DNA of 64,000 nucleotides. It comes from Dolomitihabitans soli (GTDB lineage Bacteria; Actinomycetota; Actinomycetes; Streptosporangiales; Streptosporangiaceae). A program made the position numbers and the translations under genes. Positions 1 through 64,000 of the stretch are shown one piece after another. The stretch is from NCBI RefSeq assembly GCF_022213955.1, contig NZ_JAKNTW010000011.1, positions 62,001 to 126,000 of the forward strand, given 5' to 3'. Under the pieces are notes generated by a model. It was not told where the DNA came from. It saw only the letters and a program-made list of their open reading frames with translations, and searched no databases. Every line of letters begins with the position of its first letter. Positions within the stretch are counted from its first letter, which is position 1.

Positions 1-1401
<1,401 letters not shown>

Positions 1402-1467
1402 GTCCCCCAGCTTAGTGGCCCCGGCAAAGCGGTTTCGGCGCTAACCGGGCCCGTTCTCCGCCGAGGG

Positions 1468-2952
1468 TCATTCGGCCAGCCTCGCCGGGCGCTCCACCGG
1501 CCCTTCCGCGAGTGGCTCGATCACCAGACCGTCCAGCCTGTCGCCCGGCCTTTCCTCCTGCCTGTCCCCTGGTCGCTCGGCCGCTCCATCGACCGCCGTG
1601 CCGGCCAGGCCGATCAAACCGGTCAGGCCGGTCAGGCCGGTCAAGCGGTCGGCCGGCCGTCGCGGCGCGGGAGTGCCAGCCGCGGGCAGGCAGATTCGGT
1701 CGCGGCCGAGCGACTTCGCCTGGTAGAGGGCCACATCGGCGGCGGCCAGCAGATCGAGCAGGTCGTCGCCGTGCAGGGTCCTGAGCGCGATGCCGACCGA
1801 GACGGTCACGGTGATCAACTCGTCGTCGACGGGCACGGCCGTCCGGCCGACACGGACGCGGAGCCGCTCGGCGACCCTGCGCGCCTCGGTCATGTCGGCC
1901 CCCGGCAGCAGGACCACGAACTCCTCCCCGCCGAATCGGCCGACTCGGTCATATTCACGTATCTGGCTGCGGAGCACACCGGCCACCTCAACGAGGACGT
2001 GGTCACCGGCCAGGTGGCCGTAGGTGTCGTTGACCCGCTTGAAATGGTCGATGTCGATGATGAGCAGGGCGAGCGGGTCGCCCGTGCGCCGGGCGCGGGC
2101 GATCTCGGTGTCGGCCTCCCGCTGCCATGCCGCGGCGTTGAGCAGGCCGGTCTTGGGGTCGGTGCGGGCCGCGGCCTGAAGCTGGGCGTGCAGCAGGCTG
2201 CGCTGAAGCAGCACCACGGGCGGCAGGGCGAGTGCGAGCAGGGCGAGATCGAGCCCGCAACTGATCGCCACGATCACGCCCAGGCACAGCTCCACCACGT
2301 CGAGGAGGACGCTTTCCCGGTCCCACAGCACGTCGCGCCAGCGCGAGTCGGGGTCGGCCGTGTGGGCCGCGACGGCGATCAGCGCCGTGTTGACCACCGT
2401 GAACAGTGCCGCGCAGGCGATCGCCACCGCGATCGGCACGGTCGAGCTCATCGCGTTGGGCACCACCGCGCTGAACTCGGGCCGTGGAGGACGGCCCATC
2501 GTGGCATGGAACACCACTGCGGCCGTGAGACCGGCCAGGCCGATGGCCGCGCTGCTGAAGACCCGGCGGTAGACCACCGTCTGCCTGACCCGCATCTGCA
2601 GCAGGATCTGCAGCGGGATGGGCGCGAGCAGCGCGTAGAGGGGCGGCAACAACAGGGCGACCGGCAGCCACCACGCCGACAGCAGGTCGCGAGAGACCCC
2701 GGCCGGCATGCCCAGCCGCCTGGTCGCCTCGATACAGACCGCGCCACAGGCCATCAGCGCGCCGAACGTCAGCACGTCCGGCCAGCGAATTTGGGTCGTC
2801 ACGCCGAAGTATCCGATCCCCACCAGATACAGCGCCACGATGCCGCAGATGTAGACGACGAGTGGCCAGCGCTGTCCGAGCAGGGGCCACCGACGGGCGA
2901 GCGCCGCGACCCCGCCAGGGGGCTTGACCGAGATATGACTGGTCGCCGCCAT
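1468..2952 (-). CDS. Membrane-anchored GGDEF diguanylate cyclase
   Basis: It probably makes cyclic di-GMP from two GTP at the membrane. The N-terminal ~270 residues are strongly hydrophobic, with several membrane helices (for example around residues 30-50, 90-120 and 165-205 of the 494-residue form). The GGDEF domain begins at RTDPKTGLLN (~275). It carries the metal and nucleotide motif DIDHFKRVND and the signature GGEEF, so the active site looks intact. I see no EAL domain. The C-terminal ~70 residues are low-complexity, with LTG triplets from a 9-bp DNA repeat followed by Pro/Arg/Glu-rich sequence. I chose ATG 2952 over an upstream in-frame start at 2985 because GAGGGGGA sits about 5 nt before it. 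Signal specificity is unknown. Confidence 0.88.
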   Translation of the reverse strand: MAATSHISVKPPGGVAALARRWPLLGQRWPLVVYICGIVALYLVGIGYFGVTTQIRWPDVLTFGALMACGAVCIEATRRLGMPAGVSRDLLSAWWLPVALLLPPLYALLAPIPLQILLQMRVRQTVVYRRVFSSAAIGLAGLTAAVVFHATMGRPPRPEFSAVVPNAMSSTVPIAVAIACAALFTVVNTALIAVAAHTADPDSRWRDVLWDRESVLLDVVELCLGVIVAISCGLDLALLALALPPVVLLQRSLLHAQLQAAARTDPKTGLLNAAAWQREADTEIARARRTGDPLALLIIDIDHFKRVNDTYGHLAGDHVLVEVAGVLRSQIREYDRVGRFGGEEFVVLLPGADMTEARRVAERLRVRVGRTAVPVDDELITVTVSVGIALRTLHGDDLLDLLAAADVALYQAKSLGRDRICLPAAGTPAPRRPADRLTGLTGLTGLIGLAGTAVDGAAERPGDRQEERPGDRLDGLVIEPLAEGPVERPARLAE

Positions 2953-3107
2953 GTCGTCCCCCTCACTGACTCCGATGTGTAACACAATAGTTGCAGAGTG
3001 TGCGATGTGCGAAGCGAACCGCTACCTTGGGGCATGTGGTCACGTAAACCGTGACCCGCTACCGGAGACCGTTCACTGCGCGGGGGCCCTGCGAGAAAGG
3101 AGCTGCC

Positions 3108-3134
3108 ATGGTGCGAGGCGTGGTTTGGACCTAG
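3108..3134 (+). other. Candidate 8-codon leader ORF
   Basis: The sequence reads ATG, seven sense codons (VRGVVWT) and TAG, with GAAAGGAG placed 5-6 nt before the ATG. That is one of the best SD sequences in this part of the window. No sizeable gene follows on this strand: the next 300 bp hold only a 48-codon unrecognised frame, then opposite-strand ssb. It may be a relic or a leader of an unannotated small RNA or ORF. Support is only the SD and the frame. Confidence 0.2.
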
Positions 3135-3332
3135 CACATACTCGTTCGATCAATGCGAAGACCATCGGCCGGCCACTTCGAGGGTTTGGTGAGACTGCGC
3201 CACAAGCGCCCTCCCGAAGAACAGCGACCGCTCACGGCCGGTGCCCCTCCTCTCCTCTCCTCCGTTCTGCTTGCTGTTCCTTGCTTCGTCTCCTTTTGAT
3301 TCCGCCTGGACGCCGGCCTCGACCCGCCACGC

Positions 3333-3398
3333 GCCGAGGACCGGCATCGCGACAGCCGAGGACCGGCATCACCACCGCCCAGGACCGGCATCACCCCG
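3333..3398. repeat. 22-bp direct repeat, three copies
   Basis: Three adjacent 22-bp units share the core AGGACCGGCATC, starting at 3333, 3355 and 3377. A degenerate fourth (GAGCACGGGC) follows. They lie about 50 bp downstream of the ssb stop. Confidence 0.6.
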
Positions 3399-3416
3399 CC
3401 GAGCACGGGCAAGCCA

Positions 3417-3431
3417 CCCGGGAAACCCGGG
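3417..3431 (-). terminator. Possible weak hairpin after ssb
   Basis: CCCGGG, AAA, CCCGGG forms a 6-bp all-GC stem with a three-base loop, 20 bp past the ssb stop. There is no U-tract, so termination is only a possibility. Confidence 0.25.
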
Positions 3432-3450
3432 ACCGGCCTCACCGCAGCGG

Positions 3451-4023
3451 TCAGGCGGCCACAGGCTCCTCCGCCGGCTCCTCCGTGGACGACTCTTCGC
3501 TCGCCTCCCCCGTGGCGGCGACCGGCTCCAGCCGCGCCGGCCAGGCGGGCGACGCCTCGGGGGAGGCCGATGCCGCCGGCCGGGCGGTGGCGAACGCCCA
3601 GTCCTCCGTCTCGCGGTCGAGCAGTTCGCGGCTCTCGGTGTCGAGCGCGGGCGCCGCACCGCCGCGCTGCGGCTTGGTGAAGCTGCCCATTCCCCAGCGC
3701 AGATCGTGACCGACGGAACCGGCCTCTACCTCTGCCATGAACCGGCGCTCGCCCTCCGGCCCGAACTCCCGGATCCGCAACCGCCCGTGGACGACGACCG
3801 GCTGACCGGCCCTGATCGACTGGGCCACGTTGTCGCCGAGCGCCCGCCAGCAGCGGATGGCGAAGACCGTCTTGTCACCGTCGCGCCACTCCTGGACCCG
3901 CTTGTCGAAGTAACGGTTGGTCGTGATGACGCGCAGCGACGTGACCCGTGATCCGTCTGAGAAGGTGTGCTGGCGTGGCTCCGCCGTGACGTTGCCCGTG
4001 ATGGTGACGTGGATGTCGTTCAT
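3451..4023 (-). CDS. ssb: Single-stranded DNA-binding protein
   Basis: This protein coats ssDNA during replication and repair. It is a 190-residue OB-fold protein. The N-terminal ~110 residues begin MNDIHVTITGNVTAEP and carry the SSB pattern of FSDGSRVTSLRVITTNR, RVQEWRDGDKTVFAIRCW and GQPVVVHGRLRI. The C-terminal tail is Ala/Glu/Pro-rich and ends EEPVAA. It lacks the DDDIPF-like acidic tip used to recruit partners, so this looks like an SsbB-type paralogue rather than the main replicative SSB (inference). ATG 4023 is preceded by GGAAAGG. Longer frames upstream run into the 18-bp repeat array. Confidence 0.9.
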   Translation of the reverse strand: MNDIHVTITGNVTAEPRQHTFSDGSRVTSLRVITTNRYFDKRVQEWRDGDKTVFAIRCWRALGDNVAQSIRAGQPVVVHGRLRIREFGPEGERRFMAEVEAGSVGHDLRWGMGSFTKPQRGGAAPALDTESRELLDRETEDWAFATARPAASASPEASPAWPARLEPVAATGEASEESSTEEPAEEPVAA

Positions 4024-4149
4024 GCGCTTGCCTTTCCATGTGGCCCGTTGCCCTCTGGGCCCCGGATACCCGCGGCCCGGAGCACAACAGTGGCCCGCAC
4101 CCCGCAGGGCACAGGCCACCGAACCACGCTCTGGGGATAACCCGCCCCC

Positions 4150-4386
4150 TGTGGACGAACCGCAGGCTCAGCGCAGACCGCAGGCCACGCACGAACCGCA
4201 AAGCTCAGCCGCAGACCAAAGCTCACCACGGACCGCAGGCTCACCACGGACCGCAGGCCGAAAGCTCGGCGCACGCTCAGCACGAACCGCACGCTCAGCA
4301 CGAACCGCAAAGGCAGCGAACCGCAGGCGCAGCGCGAACCGCAGGCGCAGCGCAGGCCGCAGGCCGAAAGCTCAGCGCGAGCCGTG
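4150..4386. repeat. Degenerate 18-bp tandem repeat array
   Basis: About 12 imperfect copies of an 18-bp unit, consensus near GCTCAGCACGAACCGCAG, fill the spacer between the GTPase stop (4387) and ssb. Adjacent identical pairs are visible: two of GCTCACCACGGACCGCAG, two of ACGCTCAGCACGAACCGC, two of GCGAACCGCAGGCGCAGC. This array accounts for most of the 363-bp gap upstream of ssb. The ssb promoter must lie in it or between it and 4023. Confidence 0.8.
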
Positions 4387-6036
4387 TCAGCCCCGCAGGC
4401 CGCGCAGCGCCTCGTAGAAGTCGTGGTGCCTGGCCAGCTCACGCTCGACCGGCTCGACCACCATGCTCTCCGACAACGCCCCTACCCTGCGCCGCATCTC
4501 CCGTTCGAGGCGATCACGCTCACTGCCCGCCCCCAGCACCACGAAGTTGCGGCTGGCCACCGCGGAGAGCAGCCCCAGCCCGAGCACGGCGACCATCATC
4601 AGCCCCACCCAGGGCAACGTCTCGACCTCGCCCAGCACCCGGAGCCCGACGGGCAACTCGCCCACCTCCAACACCCCGTAGGCGAGCGTGGTGCCGACCC
4701 AGGCGACTCCCGCGACGAACAGCGCCACCAGGCTGTACTGCCAGAACTTCAGCAGCCGCCACGAGCCGGGGACCCGGTCGAGCCTGGGTGCGACCTGGGC
4801 CAGCTCGCCGGACAGCGCCTCGGGCAGTTTGGCCGCCTGTGAGCGTGCCGCGAGCTTCACCCCGTTGCGCCAGGAGTCGTGCATCCCCACGGACACGCCG
4901 TCCGCCAGTGCCTGGATCGCGTTGGCCACCTCGGCCGGCTGCGCGCTCTGCTCACCGCCGGGCACACCGCTGATCTCGTCACGCAGGTCGCCGAGCCGCA
5001 GGCTCTTCAGCGGGTCGCCGCGCAGCCGGTCCACCCAGCGCGCGTACGGCCAGCCGACCCAGGCCGCCGATCGCGCGCCGTACACGTTCTCCATGGCCTC
5101 GCCCAGCGCCGGTACCCCGACGGCGTCGCAGAGCGCGTCGGTGAGTCCGACCCGGCGGGCGGCGTCGACGGTGGACGGCACGCCGCCGGCGTCGCCCTCG
5201 GGCATCAGCGCGACCATCTTGCGGATCACCCGCTCGATGTCGGCCTCCAGGCGCTGGATCGCCGCTCTGCGCCTGGACACGGTGTGGGCGAGCACCGTCT
5301 TGAGGCTGTCGGCGCCGCCCCCGGTGGTCGCCGCGGTGGCCACCACGCAGGGATTCTCCACGCCTTCGCGTTCGAGCAGGTCGGTGAGGTCGGCGACGCA
5401 CTCGGCCAGTTCCTCGGGGGCGAGCCGGTCGGCCTGGTTGAGCGCGAACATGGTCACCGCGTTGTGACCGGCCAGGTCGACGACGTAGCGCCGGTGTGTG
5501 GAGGCGTCGGCGTACTTCTGTGGATCGAGCACCCACACGACCAGGTCGGCCACCTGGATCAGCCGGTCGGCCTCGTGGTCGGTGAGGGCGCGGATGGAGT
5601 CGTGGTCGGGGAGGTCGAGCAGGATCAGGCCGTGGAGCTGGCTGTCGCCCTTGTCCAGCGCGCTGGCCCTGGCGAACCTGTGCCGCCACTGGATCTGCAG
5701 CCAGTCGAGCAGCGGCCCCGCGCCCTCCAGCCCCCACACGCACGCGTGGGTGCGGGCGGTGGTCGGCCTGCGGACGCCCGTCGGTGACAGCTCCAGCCCG
5801 GACACCGCGTTGAACAGGGAGGACTTGCCGCTGCCCGTGCCGCCGGCGAGGGCGACCACCGTGTGGTCGGAGGAGAGCTTCAGCCGGTCGCCGGCGCGGA
5901 GCAGGAGCTGCTGCGCCTCTGCCAGCAGCTCCGGGTCGACCCGGCCGGGGCCGAGCTCGACGAGCCGTGACAGGGCGGCGAGCCGGGAGCCGAGTCCTGG
6001 CCGGGCGGTTTTGGTGGAGGTAGTGGTGGCGGTCAT
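4387..6036 (-). CDS. Dynamin-like / YfjP-type GTPase, C-terminal membrane anchor
   Basis: This is a large GTPase of the dynamin/Era-like superfamily. It has a P-loop GGTGSGKSS (~res 65), switch-I threonine context TGVRRPTT (~88), G3 DLPDHDS (~140) and G4-like NQAD (~200) with Q in place of the usual K. Around residues 415-495 two hydrophobic helices separated by a short loop form a membrane hairpin. A short helical C-terminus rich in Arg and Glu follows. This resembles bacterial dynamin-like proteins with a membrane paddle. It overlaps the upstream GTPase gene by 4 bp (ATGA), so the two are co-translated and probably form a heteromeric pair. Whether this is the sporulation DynA/DynB pair cannot be decided here. 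Confidence 0.82.
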   Translation of the reverse strand: MTATTTSTKTARPGLGSRLAALSRLVELGPGRVDPELLAEAQQLLLRAGDRLKLSSDHTVVALAGGTGSGKSSLFNAVSGLELSPTGVRRPTTARTHACVWGLEGAGPLLDWLQIQWRHRFARASALDKGDSQLHGLILLDLPDHDSIRALTDHEADRLIQVADLVVWVLDPQKYADASTHRRYVVDLAGHNAVTMFALNQADRLAPEELAECVADLTDLLEREGVENPCVVATAATTGGGADSLKTVLAHTVSRRRAAIQRLEADIERVIRKMVALMPEGDAGGVPSTVDAARRVGLTDALCDAVGVPALGEAMENVYGARSAAWVGWPYARWVDRLRGDPLKSLRLGDLRDEISGVPGGEQSAQPAEVANAIQALADGVSVGMHDSWRNGVKLAARSQAAKLPEALSGELAQVAPRLDRVPGSWRLLKFWQYSLVALFVAGVAWVGTTLAYGVLEVGELPVGLRVLGEVETLPWVGLMMVAVLGLGLLSAVASRNFVVLGAGSERDRLEREMRRRVGALSESMVVEPVERELARHHDFYEALRGLRG

Positions 6037-8372
6037 CTGGCGACCTCGAGGTTGTACGTCGCCTGGTAGAGGCGGGTCGCGGCTGATTCGTCGGGAATGC
6101 CGGCGCCGTCTAACGCCCGGACATATCTCAGGGTCTCCTCATCGAACAGCATGCCGATCCTCGCGCGCAGGTCGTTACGTGCTTTGACGCTGATGTTCCG
6201 CAGCGACTCGGCTCCCAGCAGCGAACGCAGCAGCCGCTGGGGCATCGGCTCCGAGCCGCCGTCCGCCTCGGGCGTGCCGTATCCCAGCAGCCCCACCGTG
6301 AAGATCAACGCCAGCGACTCCTCGTCGAACGAGACCACCCTGGCCACCGAGCGCTTCGTCACGCCCTCCTTGCGGATCAGCGCGACCATGTGCTCCTGCC
6401 AGGCGGCGATCGTACGGCCGGCCCGCCGTACGAGCTCGTCGGACGGGTCGGCGAGACCTGGGGTCGAGGCGAGCGTGTCGCCTGGGCCGCCTCGCCGCAC
6501 CCAGCGGCCGACGACCTCCTCGGCGGCGCGCTGGGCCGCGGAGACGGTCACCGATTCGAGGCCGGTGCGCAGCGCGGCGGCCAGGGCGCGCTGCCGCTCC
6601 GGGGCCTGCCGTGAGCTCTTCCCGCCGAACCTGCCCGGCTTGCGCAAGTGGAGGGTGCGGGTGAGGTCGCCCGAGCCGGCGAAGTCCTGCCAGCGGGCCA
6701 GTACCTCGCCGCGCATCAGCGAGCCGTTCCTGGTCACCTCGTCGATCTCGGCGAGCGCGCCCATGTAGGCGGTGTCCACGTCGGCGCGCAGCTCGCCGCG
6801 GAAGGCCACCTGCGCCTCCAGATGCTTGGCGAGCGCGGGCACCCTGGTCCTGAAGCTGTCGAGCACGCCCGCCAGCGTGGCCTGTACGGCCTGCTCCCTG
6901 CGGTTCTCGTCGACGGAAAGCTCCGCCAGCCACCTGCGCAGCTCGGTGATCTCGCTCTCGGGGAGGCGGCCGTCCCGGACCGCGCACTCGTTGATCACGA
7001 ACCGGTCCGCGCCGCCCAGGCCGTACTCGGTCAGCATCCGGACGAAGTGCTTGACCACGACGTCACGCGACTTCGGAGGCACTCGCGACAGCACGATCGC
7101 CAGCCGCGCGCCCCGCTCCTTGGCCAGGCGGAGCAGCCGCCAGGCGGGCGCGTCGGCGTAGCGTGCCGCGGTGGTCACGAAGATCCACAGGTCGGCGGCG
7201 TCGAGCATGCGGTGCGCGATCTCGTGGTGTCTCTCCACCACCGAGTCGATGTCGGGGCTGTCGAGGAGCGCGAGCCCCTGCGGGAGGCGTTCGGTGGTGG
7301 TCAGGACCAGGCTGTCGGGCCCGGTGTCCGGTCGTGCCCGCTCGACCCGCGTGAGCCCGCCGAGCATGCCGTCCTGGGCGTACCACTGGAGATCGTCGGG
7401 GTGGCAGACGAGCACCGGGGTCCCCGTCGTCGGGCGGCGTACGCCGGTGGCGCTCACCTTCCCGCCCGACAGGCTGTTGACCATCGTGGACTTCCCCGCA
7501 CCCGTCGAGCCGGCCACGACGACCAGCGCGGGCGCGTCGCTCATCCGGACCCTCGGGATCACGTAGTCGTCGAGCTGCGCCAGGATCTCCTCCCTGGCCT
7601 TGCCCGCCTCCTCCGCGCCTGGCCCCACCAACCCGAACCGCAGGCCGGTGACGCTCTCCCTGAGCGCGTGGAGCGCACCCGTCAGGGCCTGCGCCGCCGC
7701 GTCGGGCATCGCCATCTCACGTGAGCGCGCCGCGCGCCGCCCGGGGTCCGCCCTGCTATCGGCCGACTGCGTACCGGCCGACTGCGCGCCGGCGGCCTCG
7801 AACAGTCCTGGGGTACGGCGGGGCTGCGCGGCTTCGCCCGGGGAGGCCGGCCGCTCACCTCGTCGCGCGTCGTGCCGCCGGGCGGGATCGCCCTCGGCGT
7901 CACCGGGCTCGCCGTCGCCACCCTGAGCGCCTGTGCGCCGCCCGCCGGCGGACTCGCCGTCTTCGCTCCGAGCGACCTCGCGCCGCCCATCATCCATCCC
8001 GCCACCGGCGGCCTGAGCGGGAACGTCGCCGGACTCGCCGTCGCCGCCCCGAGCGGGAGCGTCGTCGTCGGTCCGCGTGGGCTCGTTTCGCTCCCCGCCG
8101 GCGCCCCGGGCGGGGTCATGCCGACCGCCCCCGGGTGGGCCGGCCTCGTCCCGGGGGCCGGCGGGCTCGCCTGCCGTACCCTCCGGGGGCTCGCGGCGGT
8201 CCTGCGGGTCGTCGGCAGGGCCGGGCGGGTCGGTGCCCGTGTCCTCGTCCCTGATGGGGCGGAAGGACATGGTCTGCTCCCCGGGCGACTCCTGATCGTC
8301 CGGGGTGGGGGCGGCCGTCCTGTCGTCTCCGGCGTCGCCGAGCCCTCTGGGCCTGTCGGCAGCTGATTTCAC
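6033..8372 (-). CDS. Dynamin-family GTPase with long disordered N-terminus
   Basis: This is the paralogue and likely partner of the adjacent downstream GTPase. The first ~215 residues are Gly/Asp/Arg/Pro/Glu-rich and look disordered. A helical segment leads to P-loop GSTGAGKST (~290), switch-I TGVRRPTT, G3 DSPDIDS (~370) and a G4-like position with LSRVP instead of NKxD. The C-terminal half is helical and without a clear membrane hairpin, unlike its partner. The GTG at 8372 overlaps the cysG-like stop as GTGA and has GGAG 8 nt upstream. An internal ATG at 8270 (MSFRPIRDED) has an even better GGGGAG and could be the main start. The coupling to a siroheme gene is unusual. Confidence 0.8.
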   Translation of the reverse strand: MKSAADRPRGLGDAGDDRTAAPTPDDQESPGEQTMSFRPIRDEDTGTDPPGPADDPQDRREPPEGTAGEPAGPRDEAGPPGGGRHDPARGAGGERNEPTRTDDDAPARGGDGESGDVPAQAAGGGMDDGRREVARSEDGESAGGRRTGAQGGDGEPGDAEGDPARRHDARRGERPASPGEAAQPRRTPGLFEAAGAQSAGTQSADSRADPGRRAARSREMAMPDAAAQALTGALHALRESVTGLRFGLVGPGAEEAGKAREEILAQLDDYVIPRVRMSDAPALVVVAGSTGAGKSTMVNSLSGGKVSATGVRRPTTGTPVLVCHPDDLQWYAQDGMLGGLTRVERARPDTGPDSLVLTTTERLPQGLALLDSPDIDSVVERHHEIAHRMLDAADLWIFVTTAARYADAPAWRLLRLAKERGARLAIVLSRVPPKSRDVVVKHFVRMLTEYGLGGADRFVINECAVRDGRLPESEITELRRWLAELSVDENRREQAVQATLAGVLDSFRTRVPALAKHLEAQVAFRGELRADVDTAYMGALAEIDEVTRNGSLMRGEVLARWQDFAGSGDLTRTLHLRKPGRFGGKSSRQAPERQRALAAALRTGLESVTVSAAQRAAEEVVGRWVRRGGPGDTLASTPGLADPSDELVRRAGRTIAAWQEHMVALIRKEGVTKRSVARVVSFDEESLALIFTVGLLGYGTPEADGGSEPMPQRLLRSLLGAESLRNISVKARNDLRARIGMLFDEETLRYVRALDGAGIPDESAATRLYQATYNLEVAR

Positions 8373-9601
8373 GGAACCCGCTCCGCTCGAACCATCTCGA
8401 CCTCCTGGCCGACCTTCACGACATCGCCGACGAGAACGATCGCCGGTGGCCGTATCCCAGCTGCGATGACGCGCTCTGCCACAGTGGAGAGCGTGGCGTA
8501 GAGAGCCCGTTGCGTCGGAAGAGTACCGTCCTGTACCACCATTACGGGAGTTTCCGGAGAACGTCCGTCTCGTTGGAGTGTGTCGGCGACTTTCCCGATC
8601 CGTTCGACCGCCATCATGAACACCAGGGTGCCGTTCGAGCGGGCGAGCGCCGGCCAGTCGACGGTGGACTTCGGATCGTCGGGCGCCACGTGCACCGAGA
8701 TCACGTGGAACTCCTGGCTGACCCCTCGGTGCGTGACCGGCACCCCGGCCGCCGCCGGGACCGCCACCGGGCTGGTGATGCCCGGCACCACGGTCACCGG
8801 GATGCCCGCGCGGGCGCAGGCCAGCATCTCCTCGCCGCCCCGGCCGAACACGAACGGATCACCGCCCTTGAGCCTGACCACGAACTTCCCCGCCCGCGCA
8901 TGCTCGACGAGCAGCTCGTTGATCTTCTCCTGGGCGAGGTAACGACCATAGGGGATCTTCGCGGCGTCGATCAGCTCCACGTCGGCCGGCAGTTCGTCGA
9001 GCAGCGCGCGCGGCGCGAGCCGGTCGGCGACCACCACGTCGGCCTGTGACAGGAGCTGCCGCCCGCGCACGGTGATCAACGCGGGATCGCCCGGTCCGCC
9101 GCCGACCAGCGCGACCCCGACCGGCTTGGTCCGGCTCCGCCTGGCGTCGACCGTGCCGTCGCGCAACGCGTCGACGATCGCGTCCCTGATCCCCGCGGCC
9201 CGGTGAGGGTCGCCGCCCGCGGTCACCGCGACGCCGATCTCCTCGACGCGGCCGCTCGCCGGGGTCCAGGCCGCCGACGCGTCCTTGTCGTCGGCGCGCA
9301 CGCACCAGACGCGCTTGGCCTCCGCCTCGGCCGCCACCGCGGTGTTCACGGACCGGTCGTCCGTGCACGCCTGCACGAGCCAGGCGCCGTCGCAGTCGCC
9401 CACCTCGTACGGCCTGGCCTCCCAGGTGACCTGTCCGGCCGCGATGAGGTCGTCGAGCGCGGGGGTGACCCCCGGCGAGACCAGCGTGACCACCGCACCC
9501 GCCTCCAGCAGCGCCGGAATCCTGCGCTGGGCGACTCTGCCCCCGCCCACGACGAGGACGCGCCGCCCGGATAGGCGCAGACCGAGCAGGTAGGGGGACA
9601 T
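8369..9601 (-). CDS. cysG: Siroheme synthase: precorrin-2 dehydrogenase + uroporphyrinogen-III methyltransferase
   Basis: This bifunctional enzyme feeds siroheme and cobalamin synthesis. The N-terminal ~150 residues are a Rossmann precorrin-2 dehydrogenase (VVGGGRVAQRRIPALLEAGA). From ~160 there is a SUMT (CobA) methyltransferase, with VALVGGGPGDPALITVRG, the LKGGDPFVFGRGGEE loop and PVTVVPGITSP. Metal insertion could be done by the same N-terminal domain or by the nearby CbiX. I chose ATG 9601 (MSPYLLGLRLSG) as it matches family starts. An in-frame ATG at 9634 adds 11 residues but lacks an SD. The stop overlaps the start of the dynamin-family gene. Confidence 0.9.
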   Translation of the reverse strand: MSPYLLGLRLSGRRVLVVGGGRVAQRRIPALLEAGAVVTLVSPGVTPALDDLIAAGQVTWEARPYEVGDCDGAWLVQACTDDRSVNTAVAAEAEAKRVWCVRADDKDASAAWTPASGRVEEIGVAVTAGGDPHRAAGIRDAIVDALRDGTVDARRSRTKPVGVALVGGGPGDPALITVRGRQLLSQADVVVADRLAPRALLDELPADVELIDAAKIPYGRYLAQEKINELLVEHARAGKFVVRLKGGDPFVFGRGGEEMLACARAGIPVTVVPGITSPVAVPAAAGVPVTHRGVSQEFHVISVHVAPDDPKSTVDWPALARSNGTLVFMMAVERIGKVADTLQRDGRSPETPVMVVQDGTLPTQRALYATLSTVAERVIAAGIRPPAIVLVGDVVKVGQEVEMVRAERVP

Positions 9602-9685
9602 GGCGGCCGATCTCCCGTTCGCGAGAACTTGCATGTTAGGACGTAAACCTACCGGCTCAGGCCCAGGGTTTTCGCGGCACCTGTG

Positions 9686-10708
9686 TTAACGGTCGTCAAG
9701 GAGGGGCTGACGGGGATCCCACCTGGTCCCTCCCGCCGCGTCCTTACGCCTGCGCGCCATTCCGGACAGGCCCTCCAGCACGACCCGATTGCCCAAAGCC
9801 ACGGTGATATCGGCATGATCGTACGGCGGCGCGACCTCGACGATCTCCATCCCGACCACCGGCAGCTCGTAGCAGATCCTGCGCACCGAGTCGAGGAGTT
9901 GCCTGGCCGACAGCCCGCCCGGCTCCGGGGTGCCCGTCCCCGGCGCCGCCCCCGGGTCGCACACGTCGATGTCCACCGACAGGTAGACCCCCTCGCACTC
10001 GTCGAGCGCGAGGGCGAACGCCTCCGTCAGGCACTCCTCCAGGCCGCGCGCGCCGATCTCGGTCATCTCGTAGGACCGCATGTTCTGCTCGGCCATCCAC
10101 GCCAGGGTCTCGGGACCCGGCCAGTAGCCGCGCAGGCCGATCTGCAGGAACCGGTCGCCGCGGATCGCGCCCGACTCGATCAGCCTGCGCATCGGCTGGC
10201 CGTGGCCGTACAGGTGGCCGAAGGCGATGTCGCCGGTGTCGGCGTGCGCGTCGAAGTGCAGCATCGACACGCGGCCCATCCCCCTGGCCCGTGCCACGCC
10301 GCGGGCGTCGGGGAGCGCGATCGTGTGATCGCCGCCCAGCACGAGGGGAATCGCTCCGCAGGAGGCGATCCGGTGCACGGCCTCCTCGATGTCGTGGATC
10401 GACTTCTCGACGTCGCCCGAGTAGCACTGCACGTCGCCCGCGTCCAGCACTCTCAGGTCGCGCAGGGCGTCGACGCGCATCGCCAGGCTGGGCCGCGACC
10501 CGTCGTGCGGGAGGTAGCACGCCTGCCGCATCGCCATCGGACCGAACCGCGCCCCCGGCCTGTTCGTCGTCCCGCCGTCGAAGGGGGCTCCGATGATCAC
10601 CACGTCGGCGTCGGCGAAGGTGCCTGGGTCGGTCACGTCACATCTGTCCACGCCGAGGAACGTGATGTCCGGGCCGTACATCGCTCCGTATCTGGGCACT
10701 GCGCGCAT
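9686..10708 (-). CDS. speB: Agmatinase-family ureohydrolase
   Basis: This is a Mn-dependent ureohydrolase, 340 residues, most like agmatinase (agmatine to putrescine plus urea). Metal ligands are visible in GGDHTI (~120), HFDAHADTGD (~147) and SVDIDVCDP (~240). GGTTNRPGARFGP near residue 50 is typical of the agmatinase/guanidinobutyrase branch. Exact substrate (agmatine, guanidinobutyrate or another guanidino compound) cannot be set from sequence alone. It lies between cobT and cysG on the same strand with 68-85 bp gaps and no obvious pathway link. Confidence 0.85.
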   Translation of the reverse strand: MRAVPRYGAMYGPDITFLGVDRCDVTDPGTFADADVVIIGAPFDGGTTNRPGARFGPMAMRQACYLPHDGSRPSLAMRVDALRDLRVLDAGDVQCYSGDVEKSIHDIEEAVHRIASCGAIPLVLGGDHTIALPDARGVARARGMGRVSMLHFDAHADTGDIAFGHLYGHGQPMRRLIESGAIRGDRFLQIGLRGYWPGPETLAWMAEQNMRSYEMTEIGARGLEECLTEAFALALDECEGVYLSVDIDVCDPGAAPGTGTPEPGGLSARQLLDSVRRICYELPVVGMEIVEVAPPYDHADITVALGNRVVLEGLSGMARRRKDAAGGTRWDPRQPLLDDR

Positions 10709-10776
10709 CCCTTCTGTCGCCGGGTCCTCCTACCCTGCCCGTTATGAGGATGCGCGTGCGCGTTCGGACCGCCCGT

Positions 10777-11850
10777 TCAGCTCTGCTTGTCGGTGACACC
10801 GGCGGAGTCGAAGGTGGCCACCTCGTGCATGACGCGTACGGCGGCGCAGACCAGCGGGTGGGCGAGGAGCCCGCCGGTGCCCTCGCCGAGGCGGAGCTCC
10901 AGGTCGACCAGGGGACGGAGGCCGAGATGGTCGAGGGCGATCCGATGACCGGGTTCGGCCGAACGGTGACCGGCGACGCAGTGGTCCACGACGGACGGCG
11001 CCAGGGCCGCCGCTGCGAGGGCCGCCGACCCGGCGATCACACCGTCGAGGATGACGGGAACGCCCGTCGCGGCGGCGCCGAGGATGAATCCGGCGATCGC
11101 GGCGTGTTCCAGCCCGCCGACCGCGGCCAGGGTCCGCAGCGCCTCGCCCTCGGCGGGGAGGGTCCCGTCGAAGTTGGCGTCCAGGGCTTCTCGGACGATC
11201 GCGATCTTGTGGTTGTGGGTGGCGTCGTCGATGCCGGTGCCGCGGCCGGTGGTGGCGGCCGGGTCCTGGCCGGTGAAGGCCGAGATCAGGGCGGCCGAGG
11301 CGGTGGTGTTGGCGATGCCCATGTCGCCGGTGATCAGGCAGCGGGCGCCGGAGGCGATGAGTTGCGCCGCGACCGAGATGCCGGTCTCCAGCGCGGCGAC
11401 GGCCTGCTCGGCGGTCATGGCGGGGCCGCGGGACAGGTCGGCGGTGCCGTACGCGACCTTGCGGATGAGCAGGCCGGGGGCCTCGGGGAGGTCGGTGGCC
11501 ACGCCGACGTCGACGACGGTCACGGTGGCGCCGACCTGGGTGGCGAAGGCGTTGGCCACGGCTCCGCGCCCGGTGAAGTTGGCCACCATCTGGGTGGTGA
11601 CCTCCTGGGGCCAGGGGCTGACGCCCCGCGCGTGCACGCCGTGGTCGGCGGCGAAGATGGCCAGGGCGGCGGGGGCGGGCAGCGGGGGCGGGCTGACGCC
11701 CGCGGCGCCGGCCAGCCGTACCGCGACGTCCTCCAGGACGCCGAGGGAGCCGCGTGGCTTGGTGAGGCGGTCCTGGTGCGCACGCGCGTCCGCCATCGCG
11801 GACCGGTCGGCGGGGCGGACAGCGGCGATCGTCTCGTCCAGCAGGCTCAA
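10777..11850 (-). CDS. cobT: Nicotinate-nucleotide-dimethylbenzimidazole phosphoribosyltransferase
   Basis: This enzyme makes alpha-ribazole phosphate for the lower ligand of cobalamin. It has 357 residues, the normal family length. Hallmarks are TKPRGSLGVLE near the N-terminus, DHGVHARGVSPWPQEVT (~70), GDMGIANTT (~172) and GGLEHAAIAGFILGAA, with the catalytic Glu region near 260-270. The start is an unusual TTG at 11850, set by GGGAG 7 nt upstream. No in-frame ATG or GTG lies nearby. It lies 72 bp after cbiX. Confidence 0.93.
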   Translation of the reverse strand: MSLLDETIAAVRPADRSAMADARAHQDRLTKPRGSLGVLEDVAVRLAGAAGVSPPPLPAPAALAIFAADHGVHARGVSPWPQEVTTQMVANFTGRGAVANAFATQVGATVTVVDVGVATDLPEAPGLLIRKVAYGTADLSRGPAMTAEQAVAALETGISVAAQLIASGARCLITGDMGIANTTASAALISAFTGQDPAATTGRGTGIDDATHNHKIAIVREALDANFDGTLPAEGEALRTLAAVGGLEHAAIAGFILGAAATGVPVILDGVIAGSAALAAAALAPSVVDHCVAGHRSAEPGHRIALDHLGLRPLVDLELRLGEGTGGLLAHPLVCAAVRVMHEVATFDSAGVTDKQS

Positions 11851-11922
11851 CTCACGTCTCCCGTCATGTGGGGGCGCCTGGGGAGGGTTCCGCCAGGCGG
11901 TCGCAACGTCAACGGCGCCCGG

Positions 11923-12744
11923 TCACCACGCGGTGGTGTCGAGGGCTTCCTCGTAGCGGTCGATGACGACGTCGGCCAGGGCCTCGCAGTCGCCGATCAC
12001 CTCGGCGCAGCGGATGTCGAGGTCGGGGTGGCCGGCCGCGTAGGCCAGGGCCTGGGCCCAGACGCGTTCGAGCTGACCGCCGGCGAACAGGAGGTAGGGC
12101 AGCACGATGACGCGGCGGGCGCCGAGGCGGCGGCAGCGTTCGAGACCGCCGGGGACGCCGGGCGGGGTGAGGGAGACGAAGGCGGTCTCCACGGTCATCA
12201 GGTCGTAGGCGTGGGTCTCCCAGAAGAGGCGGGAGACGCGGTGGACCTCGGCGTTGGCGGTCGCGTCGGTGGAGCCGTCGCCGACGAGGACGACGGCGGT
12301 CTCGCCGGGCTCGATGGGGGCGGGTTCCTCGTCGAGACCCCAGGTGGGCACGGCGCGCAGCCGGGGGACCTCGATGGCGGCGTCGGCGAGCCGGTCGGCC
12401 AGGAGGCCGAGGACCCGGGGGTCGGGGCCGACGGGGCGGCCGTAGTCGTACATGAGGGTGGGGTGCCGCTGCTGTTCGAGCGCCATGGCGGCCGGGATCC
12501 GGCCCCCGGCGCGCTGCTCGGCGTTGAGCGTGAGCGGGAGGGCGACGAGGCGGTGGTGGCCCCTGGCGATGAGGGAGGCGACCGAGTCGCTCAGCCGGGG
12601 TCTGGCCTTCTCCAGATAGCCGCCGGAGACGTCGGTCGATCTGTGGTCGAGTCGACAGCGCAGCCGGTGCACGAACCTGCCGAATTCGGCTGCACCGCTG
12701 TCATCGCTCGAACCATGCCCGATGAGCAGCAGTGGCGGCTTCAT
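11923..12744 (-). CDS. cbiX: Sirohydrochlorin chelatase (CbiX-type)
   Basis: It inserts Co2+ (or Fe2+) into sirohydrochlorin. Length is 273 residues, as in the longer actinobacterial form with two chelatase-like halves. The N-terminal motif LLLIGHGSSD carries the metal-binding His. The second conserved His (around VALPLTLNAEQ) is not obvious, so the halves may not be equivalent. PYLLFAGGQLERVW (~205) is the family's second metal-site region. It sits between cobL and cobT, favouring cobalt. The start ATG 12744 has AAGGTGATGGAG about 7 nt upstream. Confidence 0.87.
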   Translation of the reverse strand: MKPPLLLIGHGSSDDSGAAEFGRFVHRLRCRLDHRSTDVSGGYLEKARPRLSDSVASLIARGHHRLVALPLTLNAEQRAGGRIPAAMALEQQRHPTLMYDYGRPVGPDPRVLGLLADRLADAAIEVPRLRAVPTWGLDEEPAPIEPGETAVVLVGDGSTDATANAEVHRVSRLFWETHAYDLMTVETAFVSLTPPGVPGGLERCRRLGARRVIVLPYLLFAGGQLERVWAQALAYAAGHPDLDIRCAEVIGDCEALADVVIDRYEEALDTTAW

Positions 12745-12869
12745 GCAGATTCTCCATCACCTTGACAAGCTGACCTGGGGATACTCAGGCAAGACACGCG
12801 AGGATATCCGATAAGGGCTGGCCGTGGACAGGTAACGGCGTGGCAACGATGCTTGTGTGACAGATGGGG

Positions 12870-14030
12870 TCAAACACGTGATCCGTGCACCACGAAGACG
12901 GACTCCGCCGGGCTGAGATCGCGCGTCTCGCCGAGCCGGGCGGTCTGGATCAGGACCCCTTCGGCGTGGAAACCGTGCTCCTTCATGATCGCCAGTACGG
13001 CGGGCGCCTCCTCGGCGGCACGCAGCACGGTCACCAGAGAGGACGGGCGTCGCGCCGCGCAGGCGGCGATCACGTCGGGGCCGCCGCCGCCCACGTGGAC
13101 GCTGTCGGGCGCGGGCAGCGGTTCGAGCGCGGCCGGCGCCCGCCCGCGGGCGAGGGCGACCTTGACGCCATGCGCGATCACGTTGCGCTTGATGGTCTCG
13201 CAGCGGCCCAAGTCGCGCTCCACCGCGACCACGGCCGCGCCGAAACGGGCGCACTCCACGGCGATCTCACCGGCTCCCGCGCCGACGTCCCAGACGAGGT
13301 CGCCCAGCCGGGGACCGAGCTTGGCCAGCACGAAGGCGCGCGCCTCCGGGCCGGGGCCGTGCCGCAGCCGGTCGAAGCCCAGGGCCCACACCCCGGGGCC
13401 GGGGCGGGCGCCGGCGAGCCAGGCGGGCTCGACGCGCCGCCGCGGATCGAGTACCAGGACCACGTCCGGGTTGCGCCACGGGCGGGTGGTCGCCTCGCCC
13501 ATCCTGCTGTGGGTGACCCGCTCGCCGGAACCGCCGAGATCCTCGAAGACGATGAGCTCGCGCGGCGTGGTGGGGGCGAGTTCCCTGGCGAGCTCGGCCG
13601 GGCCGACCCCGGGGGCGGCGAGCACCGCGACCTTGTGGTGGGCTCGGCAGACGTTCGCCGCGCGCCGCAGGTCGGAGGTGCCGACGACGAGGGCGTCCTC
13701 CCAGGCCAGCCCGGCGTGCGCGAACGCCCTGGAGATCAGCGAACTGGCGGGGATGACCTCGGGGACCAGCCCGTGGTCGCGCAGCGCGCGCACGCCGCCG
13801 AAGAAGCCCGGGTCGCCCTCCGCGAGCACGACGGCGTGGCCCTCCCCTGTTTCGAGGTGCTCCCGGAGGGTCGCGAGGAGGTCGCCGCCGACGACCCTGG
13901 ACACGCCGTGGGCCGGCCGTACTCTGCGCATGACGCGTTCGGGGCCGGTGACGAGGGTGGCCCTGCCGATGCGTTCCCGGGCCTCCGCCGACAGGTCCGA
14001 CCCGTCACATCCGATCACCGTGATCATCAC
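12870..14030 (-). CDS. cobL: Precorrin-6Y C5,15-methyltransferase (decarboxylating), CbiE-CbiT fusion
   Basis: This enzyme methylates C5 and C15 and decarboxylates C12 of the corrin precursor. Residues 1-~195 form the CbiE-type methyltransferase, beginning MMITVIGCDGSDLS, with LAEGDPGFFGGVRAL. From ~215 there is a CbiT-type Rossmann SAM domain with DLVWDVGAGAGEIAVECAR and VAVERD. The ORF opens with GTG at 14030 and has a second start codon ATG at 14027. Its start lies 3 bp after the GNAT stop, so the two are co-transcribed. Downstream 125 bp separate it from cbiX. Confidence 0.92.
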   Translation of the reverse strand: MMITVIGCDGSDLSAEARERIGRATLVTGPERVMRRVRPAHGVSRVVGGDLLATLREHLETGEGHAVVLAEGDPGFFGGVRALRDHGLVPEVIPASSLISRAFAHAGLAWEDALVVGTSDLRRAANVCRAHHKVAVLAAPGVGPAELARELAPTTPRELIVFEDLGGSGERVTHSRMGEATTRPWRNPDVVLVLDPRRRVEPAWLAGARPGPGVWALGFDRLRHGPGPEARAFVLAKLGPRLGDLVWDVGAGAGEIAVECARFGAAVVAVERDLGRCETIKRNVIAHGVKVALARGRAPAALEPLPAPDSVHVGGGGPDVIAACAARRPSSLVTVLRAAEEAPAVLAIMKEHGFHAEGVLIQTARLGETRDLSPAESVFVVHGSRV

Positions 14031-14033
14031 TGC

Positions 14034-15182
14034 TCACCGTCCTCCCCTCCACAGTGACCGGCCGGAGGGCTCCGTGCCAGTGGGAACGTCGTCACGCAGG
14101 CGGCCGAACACGGTCATGTCGGTGCGTTCTCCGCTGGGCAGCAGTCCCGCGCCGCGCAACAGCCCCTCGCGGGTGAACCCGGATCGCTCGGCGACCCGCT
14201 GCGAGGCCGTGTTGCCGACGGCCGCCCACAGGTCGACCCGGGCCAGGCCGCGGGAGAAGGCGTGCTGGACCATCGCCTCGGCGGCCTCGGCCGCGTAGCC
14301 CCGGCGGCGCGCCCAGGGGGCCGTCCAGTAGCCGCAGTAGGCGAAGCCGTCGGTCCAGTCGGCGCCGAAGAGCGAGACCGCGCCGGACAGGCGGCCGGTC
14401 TCCCGGTCCACGAACGCGCACAGGGCGGTGGTGCCGGGGTCGAGGTGGGCGCGGCGCAGGCAGAAGTCCCGGGCGCGTTCCCGGTCGAAGTCGTGTGCCC
14501 ACTTCAGCCACCGGCGGATGTCGGGGTCGCCCGAGGCGGCGAGCACGTCGCCGGCGTCGGCGGCCTCGAAGGGGCGCAGCGTCAGGCGGGCGGTCTCCAG
14601 GCGTGCCGGGCCCAGGGACGGCACGTGCCGGGCGGGGCCGTCGGCGAGGTCGGACCGGAGCAGGCCGAAGACGACCAGGTCGTGCGGGCCGTCGTCCTCC
14701 ATTCCCGCGTCGCGGAGCACTCCCTCCTTGACGAAGCCCGCCTTGTCGGCGACCCGCAGCGAGGGCGCGTTGTCGAGGTTGACGCGGATCTCGGCGCGGT
14801 GCAGCCCGGTCTCGGCCATGACGTGCCGGGACAGGCCGCGAACCGCCTCCGTCGCGTAGCCGTTGCCCCGGTGGGCGGGATGCACGCCGTACCCGATCTC
14901 GGTGATGCCCGCGCCCCAGCGGGTCGAGAACAGGCTGATGCCGCCGACGATCTCGCCCTCCGTGGTGATCGCCAGGTGGATGCCCTGGCCGGAGGCGGAC
15001 AGTTCGTGCACGCCGTGCCTGAGCCACTGGGACACGCCGGAGACGTGGCCGGGGGCGCCGGGCGGGAGGAACTCGTGCCGCGCCTGGATCACTTCGTGGA
15101 TCGCCGGAGCGTCGGCGGTGTCGAAGGGCCGCAGCAGCAGCCGTTCGGTGCGGATCATCAGTCCCGGGTCGAAGGCATGCAC
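14034..15182 (-). CDS. Tandem double GNAT acetyltransferase
   Basis: This 382-residue protein is two RimJ/RimL-type GNAT domains in one chain. The first (~8-175) begins IRTERLLLRPFDTADA and has the acetyl-CoA segment HPAHRGNGYATEAVRGL. The second (~190-370) begins LETARLTLRPFEAADAGD and has APWARRRGYAAEAAEAMV. Both keep the R/Q-x-x-G-x-A pantetheine loop, so both may bind acetyl-CoA. The substrate is unknown; N-terminal protein acetylation or antibiotic acetylation are both possible. GTG 15182 is preceded by AAGGGGA. It is first in an apparent operon with cobL, a linkage with no known functional reason. Confidence 0.85.
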   Translation of the reverse strand: MHAFDPGLMIRTERLLLRPFDTADAPAIHEVIQARHEFLPPGAPGHVSGVSQWLRHGVHELSASGQGIHLAITTEGEIVGGISLFSTRWGAGITEIGYGVHPAHRGNGYATEAVRGLSRHVMAETGLHRAEIRVNLDNAPSLRVADKAGFVKEGVLRDAGMEDDGPHDLVVFGLLRSDLADGPARHVPSLGPARLETARLTLRPFEAADAGDVLAASGDPDIRRWLKWAHDFDRERARDFCLRRAHLDPGTTALCAFVDRETGRLSGAVSLFGADWTDGFAYCGYWTAPWARRRGYAAEAAEAMVQHAFSRGLARVDLWAAVGNTASQRVAERSGFTREGLLRGAGLLPSGERTDMTVFGRLRDDVPTGTEPSGRSLWRGGR

Positions 15183-15260
15183 ACGTATCCCCTTTTAACA
15201 GGATTTCGGCGCATTACAGCTCAGCGTACGGAGGATCAGCACGCAAGCCTTGTCCACCAT

Positions 15261-15284
15261 GTTTGCCATCGAAAACCCGGGTAG
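15261..15284 (+). promoter_or_regulatory. Sigma-B/sigma-F-type promoter candidate
   Basis: GTTT at 15261-15264 and GGGTAG at 15279-15284 are separated by 14 bp. This fits the actinobacterial stress sigma pattern GnnT-N14-16-GGGTA. It lies 33 nt before the DUF2795 start. Confidence 0.5.
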
Positions 15285-15316
15285 GGGTCCGAAACCGGTT
15301 GAAAGGGGGGACGACC

Positions 15317-15733
15317 ATGGAACGCGGCAGTGCCAAGCACGGCCCGCGGATCGACGAACAGCAGAAGCATGAGAGCGAGGGAATCGTCCGCGGCGGAGGC
15401 CCGACACACGCGGAGGAGGGGAAGCAGCCCGAGCCCACGAAGGGCCCGGCCGAGGAGAGTCTGGGCACGCCCCCTCGGCCTCCCGGGCACGAACCGGGCA
15501 CCGCGGCCGGAATCAGTCCCGCCGACGTGGAGCGCCGTAGCAACCTCGCCAAATGGCTCAGCGACGCCGATTTTCCCGCCAACAAGGCGGCCCTGCTCGC
15601 GCACGCGGAACGCTCGGGCGCGCCCGATCCCGTCCTCGAAGCGGTCGGATCGCTTCCCGAGATGCACTACTCCAACGTCTCGGAGGTCGCACAGGCGCTG
15701 GGACTCGGCGTCGGACAACATCGCGGTAGGTGA
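15317..15733 (+). CDS. DUF2795 domain protein
   Basis: This is a 138-residue soluble protein of unknown role. The first ~75 residues are polar and disordered (charged, Pro/Gly-rich). A helical C-terminal part around residues 78-135, with LAKWLSDADFPANKAALLAHAERSGAP and DPVLEAVGSLPEMHYSNVSEV, matches the DUF2795 pattern. ATG 15317 has GAAAGGGGGG 5-6 nt upstream. The stop is 6 bp before the baeRF2 gene, so the two form an operon, apparently behind a stress-type promoter. Confidence 0.8.
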   Translation: MERGSAKHGPRIDEQQKHESEGIVRGGGPTHAEEGKQPEPTKGPAEESLGTPPRPPGHEPGTAAGISPADVERRSNLAKWLSDADFPANKAALLAHAERSGAPDPVLEAVGSLPEMHYSNVSEVAQALGLGVGQHRGR

Positions 15734-15739
15734 GAGCAC

Positions 15740-16801
15740 ATGAGATTGGACGCGATCCGGTCGCTGTACGAGCAGCCGGGGCCCTTCGTCTCGGTTTATC
15801 TCGACGCGAGCCGGTCGAACGAAAGGGGCGCGGAACAGGTGGCGCTGCGCTGGCGGGACCTGCGCACCCACCTGGCCGGAACAGACGACACGACGCTCGA
15901 CGCCATCGAGGCGCGGGTCCTCTCCCCCGCCGAGGCCGCGCCCGGCCGGGCGATCTTCGCCGCGGGGGGTCGCGTCCTCCACGACGAGGCGCTCGCCGCC
16001 CCGCCGCGCAGGGAGATCGCCAGGTCCTCGCCGCTGCCGCACGTGATGCCGCTGCTCGCGCAGCGCGGCGAGACCGTCCCGCATCTGCGGGTGATCGCCG
16101 ACCACACGGGCGCGGACGTGGTGGTGGTCGCCGCGGGCTCGCCACGCCATACGGCGGTGCATGCGGCGGACTGGCCGCTCACCAAGACGGCCCAGGGCGG
16201 GTGGTCGCAGAAACGGTACGAGCGGAGCGTGGAGGAGACCTGGGAACGCAACGCCGTGGTGGTCGCCGAGACCGTGGACGAGGAGGTCCGCCGGATCGGC
16301 GCGGAGCTGGTGGTGGTGGCGGGCGAGCCGAAGTCCCGCGCGCTGCTCTGCGACCACCTCGGGACCGGGGCGGCGGACCGGGTGGTGATGGCCGAGCACG
16401 GCAGCCGGGGGAACGGCGCCGACCCGGAGCCGTTCGACGAGGACGCCGAGGCGGCCATCGAGACCTGGGTCGAGCGCCGGCGCTCCGAACTGGTCGAGCA
16501 CTACGGCGAGGGACCGTCGGCGATCGGCCTGCGGGAGACCGCGCAGGCCCTGCGTGAGGGACGGGTGGACACGCTGCTGGTCGCCGACGAGCCGTCCGCC
16601 GACGGCCTGATGTGGGTCGGCCCGCAGGGCGCCCAGCTCGCGCTCGACGGTGACGAGCTGCGTCAGTGGGGGGTGGCCGACCCGGTGCGCGACCGCGCGG
16701 ACGCGGCCCTCGCCCGGGCCGCCGCCACGACGGACGCCGACCTGTGGTTCGTCCGCCGCGACTCGCTCGGCACGGACGTGGCCGCACTCCTCCGCTACTG
16801 A
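15740..16801 (+). CDS. baeRF2-domain (Rv2629-like) ribosome-associated protein candidate
   Basis: This 353-residue protein resembles bacterial archaeo-eukaryotic release-factor homologues of family 2, the Rv2629 group. The N-terminus (LYEQPGPFVSVYLDASR), the middle VIADHTGADVVVVAAG and the C-terminal RADAALARAAATTDADLWFV follow that family. These proteins are predicted to act on ribosomes, possibly in rescue or hibernation; direct evidence is limited. The Rv2629 gene belongs to the mycobacterial dormancy regulon, in line with the stress-type promoter upstream. No catalytic GGQ loop is visible. Confidence 0.78.
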   Translation: MRLDAIRSLYEQPGPFVSVYLDASRSNERGAEQVALRWRDLRTHLAGTDDTTLDAIEARVLSPAEAAPGRAIFAAGGRVLHDEALAAPPRREIARSSPLPHVMPLLAQRGETVPHLRVIADHTGADVVVVAAGSPRHTAVHAADWPLTKTAQGGWSQKRYERSVEETWERNAVVVAETVDEEVRRIGAELVVVAGEPKSRALLCDHLGTGAADRVVMAEHGSRGNGADPEPFDEDAEAAIETWVERRRSELVEHYGEGPSAIGLRETAQALREGRVDTLLVADEPSADGLMWVGPQGAQLALDGDELRQWGVADPVRDRADAALARAAATTDADLWFVRRDSLGTDVAALLRY

Positions 16802-16868
16802 CCGGCAGCGCCGTCGCCGAACGGTGACGGCACTCCCGACCCGTGATGACGGCACCGAACAGCGACGG

Positions 16869-16886
16869 CGCCACCGGCCGGTGGCG
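16869..16886. other. Perfect 18-bp palindrome between convergent genes
   Basis: CGCCACCGGCCGGTGGCG is fully self-complementary. It lies between the baeRF2 stop and the lutC stop. With no loop it is an imperfect terminator candidate. A second short stem, GCCGTC/GACGGC, lies about 50 bp to its left. Confidence 0.4.
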
Positions 16887-16941
16887 ACACCCGTGCACCG
16901 GTTGGCAGCGGTCATCGGCCGCTCAGCGGTGACGCGGCCGG

Positions 16942-17586
16942 TCACCGGTCGGTGACGATGACCACCTCGAGGGTGCGGGGACCGTGGACGCCCTCGACCC
17001 GGTCGAGTTCGATGTCGCTGGTCGCCGAGGGGCCGCTGATCCAGGTCAGCGGCCGGGCGGGATCGAGCCTGGCGACCGCCTCGGGGACGCTGCCCACGAT
17101 CTGCCCGGCGCGGACCACGCACAGGTGGTAGTCGGGGACCAGGGTGAGCACCCGGCGGCCCTGGCCGGGGCCGGTGTCGAGCACGATCGTGCCGGTCTCC
17201 GCCACCGCGACCGCGCAGCCGGTGAGCACCGCGCCGGCGGCGTCGAGGTCACCGGCGCCGAGCGGCGGGTCGTCGCCGACCAGCGCCCGCGTCGCCGCCT
17301 CATCCCCTTCCGCCCGGGCGGCGGCGCGGGCCCACTCCTCGTCGAGCCCTTCGGGGACGACGAGCCGGGTGACTCCCCTGGCCGCCAGTGCCGCGCCGAT
17401 CGTGGCCGCCACCTGGTCGCCGGTCACGACGTGCACGATCGCGCGATAGTCGTCCACCCGTTCGGCGAACAGCTCGACGAGCCCTTCCCGCGGCCCGCCG
17501 GTCCGGTAGGCGCGCGGGATGTCCACGGCGGGCGCGTCGCGTACGGCGGCGCGGACCCGGGCCAGGATCTGCTCCCTGGAACTCAT
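16942..17586 (-). CDS. lutC: Lactate utilization protein C (LUD domain)
   Basis: This is a component of the LutABC L-lactate oxidation complex. It has 214 residues and a single LUD domain, beginning MSSREQILARVRAAVRDA, with TRLVVPEGLDEEW (~85) and AVAETGTIVLDTGPGQGRR (~130). The terminal segment GVHGPRTLEVVIVTD is typical. ATG 17586 overlaps the lutB stop as ATGA, so it is translated with lutB. Confidence 0.92.
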   Translation of the reverse strand: MSSREQILARVRAAVRDAPAVDIPRAYRTGGPREGLVELFAERVDDYRAIVHVVTGDQVAATIGAALAARGVTRLVVPEGLDEEWARAAARAEGDEAATRALVGDDPPLGAGDLDAAGAVLTGCAVAVAETGTIVLDTGPGQGRRVLTLVPDYHLCVVRAGQIVGSVPEAVARLDPARPLTWISGPSATSDIELDRVEGVHGPRTLEVVIVTDR

Positions 17587-18989
17587 CGGCGGCCTCCGTC
17601 GGTCTTCTTCCACCAGTCGCGGAACGACTCCGCGGGGATCTCCGGGATGTCGCGGGTGTCGGTCCAGCCGGCCAGCGGACCGGGCAGCCGCTTGGGCGCC
17701 AGCCGGCGGAACCGGCTGCCGAGCCGCTGTGCCTTCGCCAGCCGTACGGACTTGTCGAGGACCCAGCCCGCGGCGCGCATGCCGGCGCGTTCGGCGGGTG
17801 AGTGCCTGGCCTTGGCCCGCAGGTGGACCAGGACCTCGGGGATGTCGATGGCGACCGGGCAGACGTCGTAGCAGGCGCCGCACAGGCTGGAGGCGTAGGG
17901 CAGGGAACGGTCGAGCTCGGAGCCCATGCCACGGAGCTGAGGGGTGAGGATCGCCCCGATCGGCCCGGGATAGACCGAGCCGTAGGAGTGGCCGCCCGCG
18001 CGCTCGTAGACGGGGCAGACGTTGAGGCACGCGGAGCAGCGGATGCAGCGGAGGGCCTGCCGTCCGACCTCGTCGGCGAGCACCTTGGTGCGGCCGTTGT
18101 CGAGCAGCACCAGGTGGAACTCCTGCCCCTCGGCCGAGCCGGTCCAGGTCGAGGTGTAGGGGTTCATCCGCTCGCCGGTGGAACTGCGCGGCAGGAGCTG
18201 CAGGAAGACCTCCAGATCACGCCAGCTCGGCACGACCTTCTCGATGCCGACGACGCTGATCAGCGTCTCCGGCAGGGTGAGGCACATCCGGCCGTTGCCC
18301 TCGGACTCCAGCACCACCAGGGTGCCGGTCTCGGCGACCATGAAGTTGGCCCCGGAGACGGCGACCTTGGCCGACAGGAACTTCTCGCGCAGGTGCAGCC
18401 TGGCCGCCTCGGCGAGGGCGCGCGGCTCGTCGGTGAGCCCGTCCGGCGCCGGACGCCCCCATTCGGCCATCTTCGACAGGAACACCTCCCTGATCTCCGA
18501 CCGGTTGCGGTGGATCGCGGGCACCAGGATGTGCGAGGGCCAGTCGTCGCCGAGCTGCACGATCAGCTCGGCGAGGTCGGTCTCGTAGGCGGTGATCCCC
18601 TGCGCGGCCAGCGCCTCGTTCAGGCCGATCTCCTGGGTGGCCATCGACTTCACCTTGACGACCGAGGTCTCGCCGGTGGCCTTGACCAGGTCGGTGACGA
18701 TCCGGTTCGCCTCCTCGGCGTCGGCTGCCCAGTGCACGTGGCCGCCGGCGTCCGTCACCGCCGCCTCCAGCGTCAGCAGGTGGGTGTCGAGGTCGCGCAG
18801 CGCCTCGTCCTTGATCGCCGCCGCGGCGGCCCGCAGCTCCGCCCAGTCGGGCAGCTCGCCGACCACGGCGGCCCGCTTGCCGCGAATGGTGTGGGTGGCC
18901 TTGCGCAGGTTGTAGCGAAGCTGGGAGTCCTGTACGGCGTGCGCCGCGTTCGCCGGGAAGGCGGGCATGCCGAGGAAGGCGCCACTCAT
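17583..18989 (-). CDS. lutB: Lactate utilization iron-sulfur protein B
   Basis: This is the electron-transfer subunit of LutABC. It has 468 residues. An N-terminal LUD domain (~60-300) is followed by two ferredoxin-like 4Fe-4S motifs: CIRCSACLNVCP (~315) and CGACYDVCP (~370). All eight cluster cysteines are present. The C-terminus has a helical tail ending ESFRDWWKK. The ATG at 18989 overlaps the lutA stop (ATGA). Coupling on both sides makes lutA-lutB-lutC one translational unit. Confidence 0.95.
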   Translation of the reverse strand: MSGAFLGMPAFPANAAHAVQDSQLRYNLRKATHTIRGKRAAVVGELPDWAELRAAAAAIKDEALRDLDTHLLTLEAAVTDAGGHVHWAADAEEANRIVTDLVKATGETSVVKVKSMATQEIGLNEALAAQGITAYETDLAELIVQLGDDWPSHILVPAIHRNRSEIREVFLSKMAEWGRPAPDGLTDEPRALAEAARLHLREKFLSAKVAVSGANFMVAETGTLVVLESEGNGRMCLTLPETLISVVGIEKVVPSWRDLEVFLQLLPRSSTGERMNPYTSTWTGSAEGQEFHLVLLDNGRTKVLADEVGRQALRCIRCSACLNVCPVYERAGGHSYGSVYPGPIGAILTPQLRGMGSELDRSLPYASSLCGACYDVCPVAIDIPEVLVHLRAKARHSPAERAGMRAAGWVLDKSVRLAKAQRLGSRFRRLAPKRLPGPLAGWTDTRDIPEIPAESFRDWWKKTDGGRR

Positions 18990-19774
18990 GCCTGGACCTC
19001 CGTGGCCGCGAGGATCTCGGCGAGGTGCATCACGCGCACCCCGGCGCGCTGCCGTTTCAGGGCGCCGCCGATGTGCATCAGGCAGGAGTTGTCGGCGGCG
19101 CAGAGCACCTCGGCGCCGGTGTCGAGCACGCCGCGGACCTTGTCGCCGCACATCGCCGCGGAGATCGCCGGGTTCTTCACCGCGAAGGTGCCGCCGAAGC
19201 CGCAGCACTCCTCCGCGCCGGGCAGCGGGAGCAGCTCCAGCCCGCGGACCTGTGCCAGGAGGCGGGCGGGGCGGTCGCCGAGGTGCAGGCCGCGCAGCGA
19301 GTGGCAGGTCGGGTGATACGTCACCCGGTGCGGGAAATATGCGCCTACGTCGGTGACGCCCAGCACGTCCACCAGGAACTCCGACAGGTCGTACACCTTG
19401 GGCGCCATCTCCGCCGCCGCCCGGGAGAACGCGCTCGACCCGCCGGGCGGACGGGGACCGCCCCCGACGGGCGCGTGGCGAGGACCGGCCGCGGCCGCCC
19501 TGGCCAGGCGAGGGTACTGCTCGCGGACCATCGCGGCGCACGAACCCGAAGGGGCGACCACGGCGTCGTAGTCGCCGAAGACGTCGAGGAAGTGCCGGGC
19601 CAGCCGTACGCCCTCGTCCTGGTAGCCGGTGTTGACGTGCATCTGCCCGCAACAGGTCTGCGCGGCGGGGAACTCGACCTCGCAGCCGAGGCGGCGCAGC
19701 AGGGAGACCACCGCCCGGCCCGTCCCAGGGAAGAGCGTGTCGTTGACACACGTGATGAACAGGGCGACGCGCAC
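18986..19774 (-). CDS. lutA: Lactate utilization protein A (CCG-domain Fe-S oxidoreductase)
   Basis: This is a LutA/GlpC-type oxidoreductase subunit with two CCG domains. The first ends QTCCGQMHVNTG (~40) and the second AEECCGFGGTFAVK (~190). Length is 262 residues, slightly longer than the usual ~240. The extra is a Gly/Pro-rich loop around residues 88-105 (APVGGGPRPPGGSS). The start is GTG 19774 (VRVALFITCVND), preceded by AAAGGGAG 4 nt away. The only longer in-frame extension lacks a comparable SD. The promoter overlaps the twin operators just upstream. Confidence 0.93.
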   Translation of the reverse strand: MRVALFITCVNDTLFPGTGRAVVSLLRRLGCEVEFPAAQTCCGQMHVNTGYQDEGVRLARHFLDVFGDYDAVVAPSGSCAAMVREQYPRLARAAAAGPRHAPVGGGPRPPGGSSAFSRAAAEMAPKVYDLSEFLVDVLGVTDVGAYFPHRVTYHPTCHSLRGLHLGDRPARLLAQVRGLELLPLPGAEECCGFGGTFAVKNPAISAAMCGDKVRGVLDTGAEVLCAADNSCLMHIGGALKRQRAGVRVMHLAEILAATEVQA

Positions 19775-19792
19775 AATGCTCCCTTTCCTATG

Positions 19793-19803
19793 AGGTCTGA
19801 CCA
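19793..19803. promoter_or_regulatory. FadR/LldR-type operator, site 1
   Basis: AGGTCTGACCA matches the lactate-regulator consensus TNGTNNNACNA at every fixed position except the first. It lies 19 bp upstream of the lutA GTG. Confidence 0.65.
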
Positions 19804-19808
19804 CTGTA

Positions 19809-19819
19809 TGGTCCGACCA
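19809..19819. promoter_or_regulatory. FadR/LldR-type operator, site 2
   Basis: TGGTCCGACCA is a perfect inverted repeat around one base and an exact match to TNGTNNNACNA. Its centre is 16 bp from site 1, and it ends 1 bp before the lutR ATG. Confidence 0.75.
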
Positions 19820-19820
19820 T

Positions 19821-20525
19821 ATGGAGACACAAGACTCCGGATGGCGCCCGGTCCGCCGCGCCCGTGCCTTCGAGGACGTGCTCGCCCAGATCGAGCGGCG
19901 GATCGCCGACGACGAGCTCGCCGTCGGCGACCGGCTTCCCGGCGAGCGGCAGATGGCCGAACAACTCCAGGTCAGCAGGTCCTCCGTGCGGGAGGCGCTG
20001 CGGGTGCTGGAGACGCTGGGCGTGGTGTCGTCGCAGGCGGGACGTGGGCCCGACGCGGGAGCCGTGCTCATCTCCCGGCCGGAGGGCGCGCTCACCGACC
20101 TGCTGCGGCTGCACCTCGGCCTGTCCTCGCTGTCCATGCGCGAGGTGGTCGAGACCCGGATGATGATCGAGCGGTGGTCGGCGGCGCACGCGGCCGACCA
20201 CGTCACCGCCGAGCACCTGGCCAGGATGCGGACCGCGCTGGCGAACATGGCGGCGGCGGCCACGGTGGCGGAGTTCGTCGAGCACGACACCGACTTCCAC
20301 CTCACGATCGCCGAACTGTCGGGGAACCGGCTGCTCGCCGCCACCATGCGGGCCCTGCGCGCCGCCGTCCAGGAGTACGCGATCGAGGCGGTGCACCGGC
20401 TGGGCACGACCGAGGGGCTGACGGCCGACCACATGGAGATCTACGACGCGATCGCGGCGGGCGACCGGGAGGCCGCGGTGGCCGCCGTCTCCGCGCATCT
20501 GGCCCGCGCCTACCCCACCGCCTGA
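19821..20525 (+). CDS. lutR: FadR-subfamily GntR regulator of lactate operon
   Basis: This is a 234-residue transcriptional regulator, presumably the lactate-responsive repressor of lutABC and itself. The winged HTH (~14-75) has GDRLPGERQMAEQLQVSRSSVREALRVLE. The FCD ligand domain (~95-225) has the metal or effector residues in ETRMMIE, HDTDFHLTIAE and DHMEIYDAIAAGD, with His/Asp positions kept. No SD precedes ATG 19821: the codon follows directly on the operator, so the mRNA may be leaderless. Divergent placement from lutA supports the assignment. Confidence 0.9.
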   Translation: METQDSGWRPVRRARAFEDVLAQIERRIADDELAVGDRLPGERQMAEQLQVSRSSVREALRVLETLGVVSSQAGRGPDAGAVLISRPEGALTDLLRLHLGLSSLSMREVVETRMMIERWSAAHAADHVTAEHLARMRTALANMAAAATVAEFVEHDTDFHLTIAELSGNRLLAATMRALRAAVQEYAIEAVHRLGTTEGLTADHMEIYDAIAAGDREAAVAAVSAHLARAYPTA

Positions 20526-20651
20526 CCGATCACACCGCATCCGGCCCGCGCCCACCCCACCACCCGACCGATCACACCGCATCCGGCCCGCGCCCACCCC
20601 ACCACCCGACCGATCACACCGCATCCGGCCCGCGCCCACCCCACCGCCTGA
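20526..20651. repeat. 42-bp tandem repeat, three copies, derived from lutR 3' end
   Basis: Units are 20526-20567, 20568-20609 and 20610-20651. Copies 1 and 2 are identical. Copy 3 differs only near its end, where it has the same GCCTGA as the gene's stop. The last 32 bp of each unit match the last 32 bp of lutR (20494-20525), copy 3 at 30 of 32 positions. The array lies between convergent stops of lutR and the sulfatase. Confidence 0.9.
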
Positions 20652-20655
20652 CCGG

Positions 20656-22101
20656 TCAGCGGGTGTCCGCTATCCGGCAGCCGGCGCCCGAGCACGTCGC
20701 CATCGCCTGCAGGCTCCGCTGGAGGGCGCTGAGCAGCTCCGGCGGCGCCTCCGCCGCCAGGTTCCTGAGCTGGAACGGGTCCGAGGCGAGGTCGTAGAGC
20801 TGGCGCTCCCCCGTTTCGTACTCCACGTAGGTGTACCGCTCGGTCCGCAGCCCCCGGTAGGGCGGCACGGTCGCCGGGGACAGGGTCAGCAGGCCGGGCG
20901 GGCTGAAGAACTCCACCAGGACGTTCCGCCGCCAGCCGGGCGGCGGCACGCCGGTGAGCAGCGGCACCAGCGAGCGCCCTTCGACGAACGCGGGGACCTC
21001 CGCCCCGGCGATCGCGCCGAAGGTGGGGCCGAGGTCCACGGTGGTCGCCAGGCTGGTGACGTCCGCCCCGGCCCGGACCCCCGGCCCGCGCACCACCAGG
21101 GGCACCCGGATGCTCTCGTCGAACGGGGTGGTCTTGCCGTTGGGGATCCGATGGCTGCCCAGGTGGAACCCGTTGTCAGAAGTGAAGAAGATGTACGTGT
21201 TAGCCAGCCGCCCGGACCGGCTCAGCGACGCCACCAGGGACCCGACGAGGTCGTCGACGCCCAGCATGGCCCGCATCCGCGCCCGGTACCGCTCGTCGAT
21301 TCGCGCGATGGCGGCGGGGTCCAGCCGGGGCATCGAGCGCAGCCAGGCCGGCTCGGCCGACAGGTCCTCCTGGTCGAAGGACGGCGTGCGGGGCGCGATG
21401 GCGCCGGTGAAGGCGTCCGCGTGGCGGGGCGCGTGGTTGGCCGGGGCGTGCGGCGCGATCGGGGCGAGGTAGAGGAAGAAGGGCTCCTTGCCCTCCCTGG
21501 AGACGAACTCCCCGGCCTTGGCGGCGAGCACGTCGGAGAGGTAGTCCTCCGGCGCGAAGCCGTACTGGCGCAGCGTGCCGTTCTCGTTGAGGGTGTAGCC
21601 GAACTCGTTGTAGAGGCGCTTGACGGGCACCTGCCAGTCGTCCCAGCCCGGCGGGACGTGCGTCGCCTCGACCTTGCGGCCGGGGTAGTGGTTCAGGTAC
21701 TTGCCCATCAGACCGGTCCGGTAGCCGGCCGCCTTGAGCCAGGTGCCCATGGTGGAACGTTCCAGACCGGAGGTGTAGAACTTGGCGAATCCGCCTTCGG
21801 GCGGGGTGTTGGTGATCACGCCGTGGCTGTGGACGTACTGCGAGCGAAGGATCGTGGAACGGGAGGGGCAGCACCAGGAGTTGGAGACGAAGTAGCGGTC
21901 GAACGAGGTGCCCTGGCGTACGAGCTGGGTCCAGATGTTGGGAAAGGCCCGCAGGTCGACGGCGTCCAGGTCGTCCGCGAGCACCAGCACGATGTTGGGG
22001 CGTGGGCGGGCGCCCGCGTCGGCGGGGACGCTCGCGAGCGGCTGCGCGCCGGCCAGGAGCAGCATGAGGAGACACGCGGTCCAGCAGACGATCTTCTTCA
22101 C
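20656..22101 (-). CDS. Secreted sulfatase (arylsulfatase family)
   Basis: This hydrolyses sulfate esters of unknown substrate. It has 481 residues from GTG 22101. The N-terminal signal peptide is KKIVCWTACLLMLLLAGAQPL, cleaved near ASVPADA. The metal-binding motif NIVLVLADDLD follows. The formylglycine cysteine lies in SNSWCCPSRSTILRS, the C-x-P-S-R signature. Later metal-site residues are FFTSDNGFHLGSHRIPNGK. A formylglycine-generating enzyme is needed but not encoded nearby. The frame could open further upstream (GTG 22137 or earlier), but the signal peptide fits 22101. It diverges from the F420 oxidoreductase gene with the KstR-like palindrome between them. Confidence 0.88.
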   Translation of the reverse strand: MKKIVCWTACLLMLLLAGAQPLASVPADAGARPRPNIVLVLADDLDAVDLRAFPNIWTQLVRQGTSFDRYFVSNSWCCPSRSTILRSQYVHSHGVITNTPPEGGFAKFYTSGLERSTMGTWLKAAGYRTGLMGKYLNHYPGRKVEATHVPPGWDDWQVPVKRLYNEFGYTLNENGTLRQYGFAPEDYLSDVLAAKAGEFVSREGKEPFFLYLAPIAPHAPANHAPRHADAFTGAIAPRTPSFDQEDLSAEPAWLRSMPRLDPAAIARIDERYRARMRAMLGVDDLVGSLVASLSRSGRLANTYIFFTSDNGFHLGSHRIPNGKTTPFDESIRVPLVVRGPGVRAGADVTSLATTVDLGPTFGAIAGAEVPAFVEGRSLVPLLTGVPPPGWRRNVLVEFFSPPGLLTLSPATVPPYRGLRTERYTYVEYETGERQLYDLASDPFQLRNLAAEAPPELLSALQRSLQAMATCSGAGCRIADTR

Positions 22102-22158
22102 ACGCTCAGGGATTCCCAGGTCACACCCCCTCGACACCCGACCCTCGACCAGTCCGGC

Positions 22159-22172
22159 TAGAACGTGTTCTA
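22159..22172. promoter_or_regulatory. KstR-like operator palindrome
   Basis: TAGAACGTGTTCTA is a near-perfect palindrome (only the centre GT is asymmetric). It matches the published actinobacterial KstR motif TnnAACnnGTTnnA, with the common flanks TAGAAC/GTTCTA. It is centred 15 bp before the F420 oxidoreductase GTG and 64 bp from the sulfatase start, so it could govern both. Confidence 0.65.
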
Positions 22173-22180
22173 ATCGGCCG

Positions 22181-23200
22181 GTGACGACTGATCTCCGGCT
22201 CGGCCTCAACCTCGGCTACTGGCAGCGCGGCCCCGACGACGCCACCGAGCTCGTCCAGACCGCCGAACGACTCGGCTACGACTCGGTCTGGACCGCCGAG
22301 GCGTACGGCAGCGACGCCTTCACCCCCCTCGCCTGGTACGGCGCGCGTACCTCTCGCATCAAACTGGGCACCAGCGTCGTGCAGATCTCCGCCCGCACGC
22401 CCGCCGCCACCGCCATGACGGCGATGACCCTCGACCACCTGACCGGCGGCCGCCTTCTGCTCGGCATCGGCGCCTCCGGCCCTCAGGTCGTCGAAGGCTG
22501 GTACGGAATGCCCTTCCCGAAACCGCTGGCCAGAACACGCGAGTACATCGAGATCATGCGTAAAATCTGGCGCCGCGAGGAGCCGGTGACCAGCGACGGC
22601 GACCACTACCCGCTCCCCCTCCCCGGCGGCGCCGGCCTCGGCAAGCCGCTCAAACTCATCACCCACCCCCTGCGCCCGGACATCCCGCTCTACCTCGGCG
22701 CCGAGGGCCCCAGGAACGTCGCGCTCGCCGCCGAGGTCACCGACGGCTGGCTGCCGCTGTTCGCCTTCCCGGAGAAGATCGAGAAGATGTACGGCGAGTC
22801 CCTGTCGGGAGCCCGGCCCGGCTTCGACATCGCCGCCATGGTCCTGGTGATCATCAGCGACGACGTGCAGGCCGCGCTGAACAGCGTCAAGATGATGCTG
22901 ACCCTCTACATCGGCGGCATGGGAGCCAGAGACCGCAACTTCCACGCCGACATCATCGGCAGGATGGGCTACGCCGAGGCCGCGACCCGGATCCAGGCGC
23001 TCTACCTCGCCGGGCGCAGGGACGAGGCGTTCCAGGCGATCCCCGACGAGCTCGCCGACGGGATCTCCCTGGTCGGGCCGCTCGGGCGGATCCGGGAACG
23101 GCTGGACGCCTGGCGGCGCAGCCCGGTGACCAACCTGCTGGTGATGGGCCCGCGCGACGAGCCGTCGCTGCGCGCGATCCGCGACCTGGTACTCGGCTGA
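22181..23200 (+). CDS. F420-dependent LLM-class oxidoreductase, Rv3520c family
   Basis: This is a luciferase-like (beta/alpha)8 oxidoreductase, 339 residues. Strong Rv3520c-type signatures are LRLGLNLGYWQRGPDDA, GYDSVWTAEAYGSDAFTPL, RIKLGTSVVQISARTPA and GPQVVEGWYGMPFPKPLART. The Rv3520c gene lies in the mycobacterial steroid-catabolic KstR region. The present start is GTG 22181. No SD is evident. The KstR-like site 15 bp upstream suggests sterol-linked regulation, but no other steroid genes are in the window, so the substrate is unknown. Confidence 0.9.
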   Translation: MTTDLRLGLNLGYWQRGPDDATELVQTAERLGYDSVWTAEAYGSDAFTPLAWYGARTSRIKLGTSVVQISARTPAATAMTAMTLDHLTGGRLLLGIGASGPQVVEGWYGMPFPKPLARTREYIEIMRKIWRREEPVTSDGDHYPLPLPGGAGLGKPLKLITHPLRPDIPLYLGAEGPRNVALAAEVTDGWLPLFAFPEKIEKMYGESLSGARPGFDIAAMVLVIISDDVQAALNSVKMMLTLYIGGMGARDRNFHADIIGRMGYAEAATRIQALYLAGRRDEAFQAIPDELADGISLVGPLGRIRERLDAWRRSPVTNLLVMGPRDEPSLRAIRDLVLG

Positions 23201-23239
23201 CCAGTGCCGACGCGGCTGCCCGCCGTACCTCCTTACGAC

Positions 23240-25192
23240 CTAGTCCGGGCGGGGGGCCGGGTTGTCGGTCACCGAGCGGAGCAGGGGACGGCTGAGCGCG
23301 CCCGCGCCGATCACCCCGCAGAAGCCCAGGACGACGCACACCAGGAGGGTCGTCATCCCGCTGCCGTTCAGGGCTCCGGGGGCCAGCGCCGCGCCGGAGG
23401 ACATGCCGATCAGGATGGCGCCGCCGCCGAGTACGGCGAGCGGGACGAGGGTCTCGGCGCGGCGGGCCCGGTCGAGCACGGACAGGGGCGTCCCGGCCAG
23501 CCTCAGCAGTGCGTAGGTCTGGCGGCGGTCGAGGATGGACGAGGCCGCCGTGATGCCCGCGCTGGCGATGGCGACCAGGAAGGAGACGGTGAGCACGACG
23601 ATCGTGCCGGTGCGCACGTCGGCGAGCATCACCTCGCCCTGGTGCTGATCGTCGGCCGGCGAGGTGGCGCTGTGGCCGGGCGCCAGGCCGGCGAGCGCGG
23701 TGCGGGCACGGTCGACGGTCGCCGTCTCCTCGGTCGCGAGCACGACGGTGACCAGCCGGTGGTCGCCCTTGCCCGACGTCTCGACCCGCCCCGCGAGGCC
23801 CGCGGACCGCAGTCGTTCCCCGGCTTTGTCGGCGGTCTCCGCGACCCGGGCCGCGGGCACCTCGATCTGCAGCCGCCCGGCGGACTCGTCGCCCAGCAGG
23901 CCGCTCGCCGGGGTGAGCAGCCCGATGAACCCGGCCACGAACCCGGTGAGCACCACCCCGCTCACGGTCCGCCACGCCGAGCGCGGATCATCCATCAGCC
24001 GCCGCCCCGCCAGCAGCCGCGCGGGCCCCCGCGCCGAGCGGGCGGTGATCCTGCCGATCACGCCGACCACCCAGGGTCCCAGCACCGCGATCGACAGGAA
24101 CGGCAAGGCGACCGCCAGGACGAGCGCGGCCACCGAGGCCGTCCCCGAGGCGACGGCGGGGGCGGCCGCGACGAGCGCCACCGTCACCACCACCCGGACG
24201 AACCGCATCCCCGGCGGCGTCTCCCGCTTGGCCACCCCGAGCGGGCTGACCACCACCCTGCGCAACCCGACCACCGCCGACAACCCGACCAGCAGAGGTA
24301 CGGCGAGCAGCACGCCGATCACGTACTGCGGGCCGGGCAGGAGGTCCCAGGCGAACCAGGTGCCGCCCGCGATCGGGATGCCGGCCAGCAGCGGCACGGC
24401 CACGCCGTACACGACCGTGCCCAGCAGCGCCCCCAGCACGGCGACGAACATGGCCTCGGCGGCCGTCATGCCTACCACCTGGCCGGGCGTCGCGCCCACC
24501 AGACGCAGCGCGGCCAGCCGCCGGTCGCGCCTGGCGACGGTCAGCCTGGCCGAGGCGCCGCCGAACACCAGCAGCGGGACGATCATCAGCACGGTCGCGA
24601 TCAGGGCGAGGATCGAATAGCCGACGGCCATGTCGGAGGGCTCGCCGCCGAAGCCCGCGATCCTGGTCGGACCGGTGGACAGCAGTGACTCAGCGGACTG
24701 AAGCCAGGTCATCGCCGGGTCTCCGGGGGCCCGGCCGACCACCGCGACCAGTTCCCCGGGATGGATCAGCCCCTCGTCCCCGATGACCAGCCCCGCAAGG
24801 ACCGGGAACCGGCGGCCGAGCCGGTCGGCGGGAAGCCGTTCGATGAGCGCGGCCAGGGCAGGTGACGTCCACACCTCGCCGGGCGCGGGAAACCGGCTGA
24901 GCCCGGGAGGCGGAGCCAGCCCCTGCTTGAGCGCGGCGAGTTCGACCACGGTGATCGAACGGTCCGCCACGAAGCCGTGCCGTACGGCCTGCACCGCCAC
25001 CGCGTCCGAGGCCCGAACCGGGTTGCGCCACGCCTCGCGGTCGCTCCGCGCGTCGAAAGCGAGGTTGATCCCGGCCGCGAACAGCAGCAACGCCGTGCAC
25101 ACGGCCACCGCGACCAGGGTGAGCCCCGCGCCGAGCAGCTCGCGGCGGCCCCCGCCGCGCAGCAGCCGCCAGCTCAGCTCAAGCGTCCTCAT
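23240..25192 (-). CDS. ABC transporter permease, FtsX/MacB-like
   Basis: This 650-residue integral membrane protein is the permease half of an ABC exporter or signalling complex. Residues 1-40 form one helix. A large extracytoplasmic region (~45-180) follows. Three or more helices (~190-320) lead to a central membrane block (~330-410) and C-terminal FtsX-type helices (~530-640). The pattern GASARLTVARRDRRLAALRLVGATPGQV is the FtsX coupling segment, and a second copy is at SILDRRQTYALLRLAGTPLSVL. Its start overlaps the stop of the ATP-binding gene by 4 bp. Confidence 0.85.
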   Translation of the reverse strand: MRTLELSWRLLRGGGRRELLGAGLTLVAVAVCTALLLFAAGINLAFDARSDREAWRNPVRASDAVAVQAVRHGFVADRSITVVELAALKQGLAPPPGLSRFPAPGEVWTSPALAALIERLPADRLGRRFPVLAGLVIGDEGLIHPGELVAVVGRAPGDPAMTWLQSAESLLSTGPTRIAGFGGEPSDMAVGYSILALIATVLMIVPLLVFGGASARLTVARRDRRLAALRLVGATPGQVVGMTAAEAMFVAVLGALLGTVVYGVAVPLLAGIPIAGGTWFAWDLLPGPQYVIGVLLAVPLLVGLSAVVGLRRVVVSPLGVAKRETPPGMRFVRVVVTVALVAAAPAVASGTASVAALVLAVALPFLSIAVLGPWVVGVIGRITARSARGPARLLAGRRLMDDPRSAWRTVSGVVLTGFVAGFIGLLTPASGLLGDESAGRLQIEVPAARVAETADKAGERLRSAGLAGRVETSGKGDHRLVTVVLATEETATVDRARTALAGLAPGHSATSPADDQHQGEVMLADVRTGTIVVLTVSFLVAIASAGITAASSILDRRQTYALLRLAGTPLSVLDRARRAETLVPLAVLGGGAILIGMSSGAALAPGALNGSGMTTLLVCVVLGFCGVIGAGALSRPLLRSVTDNPAPRPD

Positions 25193-25875
25193 CGGGCCAC
25201 CGCCGCCGCCGGGAGGATTCGCCCGTCACGGACCTCCACCGTGCTGTCGCACCAGCGGGCCACCTGCGGGTCGTGGGTGACCACGACCAGCGAGGCTCCG
25301 TTGCGCCTGGTCGCCTCCACCAGGATGCGCATCGTGTCGTGGCCGGTGCTCTGGTCGAGCGCGCCGGTCGGCTCGTCGGCGAAGACCACCGCGGGGCCGG
25401 TGACCAGGGCCCGGGCGATGGCGACCCGCTGCGCCTGCCCGCCGGACAGCTCACCGGGACGCCGGTGCTCCATGCCGCCGAGGCCGAGCGGCCCGAACCA
25501 CTCCCTGGCCTGCGTCACGGCCTTGGCCCTGGGCACCCCGCCGAGCATCAGCGGCAGCGCGACGTTCTCCTCGGCGGCCAACTCCGGAAGAAGCTGACCG
25601 AACTGGAAGACGAACCCGAAACGGGTGCGCCGCAGCGCGCTGCGTTCCCGTTCGCGCATGGTGTCCACCCGCCGTCCGAGCAGGGTCACCTCGCCCTCGT
25701 CCGGTTTCGTGATCCCCGCCAGGCAATGCAGCAAAGTGGATTTGCCAGACCCGCTGGGACCCATGATCGCGATCGTCTCGCCCTGCCGTACGGCCAGCTC
25801 GACACCGGCCAGCGCCACGGCCGGTCCGAACCGCTTGACCAGTCCCCGGCCGTGCAGAACCATTCCCTCACTCAT
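25189..25875 (-). CDS. ABC transporter ATP-binding protein (MacB/LolD-type)
   Basis: This 228-residue ATPase drives the adjacent FtsX-like permease. Walker A is MGPSGSGKST (~36), the signature LSGGQAQRVAIARAL (~138) and Walker B VVFADEPTGALDQ (~160). The Q-loop is FVFQFGQLLPE. I chose ATG 25875 with GGGAGG 9 nt upstream; the frame continues to 25965 without a convincing SD. The pair is divergent from the response regulator. Confidence 0.9.
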   Translation of the reverse strand: MSEGMVLHGRGLVKRFGPAVALAGVELAVRQGETIAIMGPSGSGKSTLLHCLAGITKPDEGEVTLLGRRVDTMRERERSALRRTRFGFVFQFGQLLPELAAEENVALPLMLGGVPRAKAVTQAREWFGPLGLGGMEHRRPGELSGGQAQRVAIARALVTGPAVVFADEPTGALDQSTGHDTMRILVEATRRNGASLVVVTHDPQVARWCDSTVEVRDGRILPAAAVAR

Positions 25876-25975
25876 GGGGACGAGCCTCCCGGCCGGCGGC
25901 CCACCGGCGGATCGGCCGACTGTCCAGTTCCGATCGGCCGAATGGCCGAGCCCGGCGGCTGGCACAATCGAGCGG

Positions 25976-26626
25976 GTGACTACTCGGGTGCTGATCGCCG
26001 ACGATCAGGAACTGGTGCGGACGGGTTTCCGGATGATCCTGGACGCCCAGCCCGACATCGACGTGGTGGCGGCGGTGGCCGACGGGGCGCAGGCGGTGGA
26101 GCAGGCGCGGCGGCTGCGGCCGGACGTGTGCCTGCTCGACATCCGGATGCCCAGGCTCGACGGGCTGGAGGTCACCAGGATCCTCTCCGGGCCCGGGGTG
26201 CCCGATCCGCTGCGCGTGGTGATCGTGACCACCTTCGACCTCGACGAGTACGTCTACGGCGCGCTGCGGTCGGGGGCCTGCGGGTTCCTGCTCAAGGACA
26301 GCGGTCCCACGCTGCTGATCGAGGCGGTCAGGGCGGCCGCCGTGGGCGACGCCCTGGTCTCGCCATCGGTCACCGTCCGGCTCCTTGAGCACCTGGCGCA
26401 ACCGAGACGGTTCGGCGACCGGTCGCCCGGCGTCCCGCTCACCGAGCGGGAGCTCGACGTGGCCAGGCTGGTGGCCAGAGGGCGGACCAATCTGGAGGTG
26501 GCCGGCGAGCTGTTCGTCTCTCTTTCCACGGTGAAGACGCACCTCGGCAGCATCCAGGCGAAGCTCGGCGCGCGGAACCGGGTGGAGGTCGCGGCCTGGG
26601 CTTGGGAGTCGGGTGTCGTGAGCTGA
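25976..26626 (+). CDS. NarL/FixJ-family response regulator
   Basis: This is a two-component transcriptional regulator of 216 residues. The receiver (~3-120) has acidic residues in IADDQ, phospho-acceptor LLDIRMPRLDG (Asp ~54), T in VIVTTFD and K in FLLKDSGP. The LuxR-type HTH (~150-210) has LTERELDVARLVARGRTNLEVAGELFVSLSTVKTHL. The start is GTG 25976. The usual partner histidine kinase is not adjacent: a divergent ABC exporter lies on one side and a DUF4328 gene on the other. A similar transporter is often regulated by such a system, so it may control the exporter (inference). Confidence 0.88.
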   Translation: MTTRVLIADDQELVRTGFRMILDAQPDIDVVAAVADGAQAVEQARRLRPDVCLLDIRMPRLDGLEVTRILSGPGVPDPLRVVIVTTFDLDEYVYGALRSGACGFLLKDSGPTLLIEAVRAAAVGDALVSPSVTVRLLEHLAQPRRFGDRSPGVPLTERELDVARLVARGRTNLEVAGELFVSLSTVKTHLGSIQAKLGARNRVEVAAWAWESGVVS

Positions 26627-26694
26627 TTAGCGGAAGGGCTGAAGGGATAGAAGTAGGGACAAGGTCCTTCAGCGCATGCCGGGGGGAGAGAACC

Positions 26695-27405
26695 ATGCGC
26701 CTTGCCCCGCCACCACCGCGGAGGTCCGCCTCTGCCGTCTACGCGACACTCCTTGCCCAGCTCACCGCCATGACCGCCTTGGTGATCTTCGAGGCGGTCC
26801 GAGGAAGCCGGCTCGCCGTCGAGATCACCGCCCTGGGCGGCGACCCCGACTCTCCCCGCGCGCAGGCCGTCGTCGGAGCCGTGACGGTCTTCGCCATCCT
26901 CGTGCTGCTCACGATCACCACCACCTGCGCGGCCGCCGCCACCTACCTCACCTGGCTGGTGCGGGCCATCCAGGCCAACGACCCGTTCGCGCGCCCGGCG
27001 GGCGGCGTGGTCGCCGGCTGGTTCGTGCCCGTGGTCAACCTCGTCGCCCCGCCGCTCCTGGTCGACCGGGCCTGGCGGGACGCCGATCCACCCGCCGACC
27101 AGCGCCGCCGCTGGCTCGCGCTGTTGTCGGCCTGGTGGCTGTGCACGCTGGCGGCGCCGGTGCTGATCGCGCTGCGGGTGCCGGCGAGCGCGGAGTCCGC
27201 CCTCACCGGCCTCGGCCCGGCCGACCTGTCGATCGTGGCGCTGGCCGCCCTGCTCTGCGCGGCGACGGTCAGGGAGGTCACCCGCATCCAGGTGGTCAGC
27301 ACCCGCCCGCACCGCGCGACCGAGCACGCCGCGCGACGCCGTGGGGCCCTGCCGTCACCGGCCTCCCCTATGGTCGCCATCAGGGCCAGGGCCGCCGGAG
27401 ACTAG
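26695..27405 (+). CDS. DUF4328-like membrane protein
   Basis: This 236-residue protein has about five membrane segments, near residues 15-35, 55-85, 100-125, 140-165 and 175-195. WFVPVVNLVAPPLLVDRAWRDAD is the recognisable DUF4328 core. Its function is unknown. Cytosolic ends are Arg-rich, and the tail after 200 is polar. ATG 26695 has GGGGGGAGAG 3-4 nt upstream. Its stop is 18 bp from the opposing oligopeptide-type ABC ATPase stop. Confidence 0.7.
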   Translation: MRLAPPPPRRSASAVYATLLAQLTAMTALVIFEAVRGSRLAVEITALGGDPDSPRAQAVVGAVTVFAILVLLTITTTCAAAATYLTWLVRAIQANDPFARPAGGVVAGWFVPVVNLVAPPLLVDRAWRDADPPADQRRRWLALLSAWWLCTLAAPVLIALRVPASAESALTGLGPADLSIVALAALLCAATVREVTRIQVVSTRPHRATEHAARRRGALPSPASPMVAIRARAAGD

Positions 27406-27423
27406 CCGGGAGCGCTCCTGTTC

Positions 27424-28458
27424 TCAGGACCCGGCGGCCGCCTCCTGGAGCGGGAAGTGACACGCGGCCGCGTGCGGCGACTCGTCGCCTGCCTGCTCCA
27501 GCGGCGGCACCTCCTGGGCGCAGACGTCGCGAGCCTGCCAGCAGCGGGTCCGGAACCGGCACCCCGACGGCGGGTCGAGCGGGGAGGGCACCTCGCCCTT
27601 GAGCAGGATCCGCTCGCGCCGCACTCCCGCGGTGACGTCGAGCACCGGCGCCGCGGACATCAGCGCGGCGGTGTAGGGATGACGCGGATGATCGAACACC
27701 TGCTTCGTCGGCCCCGTCTCGACGATCTTGCCGAGGTACATGACCGCGACGCGGTCGGCGAGGTGGCGGACGACGGACAGGTCATGGGAGATGAACACGT
27801 ACGACACGCCCAGCCTGGCCTGCAGGTCGGTGAGGAGGTTGAGCACCTGCGCCTGGACCGACAGGTCGAGCGCCGACACGGGCTCGTCGCACACGATGAC
27901 GTCCGGTTCGAGGGCCAGCGCACGGGCGATCCCCAGCCGCTGACGCTGGCCGCCGGAGAACTCCTGCGGGAAACGACGGCCGTCTCTCCCGCGCAGCCCC
28001 ACCATCTCAAGGAGTTCGGCCACCCGCTTGCCGCGCTCCTTCGCCGGCACCATGTCACGGTGCGTCCGCCACGGCTCGGCGACGATGTCCTCGGCGCACA
28101 GCCGGGCGTTCAGTGACGCGAACGGATCCTGGAACACCATCTGGACCCGGCGACGCCACCGGAGCAGTTCCTTGCCGCGCAGCGCGAACGGGTCCCTGCC
28201 CTCGAACCTGACCTGGCCCTGGTCCGGGCGCTCCAGCATGAGCAGGACCCGGGCGAGGGTCGACTTGCCGCAGCCGGACTCCCCGACCAGGCCCAGCGTC
28301 TCGCCGTGCCCGAGCCGCAGGTCGACTCCGTCGAGCGCGCGCAGGCGGTTGCGGCCGGAGGGGCCGCGGGCCACGTGGAACGTCTTGGTCAGCCCTGTCA
28401 CGTCCAGCAGGGGAACGGCCGTCTCCTCGGCGAGCGGCGGCGCGGCAGGCTCAGTCAT
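27424..28458 (-). CDS. oppF: Oligopeptide/dipeptide ABC importer ATPase, OppF-type
   Basis: This is the second ATPase of the importer, 344 residues. Walker A is GESGCGKSTLA (~61), signature FSGGQRQRLGIARALAL (~165) and Walker B VIVCDEPVSALD (~185). The C-terminal oligopeptide-ABC extension carries a conserved Cys motif (CRFRTRCWQARDVC), which may hold an Fe-S cluster in related ATPases. It overlaps the OppD-type gene by 8 bp and ends the kdgD-opp gene run. Confidence 0.9.
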   Translation of the reverse strand: MTEPAAPPLAEETAVPLLDVTGLTKTFHVARGPSGRNRLRALDGVDLRLGHGETLGLVGESGCGKSTLARVLLMLERPDQGQVRFEGRDPFALRGKELLRWRRRVQMVFQDPFASLNARLCAEDIVAEPWRTHRDMVPAKERGKRVAELLEMVGLRGRDGRRFPQEFSGGQRQRLGIARALALEPDVIVCDEPVSALDLSVQAQVLNLLTDLQARLGVSYVFISHDLSVVRHLADRVAVMYLGKIVETGPTKQVFDHPRHPYTAALMSAAPVLDVTAGVRRERILLKGEVPSPLDPPSGCRFRTRCWQARDVCAQEVPPLEQAGDESPHAAACHFPLQEAAAGS

Positions 28459-29455
28459 GGCTCAGCTCCCTCCAGTGGTGGCACGCGGACAGGCGTTTCG
28501 GCCCGGCCTCGACGAGGACCGGGCGCTGCTCCGCACACACGTCCCGGGCGATCGGGCAACGCGCGCGGAAGGCGCAGCCCGAGGGCACCGAGTGCAGGTC
28601 GGGCGGACTGCCTGGGATGGACTTCAGGATGGTGCCGCGCGCCACGTCGGCCGGCACCGAGTCGATCAGCCCGCGGGTGTACGGGTGGTGCGGCCGGGAG
28701 AACACGTCCGCCACCCGGCCGGTCTCGACGATGGCGCCCGCGTACATGACGGCCACGTGGTCGGCCTGCTCGGCCACGACCGCGAGGTCGTGGGTGATCA
28801 GGATCAGCGCCGTCTGCTGCTCGGTGCGCAGCTCGCGCAGCAGTTCCATGATCTGGGCCTGCACGGTGACGTCGAGGGCGGTGGTGGGTTCGTCGGCGAG
28901 CAGCACCTTGGGCTGGAGCGCCACCGCCAGCGCGATGAGCAGCCGCTGGCGCATGCCGCCGGAGAACTGGTGCGGATAGGCGCGGACGCGGGCGGCCGGC
29001 TCGGGGATACCGACCCGTTCCATCAGCTCGACGGCCCGTTTCCGCGCGGCGCGGCGGGACAGGCGCTGGTGGATCCGGAACGGCTCGGCGAGCTGGGCGC
29101 CGACCGTCTGGACGGGGTTCAGCGCGGTGAGCGCGTCCTGGAACACGATGGACAGGCCGGGCCCGGCCAGCCGCCGGCGCTGCGCCGGTGACAGGGTGAG
29201 GAGGTCGGTCCCGTCCAGCCGTACGGCGCCGCCCGCCACGTGGGCCACCGGGTCGAGGAGGCCGACGACGGCCTGCGCCGTCATGCTCTTGCCACAGCCC
29301 GACTCGCCCAGGAGCGCAAGCGTCTCACCGGAGCGGACGGAGAAGCTGACCTCGCGTACGGCGCGGACCGTCCCCGCGGGGGTCCGGATGTCGACCGCCA
29401 GCCGATCCACCTCCAGCACCGGACGGCCGGGCTCCGTGTCGTTTCGCTCGCTCAC
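28451..29455 (-). CDS. oppD: Oligopeptide/dipeptide ABC importer ATPase, OppD-type
   Basis: This is the first ATPase of the importer, 334 residues from GTG 29455. Walker A is LLGESGCGKSMTA (~46), signature FSGGMRQRLLIALAVAL (~160) and Walker B VLLADEPTTALDVT (~180). A C-terminal CAFRARCPIARDVC motif pairs with that of OppF. The stop and start of its neighbours overlap (oppC stop overlaps its GTG). Confidence 0.9.
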   Translation of the reverse strand: MSERNDTEPGRPVLEVDRLAVDIRTPAGTVRAVREVSFSVRSGETLALLGESGCGKSMTAQAVVGLLDPVAHVAGGAVRLDGTDLLTLSPAQRRRLAGPGLSIVFQDALTALNPVQTVGAQLAEPFRIHQRLSRRAARKRAVELMERVGIPEPAARVRAYPHQFSGGMRQRLLIALAVALQPKVLLADEPTTALDVTVQAQIMELLRELRTEQQTALILITHDLAVVAEQADHVAVMYAGAIVETGRVADVFSRPHHPYTRGLIDSVPADVARGTILKSIPGSPPDLHSVPSGCAFRARCPIARDVCAEQRPVLVEAGPKRLSACHHWRELSHD

Positions 29456-30423
29456 GGCCGTACCTCCTTGACCAGGGCCTTGTTCGCGCGGCGGGAGCGG
29501 GGCAGGGTGAGCCGCCACCGCTGGCCGGGGTCCATGGCCAGACGTGCCCAGGACGCGAGGACGGTCGCCGAGACGGTGGTCACCACGATGGCGAGCCCCG
29601 GGAAGACGGCGATCCACCAGGCGCTCTGCAGCACCTGCCGGCCCTGGGCGACCATCAGGCCCCAGCTCATGTCGGGCGGCTGGATGCCGATGCCCAGGAA
29701 GCTCAGCGACGATTCGGTCAGCATCACGAAACAGAAGTCCAGGGACGCGACGGTGAACAGGGTGGGCAGCACGGTCGGCGCCACGTGCCTGCCGATGATC
29801 GCCCAGCTTCTGGTGCCGAACGTCCGCGCCGCGTCGACGAACAGCCGGCTCTGCAGCTCGGCCGACTCCGCCCGCGCGGCCCGCAGGTAGATCGGGATTC
29901 TGGCGATCGCCAGGACCAGGATGATGTTCGCGGCGCTGGGCGAGAAGACGTACAGCACGACCACGGCCAGCAGCAGCGCGGGGAAGCTGAGGATGACGTC
30001 GGCGACGCGCATCGAGATGTTCTCCCGCCACCCCCGGTGGAAGCCCGCCCACATGCCCCAGATCGACCCGACGACGAGGGAGATCACCACCGCCGGGAGC
30101 GCGACGGAGAGCGTCGTACGGCTCGCCACGACGAGCCTGGCGAGCACGCTGCGCCCGAGCGAGTCGCTGCCGAGCAGGAACGCCCAGCCGTCGTCGAGGC
30201 TGAACGGCGGCCGGTTGACCGCGCGCAGGTTCTGCCGGGTGGCCAGATCGCCGAACAGCATCGGCCCCACCAGGGCGGCGGCGCCCACGAACAGCAGGAT
30301 CACCACCGCCAGGCAGGCGAAGCGGTCCCGCAGCAGCAGCCGCCACCAGGTGGCCCGCCGAATGGCGGGCCCCGGGTCGGGAGCGTCGGCCGGGCTGTCC
30401 AGCCCGGCCCGAGTCGTGGACAT
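29452..30423 (-). CDS. oppC: Oligopeptide/dipeptide ABC importer permease, OppC/DppC-type
   Basis: This inner-membrane permease has 323 residues. An N-terminal hydrophobic helix (CLAVVILLFVGAAALVGPML) precedes a long periplasm-facing segment. The BPD-transporter domain (~100-310) has an EAA-like loop, AARAESAELQSRLFVDAARTFG. ATG 30423 has GGAGA 5 nt upstream. An in-frame GTG at 30441 overlaps the oppB stop (GTGA) and is an alternative start. Confidence 0.88.
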   Translation of the reverse strand: MSTTRAGLDSPADAPDPGPAIRRATWWRLLLRDRFACLAVVILLFVGAAALVGPMLFGDLATRQNLRAVNRPPFSLDDGWAFLLGSDSLGRSVLARLVVASRTTLSVALPAVVISLVVGSIWGMWAGFHRGWRENISMRVADVILSFPALLLAVVVLYVFSPSAANIILVLAIARIPIYLRAARAESAELQSRLFVDAARTFGTRSWAIIGRHVAPTVLPTLFTVASLDFCFVMLTESSLSFLGIGIQPPDMSWGLMVAQGRQVLQSAWWIAVFPGLAIVVTTVSATVLASWARLAMDPGQRWRLTLPRSRRANKALVKEVRP

Positions 30424-30437
30424 GGGGTCTCCGTTGG

Positions 30438-31364
30438 TCACGTCGTCACGCCCTGGCGGACCCGGGAGTCCAGGAGCGCGTAACAGGCGTCGATGACGAT
30501 GTTGAGCGCGAAGATGGTGATCGCCGTCACCAGGACCGCGGCCTGCAGCACCGCGAAGTCGCGCTGCAGAATCGAGGTGATCATCAGCTTGCCGATGCCC
30601 GGCCAGCCGAAGATGGTCTCGACGACCACGGCCCCGTTGACCAGTCCGACCGTGAGGTCGCCGGCCACCGTCAGCGCCGGTGGCGCGGCGTTGCGCAGGG
30701 CGTGGCCGAAGACCACGCGCACCTCTCCCGCGCCCTTGCTCCGGGCGACCTTGATGTACGGCGCGGACAGCGCCGTGACCATCGCCCCGCGCACCACCTG
30801 CACGAGCACGCCGAACGGCCGGATCAGCAACGTGAGCACCGGCAGCACCCACGCCGCCGCGCCCTCCGTGCCCGAGGTGGGCAGCCAGCCGAGGGCCACG
30901 GCGAAGACCAGGACGCCCATGATGGCGAACCAGAAGTCCGGCATGCTCGCCGCGGTCGTCGAGGTGAAGCTGGCCACCCGGTCCGCCACGGAGTTCGGGC
31001 GGTAGGCCGCCCAGCTTCCGACGACGACCGCACCGAGGATCGCCAGGATCATCGTGGCCCCCGCCAGCTGCAGCGTCGCCGGGAAGGCCCGCAGCACGGC
31101 GTCGGCGGCGGGCTCGGCGGTCCGCAGCGACTCGCCGAAGTCCAGCCGGAACACCTGGGTCAGGTAATCACCGAACTGGACGAACAACGGCTGGTCGAAC
31201 CCGTGCCGGGCGGCGAACTCCGCCCGCATCTCCGGAGTGGCGCTGAGGGGCAGGTAGAGATTCCCCGGATCGCCGGTGAGGCGTGCCAGACAGAACACTC
31301 CGAGGATCACGACGACCAGCGGGAGCGCACTGGACGCGATGCGACGCCGCAGGAAGGTCAGCAC
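30438..31364 (-). CDS. oppB: Oligopeptide/dipeptide ABC importer permease, OppB/DppB-type
   Basis: This permease has 308 residues. The first helix is ALPLVVVILGVFCLARL. The DppB pattern GDPGNLYLPLSATPEMRAE and the C-terminal permease domain with MVTALSAPYIKVARSKGAGE follow. GTG 31364 is preceded by GGGGAG 7 nt away. The stop overlaps the oppC GTG candidate. Confidence 0.9.
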   Translation of the reverse strand: MLTFLRRRIASSALPLVVVILGVFCLARLTGDPGNLYLPLSATPEMRAEFAARHGFDQPLFVQFGDYLTQVFRLDFGESLRTAEPAADAVLRAFPATLQLAGATMILAILGAVVVGSWAAYRPNSVADRVASFTSTTAASMPDFWFAIMGVLVFAVALGWLPTSGTEGAAAWVLPVLTLLIRPFGVLVQVVRGAMVTALSAPYIKVARSKGAGEVRVVFGHALRNAAPPALTVAGDLTVGLVNGAVVVETIFGWPGIGKLMITSILQRDFAVLQAAVLVTAITIFALNIVIDACYALLDSRVRQGVTT

Positions 31365-31375
31365 TCGTGCTCCCC

Positions 31376-32944
31376 TCAGCCGGCCGGGTGCAGGTCGGCG
31401 AGACGCATCTCGTCATTCGTGGCGGCGTTGGGCTTGTAGGTGACCTTCTTCGACAGGCCGAGGATGCCCGTCATGTGGGCGATGACCGCGTCCCGCACCA
31501 CGTCCTTGTTCTGGTACTCCAGGGCCTTGGCGAACGCCGTCTGGCGCTCCTCGCCCGAGGCCTGCTCGGCGTCGCCGATCAGGTCGTCCAGTTCGGCGGT
31601 GCCGTAGCTGCTCTGCGCGCCCTTGCTGCCGTAGATCTGGCCCATCGTGAAGGCCGCGTCGCCCGCCTGGTTGCCGTGCTGGGCCTGCAGCAGGGTGGGG
31701 CCGAGGTTCTTGGGGAACGGGGCCAGCAGGTACTCCAGCCAGGCGTTCACGTCGAGCATCTCGATCTTCACCGAGAGCCCGGCCTCGATCAGCGAGTTCT
31801 GCACGACCTCCATCGCCTCGGCGGCCTTGGGGTAGATCCCGTTCCGTCCGATGATCTTGATGGTGGTGTCCGTGGGGACGCCGTCGGCCTTGGCCTCCGC
31901 GATCAGCTTCTTGGCCTGCGCCATGTCGTACGGCCAGGGCTGGATGGCGGAGCTGTGCCCGGTCACGCCTTCGGGCACGAGCTGGCCCGCCGGCTTGCCG
32001 AGCCCGGCGAAGACCGAGGCGACGAGCCCGTCCCTGTCGATGGCGCTGTTGATCGCCTGGCGCACGCGGATGTCGTCGAGCGGCGGCTTGGTGGCGTCGA
32101 TGCGCAGGTAGGAGGTCTCGTTGTTGGGGAACTGCACGGCGGCGTCGCCGACGCCGTCCTCGGCGGCGAGGCCGACGGCGACGTCCGCCTCGTCACTCTT
32201 GATCATGGCCGCGCGGATGCTGCCCTCGGCGCGCCAGACGTACTCCGCCGCGGCGAAGTCCGGCGCCTTGCCCCAGTACCCGGCGAACCGGTCCAGGCGC
32301 AGGCTGCGGCCGGTGTCCCACTTCGCGATCTTGTACGGGCCGGTGCCGACGGGCTCGCGGACCTTGCCCGTGGTGCTGGTGGTGGTCGGCACGATCTCGA
32401 CGAAGGACAGCCGCAGCGGGAGGATCGGGTCCGGCTTGGCCGTCTTCACCTTGAGCGTCGAGGCGTCCACGACCGTCGCCGTGAGCTCGATGCCGCCGAA
32501 GACGTAGCCGTCGACATTGCAGTCGATCTTGGAGCCGACGGTGCGGTCGATGGAGAACGCGGCCGCCTTGGCGTCGAACGCGGTGTCGTCGTGGAACTTC
32601 ACGCCCTCGCGCAGGGTGAAGGTCCATTCGGTCGGCGAGTCCTGGTTCCACTTGGTCGCCAGCGCGGGCTGGAGCTGACCGGTGCCCGGGTCCCGCTCGG
32701 TGAGCGCCTCGGTGATGTTGGCCCTGGTGACGCGCCCGGTCGCGGTGAGGGAGGCGTCGCACGGCTCCAGCGTCGGAGGCTCCTCGGGCAGCACGACGCG
32801 GACGGTGTTCGCCGCGCCGGACGAGGCTTCGGGGCCGCTGTTCGCGACCGAGCAGGCGCCGGCCGACAGCATGGCGGCGAGTGCCAGGAGGGCGGTGGCC
32901 ACCCGGCGGCGGGGGGTGGCGGACGCTCGTGGTGTAGTGATCAT
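31376..32944 (-). CDS. oppA: Extracellular solute-binding lipoprotein, oligopeptide family 5
   Basis: This is the substrate-binding component of the importer, 522 residues. The N-terminus RRRVATALLALAAMLSAGAC is a lipoprotein signal with the cleavage Cys ~31 (lipobox weak, AGAC). Mature protein follows the SBP_bac_5 fold: VRVVLPEEPPTLEPCDASLTA, EGVKFHDDTAFDAKAAAFSID and PLDDIRVRQAINSAIDRDGL. ATG 32944 has GGAGG 4 nt upstream. Being next to kdgD suggests a sugar-acid or conjugate ligand rather than a peptide (inference). Confidence 0.9.
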   Translation of the reverse strand: MITTPRASATPRRRVATALLALAAMLSAGACSVANSGPEASSGAANTVRVVLPEEPPTLEPCDASLTATGRVTRANITEALTERDPGTGQLQPALATKWNQDSPTEWTFTLREGVKFHDDTAFDAKAAAFSIDRTVGSKIDCNVDGYVFGGIELTATVVDASTLKVKTAKPDPILPLRLSFVEIVPTTTSTTGKVREPVGTGPYKIAKWDTGRSLRLDRFAGYWGKAPDFAAAEYVWRAEGSIRAAMIKSDEADVAVGLAAEDGVGDAAVQFPNNETSYLRIDATKPPLDDIRVRQAINSAIDRDGLVASVFAGLGKPAGQLVPEGVTGHSSAIQPWPYDMAQAKKLIAEAKADGVPTDTTIKIIGRNGIYPKAAEAMEVVQNSLIEAGLSVKIEMLDVNAWLEYLLAPFPKNLGPTLLQAQHGNQAGDAAFTMGQIYGSKGAQSSYGTAELDDLIGDAEQASGEERQTAFAKALEYQNKDVVRDAVIAHMTGILGLSKKVTYKPNAATNDEMRLADLHPAG

Positions 32945-32983
32945 GGTTCCTCCGAAACAGCCTGTCTCTGGACAGGCCGCGGG

Positions 32984-33916
32984 CTATGCGACAGGCGTCG
33001 CGTTGATGGCGGCGAGGCCGCGGTCGATGATGCGGGCGAGCTGCTCGCGGTGTTCCGGGGTGACCTCCGCCAGCGGCGGCCGGACGGGCCCGGCGGAGCG
33101 GCCGCGGATGTCCAGGCCGGCCTTGACGAGGGAGACCGCGTAGCCGGGGGTCGTCTGGCGCAGCTCGGCGAACGGGGCGTAGAACTCGCGCAGCAGAAGT
33201 TCCTGAGTCGCGCTGTCACCGTTCTCGAACGCCTGGAAGAACGCGACGGCGACCTCCGGAAGGAAGGCCAGCGCCGCCGACGAGTAGGCGCGGGCACCGA
33301 GACCGGCGTAGGAGCGGGCGAAGACCTCGGCGGTGGGCATGCCGTTCAGCAGGGGGAGCCGTCCGGCGGTGGCGGTGCCGATGAGCTGGAGCAGCTCCAT
33401 GTCGCCGTGCCCGTCCTTCAGCGCGACGATGTTGGGCACCTCGGCGAGCTCGGCCACCGCCGCCGGGGAGAAGATCGCGGTGCCGCGCTGGTAGAGGATC
33501 ACGTCCAGATCCGTGGCGGCGGCCACCTCCCGGTAGTGGGACACGAGCCCGGCCGGCGGGCCGACCTGCAGGTACGGCGGAAGCGCCAGCAGGCCGTCCG
33601 CTCCGGCGGCCTGGGCGGCACGGGCGAACTCCGCGGCCGTCCGCGTGCCGCCGCCGACCCCGGCGAGCACAGGGGCCGCTCCGGCGACGTGCTCGGCGGC
33701 GGCGGCGACCACCGTCCGGTGCTCGGTGGCCGTCAGCGACGCCAGCTCCCCGGTCCCGCACGCGACGAAGAGCGCGCTGGGCTTCGCGGCGAGCACGTCG
33801 GTGAGGTGGGCCCGGAAACGGGGCAGGTCCACGTCCCCCGCCGCCGTGAAGGGCGTGACCGGGAAGGCAAGCAGACCGGACAGCGAACTGGCGACTCGCT
33901 CAGCGGTGGGGGGCAT
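32984..33916 (-). CDS. kdgD: 5-dehydro-4-deoxyglucarate dehydratase (DapA superfamily)
   Basis: This lyase likely converts 5-dehydro-4-deoxyglucarate to alpha-ketoglutarate semialdehyde, in D-glucarate/galactarate breakdown. It has 310 residues and a TIM barrel. Key motifs are GLLAFPVTPF, CGTGELASLT (phosphate/carboxylate loop), YQRGTAIF (catalytic Tyr) and VALKDGHGDMELL (Schiff-base Lys). These features separate it from DapA. Start ATG 33916 is preceded in-frame by TTG 33919; GAGG lies 7-10 nt upstream. It is the first gene of the run leading into the importer. Confidence 0.85.
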   Translation of the reverse strand: MPPTAERVASSLSGLLAFPVTPFTAAGDVDLPRFRAHLTDVLAAKPSALFVACGTGELASLTATEHRTVVAAAAEHVAGAAPVLAGVGGGTRTAAEFARAAQAAGADGLLALPPYLQVGPPAGLVSHYREVAAATDLDVILYQRGTAIFSPAAVAELAEVPNIVALKDGHGDMELLQLIGTATAGRLPLLNGMPTAEVFARSYAGLGARAYSSAALAFLPEVAVAFFQAFENGDSATQELLLREFYAPFAELRQTTPGYAVSLVKAGLDIRGRSAGPVRPPLAEVTPEHREQLARIIDRGLAAINATPVA

Positions 33917-33931
33917 CAACAGTAAACCTCT

Positions 33932-33949
33932 TGTCTACATATGGAGACA
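33932..33949. promoter_or_regulatory. Palindromic operator, likely IclR-family site
   Basis: TGTCTACATATGGAGACA is an 18-bp inverted repeat with the form TGTCT-n-CATATG-n-AGACA. It is 15 bp upstream of kdgD and 61 bp upstream of the divergent IclR gene. Confidence 0.6.
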
Positions 33950-34010
33950 GTATCTATACTTGTAGCCGAGACATTAAATTGGTGTTTCCACAAACGTCAA
34001 GAGGTGGTCG

Positions 34011-34799
34011 ATGACGCGTCCCGTCATCCCGGACCCGTCAGCTCAAACCGCCGATGCCGGCGGAGGCGTCCGCAGCGTGAAATCGGCCGAGCGGACCATC
34101 GCGGTGCTCGAATACCTCAGCTCCATCGAGAAGCCGTGCTCGCTGCGCGAGGTGGCCACCACCCTGGGCCTCCCCCGGGCCAGTGGTTACGCACTGCTCA
34201 CCACGCTGGTGAACACGGGCTGGGTCGAGACCGACGGCCTCGGCCGTTATCGGATCGGCATCCGCGCGCTCCGCGCCGGGGCATCGTACGTCGAGCGGGA
34301 CGACGTGGTCCAGCGGGCACAGCCGGTGATGAACGAGCTGAACGACACGCTCGGCGAGACCGTGCATCTGGCGCGCCTCGACGGCGCGGAGGTCGTCTAC
34401 CTGGCCACCAACATCTCCCGGCACTCCCTCGCCGTCGTCTCCCGGCCCGGCCGGCGCCTGCCGTCCTGGGCGACCGGGCTCGGCAAGGCGATCCTCGCCG
34501 GGCGCCCCTGGGAGGAGGTCGACGAGCTTCTGCCGGAGACCCTGGAGCCGCGCACCGTCAACACCATCACCGACCGGGCGGCGTTACGCGCCGAACTTCA
34601 GGAGATCCGGCACCGGGGCCACTCCGTCGACGAACAGGAGTCGACCCTCGGCCTGCGTTGCTTCGCCGTCGCCCTCACCTTCGGACCCGTCCCCAACGAG
34701 GCCCTCAGCTGCTCCATCCCCATCGTCCGCCTCGACCCCGACCGTGAAGAGGTGATCGTGGCCGCCCTGCTCCAGGCCCGGGCGCGCATCGTCCGCTGA
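34011..34799 (+). CDS. IclR-family transcriptional regulator
   Basis: This is a 262-residue regulator. The winged HTH (~28-90) has KSAERTIAVLEYLSSIEKPCSLREVATTLGLPRASGYALL. The effector domain (~100-260) has DTLGETVHLARLDGAEVVYLA and PSWATGLGKAILAG. ATG 34011 is preceded by AGAGGTGG. Divergent orientation to kdgD-opp with a shared palindrome makes it the probable local repressor or activator responding to the sugar acid. Confidence 0.9.
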   Translation: MTRPVIPDPSAQTADAGGGVRSVKSAERTIAVLEYLSSIEKPCSLREVATTLGLPRASGYALLTTLVNTGWVETDGLGRYRIGIRALRAGASYVERDDVVQRAQPVMNELNDTLGETVHLARLDGAEVVYLATNISRHSLAVVSRPGRRLPSWATGLGKAILAGRPWEEVDELLPETLEPRTVNTITDRAALRAELQEIRHRGHSVDEQESTLGLRCFAVALTFGPVPNEALSCSIPIVRLDPDREEVIVAALLQARARIVR

Positions 34800-34817
34800 C
34801 CGAATCCCGGCCGCGAG

Positions 34818-34842
34818 CCCGGTCCGCGCAGAGGGGACCGGG
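34818..34842. terminator. Hairpin between convergent IclR and dnaE2 stops
   Basis: CCCGGTCC and GGACCGGG form an 8-bp perfect stem with a 9-nt loop in the 54-bp gap. There is no U-tract. It may serve both genes. Confidence 0.4.
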
Positions 34843-34853
34843 GCCGCCGGAGG

Positions 34854-37800
34854 TCAGGCGCTGCGCCGCGTCGGTCCCGGGCCCGAACTGCCCGGACTGG
34901 CGTGCCACAGCCGCCGTGGCGGGGTGCGCACCCCCGGCGCGGGCCCGATGTCGGCGTACGGCGAGAGCCTGAACCCGTTGGCGTACTCGATGCGCCGCCC
35001 CCCGACCCCCGTGACCCGGGCGGGCGCCGCGTCCAGCAGGGCCCGTACGGCGGGCAGGCCCTCCGCCCGCCACACCGCGTCGAGGTCGACGAGGTTCCAG
35101 CAGTCGACGGCGCGAAGCGACACCGCCCTGGCCCCCGTGCGCCGGACCACTCCGCGGGCGACCATCAGCCACGAGCCGAAGACCGTCGCGGCGCAGTGTC
35201 CCTGCACCGACTCGAAGAACGTCAGGTCGACCGGGCCCGTGGAGTCGTCGAGAGTGGTGAAGATGACCCGCTGACCCGACTTGACGGCCGGGGTCTGCGT
35301 GGCCACCTTCACCCCGGCCACCAGGATCTCCGCGCCGTTGCGCTGGGCGAGCAGTTCCGTGGAGCGCACGACGCCGATCGCGTCGAGCAGCTCGTCGTGG
35401 AAGCTCACCACGTGCCGGCTGACGTCCATGTCGAGGATCGCCAGCTCCGCCTCCACCATCTCGGTCTCGGTCATCTCCGGCAGCTCCCCGGGCACGATGT
35501 GCTCGGTGAACCCGAGCGGCAGCTGCACCGACTCGCCCCTGACCCCTGAGGACGAGGCCCGTTCCAGCACCCCGACCTGGGCGACGAGGTCGCGCCTGGT
35601 CAGCTCGCCGGGCCGCCAGCGGGGACCGCCCGGGCTCAGGCCGTGCAGCGCGTCGAGCCCGCCGACCTGCACGATCCGCTCCGCGATCGGCCGCGAGGGC
35701 CGCGCACGATCCCAGAAGTCGGCCAACGAGGTGTACGGCCGGCCGGTGACCATGCGGTCGACCTCGGCCTCGCTGACGCCTCTGACGGCGGAGAAGGGCA
35801 CCCGCAGGGCGTATCCCCGCCCGAGTTCCGCGAGTTCCGCGAGCTCCGCGAGCCGCGGGTCCGCCTGCCGTACGAGATCCGCCGGGCGGACCCTGAGCCG
35901 CGCGGGCCCGCCGGTCTCCCGGCCCTCGGAGAGGTCGGCGGGAAGGTCCGCGGGAAGGTCGGCGGGGAGGTCGGCGGAGGGGTCCGCGGGGGGGTCTCCA
36001 GGGAGGTCCGGGGCCTGGGTCAGGTCCTCGGTTCTGGGGCCGATCCGTTCCACGAGCCACTGCCGGCCCGAGCGGTTGACGTCGAGGGGCAGGACGGACA
36101 CGCCGCACTGACGGGCCTCGTCGAGGATCACCCGCTGGGGGTACATGCCGGGCTCGTGGGTGAGCACTCCGGCGAAGAAGGCGGCCGTGTGGTGCCGTTT
36201 CAGCCAGGCCGACTGGTAGGTGGGCAGCGCGAACGCCGCGGCGTGCGCCTTGCAGAAGCCGAAGGCGCCGAACGCGTCGAGCACCTGCCAGGCCCGCTCC
36301 ACCGTCTCCCTGTCGTACTCCGCCCGCACGTGGACCTCCCACCAGACGCGGACCCTGGCCCGCCCCTCCGGGGTGTCGAGCGTCCGGCGGATCTGCTCCG
36401 CCTTGGACAGGCCGCACCCGGTCATCACATCGACGATCCTCAGGATCTGCTCGTGGAAGATGACCACGCCGTTGGTCTCGGCGAGCGCCGGGCGCATGTC
36501 GTCGTGCGGGTAGGTCACCGGCCGCCAGCCGTGCCTGCTCTCCAGGAAGGGGGTGATCATGTCGGAGTTGACCGGCCCGGGCCGGAACAGCGAGATGTCC
36601 ACGATCAGGTCGTGCATCGTGCGCGGCTCCAGCTTGGCCACGAGCTCCCGCTGGCCGGGCGACTCGATCTGGAAGCACCCGAGGGTCCGGCCCGTGCAGA
36701 TCATGTCGTAGGTCGCCCGGTCGTCGTGCGGGACGGCGTCGAGCCGTACGGCGAGCCCGTCGACCCGCTCGATCTCACCGAGCGTGTACGCCATGGACGA
36801 CTGCATCCGCACCCCCAGGACGTCGAGCTTGAGCAGCCCCGCCTCCTCCACGTCGTCCTTGTCGAACTGCGACATGGGGAACTCCAGCAGGCTGCGCTCG
36901 ACGGGGGTGCGGTCGCGGAGTCCGGCGTTGCCGATCAGCACGCCGCAGGGGTGCAGGGCGATGTGCCTGGGCAGCCCGTCGAGCTTCTCGGCGAGCCTGA
37001 ACACGGTCTCCAGCGCCCGGTCGTTCAGCCCGCTCTCGCGCAGCTCCGGCAGGTCGGACAGGGCGGCCCGGATCTGCTTCGCCCTGATGTGCGGGAACGC
37101 CTTGGCGATCACGTCGATCTCGTGCGGCGGCAGACCCATGGCCGCGCCCACGTCGCGGATCGCGCTGCGCGCCCGGTAGGTCTCCATCATCGACACGCAC
37201 GCGACCCGGCTCTCGCCGTACCGCTCGTAGATCGCGCGGTAGCAGTCGAGGCGGCGGGCGGACTCCACGTCCATGTCGATGTCGGGCAGCCCGACCCGGC
37301 CCTCGGACAGGAACCGCTCCATGAGCAGGCCGTGGTCGAGCGGGTTCACCTCGCCGATCCTGATCAGATAGTTGACCAGGCTGCCCGCGCCCGAGCCGCG
37401 GATCGAGCAGCGCACGCCCATCCCGCGGATCATGTCGGTGATCCCCGCCACCGCGACGAAGTAGCCGGACAGCTGCTTCTTCTCGATGACGGCCAGTTCG
37501 GCGGCGAGCCGCTCCCTGGCGTGGGTGGATCGTTCCAGGCCGCGCCGCGACAGGCCGTCGGCGCAGCGGTCGCGCAGCATCGGCACCGGGTCCCCGCCGA
37601 TCTCGGGCAGGTGCAGCCGGGGTGGGTCGTTCCGCAGGGCGAGCAGTTCCAGGGGATCGAGGGCGCACCGCTCCGCGAGGTCTCTGGTGGCCGACAGCAG
37701 GCGGCCGGCCCGCCGCGCGTCGCCGCCGCAGACCCGCGCGGCGACGCCGGCCATCTCCTTGTGGCTCTTGAGGTAGGCGTGCGAGGCCGAGCGCTCCAGG

Positions 37801-38447
37801 TGGCGGGGGTGCAGCGGGACCAGTTTGCGCGCCGCGTCGAGCACGTCGCCGACCTGGTAGTCGAACGGGTCGAGGTAGCGCACCGCGTTGGTCAGCACCG
37901 CGGGCACGCCGGCCGTCTCGGCCAGGGCGAGCATCCGGGACGCGGTGATCGCCTCGCGGTAGCCGTACTGGTCGACGAGTTCGACCGCGAGGTGCGGGAC
38001 CGTGGCGCGCCACGCCAGCAGCAGGCTCCTGGCCTGGTCGTCGCGGCGTTCGGCGGCGGCGAGCCCGACGTCGGAATCGGGGCCGAGCAGCACCACGAGC
38101 CCGTCCGCGTGCCGCCCGACCAGTTCCCTGGTCACCAGCGGCTCGCCCCGGTCGCCGGCTTGGTGTGCGGCGGTGACCAGGCGGCACAGCGCGGCCCAGC
38201 CGTCCGCCCTGGCGAGCACGGTGATCCGGCGGGCGGCGGAGTCGCAGGCCAGGTTCACCCCGATGACCGGGGAGATCCCGGCCTCCAGACACGCCTGGGC
38301 GTGCTTGACCGCGCCGTAGAGGCCGTCGCGGTCGGTCAGCCCGAGGATGTCCATCCCGTGCTCGGCGGCCCGCTGGACCAGGGCCCGGGGGAAGGCCGTG
38401 CCGTAGCGCAGCGAGTAGGCGGAGGAGACGTGCAGGTGAGCGAACAT
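34854..38447 (-). CDS. dnaE2: Error-prone DNA polymerase III alpha subunit
   Basis: This is the DnaE2 lesion-bypass polymerase of the actinobacterial SOS mutasome. It has 1197 residues, longer than the usual ~1070-1100. The PHP domain starts MFAHLHVSSAYSLRYGTAFP. The catalytic Asp pair is in LPDIDMD (~385) and the third Asp in LLKLDVLG (~540). Fingers and a C-terminal OB domain follow (VATQTPAVKSGQRVIFTTLDD). A low-complexity insert of LPAD repeats around residue 825 explains much of the extra length. Start ATG 38447 overlaps the DUF6504 stop as TGATG with GGGAC upstream. A GTG at 38456 is an alternative. Confidence 0.93.
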   Translation of the reverse strand: MFAHLHVSSAYSLRYGTAFPRALVQRAAEHGMDILGLTDRDGLYGAVKHAQACLEAGISPVIGVNLACDSAARRITVLARADGWAALCRLVTAAHQAGDRGEPLVTRELVGRHADGLVVLLGPDSDVGLAAAERRDDQARSLLLAWRATVPHLAVELVDQYGYREAITASRMLALAETAGVPAVLTNAVRYLDPFDYQVGDVLDAARKLVPLHPRHLERSASHAYLKSHKEMAGVAARVCGGDARRAGRLLSATRDLAERCALDPLELLALRNDPPRLHLPEIGGDPVPMLRDRCADGLSRRGLERSTHARERLAAELAVIEKKQLSGYFVAVAGITDMIRGMGVRCSIRGSGAGSLVNYLIRIGEVNPLDHGLLMERFLSEGRVGLPDIDMDVESARRLDCYRAIYERYGESRVACVSMMETYRARSAIRDVGAAMGLPPHEIDVIAKAFPHIRAKQIRAALSDLPELRESGLNDRALETVFRLAEKLDGLPRHIALHPCGVLIGNAGLRDRTPVERSLLEFPMSQFDKDDVEEAGLLKLDVLGVRMQSSMAYTLGEIERVDGLAVRLDAVPHDDRATYDMICTGRTLGCFQIESPGQRELVAKLEPRTMHDLIVDISLFRPGPVNSDMITPFLESRHGWRPVTYPHDDMRPALAETNGVVIFHEQILRIVDVMTGCGLSKAEQIRRTLDTPEGRARVRVWWEVHVRAEYDRETVERAWQVLDAFGAFGFCKAHAAAFALPTYQSAWLKRHHTAAFFAGVLTHEPGMYPQRVILDEARQCGVSVLPLDVNRSGRQWLVERIGPRTEDLTQAPDLPGDPPADPSADLPADLPADLPADLSEGRETGGPARLRVRPADLVRQADPRLAELAELAELGRGYALRVPFSAVRGVSEAEVDRMVTGRPYTSLADFWDRARPSRPIAERIVQVGGLDALHGLSPGGPRWRPGELTRRDLVAQVGVLERASSSGVRGESVQLPLGFTEHIVPGELPEMTETEMVEAELAILDMDVSRHVVSFHDELLDAIGVVRSTELLAQRNGAEILVAGVKVATQTPAVKSGQRVIFTTLDDSTGPVDLTFFESVQGHCAATVFGSWLMVARGVVRRTGARAVSLRAVDCWNLVDLDAVWRAEGLPAVRALLDAAPARVTGVGGRRIEYANGFRLSPYADIGPAPGVRTPPRRLWHASPGSSGPGPTRRSA

Positions 38448-38713
38448 CAGTCCCACGCCCTCATGAGCAGCCAGCCGCCGCCGGCGGTGTCGAACCGCAG
38501 CTCATAGGTGCCGACCTGTTTGTCGGGGCTCGCCTCTAGGCGCCAGAACCTGCGCTCGCCGGGGTCGTTCTCCGAGGTCTTCCACCATTCGCGGGCGACG
38601 ACCCAGTGGTCGAGCACTTGGCGTACGACGTAGAGGCGATCCCGCCACACGAACTGCGCGGGGTCACCGTCTCTGGTCCAGACCTCGATCGGGTCACCGT
38701 AAAGTCTGCTCAA
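38447..38713 (-). CDS. DUF6504 family protein
   Basis: This 88-residue protein begins MSRLYGDPIEVWTRDGDPA. It is Trp/Arg-rich, with HWVVAREWWKTSENDPGERRFWRLEA. Members commonly sit next to dnaE2 or imuB in actinobacteria; the role in translesion synthesis is unproven. The stop overlaps the dnaE2 start by one base. It is the first gene after the SOS box, 71 bp from it. The imuA'/imuB genes that usually flank it are absent from this window. Confidence 0.85.
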   Translation of the reverse strand: MSRLYGDPIEVWTRDGDPAQFVWRDRLYVVRQVLDHWVVAREWWKTSENDPGERRFWRLEASPDKQVGTYELRFDTAGGGWLLMRAWD

Positions 38714-38783
38714 GGCGCTTCTTCTCCCTGTGGCTCAGGCTTCTCTCTCGTGAGCCACCCGGGGGAAGGCGGGTGCTGCTACC

Positions 38784-38799
38784 TCGAACATATGTTCTT
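38784..38799 (-). promoter_or_regulatory. LexA (SOS) box upstream of DUF6504-dnaE2
   Basis: TCGAACATATGTTCTT matches the actinobacterial SOS consensus TCGAACnnnnGTTCGA at all but the last two bases. It is 71 bp upstream of the DUF6504 start. The divergent kinase gene starts 76 bp on the other side. Confidence 0.7.
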
Positions 38800-38874
38800 A
38801 CGGCGTCGAGCGCAAGTCGGCACTCGATAGGCTGAGCCCCTTCACGTGACGACGCATAGCGGTTAGGTCCAGTA

Positions 38875-40671
38875 GTGAACAACCTAAGTCCGGATGACCC
38901 TCGCCAGATCGGGCGATATCGGTTGCTAGGGCGCCTCGGGAGAGGTGGTATGGGCACCGTCTATCTCGGCGAGGACGACCCGGGGCAGAAGGTCGCCATC
39001 AAGGTGATCAACGCCGAGTACAGCCAGCACGAGCAGTTCCGGATGCGCTTCCGCCGCGAGGCGGACGCCGCCCAGCGGGTCCGCAGGTTCTGCACCGCCG
39101 CGGTGCTGGAGGCCGCGCTCGACGGCGACCAGCTCTACGTCGTCACCGAATACGTGCCGGGGCCCAACCTGGAGGAGGCCGTGGCCGCGTCGGGGCCGCT
39201 GCGCGACTCCAGCCTCGACGCGCTCGCCGTCGGGGTGGCGACCGCGCTGACCGCCATCCACGGCGCCGGCGTCGTGCACCGCGACCTCAAGCCCTCCAAC
39301 GTGCTGCTCTCCCCGGTCGGCCCGCGGGTGATCGACTTCGGCATCGCCAGGGCGCTCGACTCGCTCGGCGGCGTCACCGGGACCGGCGAGCTCATCGGCA
39401 CCCCCCGCTACATGGCGCCCGAGGTGCTGCGCGGCGAGGCCGTCTCCCCCGCCTGCGACGTCTTCTCCTGGGCCTGCCTGGTGGCCTTCGCGGCCAGTGG
39501 CAACCCCCCGTTCGGCGGCGAGGCGCTGCACGCCGTGCTCTACCAGGTGCTCAACACCGAGCCGGTGATCGAGGGCATGGACCCGGGGCTGCACGAGCTG
39601 GTGGTCTACGGGCTGTCGAAGGACCCCGCCAGGCGGCCCACCGCCCAGCAACTCCTCGACCACATGGTCGGCCGGGCCGCCGCCCCCGAGCAGACGGCCC
39701 ACTCGGTCCAGGCCGCCTGGCAACAGCAGGCCCCGCCCCTCCAGCCGACCGCCCCCTGGCCCGGCGTCGCGGCCGGCCCGCCGCCGTATCCCCCCCAGCA
39801 CCTCGCACAGAATCCGGCACAGAATCCCCCATCGCCCGGCACGACGATGCGGCAGACCCTCGCCCCCACCCACCCCGGCGGCCCGGGACCGGCGGCCGTG
39901 ACGGGTCGCAGGAAGCTCGCGATCGGGGCGGTCGTCGCCCTCCTCATGGTGGGCGGCGCGTCCCTCGGGCTCTACAAGGTGCTCGGTGGAAGCGGGCCGC
40001 CCGAGGGTCTGGCGCTGCTCTACCAGGACGACTTCACCGCGACCGGCACCGGCTGGAAGGGCGGCACCTACACCGGGCCGCCGTACGGCAACTACGGCTA
40101 CACCCCCCAGGGGTTCTACGCCATGGACGTCACGGGCGGGGACCCGGTCCAGCGGGAGACCGCCCCCCTCCCCTACGTCCCGCAGCAGCCCGCCACCCCC
40201 AGCCCCGGCGCGACGCCCACGCCCACCACGCCGGAGCGCCTGCTCCTCGGGGTGGACACCGCCATCAGGAAGGGCACCACGGGCGTCGGCGAGTACGGCC
40301 TGTACTGCAGGGGCGCCGACGAGACCGACGCCACCCGCTACGAGTTCCTGCTCGACACCGCCGGCAACGCGCGGATCAGGAAGGTCCAGGAGAACGCGGG
40401 CGGCGACCTCGGCAAGGTGTCCATCGGCGGCGTGCCCGGCCAGGAGACCAAGCGGCTCCAGGCCGAGTGCACCGGCGACGAAACCGGCGTCACGCTGACG
40501 ATGTGGGTCGACGGCGACGAGGCCCTCTCGGTCACCGACGCGGACGCCCCGCTCGTCAACGGCGAGGTCGGCATATTGACCAGGGTCGGCGAGAAGAGCA
40601 CGGCGACGCTGAAGGCGTCCTTCGACAACTTCACCGTGCACGGGCCCAAGCCGGGGACGAAGAGCCCCTGA
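38875..40671 (+). CDS. Membrane Ser/Thr protein kinase (PknB-type) with extracytoplasmic sensor-like domain
   Basis: This is a eukaryote-like kinase of 598 residues. The kinase domain (~13-262) has LGRGGMGTVYLG, the ATP Lys in VAIKVI, catalytic HRDLKPSN (~139), DFG in VIDFGIA (~160) and activation segment GTPRYMAPE. A Pro/Gln-rich linker (~285-340) leads to a single membrane helix (IGAVVALLMVGGASLGLY, ~350). The outside part (~375-595) is a predicted beta-sandwich resembling DUF1080/LamG-like folds, with a Pro/Thr-rich loop. It lacks PASTA repeats. The start is GTG 38875. Signal and targets are unknown. Confidence 0.9.
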   Translation: MNNLSPDDPRQIGRYRLLGRLGRGGMGTVYLGEDDPGQKVAIKVINAEYSQHEQFRMRFRREADAAQRVRRFCTAAVLEAALDGDQLYVVTEYVPGPNLEEAVAASGPLRDSSLDALAVGVATALTAIHGAGVVHRDLKPSNVLLSPVGPRVIDFGIARALDSLGGVTGTGELIGTPRYMAPEVLRGEAVSPACDVFSWACLVAFAASGNPPFGGEALHAVLYQVLNTEPVIEGMDPGLHELVVYGLSKDPARRPTAQQLLDHMVGRAAAPEQTAHSVQAAWQQQAPPLQPTAPWPGVAAGPPPYPPQHLAQNPAQNPPSPGTTMRQTLAPTHPGGPGPAAVTGRRKLAIGAVVALLMVGGASLGLYKVLGGSGPPEGLALLYQDDFTATGTGWKGGTYTGPPYGNYGYTPQGFYAMDVTGGDPVQRETAPLPYVPQQPATPSPGATPTPTTPERLLLGVDTAIRKGTTGVGEYGLYCRGADETDATRYEFLLDTAGNARIRKVQENAGGDLGKVSIGGVPGQETKRLQAECTGDETGVTLTMWVDGDEALSVTDADAPLVNGEVGILTRVGEKSTATLKASFDNFTVHGPKPGTKSP

Positions 40672-40764
40672 CCGCGAAACTCATGACCGCGCGGGAACAA
40701 CGTGTGGCCCCGGCGAGGTTGGGCAAGACCGTAACGCCGTCTCGATCAAGGGAGTCCAGAAGCG

Positions 40765-41724
40765 ATGCGAGCCATAGTCGTCACCGCCGCAGGCGGGCCG
40801 GAGGCGCTCGAGTACACCGAGCGCCCCACACCCGTTCCCGGCCCCGGTGAACTGCTGGTCGACGTGGCCGCGGCCGGCGTCAACTTCATCGACGTCTACC
40901 AGCGCATGGGCCGCTACCCGTTGCCGCTGCCGTTCGTGCCGGGCAACGAGGGGGCGGGCACCGTCTCGGCCGTGGGCGAGGACGTCACCGAGTTCGCCGT
41001 GGGCGACGGGGTGGCCTGGTCCAGCGTGCTCGGCAGCTACTCCGAGCAGGTCCTGGTGCCGGCCACCAAGGCGCTGCGGGTCCCGGACGGCCTCCCTCTC
41101 GACGAGGCCGCGGCCCTGCCCCTGCAGGGCATGACGGCCCACTACCTGACCCGTTCGGTGCATGAGGTGAAGCCGGGCGACAACGTGCTGGTCCACGCGG
41201 CGGCGGGCGGCATGGGCCTGCTGCTGGTCCAGATCGCCAAGATGTACGGCGCGCGCGTCTTCGGCACCGTCTCCACCGAGGCGAAGGAGCTGCTCGCCCG
41301 GCAGGCGGGCGCCGACGAGGTGTTCCGCTACGAGGGGTTCGCCGACGCGGTGAAGGACCTGACCGGCTCGGGCGTCGACGTCGTCTACGACGGCGTGGGG
41401 GCGACCACCTTCGAGGGCAGCCTCTCCTCCCTGCGCCCCCGCGGCATGATGGCCCTGTACGGCGGAGCCAGCGGCCCGGTGCCCCCGATCGACCCGATGG
41501 TGCTCAACCAGAAGGGCTCCCTCTTCCTCACCCGCCCGACGCTCATCCACTACATCGCCACCCGCGAGGAGCTGACCTGGCGCGCCTCCGACGTCTTCGA
41601 GTGGGTCGCCTCGGGCAAGGTGAAGGTCACCATCTCCAGCCGCTACCCGCTGGCCGACGCCCGCAAGGCCCACGAGGATCTGGAGGCGCGCCGTACGACC
41701 GGCAAGCTGCTGCTCATTCCGTGA
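40765..41724 (+). CDS. qor: NADPH:quinone oxidoreductase (zinc-independent MDR)
   Basis: This quinone reductase has 319 residues. It begins MRAIVVTAAGGPEALEY and has NFIDVYQRMGRYPLPLPFVPGNEG. NADPH-binding HAAAGGMGLLLVQIAKMYGA (~147) is typical of the QOR branch. No structural zinc Cys cluster is seen. ATG 40765 has AAGGGAGTCC upstream. The last 11 bp overlap the PucR gene's end from the opposite strand. Confidence 0.9.
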   Translation: MRAIVVTAAGGPEALEYTERPTPVPGPGELLVDVAAAGVNFIDVYQRMGRYPLPLPFVPGNEGAGTVSAVGEDVTEFAVGDGVAWSSVLGSYSEQVLVPATKALRVPDGLPLDEAAALPLQGMTAHYLTRSVHEVKPGDNVLVHAAAGGMGLLLVQIAKMYGARVFGTVSTEAKELLARQAGADEVFRYEGFADAVKDLTGSGVDVVYDGVGATTFEGSLSSLRPRGMMALYGGASGPVPPIDPMVLNQKGSLFLTRPTLIHYIATREELTWRASDVFEWVASGKVKVTISSRYPLADARKAHEDLEARRTTGKLLLIP

Positions 41725-42775
41725 GGGGCCGGGCCGGCCAGTCGAGCAGGCGGGCGCCGAGCACGGCCGTCTGCAGGGTGAAGCGCTGCGTGGCGTCGTC
41801 GGGCGAGAAGCCGGTGAGCCTGCGGACGCGTTCGAGGCGGTAGGTCACGGCCCGGGTGCTGATGCTCAGCCTGCGTGCCGCCGCGCTCTGGTTGCCCTGC
41901 GAGGCGAAGACCGCCTCCAAGGTGTCCAGCAGCGGGCCGGCGCCGCCCCTGGCCTCGATCAGCGGGCTGAGGACCGAGCCGACCAGGTCCTCCATCGCGG
42001 CGCGGTCGCGCATCAGCACCGGGAAGACCAGCAGGTCGGCCGCCTTGAGCACCGGGACGGGCAGGCCCAGCCGGTCGCCCAGCTCGATCGCGTTGACCCC
42101 CTCCCTGAACGAGGTGACCACCCCGCCGGGCCCCCGGTGCGGCCGGCCGACGCCGACCCGCCAGCCCGGCGGGAAGCCCGCCCGCACGTGATGGGCGAAC
42201 TCTCCCGCCGCCGCGGCGAGGGTGCCGGGCACGACGCAGACGAGCAGGCCGTCGCGGACCGCGACCAGGATGTTGTGCGAGCCGAACCTGCCGAGCAGGT
42301 CGCGCTCGATCCGGCCGGTGAGCGGGTCGTCCTCCGCCATCGGCTTCGTGCCCTTGGCCACGCTCACCACATACGTCTCGGCCAGCCGCAGCCCGAAGTG
42401 CTCGGCCCGTTCCGCCAGCCGTTCCGATCGGCCCTGCAGCAGGTCGTCCACGAACGCGCGGCGGGCCGTCTCCTCGTGCCTGACCGCGGAACGCTGGGCC
42501 TCCTCGTAGCCGTCCATCAGCGCGGAGACCGCCCGCCGGAGTGCGGGCATCGGCGTGTGGCCCACGAGTTCGGCGGCCAGCAGTGCCGCCTCCACCATGG
42601 CCCGCAGCGGGACGCCGCGCTCGGCGGCCTGTCTTCCGCACCGCCGGTAGGCGTCGAGTTCCGGCCGGCCGGGGAGCCTGCCGGTGGCGGACGCCTCCGC
42701 CAGGGCCCGCAGGTGCCCGGCGAGCAGGTCGGCGGGCACCCCCGTGGCCTCGCTCACCCGAGCGAGAACGTCCAT
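41714..42775 (-). CDS. PucR/CdaR-family transcriptional regulator
   Basis: This 353-residue regulator has a C-terminal HTH (LEAVFASQGNQSAAARRLSISTRAVTYRLERVRRLTG, ~290-330), typical of PucR/CdaR proteins. A GGDEF-like or sensory middle region (~165-260) has VRDGLLVCVVPGTLAAA. Its ATG is coupled to the permease stop at 42775 (TGATG). The link to an ABC-2 transporter suggests local control; the ligand is unknown. Confidence 0.87.
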   Translation of the reverse strand: MDVLARVSEATGVPADLLAGHLRALAEASATGRLPGRPELDAYRRCGRQAAERGVPLRAMVEAALLAAELVGHTPMPALRRAVSALMDGYEEAQRSAVRHEETARRAFVDDLLQGRSERLAERAEHFGLRLAETYVVSVAKGTKPMAEDDPLTGRIERDLLGRFGSHNILVAVRDGLLVCVVPGTLAAAAGEFAHHVRAGFPPGWRVGVGRPHRGPGGVVTSFREGVNAIELGDRLGLPVPVLKAADLLVFPVLMRDRAAMEDLVGSVLSPLIEARGGAGPLLDTLEAVFASQGNQSAAARRLSISTRAVTYRLERVRRLTGFSPDDATQRFTLQTAVLGARLLDWPARPLTE

Positions 42776-43575
42776 CAGACTCCTACGTCACGCCTGTCGA
42801 AGGCGAGGACAGCGGTCAGCGCCAGCACAGCTGTAGCCGTGAGGAGCACAAGGTAGTCCACGACGGGGAAACCCTGCTGAATGGGCTGCCCGTCGAGGTA
42901 GTAGTGGAAGGGCGAGATCCAGCCGAGCCAGGAGATCGCGTCCACGCTCCTGCCGATCGTCTCCACGACGTAGCCGCCCAAGGCCACCACGCCGACCACC
43001 GCACTGGCGTACATCTTGCGCCCGGTGGCCGCCCCCACGGCCAGGCCGAGCGTGCCGCAGCACAGCGCCAGCAGGAAGACCCCGGTGTGCCCGGCCAGGA
43101 TCCGGCTCCCCGCCACCTCCATGCCGCCGGCCGCGGCGAGGCCCCACACCAGCAGGAAAGTGATCGCCGCGATGACGAGCAGGCCGAGCACCAGCCCGGC
43201 GAAGCGTGCGAGGAGCAGCCGCCGGCGGTCGACGGGCAGCGTGAGGGTGAGCTCCAGCGTGCCGTCCTCCTCCGGCTGGGCGATGGCCCGGTTGCCGAGG
43301 ATCGTCGCGCACGAGATGAGCAGCATCGGCCCGATCAACTGGTAGACGACGGTCTGCAGGAAGCCGACACCGGATGTGAAGTCGGACATGCCGCCCATCA
43401 GATCCCGCATCGCGCCGGGGAACTTGGCCAGCGCCGCCGGGCCGTACACCTCCGGGTTCCGGACGATGCTGGGGTAGATGGACAGGTAGAGCCCGAAGAA
43501 CGCGCTGATGCCGATCGTCCAGCCGATCAGTGTCCAGCGGTAGTCACGCAGGCTCTTCGACAGCAGCGCGGGCAT
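42775..43575 (-). CDS. ABC-2 type transporter permease
   Basis: This 266-residue permease has six predicted membrane helices, starting near residues 17, 70, 105, 135, 165 and 240. The N-terminal segment LLSKSLRDYRWTLIGWTIGISAFFGLY is typical of DrrB/ABC2-type exporters. The start lies 32 bp inside the ATPase gene's end, so the genes overlap. Substrate is unknown: lipid, drug or ion are possible. Confidence 0.85.
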   Translation of the reverse strand: MPALLSKSLRDYRWTLIGWTIGISAFFGLYLSIYPSIVRNPEVYGPAALAKFPGAMRDLMGGMSDFTSGVGFLQTVVYQLIGPMLLISCATILGNRAIAQPEEDGTLELTLTLPVDRRRLLLARFAGLVLGLLVIAAITFLLVWGLAAAGGMEVAGSRILAGHTGVFLLALCCGTLGLAVGAATGRKMYASAVVGVVALGGYVVETIGRSVDAISWLGWISPFHYYLDGQPIQQGFPVVDYLVLLTATAVLALTAVLAFDRRDVGV

Positions 43576-44473
43576 GCCGGGTCTCCTCGTCGCCGTAGTA
43601 GGTGAGGAAGATCTCCTCCAGGTCGGGCTCGGCGCTCACCATGTGCACCACGGTGTGCCGGGCGGCGGCCTTGATCAGGGCGTCCGGCCTGCCGTCGATC
43701 GTGCAGCGCACGCTGGCCCCCTCGACGCGCAGTTCCCGCACGCCCGGCAGCCCTTCGAACTCCTCGCGGGGCACCGGCGCGTCGAAGTGGAACTCCACCT
43801 TGCGCACCGCCTTCTCCCGCAGCGCGGCGACGTCCTCCACGGCCACCAGCCGCCCGTCGCGGACGATCCCGACCCGGTCGGAGGCGTGCTCGACCTCGGC
43901 GAGCACGTGCGAGGACATCAGCACGGTCCGCCCGGCGGTCCGCACCTCGCGCACCATCGCCAGGAACTCCTGCTGCAGGAGCGGGTCCAGGCCGCTGGTC
44001 GGCTCGTCGAGGATCAGGAACTCCGGCTCGTGCATGAACGCCTGGATCAGGCCGATCTTCTGCTTGTTGCCTTTGGAGAGCTTGCCCATCCGCACCGAGA
44101 GATCGGCGTCGAGCCGGTCGGCCAGCTCCGCGATCCGCTCCCTGGGCACGCCTCCGCGCGCGGCCGCCAGAAAGGAGAGATACTCGCTCGCCTTCTCCCT
44201 GCCCGCCAGGGCCAGCTCGCCCGGCAGGTAACCGATCCTGCCCCGCACCCGCGCGTCACGCGGATCCACGCCGAGCACGGTCATCCGGCCGCGCGTGGGC
44301 CTGATCACGTCGAGGAGCAACCTGATCGTGGTCGTCTTGCCCGCCCCGTTGGGGCCCAGGTAACCGAACACCTCGCCCAGCCGGATCTCCAGGTCGAGAT
44401 CCTCCAGGCCGCGCCGGTCACCGTAGAACTTGGTGAGCCCTTCGGTCTCCACAACTGCTGTCATGCACCGCAT
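43544..44473 (-). CDS. ABC-2 transporter ATP-binding protein
   Basis: This 309-residue ATPase has Walker A GPNGAGKTTTIRLLL (~44), Q-loop and LSKGNKQKIGLIQAF (variant signature, KGNKQK rather than SGGQ) and Walker B LILDEPTSGLDP (~160). A C-terminal regulatory beta-domain (DrrA/CcmA-like) is present after 215. ATG 44473 has AGGAG 4 nt upstream; an internal ATG at 44464 (MTAVVETEGL) fits the family's N-terminus too. The variant signature is seen in DrrA-like ATPases. Confidence 0.87.
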   Translation of the reverse strand: MRCMTAVVETEGLTKFYGDRRGLEDLDLEIRLGEVFGYLGPNGAGKTTTIRLLLDVIRPTRGRMTVLGVDPRDARVRGRIGYLPGELALAGREKASEYLSFLAAARGGVPRERIAELADRLDADLSVRMGKLSKGNKQKIGLIQAFMHEPEFLILDEPTSGLDPLLQQEFLAMVREVRTAGRTVLMSSHVLAEVEHASDRVGIVRDGRLVAVEDVAALREKAVRKVEFHFDAPVPREEFEGLPGVRELRVEGASVRCTIDGRPDALIKAAARHTVVHMVSAEPDLEEIFLTYYGDEETRHARAAVEEPA

Positions 44474-44551
44474 CCTGCTCCTGCCGGACGTGGTGGGAAA
44501 CGCCGTGATCCGGACAGTTGGCCGGGTCTTCGCTGCCCGGATCCGGAAGCG

Positions 44552-44764
44552 TCACCATTCCTGCGACAGCCCCGACATCCGCCTCAGATACTCGTCCTCG
44601 TCGATCTCTCCCGCGGCGTAGCGACGCCGCAGCAGCTCACGGGGGTCCTCGGTGCGCGGTGGCGGCGGCTTGCGGCTCGTGGTGGACCGCACCAGCAGGC
44701 TCACGCCGATGACCACCACTGCCAGCAGCGCGATCACGAAAAGGAGGATCAGTACAAACCTCAT
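44552..44764 (-). CDS. Small membrane SHOCT-domain protein
   Basis: This 70-residue protein has an N-terminal membrane helix ([22 protein letters not shown]), a basic/proline linker and a C-terminal SHOCT motif ([19 protein letters not shown]). SHOCT segments are oligomerisation motifs. Its ATG overlaps the cobQ stop (ATGA). Why it is coupled to cobQ is unclear. Confidence 0.8.
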
Positions 44765-46254
44765 GGGGACATTCTCCCCGCAGGAGGCAGGATGGAAAGC
44801 CCGGGGACCGGTCCGCCTTCGATGAGACGCAGCAGGGCGGCGGTGTCGGCGTGCTGTTCGACGAGGTCGCCGAGGGCGTCCAGGCGCTCCTCGCGCAGCG
44901 CGGCGAAGGAGACGCCGGGGTCGGGCTCGAAGTCGCGACCGGCCAGCGCCGCCACCTCGGCCAGGAACGCCCGCCTGAAGCCGTCGTTCTCCAGCGCCCC
45001 GTGCCAGGTGGTGCCGAACACCGCTCCGGCCCGGCAGCCGTCGAGGAACGGTTCGGCGTCGGCGTCGGCGGTGACCACCCCGTGGTGGATCTCGTACGCC
45101 GCGACCGGCATGCCGTACCCGCTGCCGGTGGGGCGGCCGAGACGCTTCTCCGCGCCGAACTCCACGGCGGCGGGCAGCAGCCCGAGCCCCGGCACGACGC
45201 CGGCGCCCGACTCCACGTCGTCGCGGATCGTGCGGGCCAGCATCTGGTAGCCGCCGCAGATCCCCAGGACGGGACGGTCACCGGCGGACACCGCCTCGGC
45301 CAGGCCCCGTTCGCGCAGCCAGCCCAGATCGTGCACCGTCGCGCGGGAACCCGGCAGCACGATCAGGTCGGCGTCGTCCAGCTCGGCCGGGCCGGTGACG
45401 AACCTCACCACCACGCCCGGCTCGCTCGCCAGCGCGTCGAGGTCGGTGAAGTTGGAGATCCGCGGCAGCCGCACGACCGCGACCCGCAGGGTCTGCCTGC
45501 CGTACGGCGGGCGGGTGACCACGGACCTGTTGTCGAGGGCGAGGGAGTCCTCGGCGTCGAGCCAGAGCCCGTCGAGCCAGGGGAGCACGCCGTGGACCGG
45601 GCGGCCGGTGAGATTCCTGATCATGTCGAGGCCCGGTTCCAGCAGCTCCCGCGCGCCCCGGAACTTGTTGATCACGAAGCCGGCGATCAGCGCCTGGTCC
45701 TCGGGCTCCAGCAGCGCCACCGTGCCGTGCAGCGCGGCGAACACGCCGCCCCTGTCGATGTCGCCGACCACGATCACGGGCAGGTTCGCGGCGCGGGCCA
45801 GACCCATGTTGGCGATGTCGCCGCGCCGCAGGTTGATCTCGGCCGGGCTGCCGGCGCCCTCACAGATCACCACGTCGTAGGCGCTTCTCAGCCGGTCGAG
45901 CGAGGCGACCGCGACGTCCCGCAGCCTGTCCTTCAGCTCGCCGTACTCCATCGCGTCCACGTCGGCGAGCGGCCTGCCCATCACCACCACCTGGCTCCTG
46001 CGGTCGCTGCCGGGCTTGAGCAGGATCGGGTTCATGTCCGCCGCGGGCGCGACCCCGCACGCCGCCGCCTGCATCGCCTGCGCCCGGCCGATCTCCGCTC
46101 CGTCGGCGGTGACGAAGGAGTTCAGGGACATGTTCTGCGCCTTGTACGGCGCGACCTTGATCCCCTGCCTGGCCAGCCACCGGCAGATCCCCGCCGTGAC
46201 CACGCTCTTCCCCGCGTCAGAGGTCGTCCCCGCGACCAGCAGCGCCCCCTTCAT
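44761..46254 (-). CDS. cobQ: Cobyric acid synthase
   Basis: This amidates b, d, e and g carboxyls of adenosylcobyrinic a,c-diamide using glutamine and ATP. It has 497 residues. The N-terminal Dethiobiotin-synthase-like domain has [21 protein letters not shown] and [15 protein letters not shown]. The C-terminal class-I-like glutamine amidotransferase has [11 protein letters not shown] (nucleophile Cys ~340) and EIHHGVV (catalytic His). It lies in a run APH-cobD-cobQ-SHOCT, with 270 bp and a tandem repeat between cobD and cobQ. Confidence 0.95.
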
Positions 46255-46308
46255 CTCAGCCCTCCCCTACCGGCCGCACCGGCACCCACCACCTCGACCA
46301 CCCGACCA

Positions 46309-46473
46309 CAACGACACCCACCATCCCAAACCACCCGGGGGCAACGGCACCCAGCATCCCGAGCCACCCCCGGACAACGGCACCCGCCATCCCAAACCAC
46401 CCGACCGCAACGGCATCCGTCCTCCCGAGCCACCCGACCGCAACGGCACCCAGCATCCCGAGCCACCCGGGCA
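46309..46473. repeat. 33-bp tandem repeat, five copies
   Basis: Units begin at 46309, 46342, 46375, 46408 and 46441. Each starts CAACGGCACC or CAACGACACC and contains ATCCC-n-A-n-CCACCC. The array occupies most of the 270-bp gap between the cobD stop and cobQ start. A degenerate partial sixth copy lies just to the left. The unit is 11 codons long and several frames stay open. Confidence 0.85.
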
Positions 46474-46524
46474 CGCGATGTCTCCGCCGCACCGGCCCTC
46501 CCGGCCGCACAGGTCAGCGCCATG

Positions 46525-47493
46525 TCAACGCCTCCGCCATGCCACGATCCCCGCGACGACGACCGCCGCCAGGGAGACCGCCCGGGTCAGGCGTACCGCC
46601 CGCCGTACGTCACGGACGGCCGGTTCGCCGCCGTCGCCCAGCTCCGGGCGGTGCTCGACGCGGCCGCCGTAGACGTTGGTCCCGCCGAGGGTGACGTCGA
46701 GCGCGCCCGCGAAGGCGGCCTCGCACCTGCCCGCGTTGGGGCTGGGGTGACGGTGGCCGTCCCTGCGCAGCACGGCCGCGGCCCGCCGTACGGAGCCGCC
46801 GGCCAGAGGGGCGGCGAGGACGGTGAGGAGGCCGGTGAGCCGGGCGGGGGCCAGGTTGGCCACGTCGTCCAGCCGGGCGGCGGCCCAGCCGAACCGCTCG
46901 TACCTCGGCGAACGGTGCCCGACCATCGCGTCCAGCGTGTTGGCCGCCCGGTAGGCGAGCAGGCCCGGCACGCCCGCGACCGCGCCCCACAGCAGCGGCG
47001 CCACCACGGCGTCGGAGGTGTTCTCCGCGAGCGACTCGACCGTGGCCCTGGCGAGCTGCGGACCGTCGAGCCCGCTCGGATCGCGCCCGCACAGGTGGGG
47101 CAGCCGCGTCCTGGCCCGTTCGACGTCGCCCGCCTCCAGCGCCTCGGCCATCGCCGCCCCCTCCCTGGCCAGGGTGGTGCCGCCGAGCACGGCCCAGGTC
47201 GCCGCCGCCGTGACCACGGCCCGCCCCACCGGGCTGTGCCGCGTCACCCGCTGGGCCACCAGCCCCAGCCCCAGCGCCGCCCCCACGCAGATCCCCGCGT
47301 GCGCGACCCCGTTCGCCCGGGCGTCGCCGTACAGCCGCTGCTCCAGCAGCCCGGCGGCCCGCCCGAACCCGGCCACCGGATGTCCCCGGCGGGGATCCCC
47401 GGCCATCAGGTCGAGCGCGACTCCGGCGGCCATCCCCACCGCTTCGGCCCTCACCGGCCCCGCCCGGCGCCCGGGGAGGAACGTCTTCGTCAC
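46525..47493 (-). CDS. cobD: Adenosylcobinamide-phosphate synthase
   Basis: This membrane enzyme attaches aminopropanol phosphate to cobyric acid. It has about 322 residues. Motifs include ALDLMAGDPRRGHPVAGFGR (N-terminal), ATVESLAENTSDAVVAPLLWGAVAGVPG and YRAANTLDAMVGHRSPRYERFG, all typical CobD/CbiB. The start is uncertain: GTG 47493, 26 bp after the phosphotransferase stop, or GTG 47454, which lies after a GGGCGGGG stretch. No clear SD marks either. Confidence 0.92.
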   Translation of the reverse strand: MTKTFLPGRRAGPVRAEAVGMAAGVALDLMAGDPRRGHPVAGFGRAAGLLEQRLYGDARANGVAHAGICVGAALGLGLVAQRVTRHSPVGRAVVTAAATWAVLGGTTLAREGAAMAEALEAGDVERARTRLPHLCGRDPSGLDGPQLARATVESLAENTSDAVVAPLLWGAVAGVPGLLAYRAANTLDAMVGHRSPRYERFGWAAARLDDVANLAPARLTGLLTVLAAPLAGGSVRRAAAVLRRDGHRHPSPNAGRCEAAFAGALDVTLGGTNVYGGRVEHRPELGDGGEPAVRDVRRAVRLTRAVSLAAVVVAGIVAWRRR

Positions 47494-47518
47494 GCCGGAG
47501 GATGAATCAGGGAGAAAA

Positions 47519-48316
47519 TCAGACAAGATGGTCACGAAGACCATCTTCGTGGGTGTCGAGCCAGGCACGAGCCCGCCTGATGCGCTCGCCCGCCCCCGAG
47601 GCCCACATCCGCCCCCACGCTCCCCCGGTGTCGGCGGCCCGGGACCGCATCTCCGCGTACGACCTGTCGAACCGCAACCGCGCGAGATCCGGCAGCCGCC
47701 GCCGATCACGCGCCGTCACGCCGTACGCGTCGCAGAACACCCGCATCCGGGCGCCCACATCCAGCCCGGACTGCAACGGGTCGCGGTCCACCGGATCGGC
47801 GATCGGCGCCCAGTGCCGCAACGTGGTCACGATGTCGAACAGCCGGGTCGTCGGCCGGGCCAGGTCGAAGTCGATCAGCGCGTACGGCACGCCGTCACGG
47901 AAGATCACGTTCTCCGGGGTGACGTCGCAGTGCCCGATCACCTCGGGCGGCCGATCGTCGTTCGATCCCCGTTCCCAGTCCGCGGGCGACGGCGGCGTGA
48001 ACCCGGCGGAGGCGTCGTGCAGGCGGCGCAGCAACCCGGCCAGCGCGACCAGCGTCTCCTCCCGTACGGCATGCTCGGGCAGCGGACGCGTCGCCGCCTC
48101 GCCCGGCAGATAGGTCAGGACCTCCCGGCCCTGCCCGTCGATCCCGACGACCCGCGGCGCACCGCTGAATCCGGCCGTCTCCAGATGCCTGAGCAGCGCG
48201 TGCACGGCCGGGGCCGACCGCCTCAGCGGCCGCCGGACCGTGTCTCCGACGCGCACCACCCGGTCGTTGACCATCCCGCCCGGCAGTGCGACCTCCGGCT
48301 GGACCGTCGCGAACAT
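47519..48316 (-). CDS. Aminoglycoside-phosphotransferase-family kinase
   Basis: This 265-residue protein has an APH fold. The catalytic loop is VIGHCDVTPENVIF (~130), where Cys replaces the usual Gly of HGD, and the metal-binding DFD is in ALIDFDLA (~152). The N-terminal ATP lobe is short (VQPEVALPGGMVNDRVVRVGDTVRRP). Substrate is unknown, and resistance cannot be inferred. It is upstream of cobD in the same direction, with the stop 26 bp from the chosen cobD start. Confidence 0.8.
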   Translation of the reverse strand: MFATVQPEVALPGGMVNDRVVRVGDTVRRPLRRSAPAVHALLRHLETAGFSGAPRVVGIDGQGREVLTYLPGEAATRPLPEHAVREETLVALAGLLRRLHDASAGFTPPSPADWERGSNDDRPPEVIGHCDVTPENVIFRDGVPYALIDFDLARPTTRLFDIVTTLRHWAPIADPVDRDPLQSGLDVGARMRVFCDAYGVTARDRRRLPDLARLRFDRSYAEMRSRAADTGGAWGRMWASGAGERIRRARAWLDTHEDGLRDHLV

Positions 48317-48455
48317 GGCTCAGGAGCCTAGTCCAAACCACCCGACGATCGGCTCGAGGACGGGAAAGCAAGCACGATCCCGTACCTGGCCTCCCCCGGG
48401 ACCCGCTGCCCGTCGACCCGGCCGCGCATCCAATGGTCCTGGTGGCCGCCTGACC

Positions 48456-49556
48456 TCAGCGGCGGCGGTAGAGGACGATCGACTCGGAGTCGCCGTCCAC
48501 GATCGAGGTCGCCAGCCACAGCTGGGACGAGCCCGGGATGCGCTCGACCACCGCCCGGGTCACCTCGCCGGGCGACGGCGAGCGCTCGCGCGTCCACATC
48601 CGGCCGTCCCAGTGCAGCAGCACGACGTGCCGCGGAGTGGTCTCGGTGCGCAGGCTCGCGATCCACACGTCGCGGGGGCCGAAGGCCGTCACGCTGGTCA
48701 GCTCGCCTCGCCAGTCCGGCGGCAGCGCGACCCGCTTCCAGGAGGCGCCGTCCCACCGCAGGACGAGGGGGCTTTCCCCGGTCTGTCCCACCGCCCACAC
48801 GTCGGACGGGCTGTTCTGCCAGACGGCGCCCAGCGTGCCGCCACCCGGCACCCTGGGCATCTCGGCCTGCTCGAACCCGCGGGCCGAGCCGTGCCAGACC
48901 ATCGGCTGCCCCATGCTTGATCCGGCGATCCAGGTGTGCCCCGCGCCCGCGCTCACCGCGTGCAGCTCGTTGGCCGGCCGGTTGACGATGAGCTTCCGGA
49001 TGAAGCGGGCGCCGTCCCCCTGCACCACCTCCGAGGACGAGATGAGGACGACGCGACCGCCGTCCACCGCGACGTCTCGCGCCTTTATCGGCGACTGATG
49101 ACGTCGCCAGGAGCCGCCGTCCCAGTGCAGGGCGACGGGCTCGTCGAAGGTGCCGCCGCCCACCGCCCAGGCGTTGGCCGGCCCGTCGGCGTCGACCGCC
49201 GCGAGGCTACCGGAATGGCCCGCCGGCAGAGACTGCCAGCGGGAGCCGTCCCAGTGGCGCAGGGTCATCTCCACGCCGTCCTCCCAGCCCTTGTAGCCGG
49301 CGGCCCAGGCGCGGTCCGGGGAGGCGGCGCTCACGTCGTACAGGCCCCGCTCCCAGTTGTGGTCGTCGGGCAGGCCGGGGACGAGTTCCCATCGCGCCGA
49401 CAGCGGAACATCCTCGTCGGCCGACGTCGGCGTGGGGGTGGGCTCGGGCGCTGACTCGGGCGCGGGTGGCGGCTCTGATCTGACCGCCGGGGTGGGCCCG
49501 GCGGCGCAGCCCTGCACGACCAGGCAGGCCACGACGGCCAGCAACCGCGTTCTCAT
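48456..49556 (-). CDS. Putative lipoprotein with beta-propeller-like repeats
   Basis: This protein has 366 residues. The lipoprotein signal is TRLLAVVACLVVQGC with lipobox VQGC (Cys ~17), then a Pro/Glu/Thr-rich linker (~22-48). Repeats of the type WDG-x-x-W (LRHWDGSRW, LHWDGGSW, LRWDGASW, LHWDGRMW) alternate with NAWAVGG/DVWAVGQ/DVWIAS, spaced ~50-60 residues, as in a beta-propeller. Function is unknown; surface-exposed recognition is likely (inference). Confidence 0.72.
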   Translation of the reverse strand: MRTRLLAVVACLVVQGCAAGPTPAVRSEPPPAPESAPEPTPTPTSADEDVPLSARWELVPGLPDDHNWERGLYDVSAASPDRAWAAGYKGWEDGVEMTLRHWDGSRWQSLPAGHSGSLAAVDADGPANAWAVGGGTFDEPVALHWDGGSWRRHQSPIKARDVAVDGGRVVLISSSEVVQGDGARFIRKLIVNRPANELHAVSAGAGHTWIAGSSMGQPMVWHGSARGFEQAEMPRVPGGGTLGAVWQNSPSDVWAVGQTGESPLVLRWDGASWKRVALPPDWRGELTSVTAFGPRDVWIASLRTETTPRHVVLLHWDGRMWTRERSPSPGEVTRAVVERIPGSSQLWLATSIVDGDSESIVLYRRR

Positions 49557-49846
49557 CGGCGCCTCCGCGACGGACTATACAGCGCGCCTGCGAAACGGTG
49601 CCGCCGCCGGTGGCCGGATAACGATCGCGGCACGCGGACGACGAGGCCGGCCAACCGTCCAGCGCTCAGGCGGCGGTCACCGGGCCGAACCCAGGAGGGG
49701 CGGCAGCCGTGCCTCCGGTCGAACTTCCGCGCGCCGCCGTACGCGTCGATCAGGCCCCGGACCCACAGGCGCTGGAGATCGGCCTCGGGGAAGAGACGCT
49801 CGGATGGCCCGGCACGCGCCGGAGTCCAGCCGGCGCGCCGAAGGTT

Positions 49847-50770
49847 TCAGCCCCAGGGCAGGGAGGCGCGGGTGGTCCAGTAGGTGTCAGGGTCCTCCGC
49901 CAGGCCGGAGAGGCGGTGGTCGAGCGTGGCGTCCCAGGTGAGGCCGGTCGCGCGCAGGTTGGCGTCGAGCTGGCCGGCCGTGGCGGCCCCGCTCAGCACG
50001 ATCCCCGCCCACGGCTGGGCGAGGACGGCCGCGAGCGCGAGGGCGTCCGGGGTGACCCCGTGGTCGCGCGCGGCGTCGGCGAGCGCGGGCGGCGCCGTGC
50101 GACCGGCCAGTCGCCCGTTCGCCATCCCCTCCTTGACGATCACCCGCATCCCGGCCCGGTGCGCCTCGGCCAGCGCCGGCCCCGCCGTACGCGCCAGCAG
50201 GTTCCAGGTGGACTGGACGGTGTCGAAGATCCCGGTGCCGATCGCCTGCCGGATCGTGTCCTCCTGGCGCGGACCCGTGGTGGAGAGCCCGATCGCGATC
50301 CCGTCGGCACGCAGGCCGCGCAACAGGCCGAGCACCTCCGGGTCGCGGAGGACACCGCTCTCCACCGTGGCCGAATGGATCTGGTACAGCAACAGATGGT
50401 CGCCCAGCAGCGCCCGGGTCTCGGCCCACTGCCGCCGGAACCGCTCTGCCGACAGGTCCTTCACCTCGTGCCGCTCGGCGTCCATCCGCCAGCCGCCGAC
50501 GTAGGTGTATCCCCATTTGGACGCGACCGTGACCGCCTCCGGCGCGATCTCCCGCTCCCGCAGCCATCCGGCGAGGAACTCCTCGGCCCTGCCGTACGAA
50601 CGGGCCACGTCGAAGTAGCGCACACCCAGCCGCCACGCCTCGTCGAGCACCGCCCACGTCCGCGACCGCATCGCCTCGACGCCGCGATCATCGCCGAGGT
50701 CGGCCTCCCGCCCCAGCGTGATGTAGGCGGGGCGGCCGAGCGCCGCCAGGCCGAGACCCACACTCGTCAC
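49847..50770 (-). CDS. Aldo/keto reductase
   Basis: This is a NADPH-dependent reductase of ~307 residues. Catalytic residues are in YFDVARSYGRAEEF (Asp, Tyr ~52), VASKWGYTYVGGW (Lys) and LYQIHSAT (His). The C-terminal AALAQPWAGIVLSGAATAGQL has the nucleotide-binding pattern of AKR. GTG 50770 (VTSVGLGLAALGR) has GAGGGG 5 nt upstream; a GTG at 50776 is closer to the SD. Substrate is unknown; the sugar dehydrogenase subfamily is a candidate. Confidence 0.85.
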   Translation of the reverse strand: MTSVGLGLAALGRPAYITLGREADLGDDRGVEAMRSRTWAVLDEAWRLGVRYFDVARSYGRAEEFLAGWLREREIAPEAVTVASKWGYTYVGGWRMDAERHEVKDLSAERFRRQWAETRALLGDHLLLYQIHSATVESGVLRDPEVLGLLRGLRADGIAIGLSTTGPRQEDTIRQAIGTGIFDTVQSTWNLLARTAGPALAEAHRAGMRVIVKEGMANGRLAGRTAPPALADAARDHGVTPDALALAAVLAQPWAGIVLSGAATAGQLDANLRATGLTWDATLDHRLSGLAEDPDTYWTTRASLPWG

Positions 50771-50957
50771 ATCCACCCCTCAAACTTAGTGGTCGGGCCG
50801 GGAAGTCTCTCGGGGGTTGACGGGCGGCGGCGCGCTGGCTGCGACCATCAGCTTGCCGTACCGAACCCACCTCATAACCCCGAAGGATGTGCGAAGTCGG
50901 CCCGCCCTGCCCGGCGGCTCGGCGTCCGGTTGCCCGGCGGGATCCGTACGACCGCGG

Positions 50958-51605
50958 TCATTGCGCGAGCAGGGCATTCAGTTCGTCGGCGATCAGCAGA
51001 TCGGGGTCGATCTCCATGCCGGTGAAGTGGCCGGCGAGTTCGAGCGAGAGCACGCCGTGCAGGCGGGTCCAGAAGGACAGGGCGCGATGCAGAGTCGTGG
51101 CCTCTGCCGGGTGGCCGAAGGCCCACTCACGGTGGGTTTCCAGGTGGGCGTCGAACGGCGTCGCCGGTTTGTCCGCCGATACCGCGCCGCAGACCTCGAG
51201 CAGCACCGTCATGACCTCGAATGAGATCTTGGTGGTGTCGTCGGGTGCGTGGTAGCCGGGGACGGGCGTGCCATAGATGAGGAAGTACCGCTGTGGGTCG
51301 CTCCGGGCCCATTCCCGGATGACGCGGGCCAGCCCGATCAGGTCGGCACCGGAGTGGGACGCCGCCCGGACAGTGTCGGCGAGGCTTCGGTAGGCGTCGC
51401 GGATGAGTGTGGTGATCAGCTCGTCCCGGCTGGCGAAGTACCGGTACAGGGCGGGACCGCTCATGCCCACCTGCTTGGCGATCGCGTTGAGCGAGAGCGC
51501 GGCCACTCCCGCTGTGGCGATCTGCTCCCACGCGTGCCGCTTGATCTCCGCGCGTACCTGAGCCCGGTAGCGCTCCCGCGGGCTCTGCCCACCTGGGTCC
51601 GTCAT
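50958..51605 (-). CDS. TetR-family repressor with TetR_C_33/WHG-type effector domain
   Basis: This 215-residue regulator has an N-terminal HTH with IATAGVAALSLNAIAKQVGMSGPALYRYFASRDELI. The effector domain has RYFLIYGTPVPGYHAP and FWTRLHGVLSLELAGHF, characteristic of the WHG group. ATG 51605 has AAGGAG 6 nt upstream. It diverges from the SRPBCC gene and likely binds the intergenic repeats. Confidence 0.88.
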   Translation of the reverse strand: MTDPGGQSPRERYRAQVRAEIKRHAWEQIATAGVAALSLNAIAKQVGMSGPALYRYFASRDELITTLIRDAYRSLADTVRAASHSGADLIGLARVIREWARSDPQRYFLIYGTPVPGYHAPDDTTKISFEVMTVLLEVCGAVSADKPATPFDAHLETHREWAFGHPAEATTLHRALSFWTRLHGVLSLELAGHFTGMEIDPDLLIADELNALLAQ

Positions 51606-51648
51606 CAGCCGCTCCTTCACTGGTCGGCGTGACATCGTCGACGTCTAG

Positions 51649-51723
51649 TTAGAGCTTCTCACGTTTCCTATTGCCACTCATTCCCACAGTGTTATAGCTT
51701 CTAACTATTGTAAGAGCTATTAA
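51649..51723. promoter_or_regulatory. Repeat elements between TetR and SRPBCC genes (operator candidates)
   Basis: TTAGAGCTTCT (51649-51659) and TTATAGCTTCT (51692-51702) differ at one base and are 43 bp apart. The second is followed by GTAAGAGCTATTAA (51710-51723), roughly its inverted partner. The AT-rich 40-bp region likely holds the promoter and TetR operator. Confidence 0.5.
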
Positions 51724-51739
51724 CGCTGGGAGAAGAGCC

Positions 51740-52447
51740 ATGATCGACACCAACCCGTCCACCTCGCCGAACCCTGCCCACACCCCGCGCTCTGCCAGCC
51801 GCCGCGCTCGGCTGCGCTCCTCCCTGCTCGCGATCCCGCTGGCCGCCGGGCTCCTCGCCGCCGGTGCCGCATCGGCAGGCGCCGCCACCGTCAGCCAGAG
51901 TGCGACGTCCAGCCGCCCCGATCGTTCGGATTCGCTGACCTGCCGCGGCAAGGGCATCGATCCCGACGCCAAGCTCCACCACCGGACCGAGACCTTCATC
52001 AAGGCACCGCTGAGCACCGTCTGGAAACTGCACACCGACGTGGAAGGCTGGCCGTCCTGGCAGGAACCCGTCACCAGCGCGAAGCGGCTGGACCAGGGAC
52101 CGCTGCGGAAGGACTCGCGGTTCCGGTGGACCACTCCGGCACCCGCCACGCCCACGACCCCCGCCACCACCCTGGTCATCACCTCCACCGTCGAAGACGT
52201 CCAGCAGGGCAAGTGCATCCGCTGGAGCGGGCCCGCGATCGGCAAGGGGCTGCGCATCGACGAGGGCGTCCACGTCTGGAACTTCATCAAGGTCAAGGGC
52301 GGTGTCATCGTCCGCACCGAGGAGAGCTGGACCGGCGACCAGATCGAGGCCGACCCGGAGACCTCCATCAAGTACCTCGCGCCAGGTCTCGACTTCTGGC
52401 TGGCCGACCTCAAGTCCACCGCCGAGGCCCGCGGCCGCCGCAACTGA
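51740..52447 (+). CDS. Secreted SRPBCC (START-like) protein
   Basis: This 235-residue protein has an N-terminal signal or anchor (ALRSSLLAIPLAAGLLAAGAA-like region ~30-48) and then a polyketide_cyc2-type domain (~75-230). The core includes TETFIKAPLSTVWKLHTDVEGWPSW and EESWTGDQIEADPE. It may bind a hydrophobic ligand outside the membrane. ATG 51740 has GGGAGAAGAG upstream. The divergent TetR gene suggests ligand-induced expression. Confidence 0.8.
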   Translation: MIDTNPSTSPNPAHTPRSASRRARLRSSLLAIPLAAGLLAAGAASAGAATVSQSATSSRPDRSDSLTCRGKGIDPDAKLHHRTETFIKAPLSTVWKLHTDVEGWPSWQEPVTSAKRLDQGPLRKDSRFRWTTPAPATPTTPATTLVITSTVEDVQQGKCIRWSGPAIGKGLRIDEGVHVWNFIKVKGGVIVRTEESWTGDQIEADPETSIKYLAPGLDFWLADLKSTAEARGRRN

Positions 52448-52658
52448 GCCAACGGTCGTCCCGGCCATCGCCGCAGGCGTCCACCGCCGCCAGATCTGCC
52501 CGGCCGAACAGCGAGGCAGTCCTCGTCTCACCCACGACAGCCGAGGCCGCACGGCGGCCGGGCTCGTGCCTCCGGCGTCCGCCGAGCGCCACTCCGTAAG
52601 CGGCGGTTCGACGGCCCGGCCACTTGGTGCGCCGCCGCCGTGTGGCAGCCTGGGCGGC

Positions 52659-53141
52659 ATGCACGTCCTCGCGGAGCTCACCGCCGGTGCGGCCCGTTAC
52701 CGGCTCAGGCGGGCCACGGCGGGCGACCTCCCGGCCATCGTCGAGCTGATCGCCGCCGACCAGCTCGGCGCGACCCGCGACGGCGGCCCGCTCACCCCGT
52801 ACGAACGCGCCTTCGCGGCCATCGACGCGGACCCCGCGCACCTGCTCCTCGTCGCGACCTCGGAGCCGGGTGACGTCGTCGGCACCATGCAGCTCACGTT
52901 CATCCCCGGACTGGCCCGCCGCGGCTCCCTGCGCGCCCAGATCGAGGCGGTCCGGGTGCACGAGGACCACCGCGGCCACGGCCTGGGCGCCGCGATCTTC
53001 TCCTGGGCGATCGACGAGGCCCGCCGCCGCGGCTGCTCCCTGGTGCAGCTCACCACCGACAAGAAGCGCCCGGACGCCCACCGCTTCTACGCGAGGCTCG
53101 GCTTCGTCGACTCACACGAGGGCTTCAAACTGCACTTCTGA
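52659..53141 (+). CDS. GNAT acetyltransferase
   Basis: This 160-residue enzyme has the N-terminal YRLRRATAGDLPAIVELIA and the acetyl-CoA loop VHEDHRGHGLGAAIFSWAI (~107). Motif B is TTDKKRPDAHRFYARLGF. ATG 52659 lacks a strong SD. Substrate is unknown. Confidence 0.85.
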   Translation: MHVLAELTAGAARYRLRRATAGDLPAIVELIAADQLGATRDGGPLTPYERAFAAIDADPAHLLLVATSEPGDVVGTMQLTFIPGLARRGSLRAQIEAVRVHEDHRGHGLGAAIFSWAIDEARRRGCSLVQLTTDKKRPDAHRFYARLGFVDSHEGFKLHF

Positions 53142-53222
53142 TCCCCATCCCGGCTCCTCACCGGCGAAACGACCACAGGCCGGGTCGCTCGGTGCCGTCG
53201 AACTCCCGGATGACGCCGGCCC

Positions 53223-56138
53223 TCATGGGGAGCCCGGCGCGGCGGGTGTGTCGAAGAGGCGCATGCGGTGGGCGGTGGCCGCGGCCTCGCCCCGGGAGGC
53301 GGCGCCGAGTTTGGCCAGGATGTTGGACACGTGCACGCTGGCGGTCTTCGTGGAGATGAACAGCTCGCCGGCGATCTCGCGGTTGGTGCGACCGGCGGCC
53401 ACCAGACGGAGCACCTCGTGCTCGCGCGCGGTCAGGCCGAGCCGTGGTTCTTCGGGCTCCCGTTCGCCGTCCAGGGGGATCCGTGCGCGCCGGGCGAGGT
53501 CGGCGATCTGCCGCGTCAACGGCACGGCGGCCAGCTTCCCGGCCAGCTCCCACGCCTGGGCGAGGGAGACGGCGGCCTCGTCACGCGCGCCGCCGCCCAC
53601 CGCGATCTCGGCGGCCGCGAGCAACGCGCGGGCCTGGGGGTACGGCTGGCGCAACGCCGCCCACGCGGCGGCGGCCTCGTCCCACGCGGCCCGCGCCGAG
53701 TCCCGCGCGGCCGCCGAGTCAAGGTCGGCGAGGTCGGCGCGGGCCGTCTCGGCCGCGAAGGTCAGGCTGTGCGCCTCCTCGACCTTGCCCTGGACGTCGA
53801 GCCTGCCGGCCAGCTCCCGCAGGGCGGGCGACAACGCGCTCGCCGTACGCGCGGCCGTGACGAGGAAGGGCCAGGCGTAACGGGGCGCGGCGGCCAGATC
53901 CTGCTCGCGCAGGGCCCGCTCGACCAGGTCGCGCGCCTCGTCCGCACGCCCCCGCGCCCATCGCAGCTCGACGTCGCGCCGGATGTTGGGCAGCACGGTC
54001 TGCGCCCGGTAGGTGCCGCGGGCCAGCAGCGAGAGCGCCTCGGCGAACTGCGCCTCCGCCTCGTCGAGGTCACCGCGGGCGAGGGCGATGTCCATCGCGA
54101 AGCCCAGCACGCTCGCACGGTACGGCGGGGGCGGCACCAGCTCCAGGGCGTGCTCGATGACCTTCAGCGCCTCATCCCACCGACCCAGGGACAGCAGGGG
54201 CTCGGCCAGGTTGATCGACAGGAACGCCCCGAATGTCCGGCTCAGGCCGTAATCAAGGGCGTCGGCGACCCCCCGGCGCGCCACCTCGGCGGCCAGCTCG
54301 TGCGCCCCCGCGCCCTCCAGCGCGTCGGACTCGGAGATCGCACACCGTTGCAGGGCGCTGTAGGAGCGGGCGCGGGCGGCCAGCTCGTGAGCCTCCGCGA
54401 ACGCCCCGACCTGCCCCTCGACGTCCTGGTAGCGGTAGCGGGCCCAGGTCAGCGTGACGAGCGCCTGGGCTTCGGTGCTGCCGTCGCCCACCTGCTTCGC
54501 GATGGCCCGCGCCTCTTCGGCCAGCGCCTCCTTCTCCGCCCACTCGCCGGGCTCGTGCAACACGCGGGCGAGGTTCTCCAGCACCTGGGCCCGCAGGCGG
54601 GTCGGCGGGTCGGCCGGCAGGAGCCGCGCGGCCATCCGGAGGTCGTCGACGAAGCCGGCCCGGCCGAGGTCGTAGGCGACGATCCCGCGCTGTCTCAGCA
54701 GGCTGGCCGCACGCACCGGATCGGTGTCGGGATCGATCTCGCCGAGCGCGGCCTTCGCCAGGGCCATGCCCCGCTCGTACTCCCCCGCCAGGTGCGCGAC
54801 GGTGATCGCCTGACGCAGCACGCCGACATGGTCGGTCTCGATCCGCGCGGCGGCGTCGGGCACCTTCTCCCACAGCTCCAGCACGCGGGTGAGCATCCGG
54901 AGCTGCTCGTCGTAGGCCGCCGACTTCCTGGCCGCCGCGGCGGCCCGCCACGCGCTGATCAGCGCCCAGGTGACGTCGTGCGCCGCATACCAGTGGTAGG
55001 CCAGCTCGATGGCGCCGCGTGGCGCGGGCAGCAGCTCCAGGTCGGCCTCCAGCGCCTCGGCGAACCGGGTGTGCAGGCGGACTCGCTCGCCGGGCAGCAG
55101 GTCGTCGTGCACGGCCTCGTGGATCAGGGCGTGCCGGAAGGCGTATCCCTCCCTGTCGAAGGTGAGCACGTTGCCCGCGATGGCGGGGCGCAGTGTGGCG
55201 GAGAGCGCGTCGTCGTCGAGGCCGGCGACGGCGGCGAGCAGCGCGTGCTCGATCCTGGCCCCGCTGGCACTGGCCACCCTGAGCAACTCCTGGGTCTCCT
55301 CCGGCAGCCGCTCCACGCTGGAGATCAGGAGGTCGCGCAGCGACTCCGGCAGGGCTTCGTGCTCGCCGTCGCCGCTCAGCAGGACCTCGACGAACAGCGG
55401 GTTGCCCTCGCTGCGGGCGTAGATCGTGTCGATGACGAGCTCGGCCGGCTCCCGGTCCAGGATGCCGACGGCCTGCTGCACCACCTCACGCCGGGTCAGT
55501 CTGGGCAGCTCCAGCCGGGAGACCCGATCGAGCCGTCCCAGCTCGGCGAGCAACGGGCGCAGCGGATGCTTGCGGTGGACGTCGTCGGCCCGGTAGGTCA
55601 CCACGATCAGCATGCGGACCTCGGGCCGCCGGTAACGCACCAGGAAGGACAGCAGGTCGCGGGTGGACCGATCGGCCCAGTGCGCGTCCTCGATGACCAG
55701 GAGCAACGGCTGGTGCTCGGCGAGCCGCTCCAGCAGGCCGAGCACCTGCTCGAACAGCCTGGCCCGCGCCTCCGCCCCGTCCGCGTCGGGTTCCCCGAAC
55801 TCCGGCAGCAGCCGGGCCAGCCCGCCCGTCGTGCCGCCCGGCAGCAACGCGGAGATCCCGTCACGGCCGAACTCCCGGGCCAAGGTGCGCAGCACCGCCG
55901 TGAACGGCGCGAAGGGCAGGCCGCCCGTGCCCAGCTCCAGGCATCCGCCGACCAGCACCCGCGTCTCGCCCGACCGCCCCGCGAACTCCCTGATGAGCCG
56001 GGTCTTGCCGACTCCCGCCTCGCCGCCCACGAACACGGTGGACGACTTCCCCGCCCGCGCCTCCGCGAGCACCCGCTCCAGCGCGGCCAACTCCCCGGCA
56101 CGCCCGACGAACAGGCGACTGACCGCATGTGTGCTCAC
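53223..56138 (-). CDS. Large LuxR-family ATPase regulator (LAL/MalT-like)
   Basis: This STAND-type transcriptional regulator has 971 residues. The AAA/NACHT-like ATPase has Walker A VFVGGEAGVGKTR (~38) and Walker B LLLVIEDAHWAD (~150). A helical repeat region (~400-870), TPR-like, follows. The C-terminal LuxR HTH (~900-965) has LTAREHEVLRLVAAGRTNREIAGELFISTKTASVHV. The start is GTG 56138 (VSTHAVSRLF); an upstream extension to 56675 is GC-skewed shadow sequence over the inverted repeat. The GNAT gene follows convergently. Confidence 0.88.
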   Translation of the reverse strand: MSTHAVSRLFVGRAGELAALERVLAEARAGKSSTVFVGGEAGVGKTRLIREFAGRSGETRVLVGGCLELGTGGLPFAPFTAVLRTLAREFGRDGISALLPGGTTGGLARLLPEFGEPDADGAEARARLFEQVLGLLERLAEHQPLLLVIEDAHWADRSTRDLLSFLVRYRRPEVRMLIVVTYRADDVHRKHPLRPLLAELGRLDRVSRLELPRLTRREVVQQAVGILDREPAELVIDTIYARSEGNPLFVEVLLSGDGEHEALPESLRDLLISSVERLPEETQELLRVASASGARIEHALLAAVAGLDDDALSATLRPAIAGNVLTFDREGYAFRHALIHEAVHDDLLPGERVRLHTRFAEALEADLELLPAPRGAIELAYHWYAAHDVTWALISAWRAAAAARKSAAYDEQLRMLTRVLELWEKVPDAAARIETDHVGVLRQAITVAHLAGEYERGMALAKAALGEIDPDTDPVRAASLLRQRGIVAYDLGRAGFVDDLRMAARLLPADPPTRLRAQVLENLARVLHEPGEWAEKEALAEEARAIAKQVGDGSTEAQALVTLTWARYRYQDVEGQVGAFAEAHELAARARSYSALQRCAISESDALEGAGAHELAAEVARRGVADALDYGLSRTFGAFLSINLAEPLLSLGRWDEALKVIEHALELVPPPPYRASVLGFAMDIALARGDLDEAEAQFAEALSLLARGTYRAQTVLPNIRRDVELRWARGRADEARDLVERALREQDLAAAPRYAWPFLVTAARTASALSPALRELAGRLDVQGKVEEAHSLTFAAETARADLADLDSAAARDSARAAWDEAAAAWAALRQPYPQARALLAAAEIAVGGGARDEAAVSLAQAWELAGKLAAVPLTRQIADLARRARIPLDGEREPEEPRLGLTAREHEVLRLVAAGRTNREIAGELFISTKTASVHVSNILAKLGAASRGEAAATAHRMRLFDTPAAPGSP

Positions 56139-56268
56139 GCACCAAGGATGCCATCGCCCACCGACGTCCCACCGTCCACCCTCGTCCACGGCGGCACGGA
56201 CGCTCCCCGGACCCGGTGACCGCGAGCACGCCGTCCCCGCCGCCTGCCGTACGAGCGCCCGTCCTGGG

Positions 56269-56355
56269 GCTGTACGGCACGCGCGGGGCGTCCCGGAGTT
56301 GTACGGCGCGTACGGCACGCCGGCACGTGCGGCTGCCGGATGCGTGCCGTACAGC
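56269..56355. repeat. 14-bp inverted repeat in LuxR-GNAT spacer
   Basis: GCTGTACGGCACGC (56269-56282) and GCGTGCCGTACAGC (56342-56355) are exact inverses, 59 nt apart. Further copies of GTACGGC/GCCGTAC lie between them (GTACGGCGCG, TACGGCACGCC) and just to the right. It lies between GNAT stop 56386 and the LuxR start 56138, both minus strand. Confidence 0.5.
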
Positions 56356-56385
56356 GGGCGGATGCGTGCCGTACGGCGGGCGGGG

Positions 56386-57015
56386 TCAGATGCCGAAGAG
56401 GTGGCGGCAGGCGTCCAGGCCGTGGATCCGCACGGGGACCGGGGAGACGAAGTCGGAGCGGCCGAGGAGGAAACGCTGGTCGGTGGCGCGTTCGCCGTCG
56501 CGGGCGCGGGTCTCGGTCCCGTCGGGGCGGTAGCCCAGCTTGCGGGAGACGGCGAGCGAGGAGGGGTTGTCGAGGAAGGCCGAGGAGCGCGCGGAGTCGA
56601 CACCGAGGCCCTCGAAGGCGAAGTGCAGGACGGCCGCCCGCATCTCGGTGCCGATCCCCTTGCCCTGGTGAGCACGTCCCAGCCAGGACCCCGTGCTCAC
56701 CTCGCGGGTGATCTTGAGATCGGACGCCCCGACGTTCTGGGAGCCGACCACCTGCCCGTCGTGGACGACGATGAAGTTGCATTGCCAGGCGCCCGGCTGC
56801 CACGAGGCGAGCGTCAGCAGGTGGTACTGGATGACGTTGCGCGGCAGGTCCTCGGCAGGCGCGGTCGTCCAGGGGATCAGGAACGGCATCGCGTCGGGGT
56901 CGTGAACTCCGGCCATCGCGCAGTCGGCCAGGTCGTCGAGGTCGTCGAGGGTCGGCAGCCGCAGGGTGAGCCGGGGCGTGGTGAGCCGAAGATCGAGAAG
57001 GGGCCAGTTCCGCAT
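56386..57015 (-). CDS. GNAT acetyltransferase (RimJ/RimL-like)
   Basis: This 209-residue enzyme begins MRNWPLLDLRLTTPRLTLRLPTLDD. The acetyl-CoA loop is AHQGKGIGTEMRAAVL, with downstream FLDNPSSLAVSRKLGYR. It may acetylate N-terminal or small-molecule amines; the substrate is unknown. It is upstream of the LuxR gene on the same strand but separated by the inverted repeat. Confidence 0.85.
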   Translation of the reverse strand: MRNWPLLDLRLTTPRLTLRLPTLDDLDDLADCAMAGVHDPDAMPFLIPWTTAPAEDLPRNVIQYHLLTLASWQPGAWQCNFIVVHDGQVVGSQNVGASDLKITREVSTGSWLGRAHQGKGIGTEMRAAVLHFAFEGLGVDSARSSAFLDNPSSLAVSRKLGYRPDGTETRARDGERATDQRFLLGRSDFVSPVPVRIHGLDACRHLFGI

Positions 57016-57411
57016 ACCAGCTGATTGTCGCGATCCCCGGCCGCGATGGCATCCGAATTTTCACCCCGGGCCAGCCCGGTCTCGCGACCTCCTGAGCCTC
57101 GCGGGGGTGCGCGCGGGGGAACGCTTCGCGGATCTCCTGAGCCTCGCGGGGGTGCACGCGGGGAAGCGCCTCGCGGATCTCCTGAGCCTCGCGGGGGTGC
57201 ACGCGGGGAAGCGCCTCGCGGATCTCCTGAGCCTCGCGGGGGTGCACGCGGGGAAGCGCCTCGCGGATCTCCTGAGCCTCGCGGGGTCCACGCGGGAAAG
57301 CGCCTCGGGACCTCCTGAGCCTCGCGGGGGTGCGCACGGAGGGGCGACGGCGGATGACCGGTTCGGGAGTCTCGTCGGGAATGTGGGGGAAGCGCGTGTG
57401 TTGGAACGGAG
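57016..57411. other. Divergent intergenic region, mostly 45-bp repeat array
   Basis: This 396-bp gap lies between divergent GNAT and LLM genes. The array at 57089-57342 fills most of it, so promoters must lie in the ~70-bp flanks or inside the repeats. Confidence 0.6.
57089..57342. repeat. 45-bp tandem repeat, about 5.7 copies
   Basis: Units begin CTCCTGAGCCTCGCGGGG at 57089, 57134, 57179, 57224, 57269 and 57312. Copies 2-4 appear identical. Copy 5 is 43 bp and copy 6 partial. One plus-strand frame reads as an open 15-residue repeat LADLLSLAGVHAGKR; no start with SD was found for it. Confidence 0.88.
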
Positions 57412-58464
57412 GTGAACGGCATTCGGCTCTCGATCCTCGATCGCTCCCTGGCACGGCAAGGACAGGACCCGGCGGGGTCGCTGCGGGCGACCGTGCGGTT
57501 CGCGCGGGAGGCCGAGGCGCTCGGCTACCACCGCTTCTGGGTCTCCGAACATCACAGCGTGCCGGGTATAGCCGGTTCCGCGCCGACCGTCCTGGCGGGC
57601 GCCATCGCCGCCGCGACCTCGCGGATCCGGGTGGGCACCGGGGGCGTGATGCTGCCCAACCACCAGCCGCTGGTCGTCGCCGAGCAGTTCGGGGTCCTCG
57701 AATCGCTCAATCCCGGCCGGATCGACATGGGCCTGGGCCGCTCGGTGGGGTTCACCGGCGGCGTACGGCGGGCCCTGGGCCGTGACAAGGAGGCCGCCGG
57801 CGACTTCGGCAGGCAGCTCACCGAGTTGCTCGGTTACTTCACCGGCGGCGGGCAGACCCATCCGGGCGTGCATGCGATACCGGCCGAAGGGCTGCGAGTG
57901 CCTGCGTACGTGTTGGCCACCGGCTCGGGCGCGGACGTCGCCGCCGAGCACGGGCTCGCCCTGGTGATCGCCGCGGTGGCCGGCGAGAGCCGGATGCTGG
58001 ACGCGATCGCCCGCTACCGCGAGAAGTTCCGCCCGTCGGCGGTCTGGTCCGGCCCGCACGTCATCGTGGCGGCGAACATCGCGGTCGCCGAGACCACCGA
58101 GCAGGCCGCCGGGCTGCAGCTGCCCGAAGCCTGGTCGACCGCCTACTCCCGCACGCACGGCGTCTTCCCGCCCCTCCTGCCCGCCGAGCGGATCCGCCTC
58201 CTGGAGATGACCGACCGGGAACGCGGCTACCTCCAGGAGGCCGAACGAGGTCGGATCCACGGCACGGAGGAGGAGGTGGCGCCGCTGCTGGCGGCCCTGG
58301 CCGAGCGCACCGGCGCCGCCGAGATCCTGGTCACCCTGAACACCTACGACCCCGGCGAGCAGCTCGACTCCTACCGCCGTCTCGCCCGGATCGCCCGCCT
58401 CACCCCGCTCGCGGGCGCCGCCGTACCGGACGCCGCCGTGGCGGGCTCGTGGGCGGGAGTGTGA
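57412..58464 (+). CDS. LLM-class flavin-dependent oxidoreductase (MsnO8-type)
   Basis: This 350-residue luciferase-like enzyme begins VNGIRLSILDRSLARQGQDPA. YHRFWVSEHHSVPGIAGSAP, RVGTGGVMLPNHQPLVVAEQFG and GRIDMGLGRSVGFTG are typical of the luciferase-like MsnO8 group, which uses FMN or F420. Substrate is unknown. GTG 57412 follows GGAACGGAG directly. Confidence 0.88.
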   Translation: MNGIRLSILDRSLARQGQDPAGSLRATVRFAREAEALGYHRFWVSEHHSVPGIAGSAPTVLAGAIAAATSRIRVGTGGVMLPNHQPLVVAEQFGVLESLNPGRIDMGLGRSVGFTGGVRRALGRDKEAAGDFGRQLTELLGYFTGGGQTHPGVHAIPAEGLRVPAYVLATGSGADVAAEHGLALVIAAVAGESRMLDAIARYREKFRPSAVWSGPHVIVAANIAVAETTEQAAGLQLPEAWSTAYSRTHGVFPPLLPAERIRLLEMTDRERGYLQEAERGRIHGTEEEVAPLLAALAERTGAAEILVTLNTYDPGEQLDSYRRLARIARLTPLAGAAVPDAAVAGSWAGV

Positions 58465-58565
58465 CGCGCCCGGCGGAGTCCTGACGCGCTCGGACCCTTC
58501 GAGGTCGTCCCGCGCTCACGGTCTCGCACCAGGCGCCGGCGGAGCGCGATCGTCTCCGGCCCAGC

Positions 58566-58652
58566 GGCCGAAGGGCCGGAGGCTGAGGGCCGGAGGCCGA
58601 AGGGCCGGAGGCTGAGGGCCGGAGGCCGAAGGGCCAGAGGCTGAGGGCCGGA
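58566..58652. repeat. 29-bp tandem repeat, three copies
   Basis: Units begin GGCCGAAGGGCC at 58566, 58595 and 58624. Each is composed of two related halves (GGGCCGGAGGCTGA and GGGCCGGAGGCCGAA). Copy 3 has one A for G. It lies between convergent LLM and MOSC stops. Confidence 0.8.
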
Positions 58653-58709
58653 GGGCGGATCCGGGCAGTGACGGAGGAGCCGCCTCAGCTGATCGACGGC
58701 GGGGCCGCC

Positions 58710-59438
58710 TCAGCTGATCGTGGCCGGGTCGCCGATCCGCACGACGCCCGGCTTGGTGACCCGCATGATGACCCCGAACTTGTTCTCGTGCTCGACGATG
58801 AGGTGCTTCTGCAACTCCGGCCAGCGCTCGCGGCCATGGGGATCCCAGCTCGGCACCGTGCACCGGATGCACGGGCCCGAGTGCGCTCCCCGGACCTTCA
58901 GCACGGCCTCCCCCACCGTGATCGTGGTCCCGAGGGCGAACGACTCCTCCACGAACGCGGGCGCGTCGAGCGCGAGATGCACGTTGGGCCGGAACCGCAG
59001 CACGTCCACCTCGTCGCCCAGTTCCGCCACCAGCCCCTGCCGGGACGCTTCGAAGGTCACCAGCACGCTCGGGCCGCGGTCCTGCTGTCCATCGGCCGCG
59101 CAGAGGGACAGGGGCACGCCGTACGCCTCGGAGAGCGCGTCCGGCAGCCCCGGATCCTCCCAGGCCCACGGGACGCCGTCGGCGGAGTAGAGCACCGGCG
59201 GTCCCGGCGGCTCGGGCGAACCGTCGCAGGTCGCGGGGTAGGCCGCCGACCAGGCGAGCATGCCGGGCGTCTGGCGAACGGTCAGCCGCTTGCCCGCGTG
59301 GCTGGGACGCTCGTCGATGAGGGCGTACGCGCGGTCGCCGGCCAGCCCTCGGCCGTCGAGACGGGCAACGGTGAGCTCCTCGCCGCGCAGCGACTTCACC
59401 GGCCACCGGTGGAGGCCGTCGACGGTTCCCTGGTACAT
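58710..59438 (-). CDS. MOSC-domain molybdenum-cofactor-binding protein
   Basis: This 242-residue protein has an N-terminal beta-barrel (MYQGTVDGLHRWPVKSLRGEEL) and a C-terminal MOSC domain with the conserved Cys in GPCIRCTVPSWDP (~210). Related proteins such as mARC reduce N-hydroxylated compounds. The electron donor is not encoded nearby. Start ATG 59438. Confidence 0.87.
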   Translation of the reverse strand: MYQGTVDGLHRWPVKSLRGEELTVARLDGRGLAGDRAYALIDERPSHAGKRLTVRQTPGMLAWSAAYPATCDGSPEPPGPPVLYSADGVPWAWEDPGLPDALSEAYGVPLSLCAADGQQDRGPSVLVTFEASRQGLVAELGDEVDVLRFRPNVHLALDAPAFVEESFALGTTITVGEAVLKVRGAHSGPCIRCTVPSWDPHGRERWPELQKHLIVEHENKFGVIMRVTKPGVVRIGDPATIS

Positions 59439-59465
59439 GCTCCGATCTTAGAGGGCCACCCGCGT

Positions 59466-59495
59466 TTGACACATTCGGCAGGCGACGGATACTGT
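59466..59495 (+). promoter_or_regulatory. Housekeeping-type promoter for cold-shock gene
   Basis: TTGACA (59466-59471) and TACTGT (59490-59495), 18-bp spacing, fit sigma-70-type promoters. Transcription from it would give a leader of about 170 nt before the csp start. Confidence 0.6.
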
Positions 59496-59535
59496 AGGAC
59501 ACGTTGCAGTCGCAGTTTCCTCGAACGTCTTGAAC

Positions 59536-59563
59536 GCCCGCTGGAAGTTTCTCGACAGCGGGC
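59536..59563 (+). promoter_or_regulatory. Leader hairpin of cold-shock gene
   Basis: GCCCGCTG and CAGCGGGC form an 8-bp perfect stem with a 12-nt loop, followed by ATTTTGCTTT. This could be an attenuator or a temperature-sensitive structure in the csp leader. Confidence 0.45.
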
Positions 59564-59673
59564 ATTTTGCTTTCTCCGGTGGTTATCGTCGGACGCAGAA
59601 TATGGTCCGCAACGCAGCCCGGGGTGTCGCCGACTTGGCGATTCCCGGTGAGGCTCCCTAAAAGGAGAAGCAG

Positions 59674-59877
59674 TTGACTGAAGGCACCGTGAAGTGGTTC
59701 AACTCCGAAAAGGGCTTTGGTTTCATCGCGCCCGACGACGGTAGTGCCGACGTGTTCGTGCACTTCTCGGCGATCACCACCGGTGGTTACCGCAGCCTGG
59801 AGGAGAACCAGCGTGTCGTCTTCGAGACGACCCGTGGCCCCAAGGGCCCGCAGGCCGAGCAGGTCACGCCGCTCTAA
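59674..59877 (+). CDS. cspA: Cold-shock protein
   Basis: This is a 67-residue CSD protein that binds RNA/ssDNA and acts as an RNA chaperone. RNP1 is KGFGFI and RNP2 VFVHF, with [12 protein letters not shown]. The start is TTG 59674 (codes Met), set by AAAGGAGAAGCAG. Regulation probably acts through the ~170-nt leader. A strong hairpin terminator follows. Confidence 0.95.
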
Positions 59878-59892
59878 GCGGTAAGACCAAGT

Positions 59893-59930
59893 GACTGGGC
59901 CCGTACCGCTCTCGCGGTGCGGGTCCAGTC
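59893..59930 (+). terminator. Strong hairpin terminator after csp
   Basis: A 17-bp stem (59893-59909 with 59914-59930) with a 4-nt loop TCTC has two G-U wobbles and no unpaired base. No U-tract follows. Confidence 0.7.
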
Positions 59931-59992
59931 GCATGTCCGGGGCCCCTACTCCCCGGCTGCGAACGAGTGGTGCGGGGCTGCCCGTGACGCTG

Positions 59993-60256
59993 TCAGGTGT
60001 CCAGCTTCTCGAAGAAGAACTCGTGCTTGAGGAAGGACGTGCCGTACTCGTGGCCGGGTGCGGGCGGGATGAGCTGGGAGGCCTGGAACAGGCGCCAGCC
60101 GTCGAGCAGCGCGGCCACGCCGGTCTCGTAGGGCGGCTCGTCGCCGTCGCCGGTGGCGGGGGCGGTCCGCCCGGTGCCGTCGTAGGACGACCAGCCGACG
60201 ACCGGGGCGTCGAGCGCCGAGGTGGCCAGGTAGAGGACCAGGACCTGTTGTCTCAT
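59993..60256 (-). CDS. Small uncharacterised protein coupled to PhyH dioxygenase
   Basis: This 87-residue protein begins MRQQVLVLYLATSALDAPVVGW and ends LKHEFFFEKLDT. I do not recognise a domain. It contains no cysteine motif and no membrane helix. Its ATG overlaps the PhyH gene stop (60253-60256), so the two are translated together. A role as a partner or regulator of the dioxygenase is possible but unproven. Confidence 0.6.
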   Translation of the reverse strand: MRQQVLVLYLATSALDAPVVGWSSYDGTGRTAPATGDGDEPPYETGVAALLDGWRLFQASQLIPPAPGHEYGTSFLKHEFFFEKLDT

Positions 60257-61062
60257 GCGGTCCTCCGGGGACGGTTGGTCACACGGGTGGCCCAGTAGTC
60301 GATGTCGAAGCCGTCGTCGTCGGTCAGCGCCCGCCAGAGCGCGACCCGGTTGTAGATCTCCAGGCGCCCGGTGGCGTGCTCGTACCAGGGGTGCTGGACC
60401 GCCAGTTCGGCCGCGACCGCGGGGTCGACGAGGTCGGCGGTGTCCCAGAGCCGCACCTGGGGCACCGTGGGATTGAAACGGATCTTGAACATGTACCTGC
60501 GTCGATCACTGTCGTTGCGCCGCCCGCCGTGCCAGATGCCGTGATGGAGCAGCAGCACCGTGCCCGCCGGACAGGTCAGCCTGACCTGGCCGAGCAGGTT
60601 CTGGTAGCGGCCGGTGTCGCTCTCGTTGGTGCGGCGCAGGTGGCTGCCCGGCACGAGCAGGGTGCCGCCCATTTGCTCGGTCACCTCGTGCGGGTAGTAC
60701 ATGAGCTGGACGTCGAACGCGTCCGCACGGGTGTCGATGATGGCGTCGCCGTGCAGCGGCTGAGCCGTGCCGCCCTGCGGTTCGCGCACGTGCACGGCAT
60801 GGTGGTCGACGGTCGGCGCCGGGCCCACGAGGCTCTCCAGCGCGCCGGCGATCAGGGGCAGATCGACGAGGCGGCGGGCGAACGTCCCCGGGAGGAAGGC
60901 TTCGGCGAGCGGCGTGCCGTACGGGACGGGTGGCACGCCGGTGGTCAAGACCTCGATCGCCTCGGCGTTCAACTCCTCCGGCACGATCGCGTCCAGCCGG
61001 AGGAAGCCCTGTGCCACGAAGCGTGCGACCTGTGCCGAGGTCAGAAGATTACTGGTTGGCAT
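60253..61062 (-). CDS. Phytanoyl-CoA dioxygenase-family (PhyH) Fe(II)/2OG oxygenase
   Basis: This 269-residue oxygenase has the ferrous ligands HGD (in AQPLHGDAIID, ~119) and a distal His in LLLHHGIWHGGRRNDSDRRR (~188), with the 2-oxoglutarate Arg nearby. EQMGGTLLVPGSHLRR is also conserved. Substrate is unknown. It faces the AraC gene and overlaps the 87-residue gene. Confidence 0.87.
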   Translation of the reverse strand: MPTSNLLTSAQVARFVAQGFLRLDAIVPEELNAEAIEVLTTGVPPVPYGTPLAEAFLPGTFARRLVDLPLIAGALESLVGPAPTVDHHAVHVREPQGGTAQPLHGDAIIDTRADAFDVQLMYYPHEVTEQMGGTLLVPGSHLRRTNESDTGRYQNLLGQVRLTCPAGTVLLLHHGIWHGGRRNDSDRRRYMFKIRFNPTVPQVRLWDTADLVDPAVAAELAVQHPWYEHATGRLEIYNRVALWRALTDDDGFDIDYWATRVTNRPRRTA

Positions 61063-61132
61063 ACGTCAACGGTAGGAGCGATGGGGCAGCGTAGTCGTGG
61101 GCCCTGGTCACCATTACTGGTAGATTTTCACC

Positions 61133-61912
61133 ATGGAGCGGGTGACGGTCCGACTGGACGATCCGCCGGTCGTGGTCAATCTCGGGGTGGGCGTGCACGG
61201 GATCACCACCCGGCGCGACGTGTTCCTGCTGCCCGATCTGTGGCAGTTGCACCTGTACGGCTACGCCGCCCGGCTCGTCGTCGGCGGCACCACGCATCCC
61301 ATCCGGCCGGGTCACGTCAGCCTGATCCCGCCCGGCCAGCAGGTCCAGTACTTCTACAACGGCAGGTCGGAGCACCTGTACGCGCATCTGCGCCTGCCGG
61401 ATGCGGGACAGGCGCGGACCGTGCCGCTGATGCAGGACGCCGGCGCCGAGACCCCGCTGCTGGGCGGCCTGCTCCAGCAGGCCGTCGCCGTGGCCCACGC
61501 CGTGCCCGCCATGGCCGCGGCCGAGGTGTGGACGGTGCTGTGGCACGTCGTACGCCTGGCGGAGGCCCAGGGACCGCACGCCGCGGTGCGGACGGCCATC
61601 GCCCACATCGAGTCGAACCTGGCCGAGCCGCTGACCGTGCCGGACATCGCCAGGGCGGCGGGCGTCTCGCACAACCACCTCACCCGGCTCTTCCGTGCCG
61701 AGACCGGCGCCAACGTGGTCGCCTACATCCGGCGCAGGCGTCTGGAGCAGGCCCGCCACCTGCTGCGCGAGTCGACGCTCCCGATCTCGGCGATCGCCGC
61801 GGCGGTGGGGATCCCCGACCTGCAGGCATTCAACAAGGCCTGCCGCCGCGAACTCGCCGCCCCGCCGCGCGCCATCCGCTCTCGCGGGCCGCAGGGGCCC
61901 GGGTGCGCCTGA
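61133..61912 (+). CDS. AraC-family transcriptional regulator
   Basis: This 259-residue regulator has an N-terminal cupin-like effector domain (~1-120; PGHVSLIPPGQQVQYFYNG) and a C-terminal double HTH (~150-245; TVPDIARAAGVSHNHLTRLFRAETGANVVAYIRRRRLEQA). It is divergent from PhyH and probably controls it. The SD upstream of ATG 61133 is weak. Confidence 0.88.
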   Translation: MERVTVRLDDPPVVVNLGVGVHGITTRRDVFLLPDLWQLHLYGYAARLVVGGTTHPIRPGHVSLIPPGQQVQYFYNGRSEHLYAHLRLPDAGQARTVPLMQDAGAETPLLGGLLQQAVAVAHAVPAMAAAEVWTVLWHVVRLAEAQGPHAAVRTAIAHIESNLAEPLTVPDIARAAGVSHNHLTRLFRAETGANVVAYIRRRRLEQARHLLRESTLPISAIAAAVGIPDLQAFNKACRRELAAPPRAIRSRGPQGPGCA

Positions 61913-61981
61913 CGACGACCGCTCGCGACGCCCCTCGGGTGCCTGGCTGATCGGCCCTCCCACCGCGCCCGGCAAGCCGCG

Positions 61982-62134
61982 TCAGGTGAGCAGTTCGGCC
62001 AGGTGATCGGTCGCCATGACCACCCATTCGGGATCACCCTCGGCCGGTTTCCGTTCGGCCGCGACGGCGAACCGGCCGGACGGCTTGCAGACGCGCCGGT
62101 CCAGAAACGCATTGCCGACCTCTGCACGTGATCT
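61982..62134 (-). pseudogene. Open coding-like frame without a start codon
   Basis: On the minus strand the frame from just after a TAG (62135-62137) to a TGA (61982-61984) translates to a protein-like sequence with VGNAFLDRRVCKPSG, PEWVVMATDHLAELLT at its end. No ATG/GTG with SD lies within it except late GTG/ATG codons. It may be a gene remnant. I do not recognise the family. Confidence 0.25.
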
Positions 62135-62147
62135 CTAGCCTGCTTGA

Positions 62148-62729
62148 GTGCAGGTGACTGAGATGCCGGGTCCAGGGTGGCCGGAACTGTCGGCGCTGTG
62201 GTGGAGGCGGTGGCCGGAGTGTCCGCCGATGGCGGACCAGTTGAAGCACGTCTACCCCGATCGGTGGGTCCGTTTCCATAGCCTGCCCGGCTCGAAACGC
62301 TATGCCGACGACGAGAGCGAGTACGCGATCCTGCTGCGCCGGCACAACACCGTGCTGGACGAGCTCTTCACCCGGCAACGGGTCTACATCGTGACGGCGA
62401 CCTACGGCGCCGGAGAAGACGACTACCTCCAGAAGCTGAACCCCGGCTCCCGGTTCTGGACGACCCTGCGCGATGAAGATCCAGACACGGACCGGACAGT
62501 CGATCTGCACGTCGGCGAACGGCCTTGGCGGCCGGGGATGACCGATCCGCTGCTTCGCGCCGTAGCGGACGACGAGCACAGAAACGTCATCATCATGGAC
62601 ACCGCGCTCCACCGCCTCTACCACCCCTACGACGGCGGCGCGGACTGCCTTGTCGAGAGCACCGAGGCGCGCGACCGGCTGAAGGAGGCGCACTCCGGCT
62701 GGCTGTCCAGGCACTCTGGCGGCTTCTGA
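62148..62729 (+). CDS. DUF3885-like protein
   Basis: This 193-residue protein has the DUF3885 pattern of an N-terminal DRWVRFHSLPGS and a C-terminal LYHPYDGGADCLVEST with the terminal WLSRHSGGF. Function is unknown. The start is uncertain: GTG 62148, GTG 62154 or ATG 62163 are all in frame and without a strong SD. It has ordinary GC content and a soluble composition. Confidence 0.7.
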   Translation: MQVTEMPGPGWPELSALWWRRWPECPPMADQLKHVYPDRWVRFHSLPGSKRYADDESEYAILLRRHNTVLDELFTRQRVYIVTATYGAGEDDYLQKLNPGSRFWTTLRDEDPDTDRTVDLHVGERPWRPGMTDPLLRAVADDEHRNVIIMDTALHRLYHPYDGGADCLVESTEARDRLKEAHSGWLSRHSGGF

Positions 62730-62845
62730 GGCTGCGGCGGTGTGCGTCGTCCCCGTGGTGGTGCGCGCTCGACGACGCCTTACCCGGAGGTCGGGCCAAG
62801 CCGGCCGGAGGCAGTTGACCCCTCGGCCGACTTGACCTTGGAGAT

Positions 62846-63043
62846 CTACTTTAAAACTTGGTGAAGCAGACCGATGACGGCCAGCGCCGATGCTGAAGCT
62901 GCCACCGGTCCGGCGACAACCCCCATGACGAAGCCGCTGACGCCTGCCGACAAGAGAATGATCGCCCATCGATGGGAGAGCCGTTCTGGCTCTTCAATAG
63001 ATGCCGCGTCTTCCTTAGGTGGACGCCCTACGGGTAGTCTCAC
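62846..63043 (-). CDS. Small membrane protein of unknown function
   Basis: This 65-residue protein from GTG 63043 has a polar N-terminus (RLPVGRPPKEDAASIEEPERL) and a C-terminal hydrophobic region with one or two membrane helices (RWAIILLSAGVSGFVMGVVA then AASASALAVIGLLHQVL). AAGGAG lies 9 nt upstream. No family is recognised. A hairpin sits in its leader. Confidence 0.55.
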   Translation of the reverse strand: MRLPVGRPPKEDAASIEEPERLSHRWAIILLSAGVSGFVMGVVAGPVAASASALAVIGLLHQVLK

Positions 63044-63080
63044 GTAAGCGGACTCCTTCCCTGGATGTTGGAACCGCACA

Positions 63081-63112
63081 AAACGGCCCTCCGCTGCAAC
63101 GGGGGGCCGTTT
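63081..63112. terminator. Strong bidirectional hairpin with U-rich ends
   Basis: AAACGGCCCTCCG pairs with CGGGGGGCCGTTT (13 bp, one G-U) around a 6-nt loop; CTTTTAAT follows on the plus strand. On the minus strand it lies 37 nt before the small membrane-protein gene start, so it may be an attenuator there. Confidence 0.65.
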
Positions 63113-63314
63113 CTTTTAATCGATGGCGACCTAGAGGTCACCCTCATGCAACCGTACGCTGCCACAAGATCGCGTTCGTGTCATCAAGATACGGGTTTCA
63201 ATTCATCCACCCAGGTTGGGTTATCTACTCCACGCCACACCGATTGGCTGCGCTTTCACCCTTCCCGTGCTGTAATAATTTGCAGGATGTACAAAAACTT
63301 ATCCGAGGTGAGCC

Positions 63315-63830
63315 ATGATGGAGATCACGGGCGATGTCGTCCGCATCCTGTACCGCCTGCCCCAGAAGTCCATTTTGGAGGATAATGCCCATCTTTATCC
63401 ACTCACCACATATATCAACGATCTGCGCGCGAAGGAGCTGCAGAAGCTGGACGAGGCCGCCAGGACCGAGGGGGCCGGTTTCGATCCCGTTTTGCACAAG
63501 CTTCGGGAGCTGTCCGAGATCAAAAGAGAAGCGGAAGATCAAATTCGGCATTTAGTGACATACGCACGACATTTCGTGCGACCTCGCCCATATCAACTCG
63601 CCAAGCTCGCGGAAGCCACGGGAGTGTCGATCTCGGGCATACGACTGATGTGCAGCAACCCGGCGAAGGAAGAAATAGCAATAAACATACAAAAAAGTGA
63701 TATAAGCGGACAATTCTCGCCACCAAAGGACAGCGAAGAGCTGGAGATCGTTCCCATTACCTACAAGGCAGAAATAGATCCAGACGGACAGTCCTTCGAC
63801 GAATGTAAGATTCTAGATGATTTCTTCTGA
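63315..63830 (+). CDS. Uncharacterised protein with HTH-like segment
   Basis: This 171-residue protein has a helical N-terminal half (LRAKELQKLDEAARTEG, LRELSEIKREAEDQIRHLVTYARH) and a helix-turn-helix-like stretch RPYQLAKLAEATGVSISGIR (~98-117). The C-terminal ~60 residues are acidic and probably unstructured (DEELEIV, DECKILDDFF). GAGGTGAGCC precedes the ATG. The DNA here is visibly less GC-rich than its neighbours, which suggests horizontal acquisition or weakly constrained sequence. Confidence 0.7.
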   Translation: MMEITGDVVRILYRLPQKSILEDNAHLYPLTTYINDLRAKELQKLDEAARTEGAGFDPVLHKLRELSEIKREAEDQIRHLVTYARHFVRPRPYQLAKLAEATGVSISGIRLMCSNPAKEEIAINIQKSDISGQFSPPKDSEELEIVPITYKAEIDPDGQSFDECKILDDFF

Positions 63831-64000
63831 TCATCGCGGCGGTAAGACGGCGGTTGACTCCGCGATTCCGGGCATGGCAATGTCCTCGGCATGGCGAATG
63901 GTGAGACCGTCATTCCCTACCTTGATGACCATCCGCGTTGTCGCCGCCTGCCTGGTCGGGGGCGTGCTGCGCATCGGCGGACGACGAGCGGCTCCGTCCC
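63831..64000. other. Right-edge sequence, no gene assigned
   Basis: Several ATGs occur in different frames (63891, 63898 and 63925). The frame from 63925 gives a signal-like MTIRVVAACLVGGVLRI. The window ends too soon to support a gene call. Confidence 0.2.

Follow-up and report, generated by a model that had tools for sequence, protein, structure and literature searches.

A putative LexA-controlled DUF6504-dnaE2 operon with a proposed standalone ImuB-C partner in a genome lacking detectable imuA' and imuB

In many actinobacteria the SOS mutator is DnaE2, for which ImuA' and ImuB were long assumed to be necessary, as recounted in passages of PMC12926913. How could a dnaE2 gene work that has neither of them at its side? 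The question is raised by a locus in the 64-kb stretch of DNA analysed here (the window), in which a small DUF6504 gene adjoins dnaE2. We propose, with a probability of about 0.78, that the two genes form a LexA-controlled operon encoding an ImuA'/ImuB-independent error-prone polymerase together with a standalone ImuB C-terminal domain (ImuB-C).

The dnaE2 gene occupies 34854-38447 on the minus strand and encodes, from an ATG at 38447, an error-prone C-family polymerase of 1197 aa; the listed open reading frame opens upstream, at a GTG at 38456. The DUF6504 gene (38447-38713, minus strand; TTG start, 88 aa; PF20114 with E=6.4e-18 and 65.4 bits, cutoff 24.2) precedes it, and inspection of the sequence bears out the coupling by TGATG that the earlier note had described, as the DUF6504 stop and the dnaE2 start overlap in these letters. 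A LexA box claimed ahead of the pair is likewise there: a perfect palindrome, GAACATATGTTC, read in the sequence at 38786-38797 (TCGAACATATGTTCTT with its flanks, 38784-38799). It lies 72 bp before DUF6504, within a 161-bp gap on whose other side, 77 bp beyond the palindrome, starts the divergent Ser/Thr kinase gene that had also been noted (38875-40671, plus strand; PF00069, 1e-45). The palindrome is the single exact match to GAACN4GTTC in the window, and this site is also the one place in the genome of 10.83 Mb where CGAACRTRTGTTC is found, with no occurrence of a backward-read control pattern. We take GAACN4GTTC to be the LexA box consensus for the site at 38786-38797. This use is consistent with PMC9380542, in parts of which LexA control is demonstrated in S. 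venezuelae and the consensus is given as tCGAAC-N4-GNNCGa, which the operator matches except at the last two bases. By its operator, the window locus would belong to the LexA (SOS) regulon.

Boxes of this kind accompany DUF6504 at other loci. Of 169 DUF6504 loci, 165 have an exact GAACN4GTTC in the 350 bp ahead of the gene, compared with 0.27% of mononucleotide shuffles, and with up to one mismatch allowed the figures are 168 of 169 and 6.5%; after identical upstreams were merged, 145 of 149 carry an exact box, three have one mismatch, and one has 36 bp of upstream sequence only. The kinase adjoins DUF6504 in some genera only: among the named loci it was found in an upstream-gene cluster of 6, and the largest cluster, of 20 loci, represents another gene (approximate counts, as the simple gene caller misses or mis-starts genes). 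Because the gene upstream of DUF6504 changes between the named loci and the box and DUF6504 remain paired, the divergent kinase is probably a bystander and not part of the module; retention of the box when the upstream neighbour differs indicates that the box belongs to DUF6504 and not to the kinase. The kinase was also considered as a functional partner, which is unlikely given that the LexA box travels with DUF6504 and the adjoining gene differs. In several genomes the kinase and another gene cluster recur jointly beside DUF6504, and in the window (38875-41724) the kinase is followed by a quinone-oxidoreductase-like gene, named by eye. Five genomes (G031, G054, G026, G067 and G107) hold a more divergent DUF6504 copy (L176, L179, L183, L185 and L187) with an exact LexA-type box just 32-35 bp upstream and no kinase match in the locus.

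The earlier note had allowed that ImuA' and ImuB might lie elsewhere in the genome, and had singled out a second SOS locus with both, in conserved genomic partnership, as the observation that would tell against its finding; we searched the genome and found neither gene. The best match to the ImuA' model NF058630 in the whole genome, at C17:226961, a locus with a RecA frame, scored 24.8 bits, the cutoff being 65. The Y-family model PF00817 returned one match genome-wide, a protein of 412 aa whose IMS, IMS_C and thumb domains mark it as a canonical DinB; an ImuA'-ImuB-DnaE2 cassette, whole or split, was not found in this genome. The ImuA' test works in this lineage, since 20 of the 150 genomes in our sample of the order pass the cutoff, all with at least two IMS matches. 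It is therefore hardly credible that imuA' and imuB exist and were missed through assembly gaps or divergence: the assembly is split into 81 contigs, but it is 99.99% complete, and set against the 20 positive genomes this one has no ImuA' match above cutoff and a single IMS match. Loss of both genes in an assembly gap is accordingly unlikely. Long frames that end in DUF6504 (L039, L047 and L050) were inspected as possible hidden ImuBs and rejected, being without a Y-family domain. The statement that the usual partners are missing holds for imuA' and imuB, neither of which was detected in the genome; it does not hold for all of ImuB, as DUF6504 itself is related to the ImuB C-terminal domain.

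This relationship comes from profile comparisons. PF20114 matched the Rhizobium plasmid ImuB at residues 428-498 (4.4e-4, with a score of 20.9 bits that is short of the 24.2 cutoff) and gave no match in the Kitasatospora ImuB in the same search. Our own profile of 168 DUF6504 loci reached 3.5e-6 with the Rhizobium ImuB (five sequences searched), was weak with that of Kitasatospora (sequence E-value 1.4e-4, from two domains at 0.002-0.003 of which just one is C-terminal) and was not significant in HMMER with three ImuBs of the order. In hhalign, DUF6504 against five full ImuBs gave E=1.4e-4 and a probability of 52.7, the match displayed being that of Rhizobium; against four actinobacterial ImuB tails alone, E was only 0.12. 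By profile comparison, then, DUF6504 is a standalone form of the ImuB C-terminal domain, with homology found for one Rhizobium ImuB and weak, or not significant, for the tails of the four actinobacterial ImuBs. The assignment rests on the profile results given here, since no paper that names DUF6504 was found among open-licence PMC papers (supplements excluded), and it agrees with the ImuB-C family as described in parts of PMC3765255. An AlphaFold2 model of DUF6504 (pLDDT 92.9, pTM 0.82) has six strands, consistent with the beta structure of that family; passages of PMC12926913 depict ImuB-C as a beta-barrel predicted to contact the PHP domain of DnaE2 in the mycobacterial complex. Foldseek comparison of the model with the PDB yielded a best E of 0.31 and nothing at 0.001, which fits the statement in PMC12926913 that no close structure was found, and the DUF6504 profile against PDB sequences gave a best E of 0.39. 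In a control search of 14 well-known genomes with PF20114, one matched, that of Caulobacter.

The window DnaE2 contains PHP, Pol3-alpha and finger domains. Its top NCBIfam match is 'error-prone DNA polymerase', at 630.7 bits below the cutoff of 939, and it passes the PolIII-alpha superfamily model TIGR00594 (527.9, cutoff 434.35). The closest named DnaE2s, at 80-81%, are those of Spongiactinospora (Streptosporangiaceae), in a comparison that may omit records very near the genome of the window. When 28 C-family proteins were placed in a tree, the window DnaE2 fell in a 21-row clade (support 100/100) that also takes in DnaE2s from Streptosporangiaceae, Actinomadura, Geodermatophilaceae and other groups, as well as the DnaE2 of a Streptomyces plasmid, where the following gene encodes Y-family C-terminal domains; five DnaE2s adjoining imuA/imuB form a separate clade (100/99). 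The tree tool warned of long branches for the Rhizobium and Streptomyces rows, L147 and L148. We call members of the 21-row clade B-type, a label that follows PMC12926913 for a branch defined by our own 28-row tree. On this phylogeny, the window DnaE2 is outside the ImuA'/ImuB-linked branch, and it is also apart from the two DnaE1s of the same genome. These DnaE1-type genes (L033 and L034, at C36:72810-75347 and C5:86591-89125) are sisters in the tree, and both encode QDSLF.

Where DnaE1 has its clamp motif QDSLF, the window DnaE2 carries at residue 975 a clamp-type motif of its own, QLPLGF. Such a Q-hydrophobic motif occurs at this place in 76 of 87 B-type DnaE2s and in none of nine ImuB-linked ones, against a background of 63 of 2552 40-residue windows of B-type proteins, the motif's own place included. 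The 11 B-type proteins without the motif as defined include seven of Actinomadura and the Streptomyces plasmid copy, and most of the 11 have QLPL or QLAL with no fitting residue after it. The window DnaE2 retains the PDIDMD motif, and in the PHP pattern H-x-H-x-H it has a residue other than His at the third position. QLPLx/QLPLxL in some actinobacterial DnaE2s was previously reported, in parts of PMC3919608; that the clamp-type motif divides DnaE2s by their linkage to ImuB is what we infer here from sequence.

One could suppose that the operon is a decaying relic and that a partnerless DnaE2 does little, in keeping with the absence of ImuA' and ImuB, with the incomplete PHP pattern (yet the PHP domains of DnaE2s are usually inactivated, according to passages of PMC12926913) and with an S. 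coelicolor dnaE2 mutant that showed no phenotype in the portion of PMC3919608 concerned. We consider this very improbable: the catalytic-type motif, the clamp-type motif, the box and the operon are conserved across genera, and DUF6504 is under purifying selection in the groups with DnaE2 (dN/dS of DUF6504 0.08-0.30).

The pairing of the two genes recurs, in counts in which related species are not independent. In the order sample of 150 genomes, DUF6504 is present in 143 and a B-type DnaE2 in 90, by a score above 600 bits, a threshold set by this analysis; DUF6504 lies within 3 kb of at least 56 of these 90 DnaE2 genes. Among the matches listed, the other 34 are without DUF6504 alongside, 17 of them belonging to genus g3 and six to g13, and two members of g7 being apparent contig splits. 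In a class sample of 98 genomes, 49 have a B-type DnaE2 (from a score of about 590 bits upwards, with one further genome counted in which the gene is in two pieces), 47 have DUF6504, 42 have both and 37 have them adjacent; five of the seven B-type genomes without DUF6504 are all the sampled members of family f20. At one locus (L196:3227-9043, genome G001), a standalone DUF6504 gene with an exact box stands ahead of imuA', imuB and dnaE2, so standalone ImuB-C and ImuB can share one locus.

The suggestion in the earlier note that DnaE2 functions with other partners therefore gains from two sides, as DUF6504 is related to ImuB-C and the DUF6504-dnaE2 pair both recurs and has been described. Solo ImuB-C with DnaE2 'without' DinB is found in parts of PMC3765255, and passages of PMC12926913 define a DnaE2B-[ImuB-C] module of Actinobacteria with Arthrobacter alpinus as a named example; our locus is a further member of this known arrangement. 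It shares with the module a DnaE2 outside the ImuA/ImuB branch, a linked standalone ImuB-C gene and a genome without ImuA/ImuB, and comparison with the published description revealed no essential difference. The mycobacterial ImuA'-ImuB-DnaE2 mutasome has in common with it SOS-type control of DnaE2 and the ImuB-C domain, whereas here there is no ImuA' and no Y-family part of ImuB, and the DnaE2 belongs to a different branch and carries a clamp-type motif itself. The Streptomyces DnaE2B-iPolY system (scDinB2; parts of PMC12926913 and PMC6511836) is likewise without ImuA'/ImuB, and the window DnaE2 and the Streptomyces plasmid DnaE2 share a branch; the partner there is an inactive Y-family protein, whereas here it is ImuB-C.

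We envisage that DNA damage would lead to RecA-driven cleavage of LexA, which would release the DUF6504-dnaE2 operon and induce both genes. ImuB-C, a small protein of beta structure, may then dock on DnaE2 as a targeting or activating subunit, and DnaE2 may bind the sliding clamp in cis through its own QLPLGF motif; given that motif, the clamp-binding part of ImuB would be dispensable. RecA, the single DinB and HEPN_SAV_6107 are candidate partners in trans; the genes for all three have an exact LexA-type box of their own in this genome. Lineages that possess the ImuB tail alone put the question of what that tail does in direct form, and the lack of ImuB together with a clamp-type motif in DnaE2 offers a clean, testable answer.

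DnaE2 cannot be the sole role of DUF6504, since 43 of the 48 order genomes in which no DnaE2 was detected retain the gene. These 48 are what is left of 60 genomes without a B-type DnaE2 after 12 were set aside, namely 11 in which ImuA' passed its cutoff and one, G006, that is 77% complete and has an A-like DnaE2 score; four candidates were scored per genome, and absence was judged by score. Loci from 18 of these 43 genomes, 19 in all, were examined for boxes: 18 loci have an exact box and the other has one mismatch. For five loci of the DnaE2-free genera g14 and g4, dN/dS of DUF6504 is 0-0.27 across ten pairs; a second DnaE2-free group yielded one uninformative pair, without synonymous changes. 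The persistence of SOS-boxed DUF6504 without DnaE2 may be a new extension of the published picture. It also lends itself to the idea that ImuB-C is a general SOS adaptor, serving DnaE1, DinB or other repair, and that it shares an operon with DnaE2 by chance, and in parts of Aravind et al. 2013 solo ImuB-C is associated with more than one repair system. We regard this as possible and less probable than a dedicated pairing, considering that, of the 47 class-sample genomes that carry DUF6504, 42 also have a B-type DnaE2, adjacent in 37.

It is rather unlikely that the ImuB-C-DnaE2 pair is only part of a larger mutasome whose scaffold is an active DinB, with RecA, and whose SOS loci are dispersed in this genome. 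The sole DinB does have an exact LexA-type box, 27 bp ahead of the start listed for it, and a tail, AMDKAVRRFGPDAV, that resembles the RecA N-terminus ALAQIERQFGKGSV, but this resemblance was judged by eye only, and dinB lies on contig C17, far from dnaE2 on C1. Passages of PMC12926913 describe a DnaE2B group in which ImuB-C and RecA accompany an active PolY. In six loci within L121-L145 (L121, L126, L127, L130, L140 and L142), dinB starts 4.5-6.5 kb after DUF6504, behind dnaE2, and in three more (L134, L135 and L143) at about 9 kb; L130, L140 and L142 share upstreams with other loci in the set. Against this, a Y-family match is present in 148 of the 150 order genomes regardless. The first six loci have the gene set DUF6504-HEPN-dnaE2, with dinB shortly after dnaE2.

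The reading of the operon as a DnaE2-ImuB-C unit leaves room for a further component, HEPN_SAV_6107. Of the 36 class-sample genomes that have both DUF6504 and HEPN, 32 have the two within 1 kb of each other, and DUF6504, HEPN and dnaE2 occur together in 26 of 98 genomes, with HEPN in the middle and on the same strand in all 26. For A-type DnaE2 (by score), HEPN is within 4 kb on the same strand in six of 31 genomes with both; four of the six were examined, and L231 has the order box-HEPN-imuA'-imuB-dnaE2, and in L232, L233 and L234 HEPN has its own exact box. HEPN_SAV_6107 is found in 98 of the 150 order genomes. In the genome studied here, it is on contig C17, apart from dnaE2, and GAACCTGTGTTC lies about 260 bp ahead of its coding match. 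Of the 98 order loci, 30 were examined, away from dnaE2: an exact box lies within 400 bp in 26 of them, and every one has a box with at most one mismatch, compared with 0.13% of shuffles and no exact box in 146 control windows taken from these loci. A tie to DnaE2 only is disfavoured, as HEPN is present in 75 class genomes, 38 of them with a B-type DnaE2, and is missing from 52 of 150 order genomes, some of them B-type carriers such as G005 and G023.

No paper linking DnaE2 and HEPN in actinobacteria was found among open-licence PMC papers (supplements excluded). SAV_6107 has one mention in that literature, in a HEPN survey that lists it as being without the conserved motif and in which dnaE2 and ImuB are absent; no HEPN appeared among the matches listed for LexA, SOS and ImuB in open-licence PMC, and the terms LexA and HEPN are absent from the main text of PMC12926913. 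The HEPN link to DnaE2 may thus be a new extension and, if true, would add a component not connected with DnaE2 in the literature found. Since HEPN lies between DUF6504 and dnaE2 in many lineages, stands beside or at the head of imuA'-imuB-dnaE2 in others, and has its own boxes when apart, as in this genome, we tentatively suggest, short of an even chance, that it is an SOS-controlled third component or regulator of both types of DnaE2 mutasome; together with the persistence of ImuB-C without DnaE2, this would make the polymerase the exchangeable part of an SOS module. What deserves following up is the HEPN link and the occurrence of SOS-boxed ImuB-C without DnaE2. Many of the 30 order loci have paired boxes about 40 bp apart before HEPN, as at L146:1150, the C17 locus of this genome, where one box is exact and one has a mismatch.
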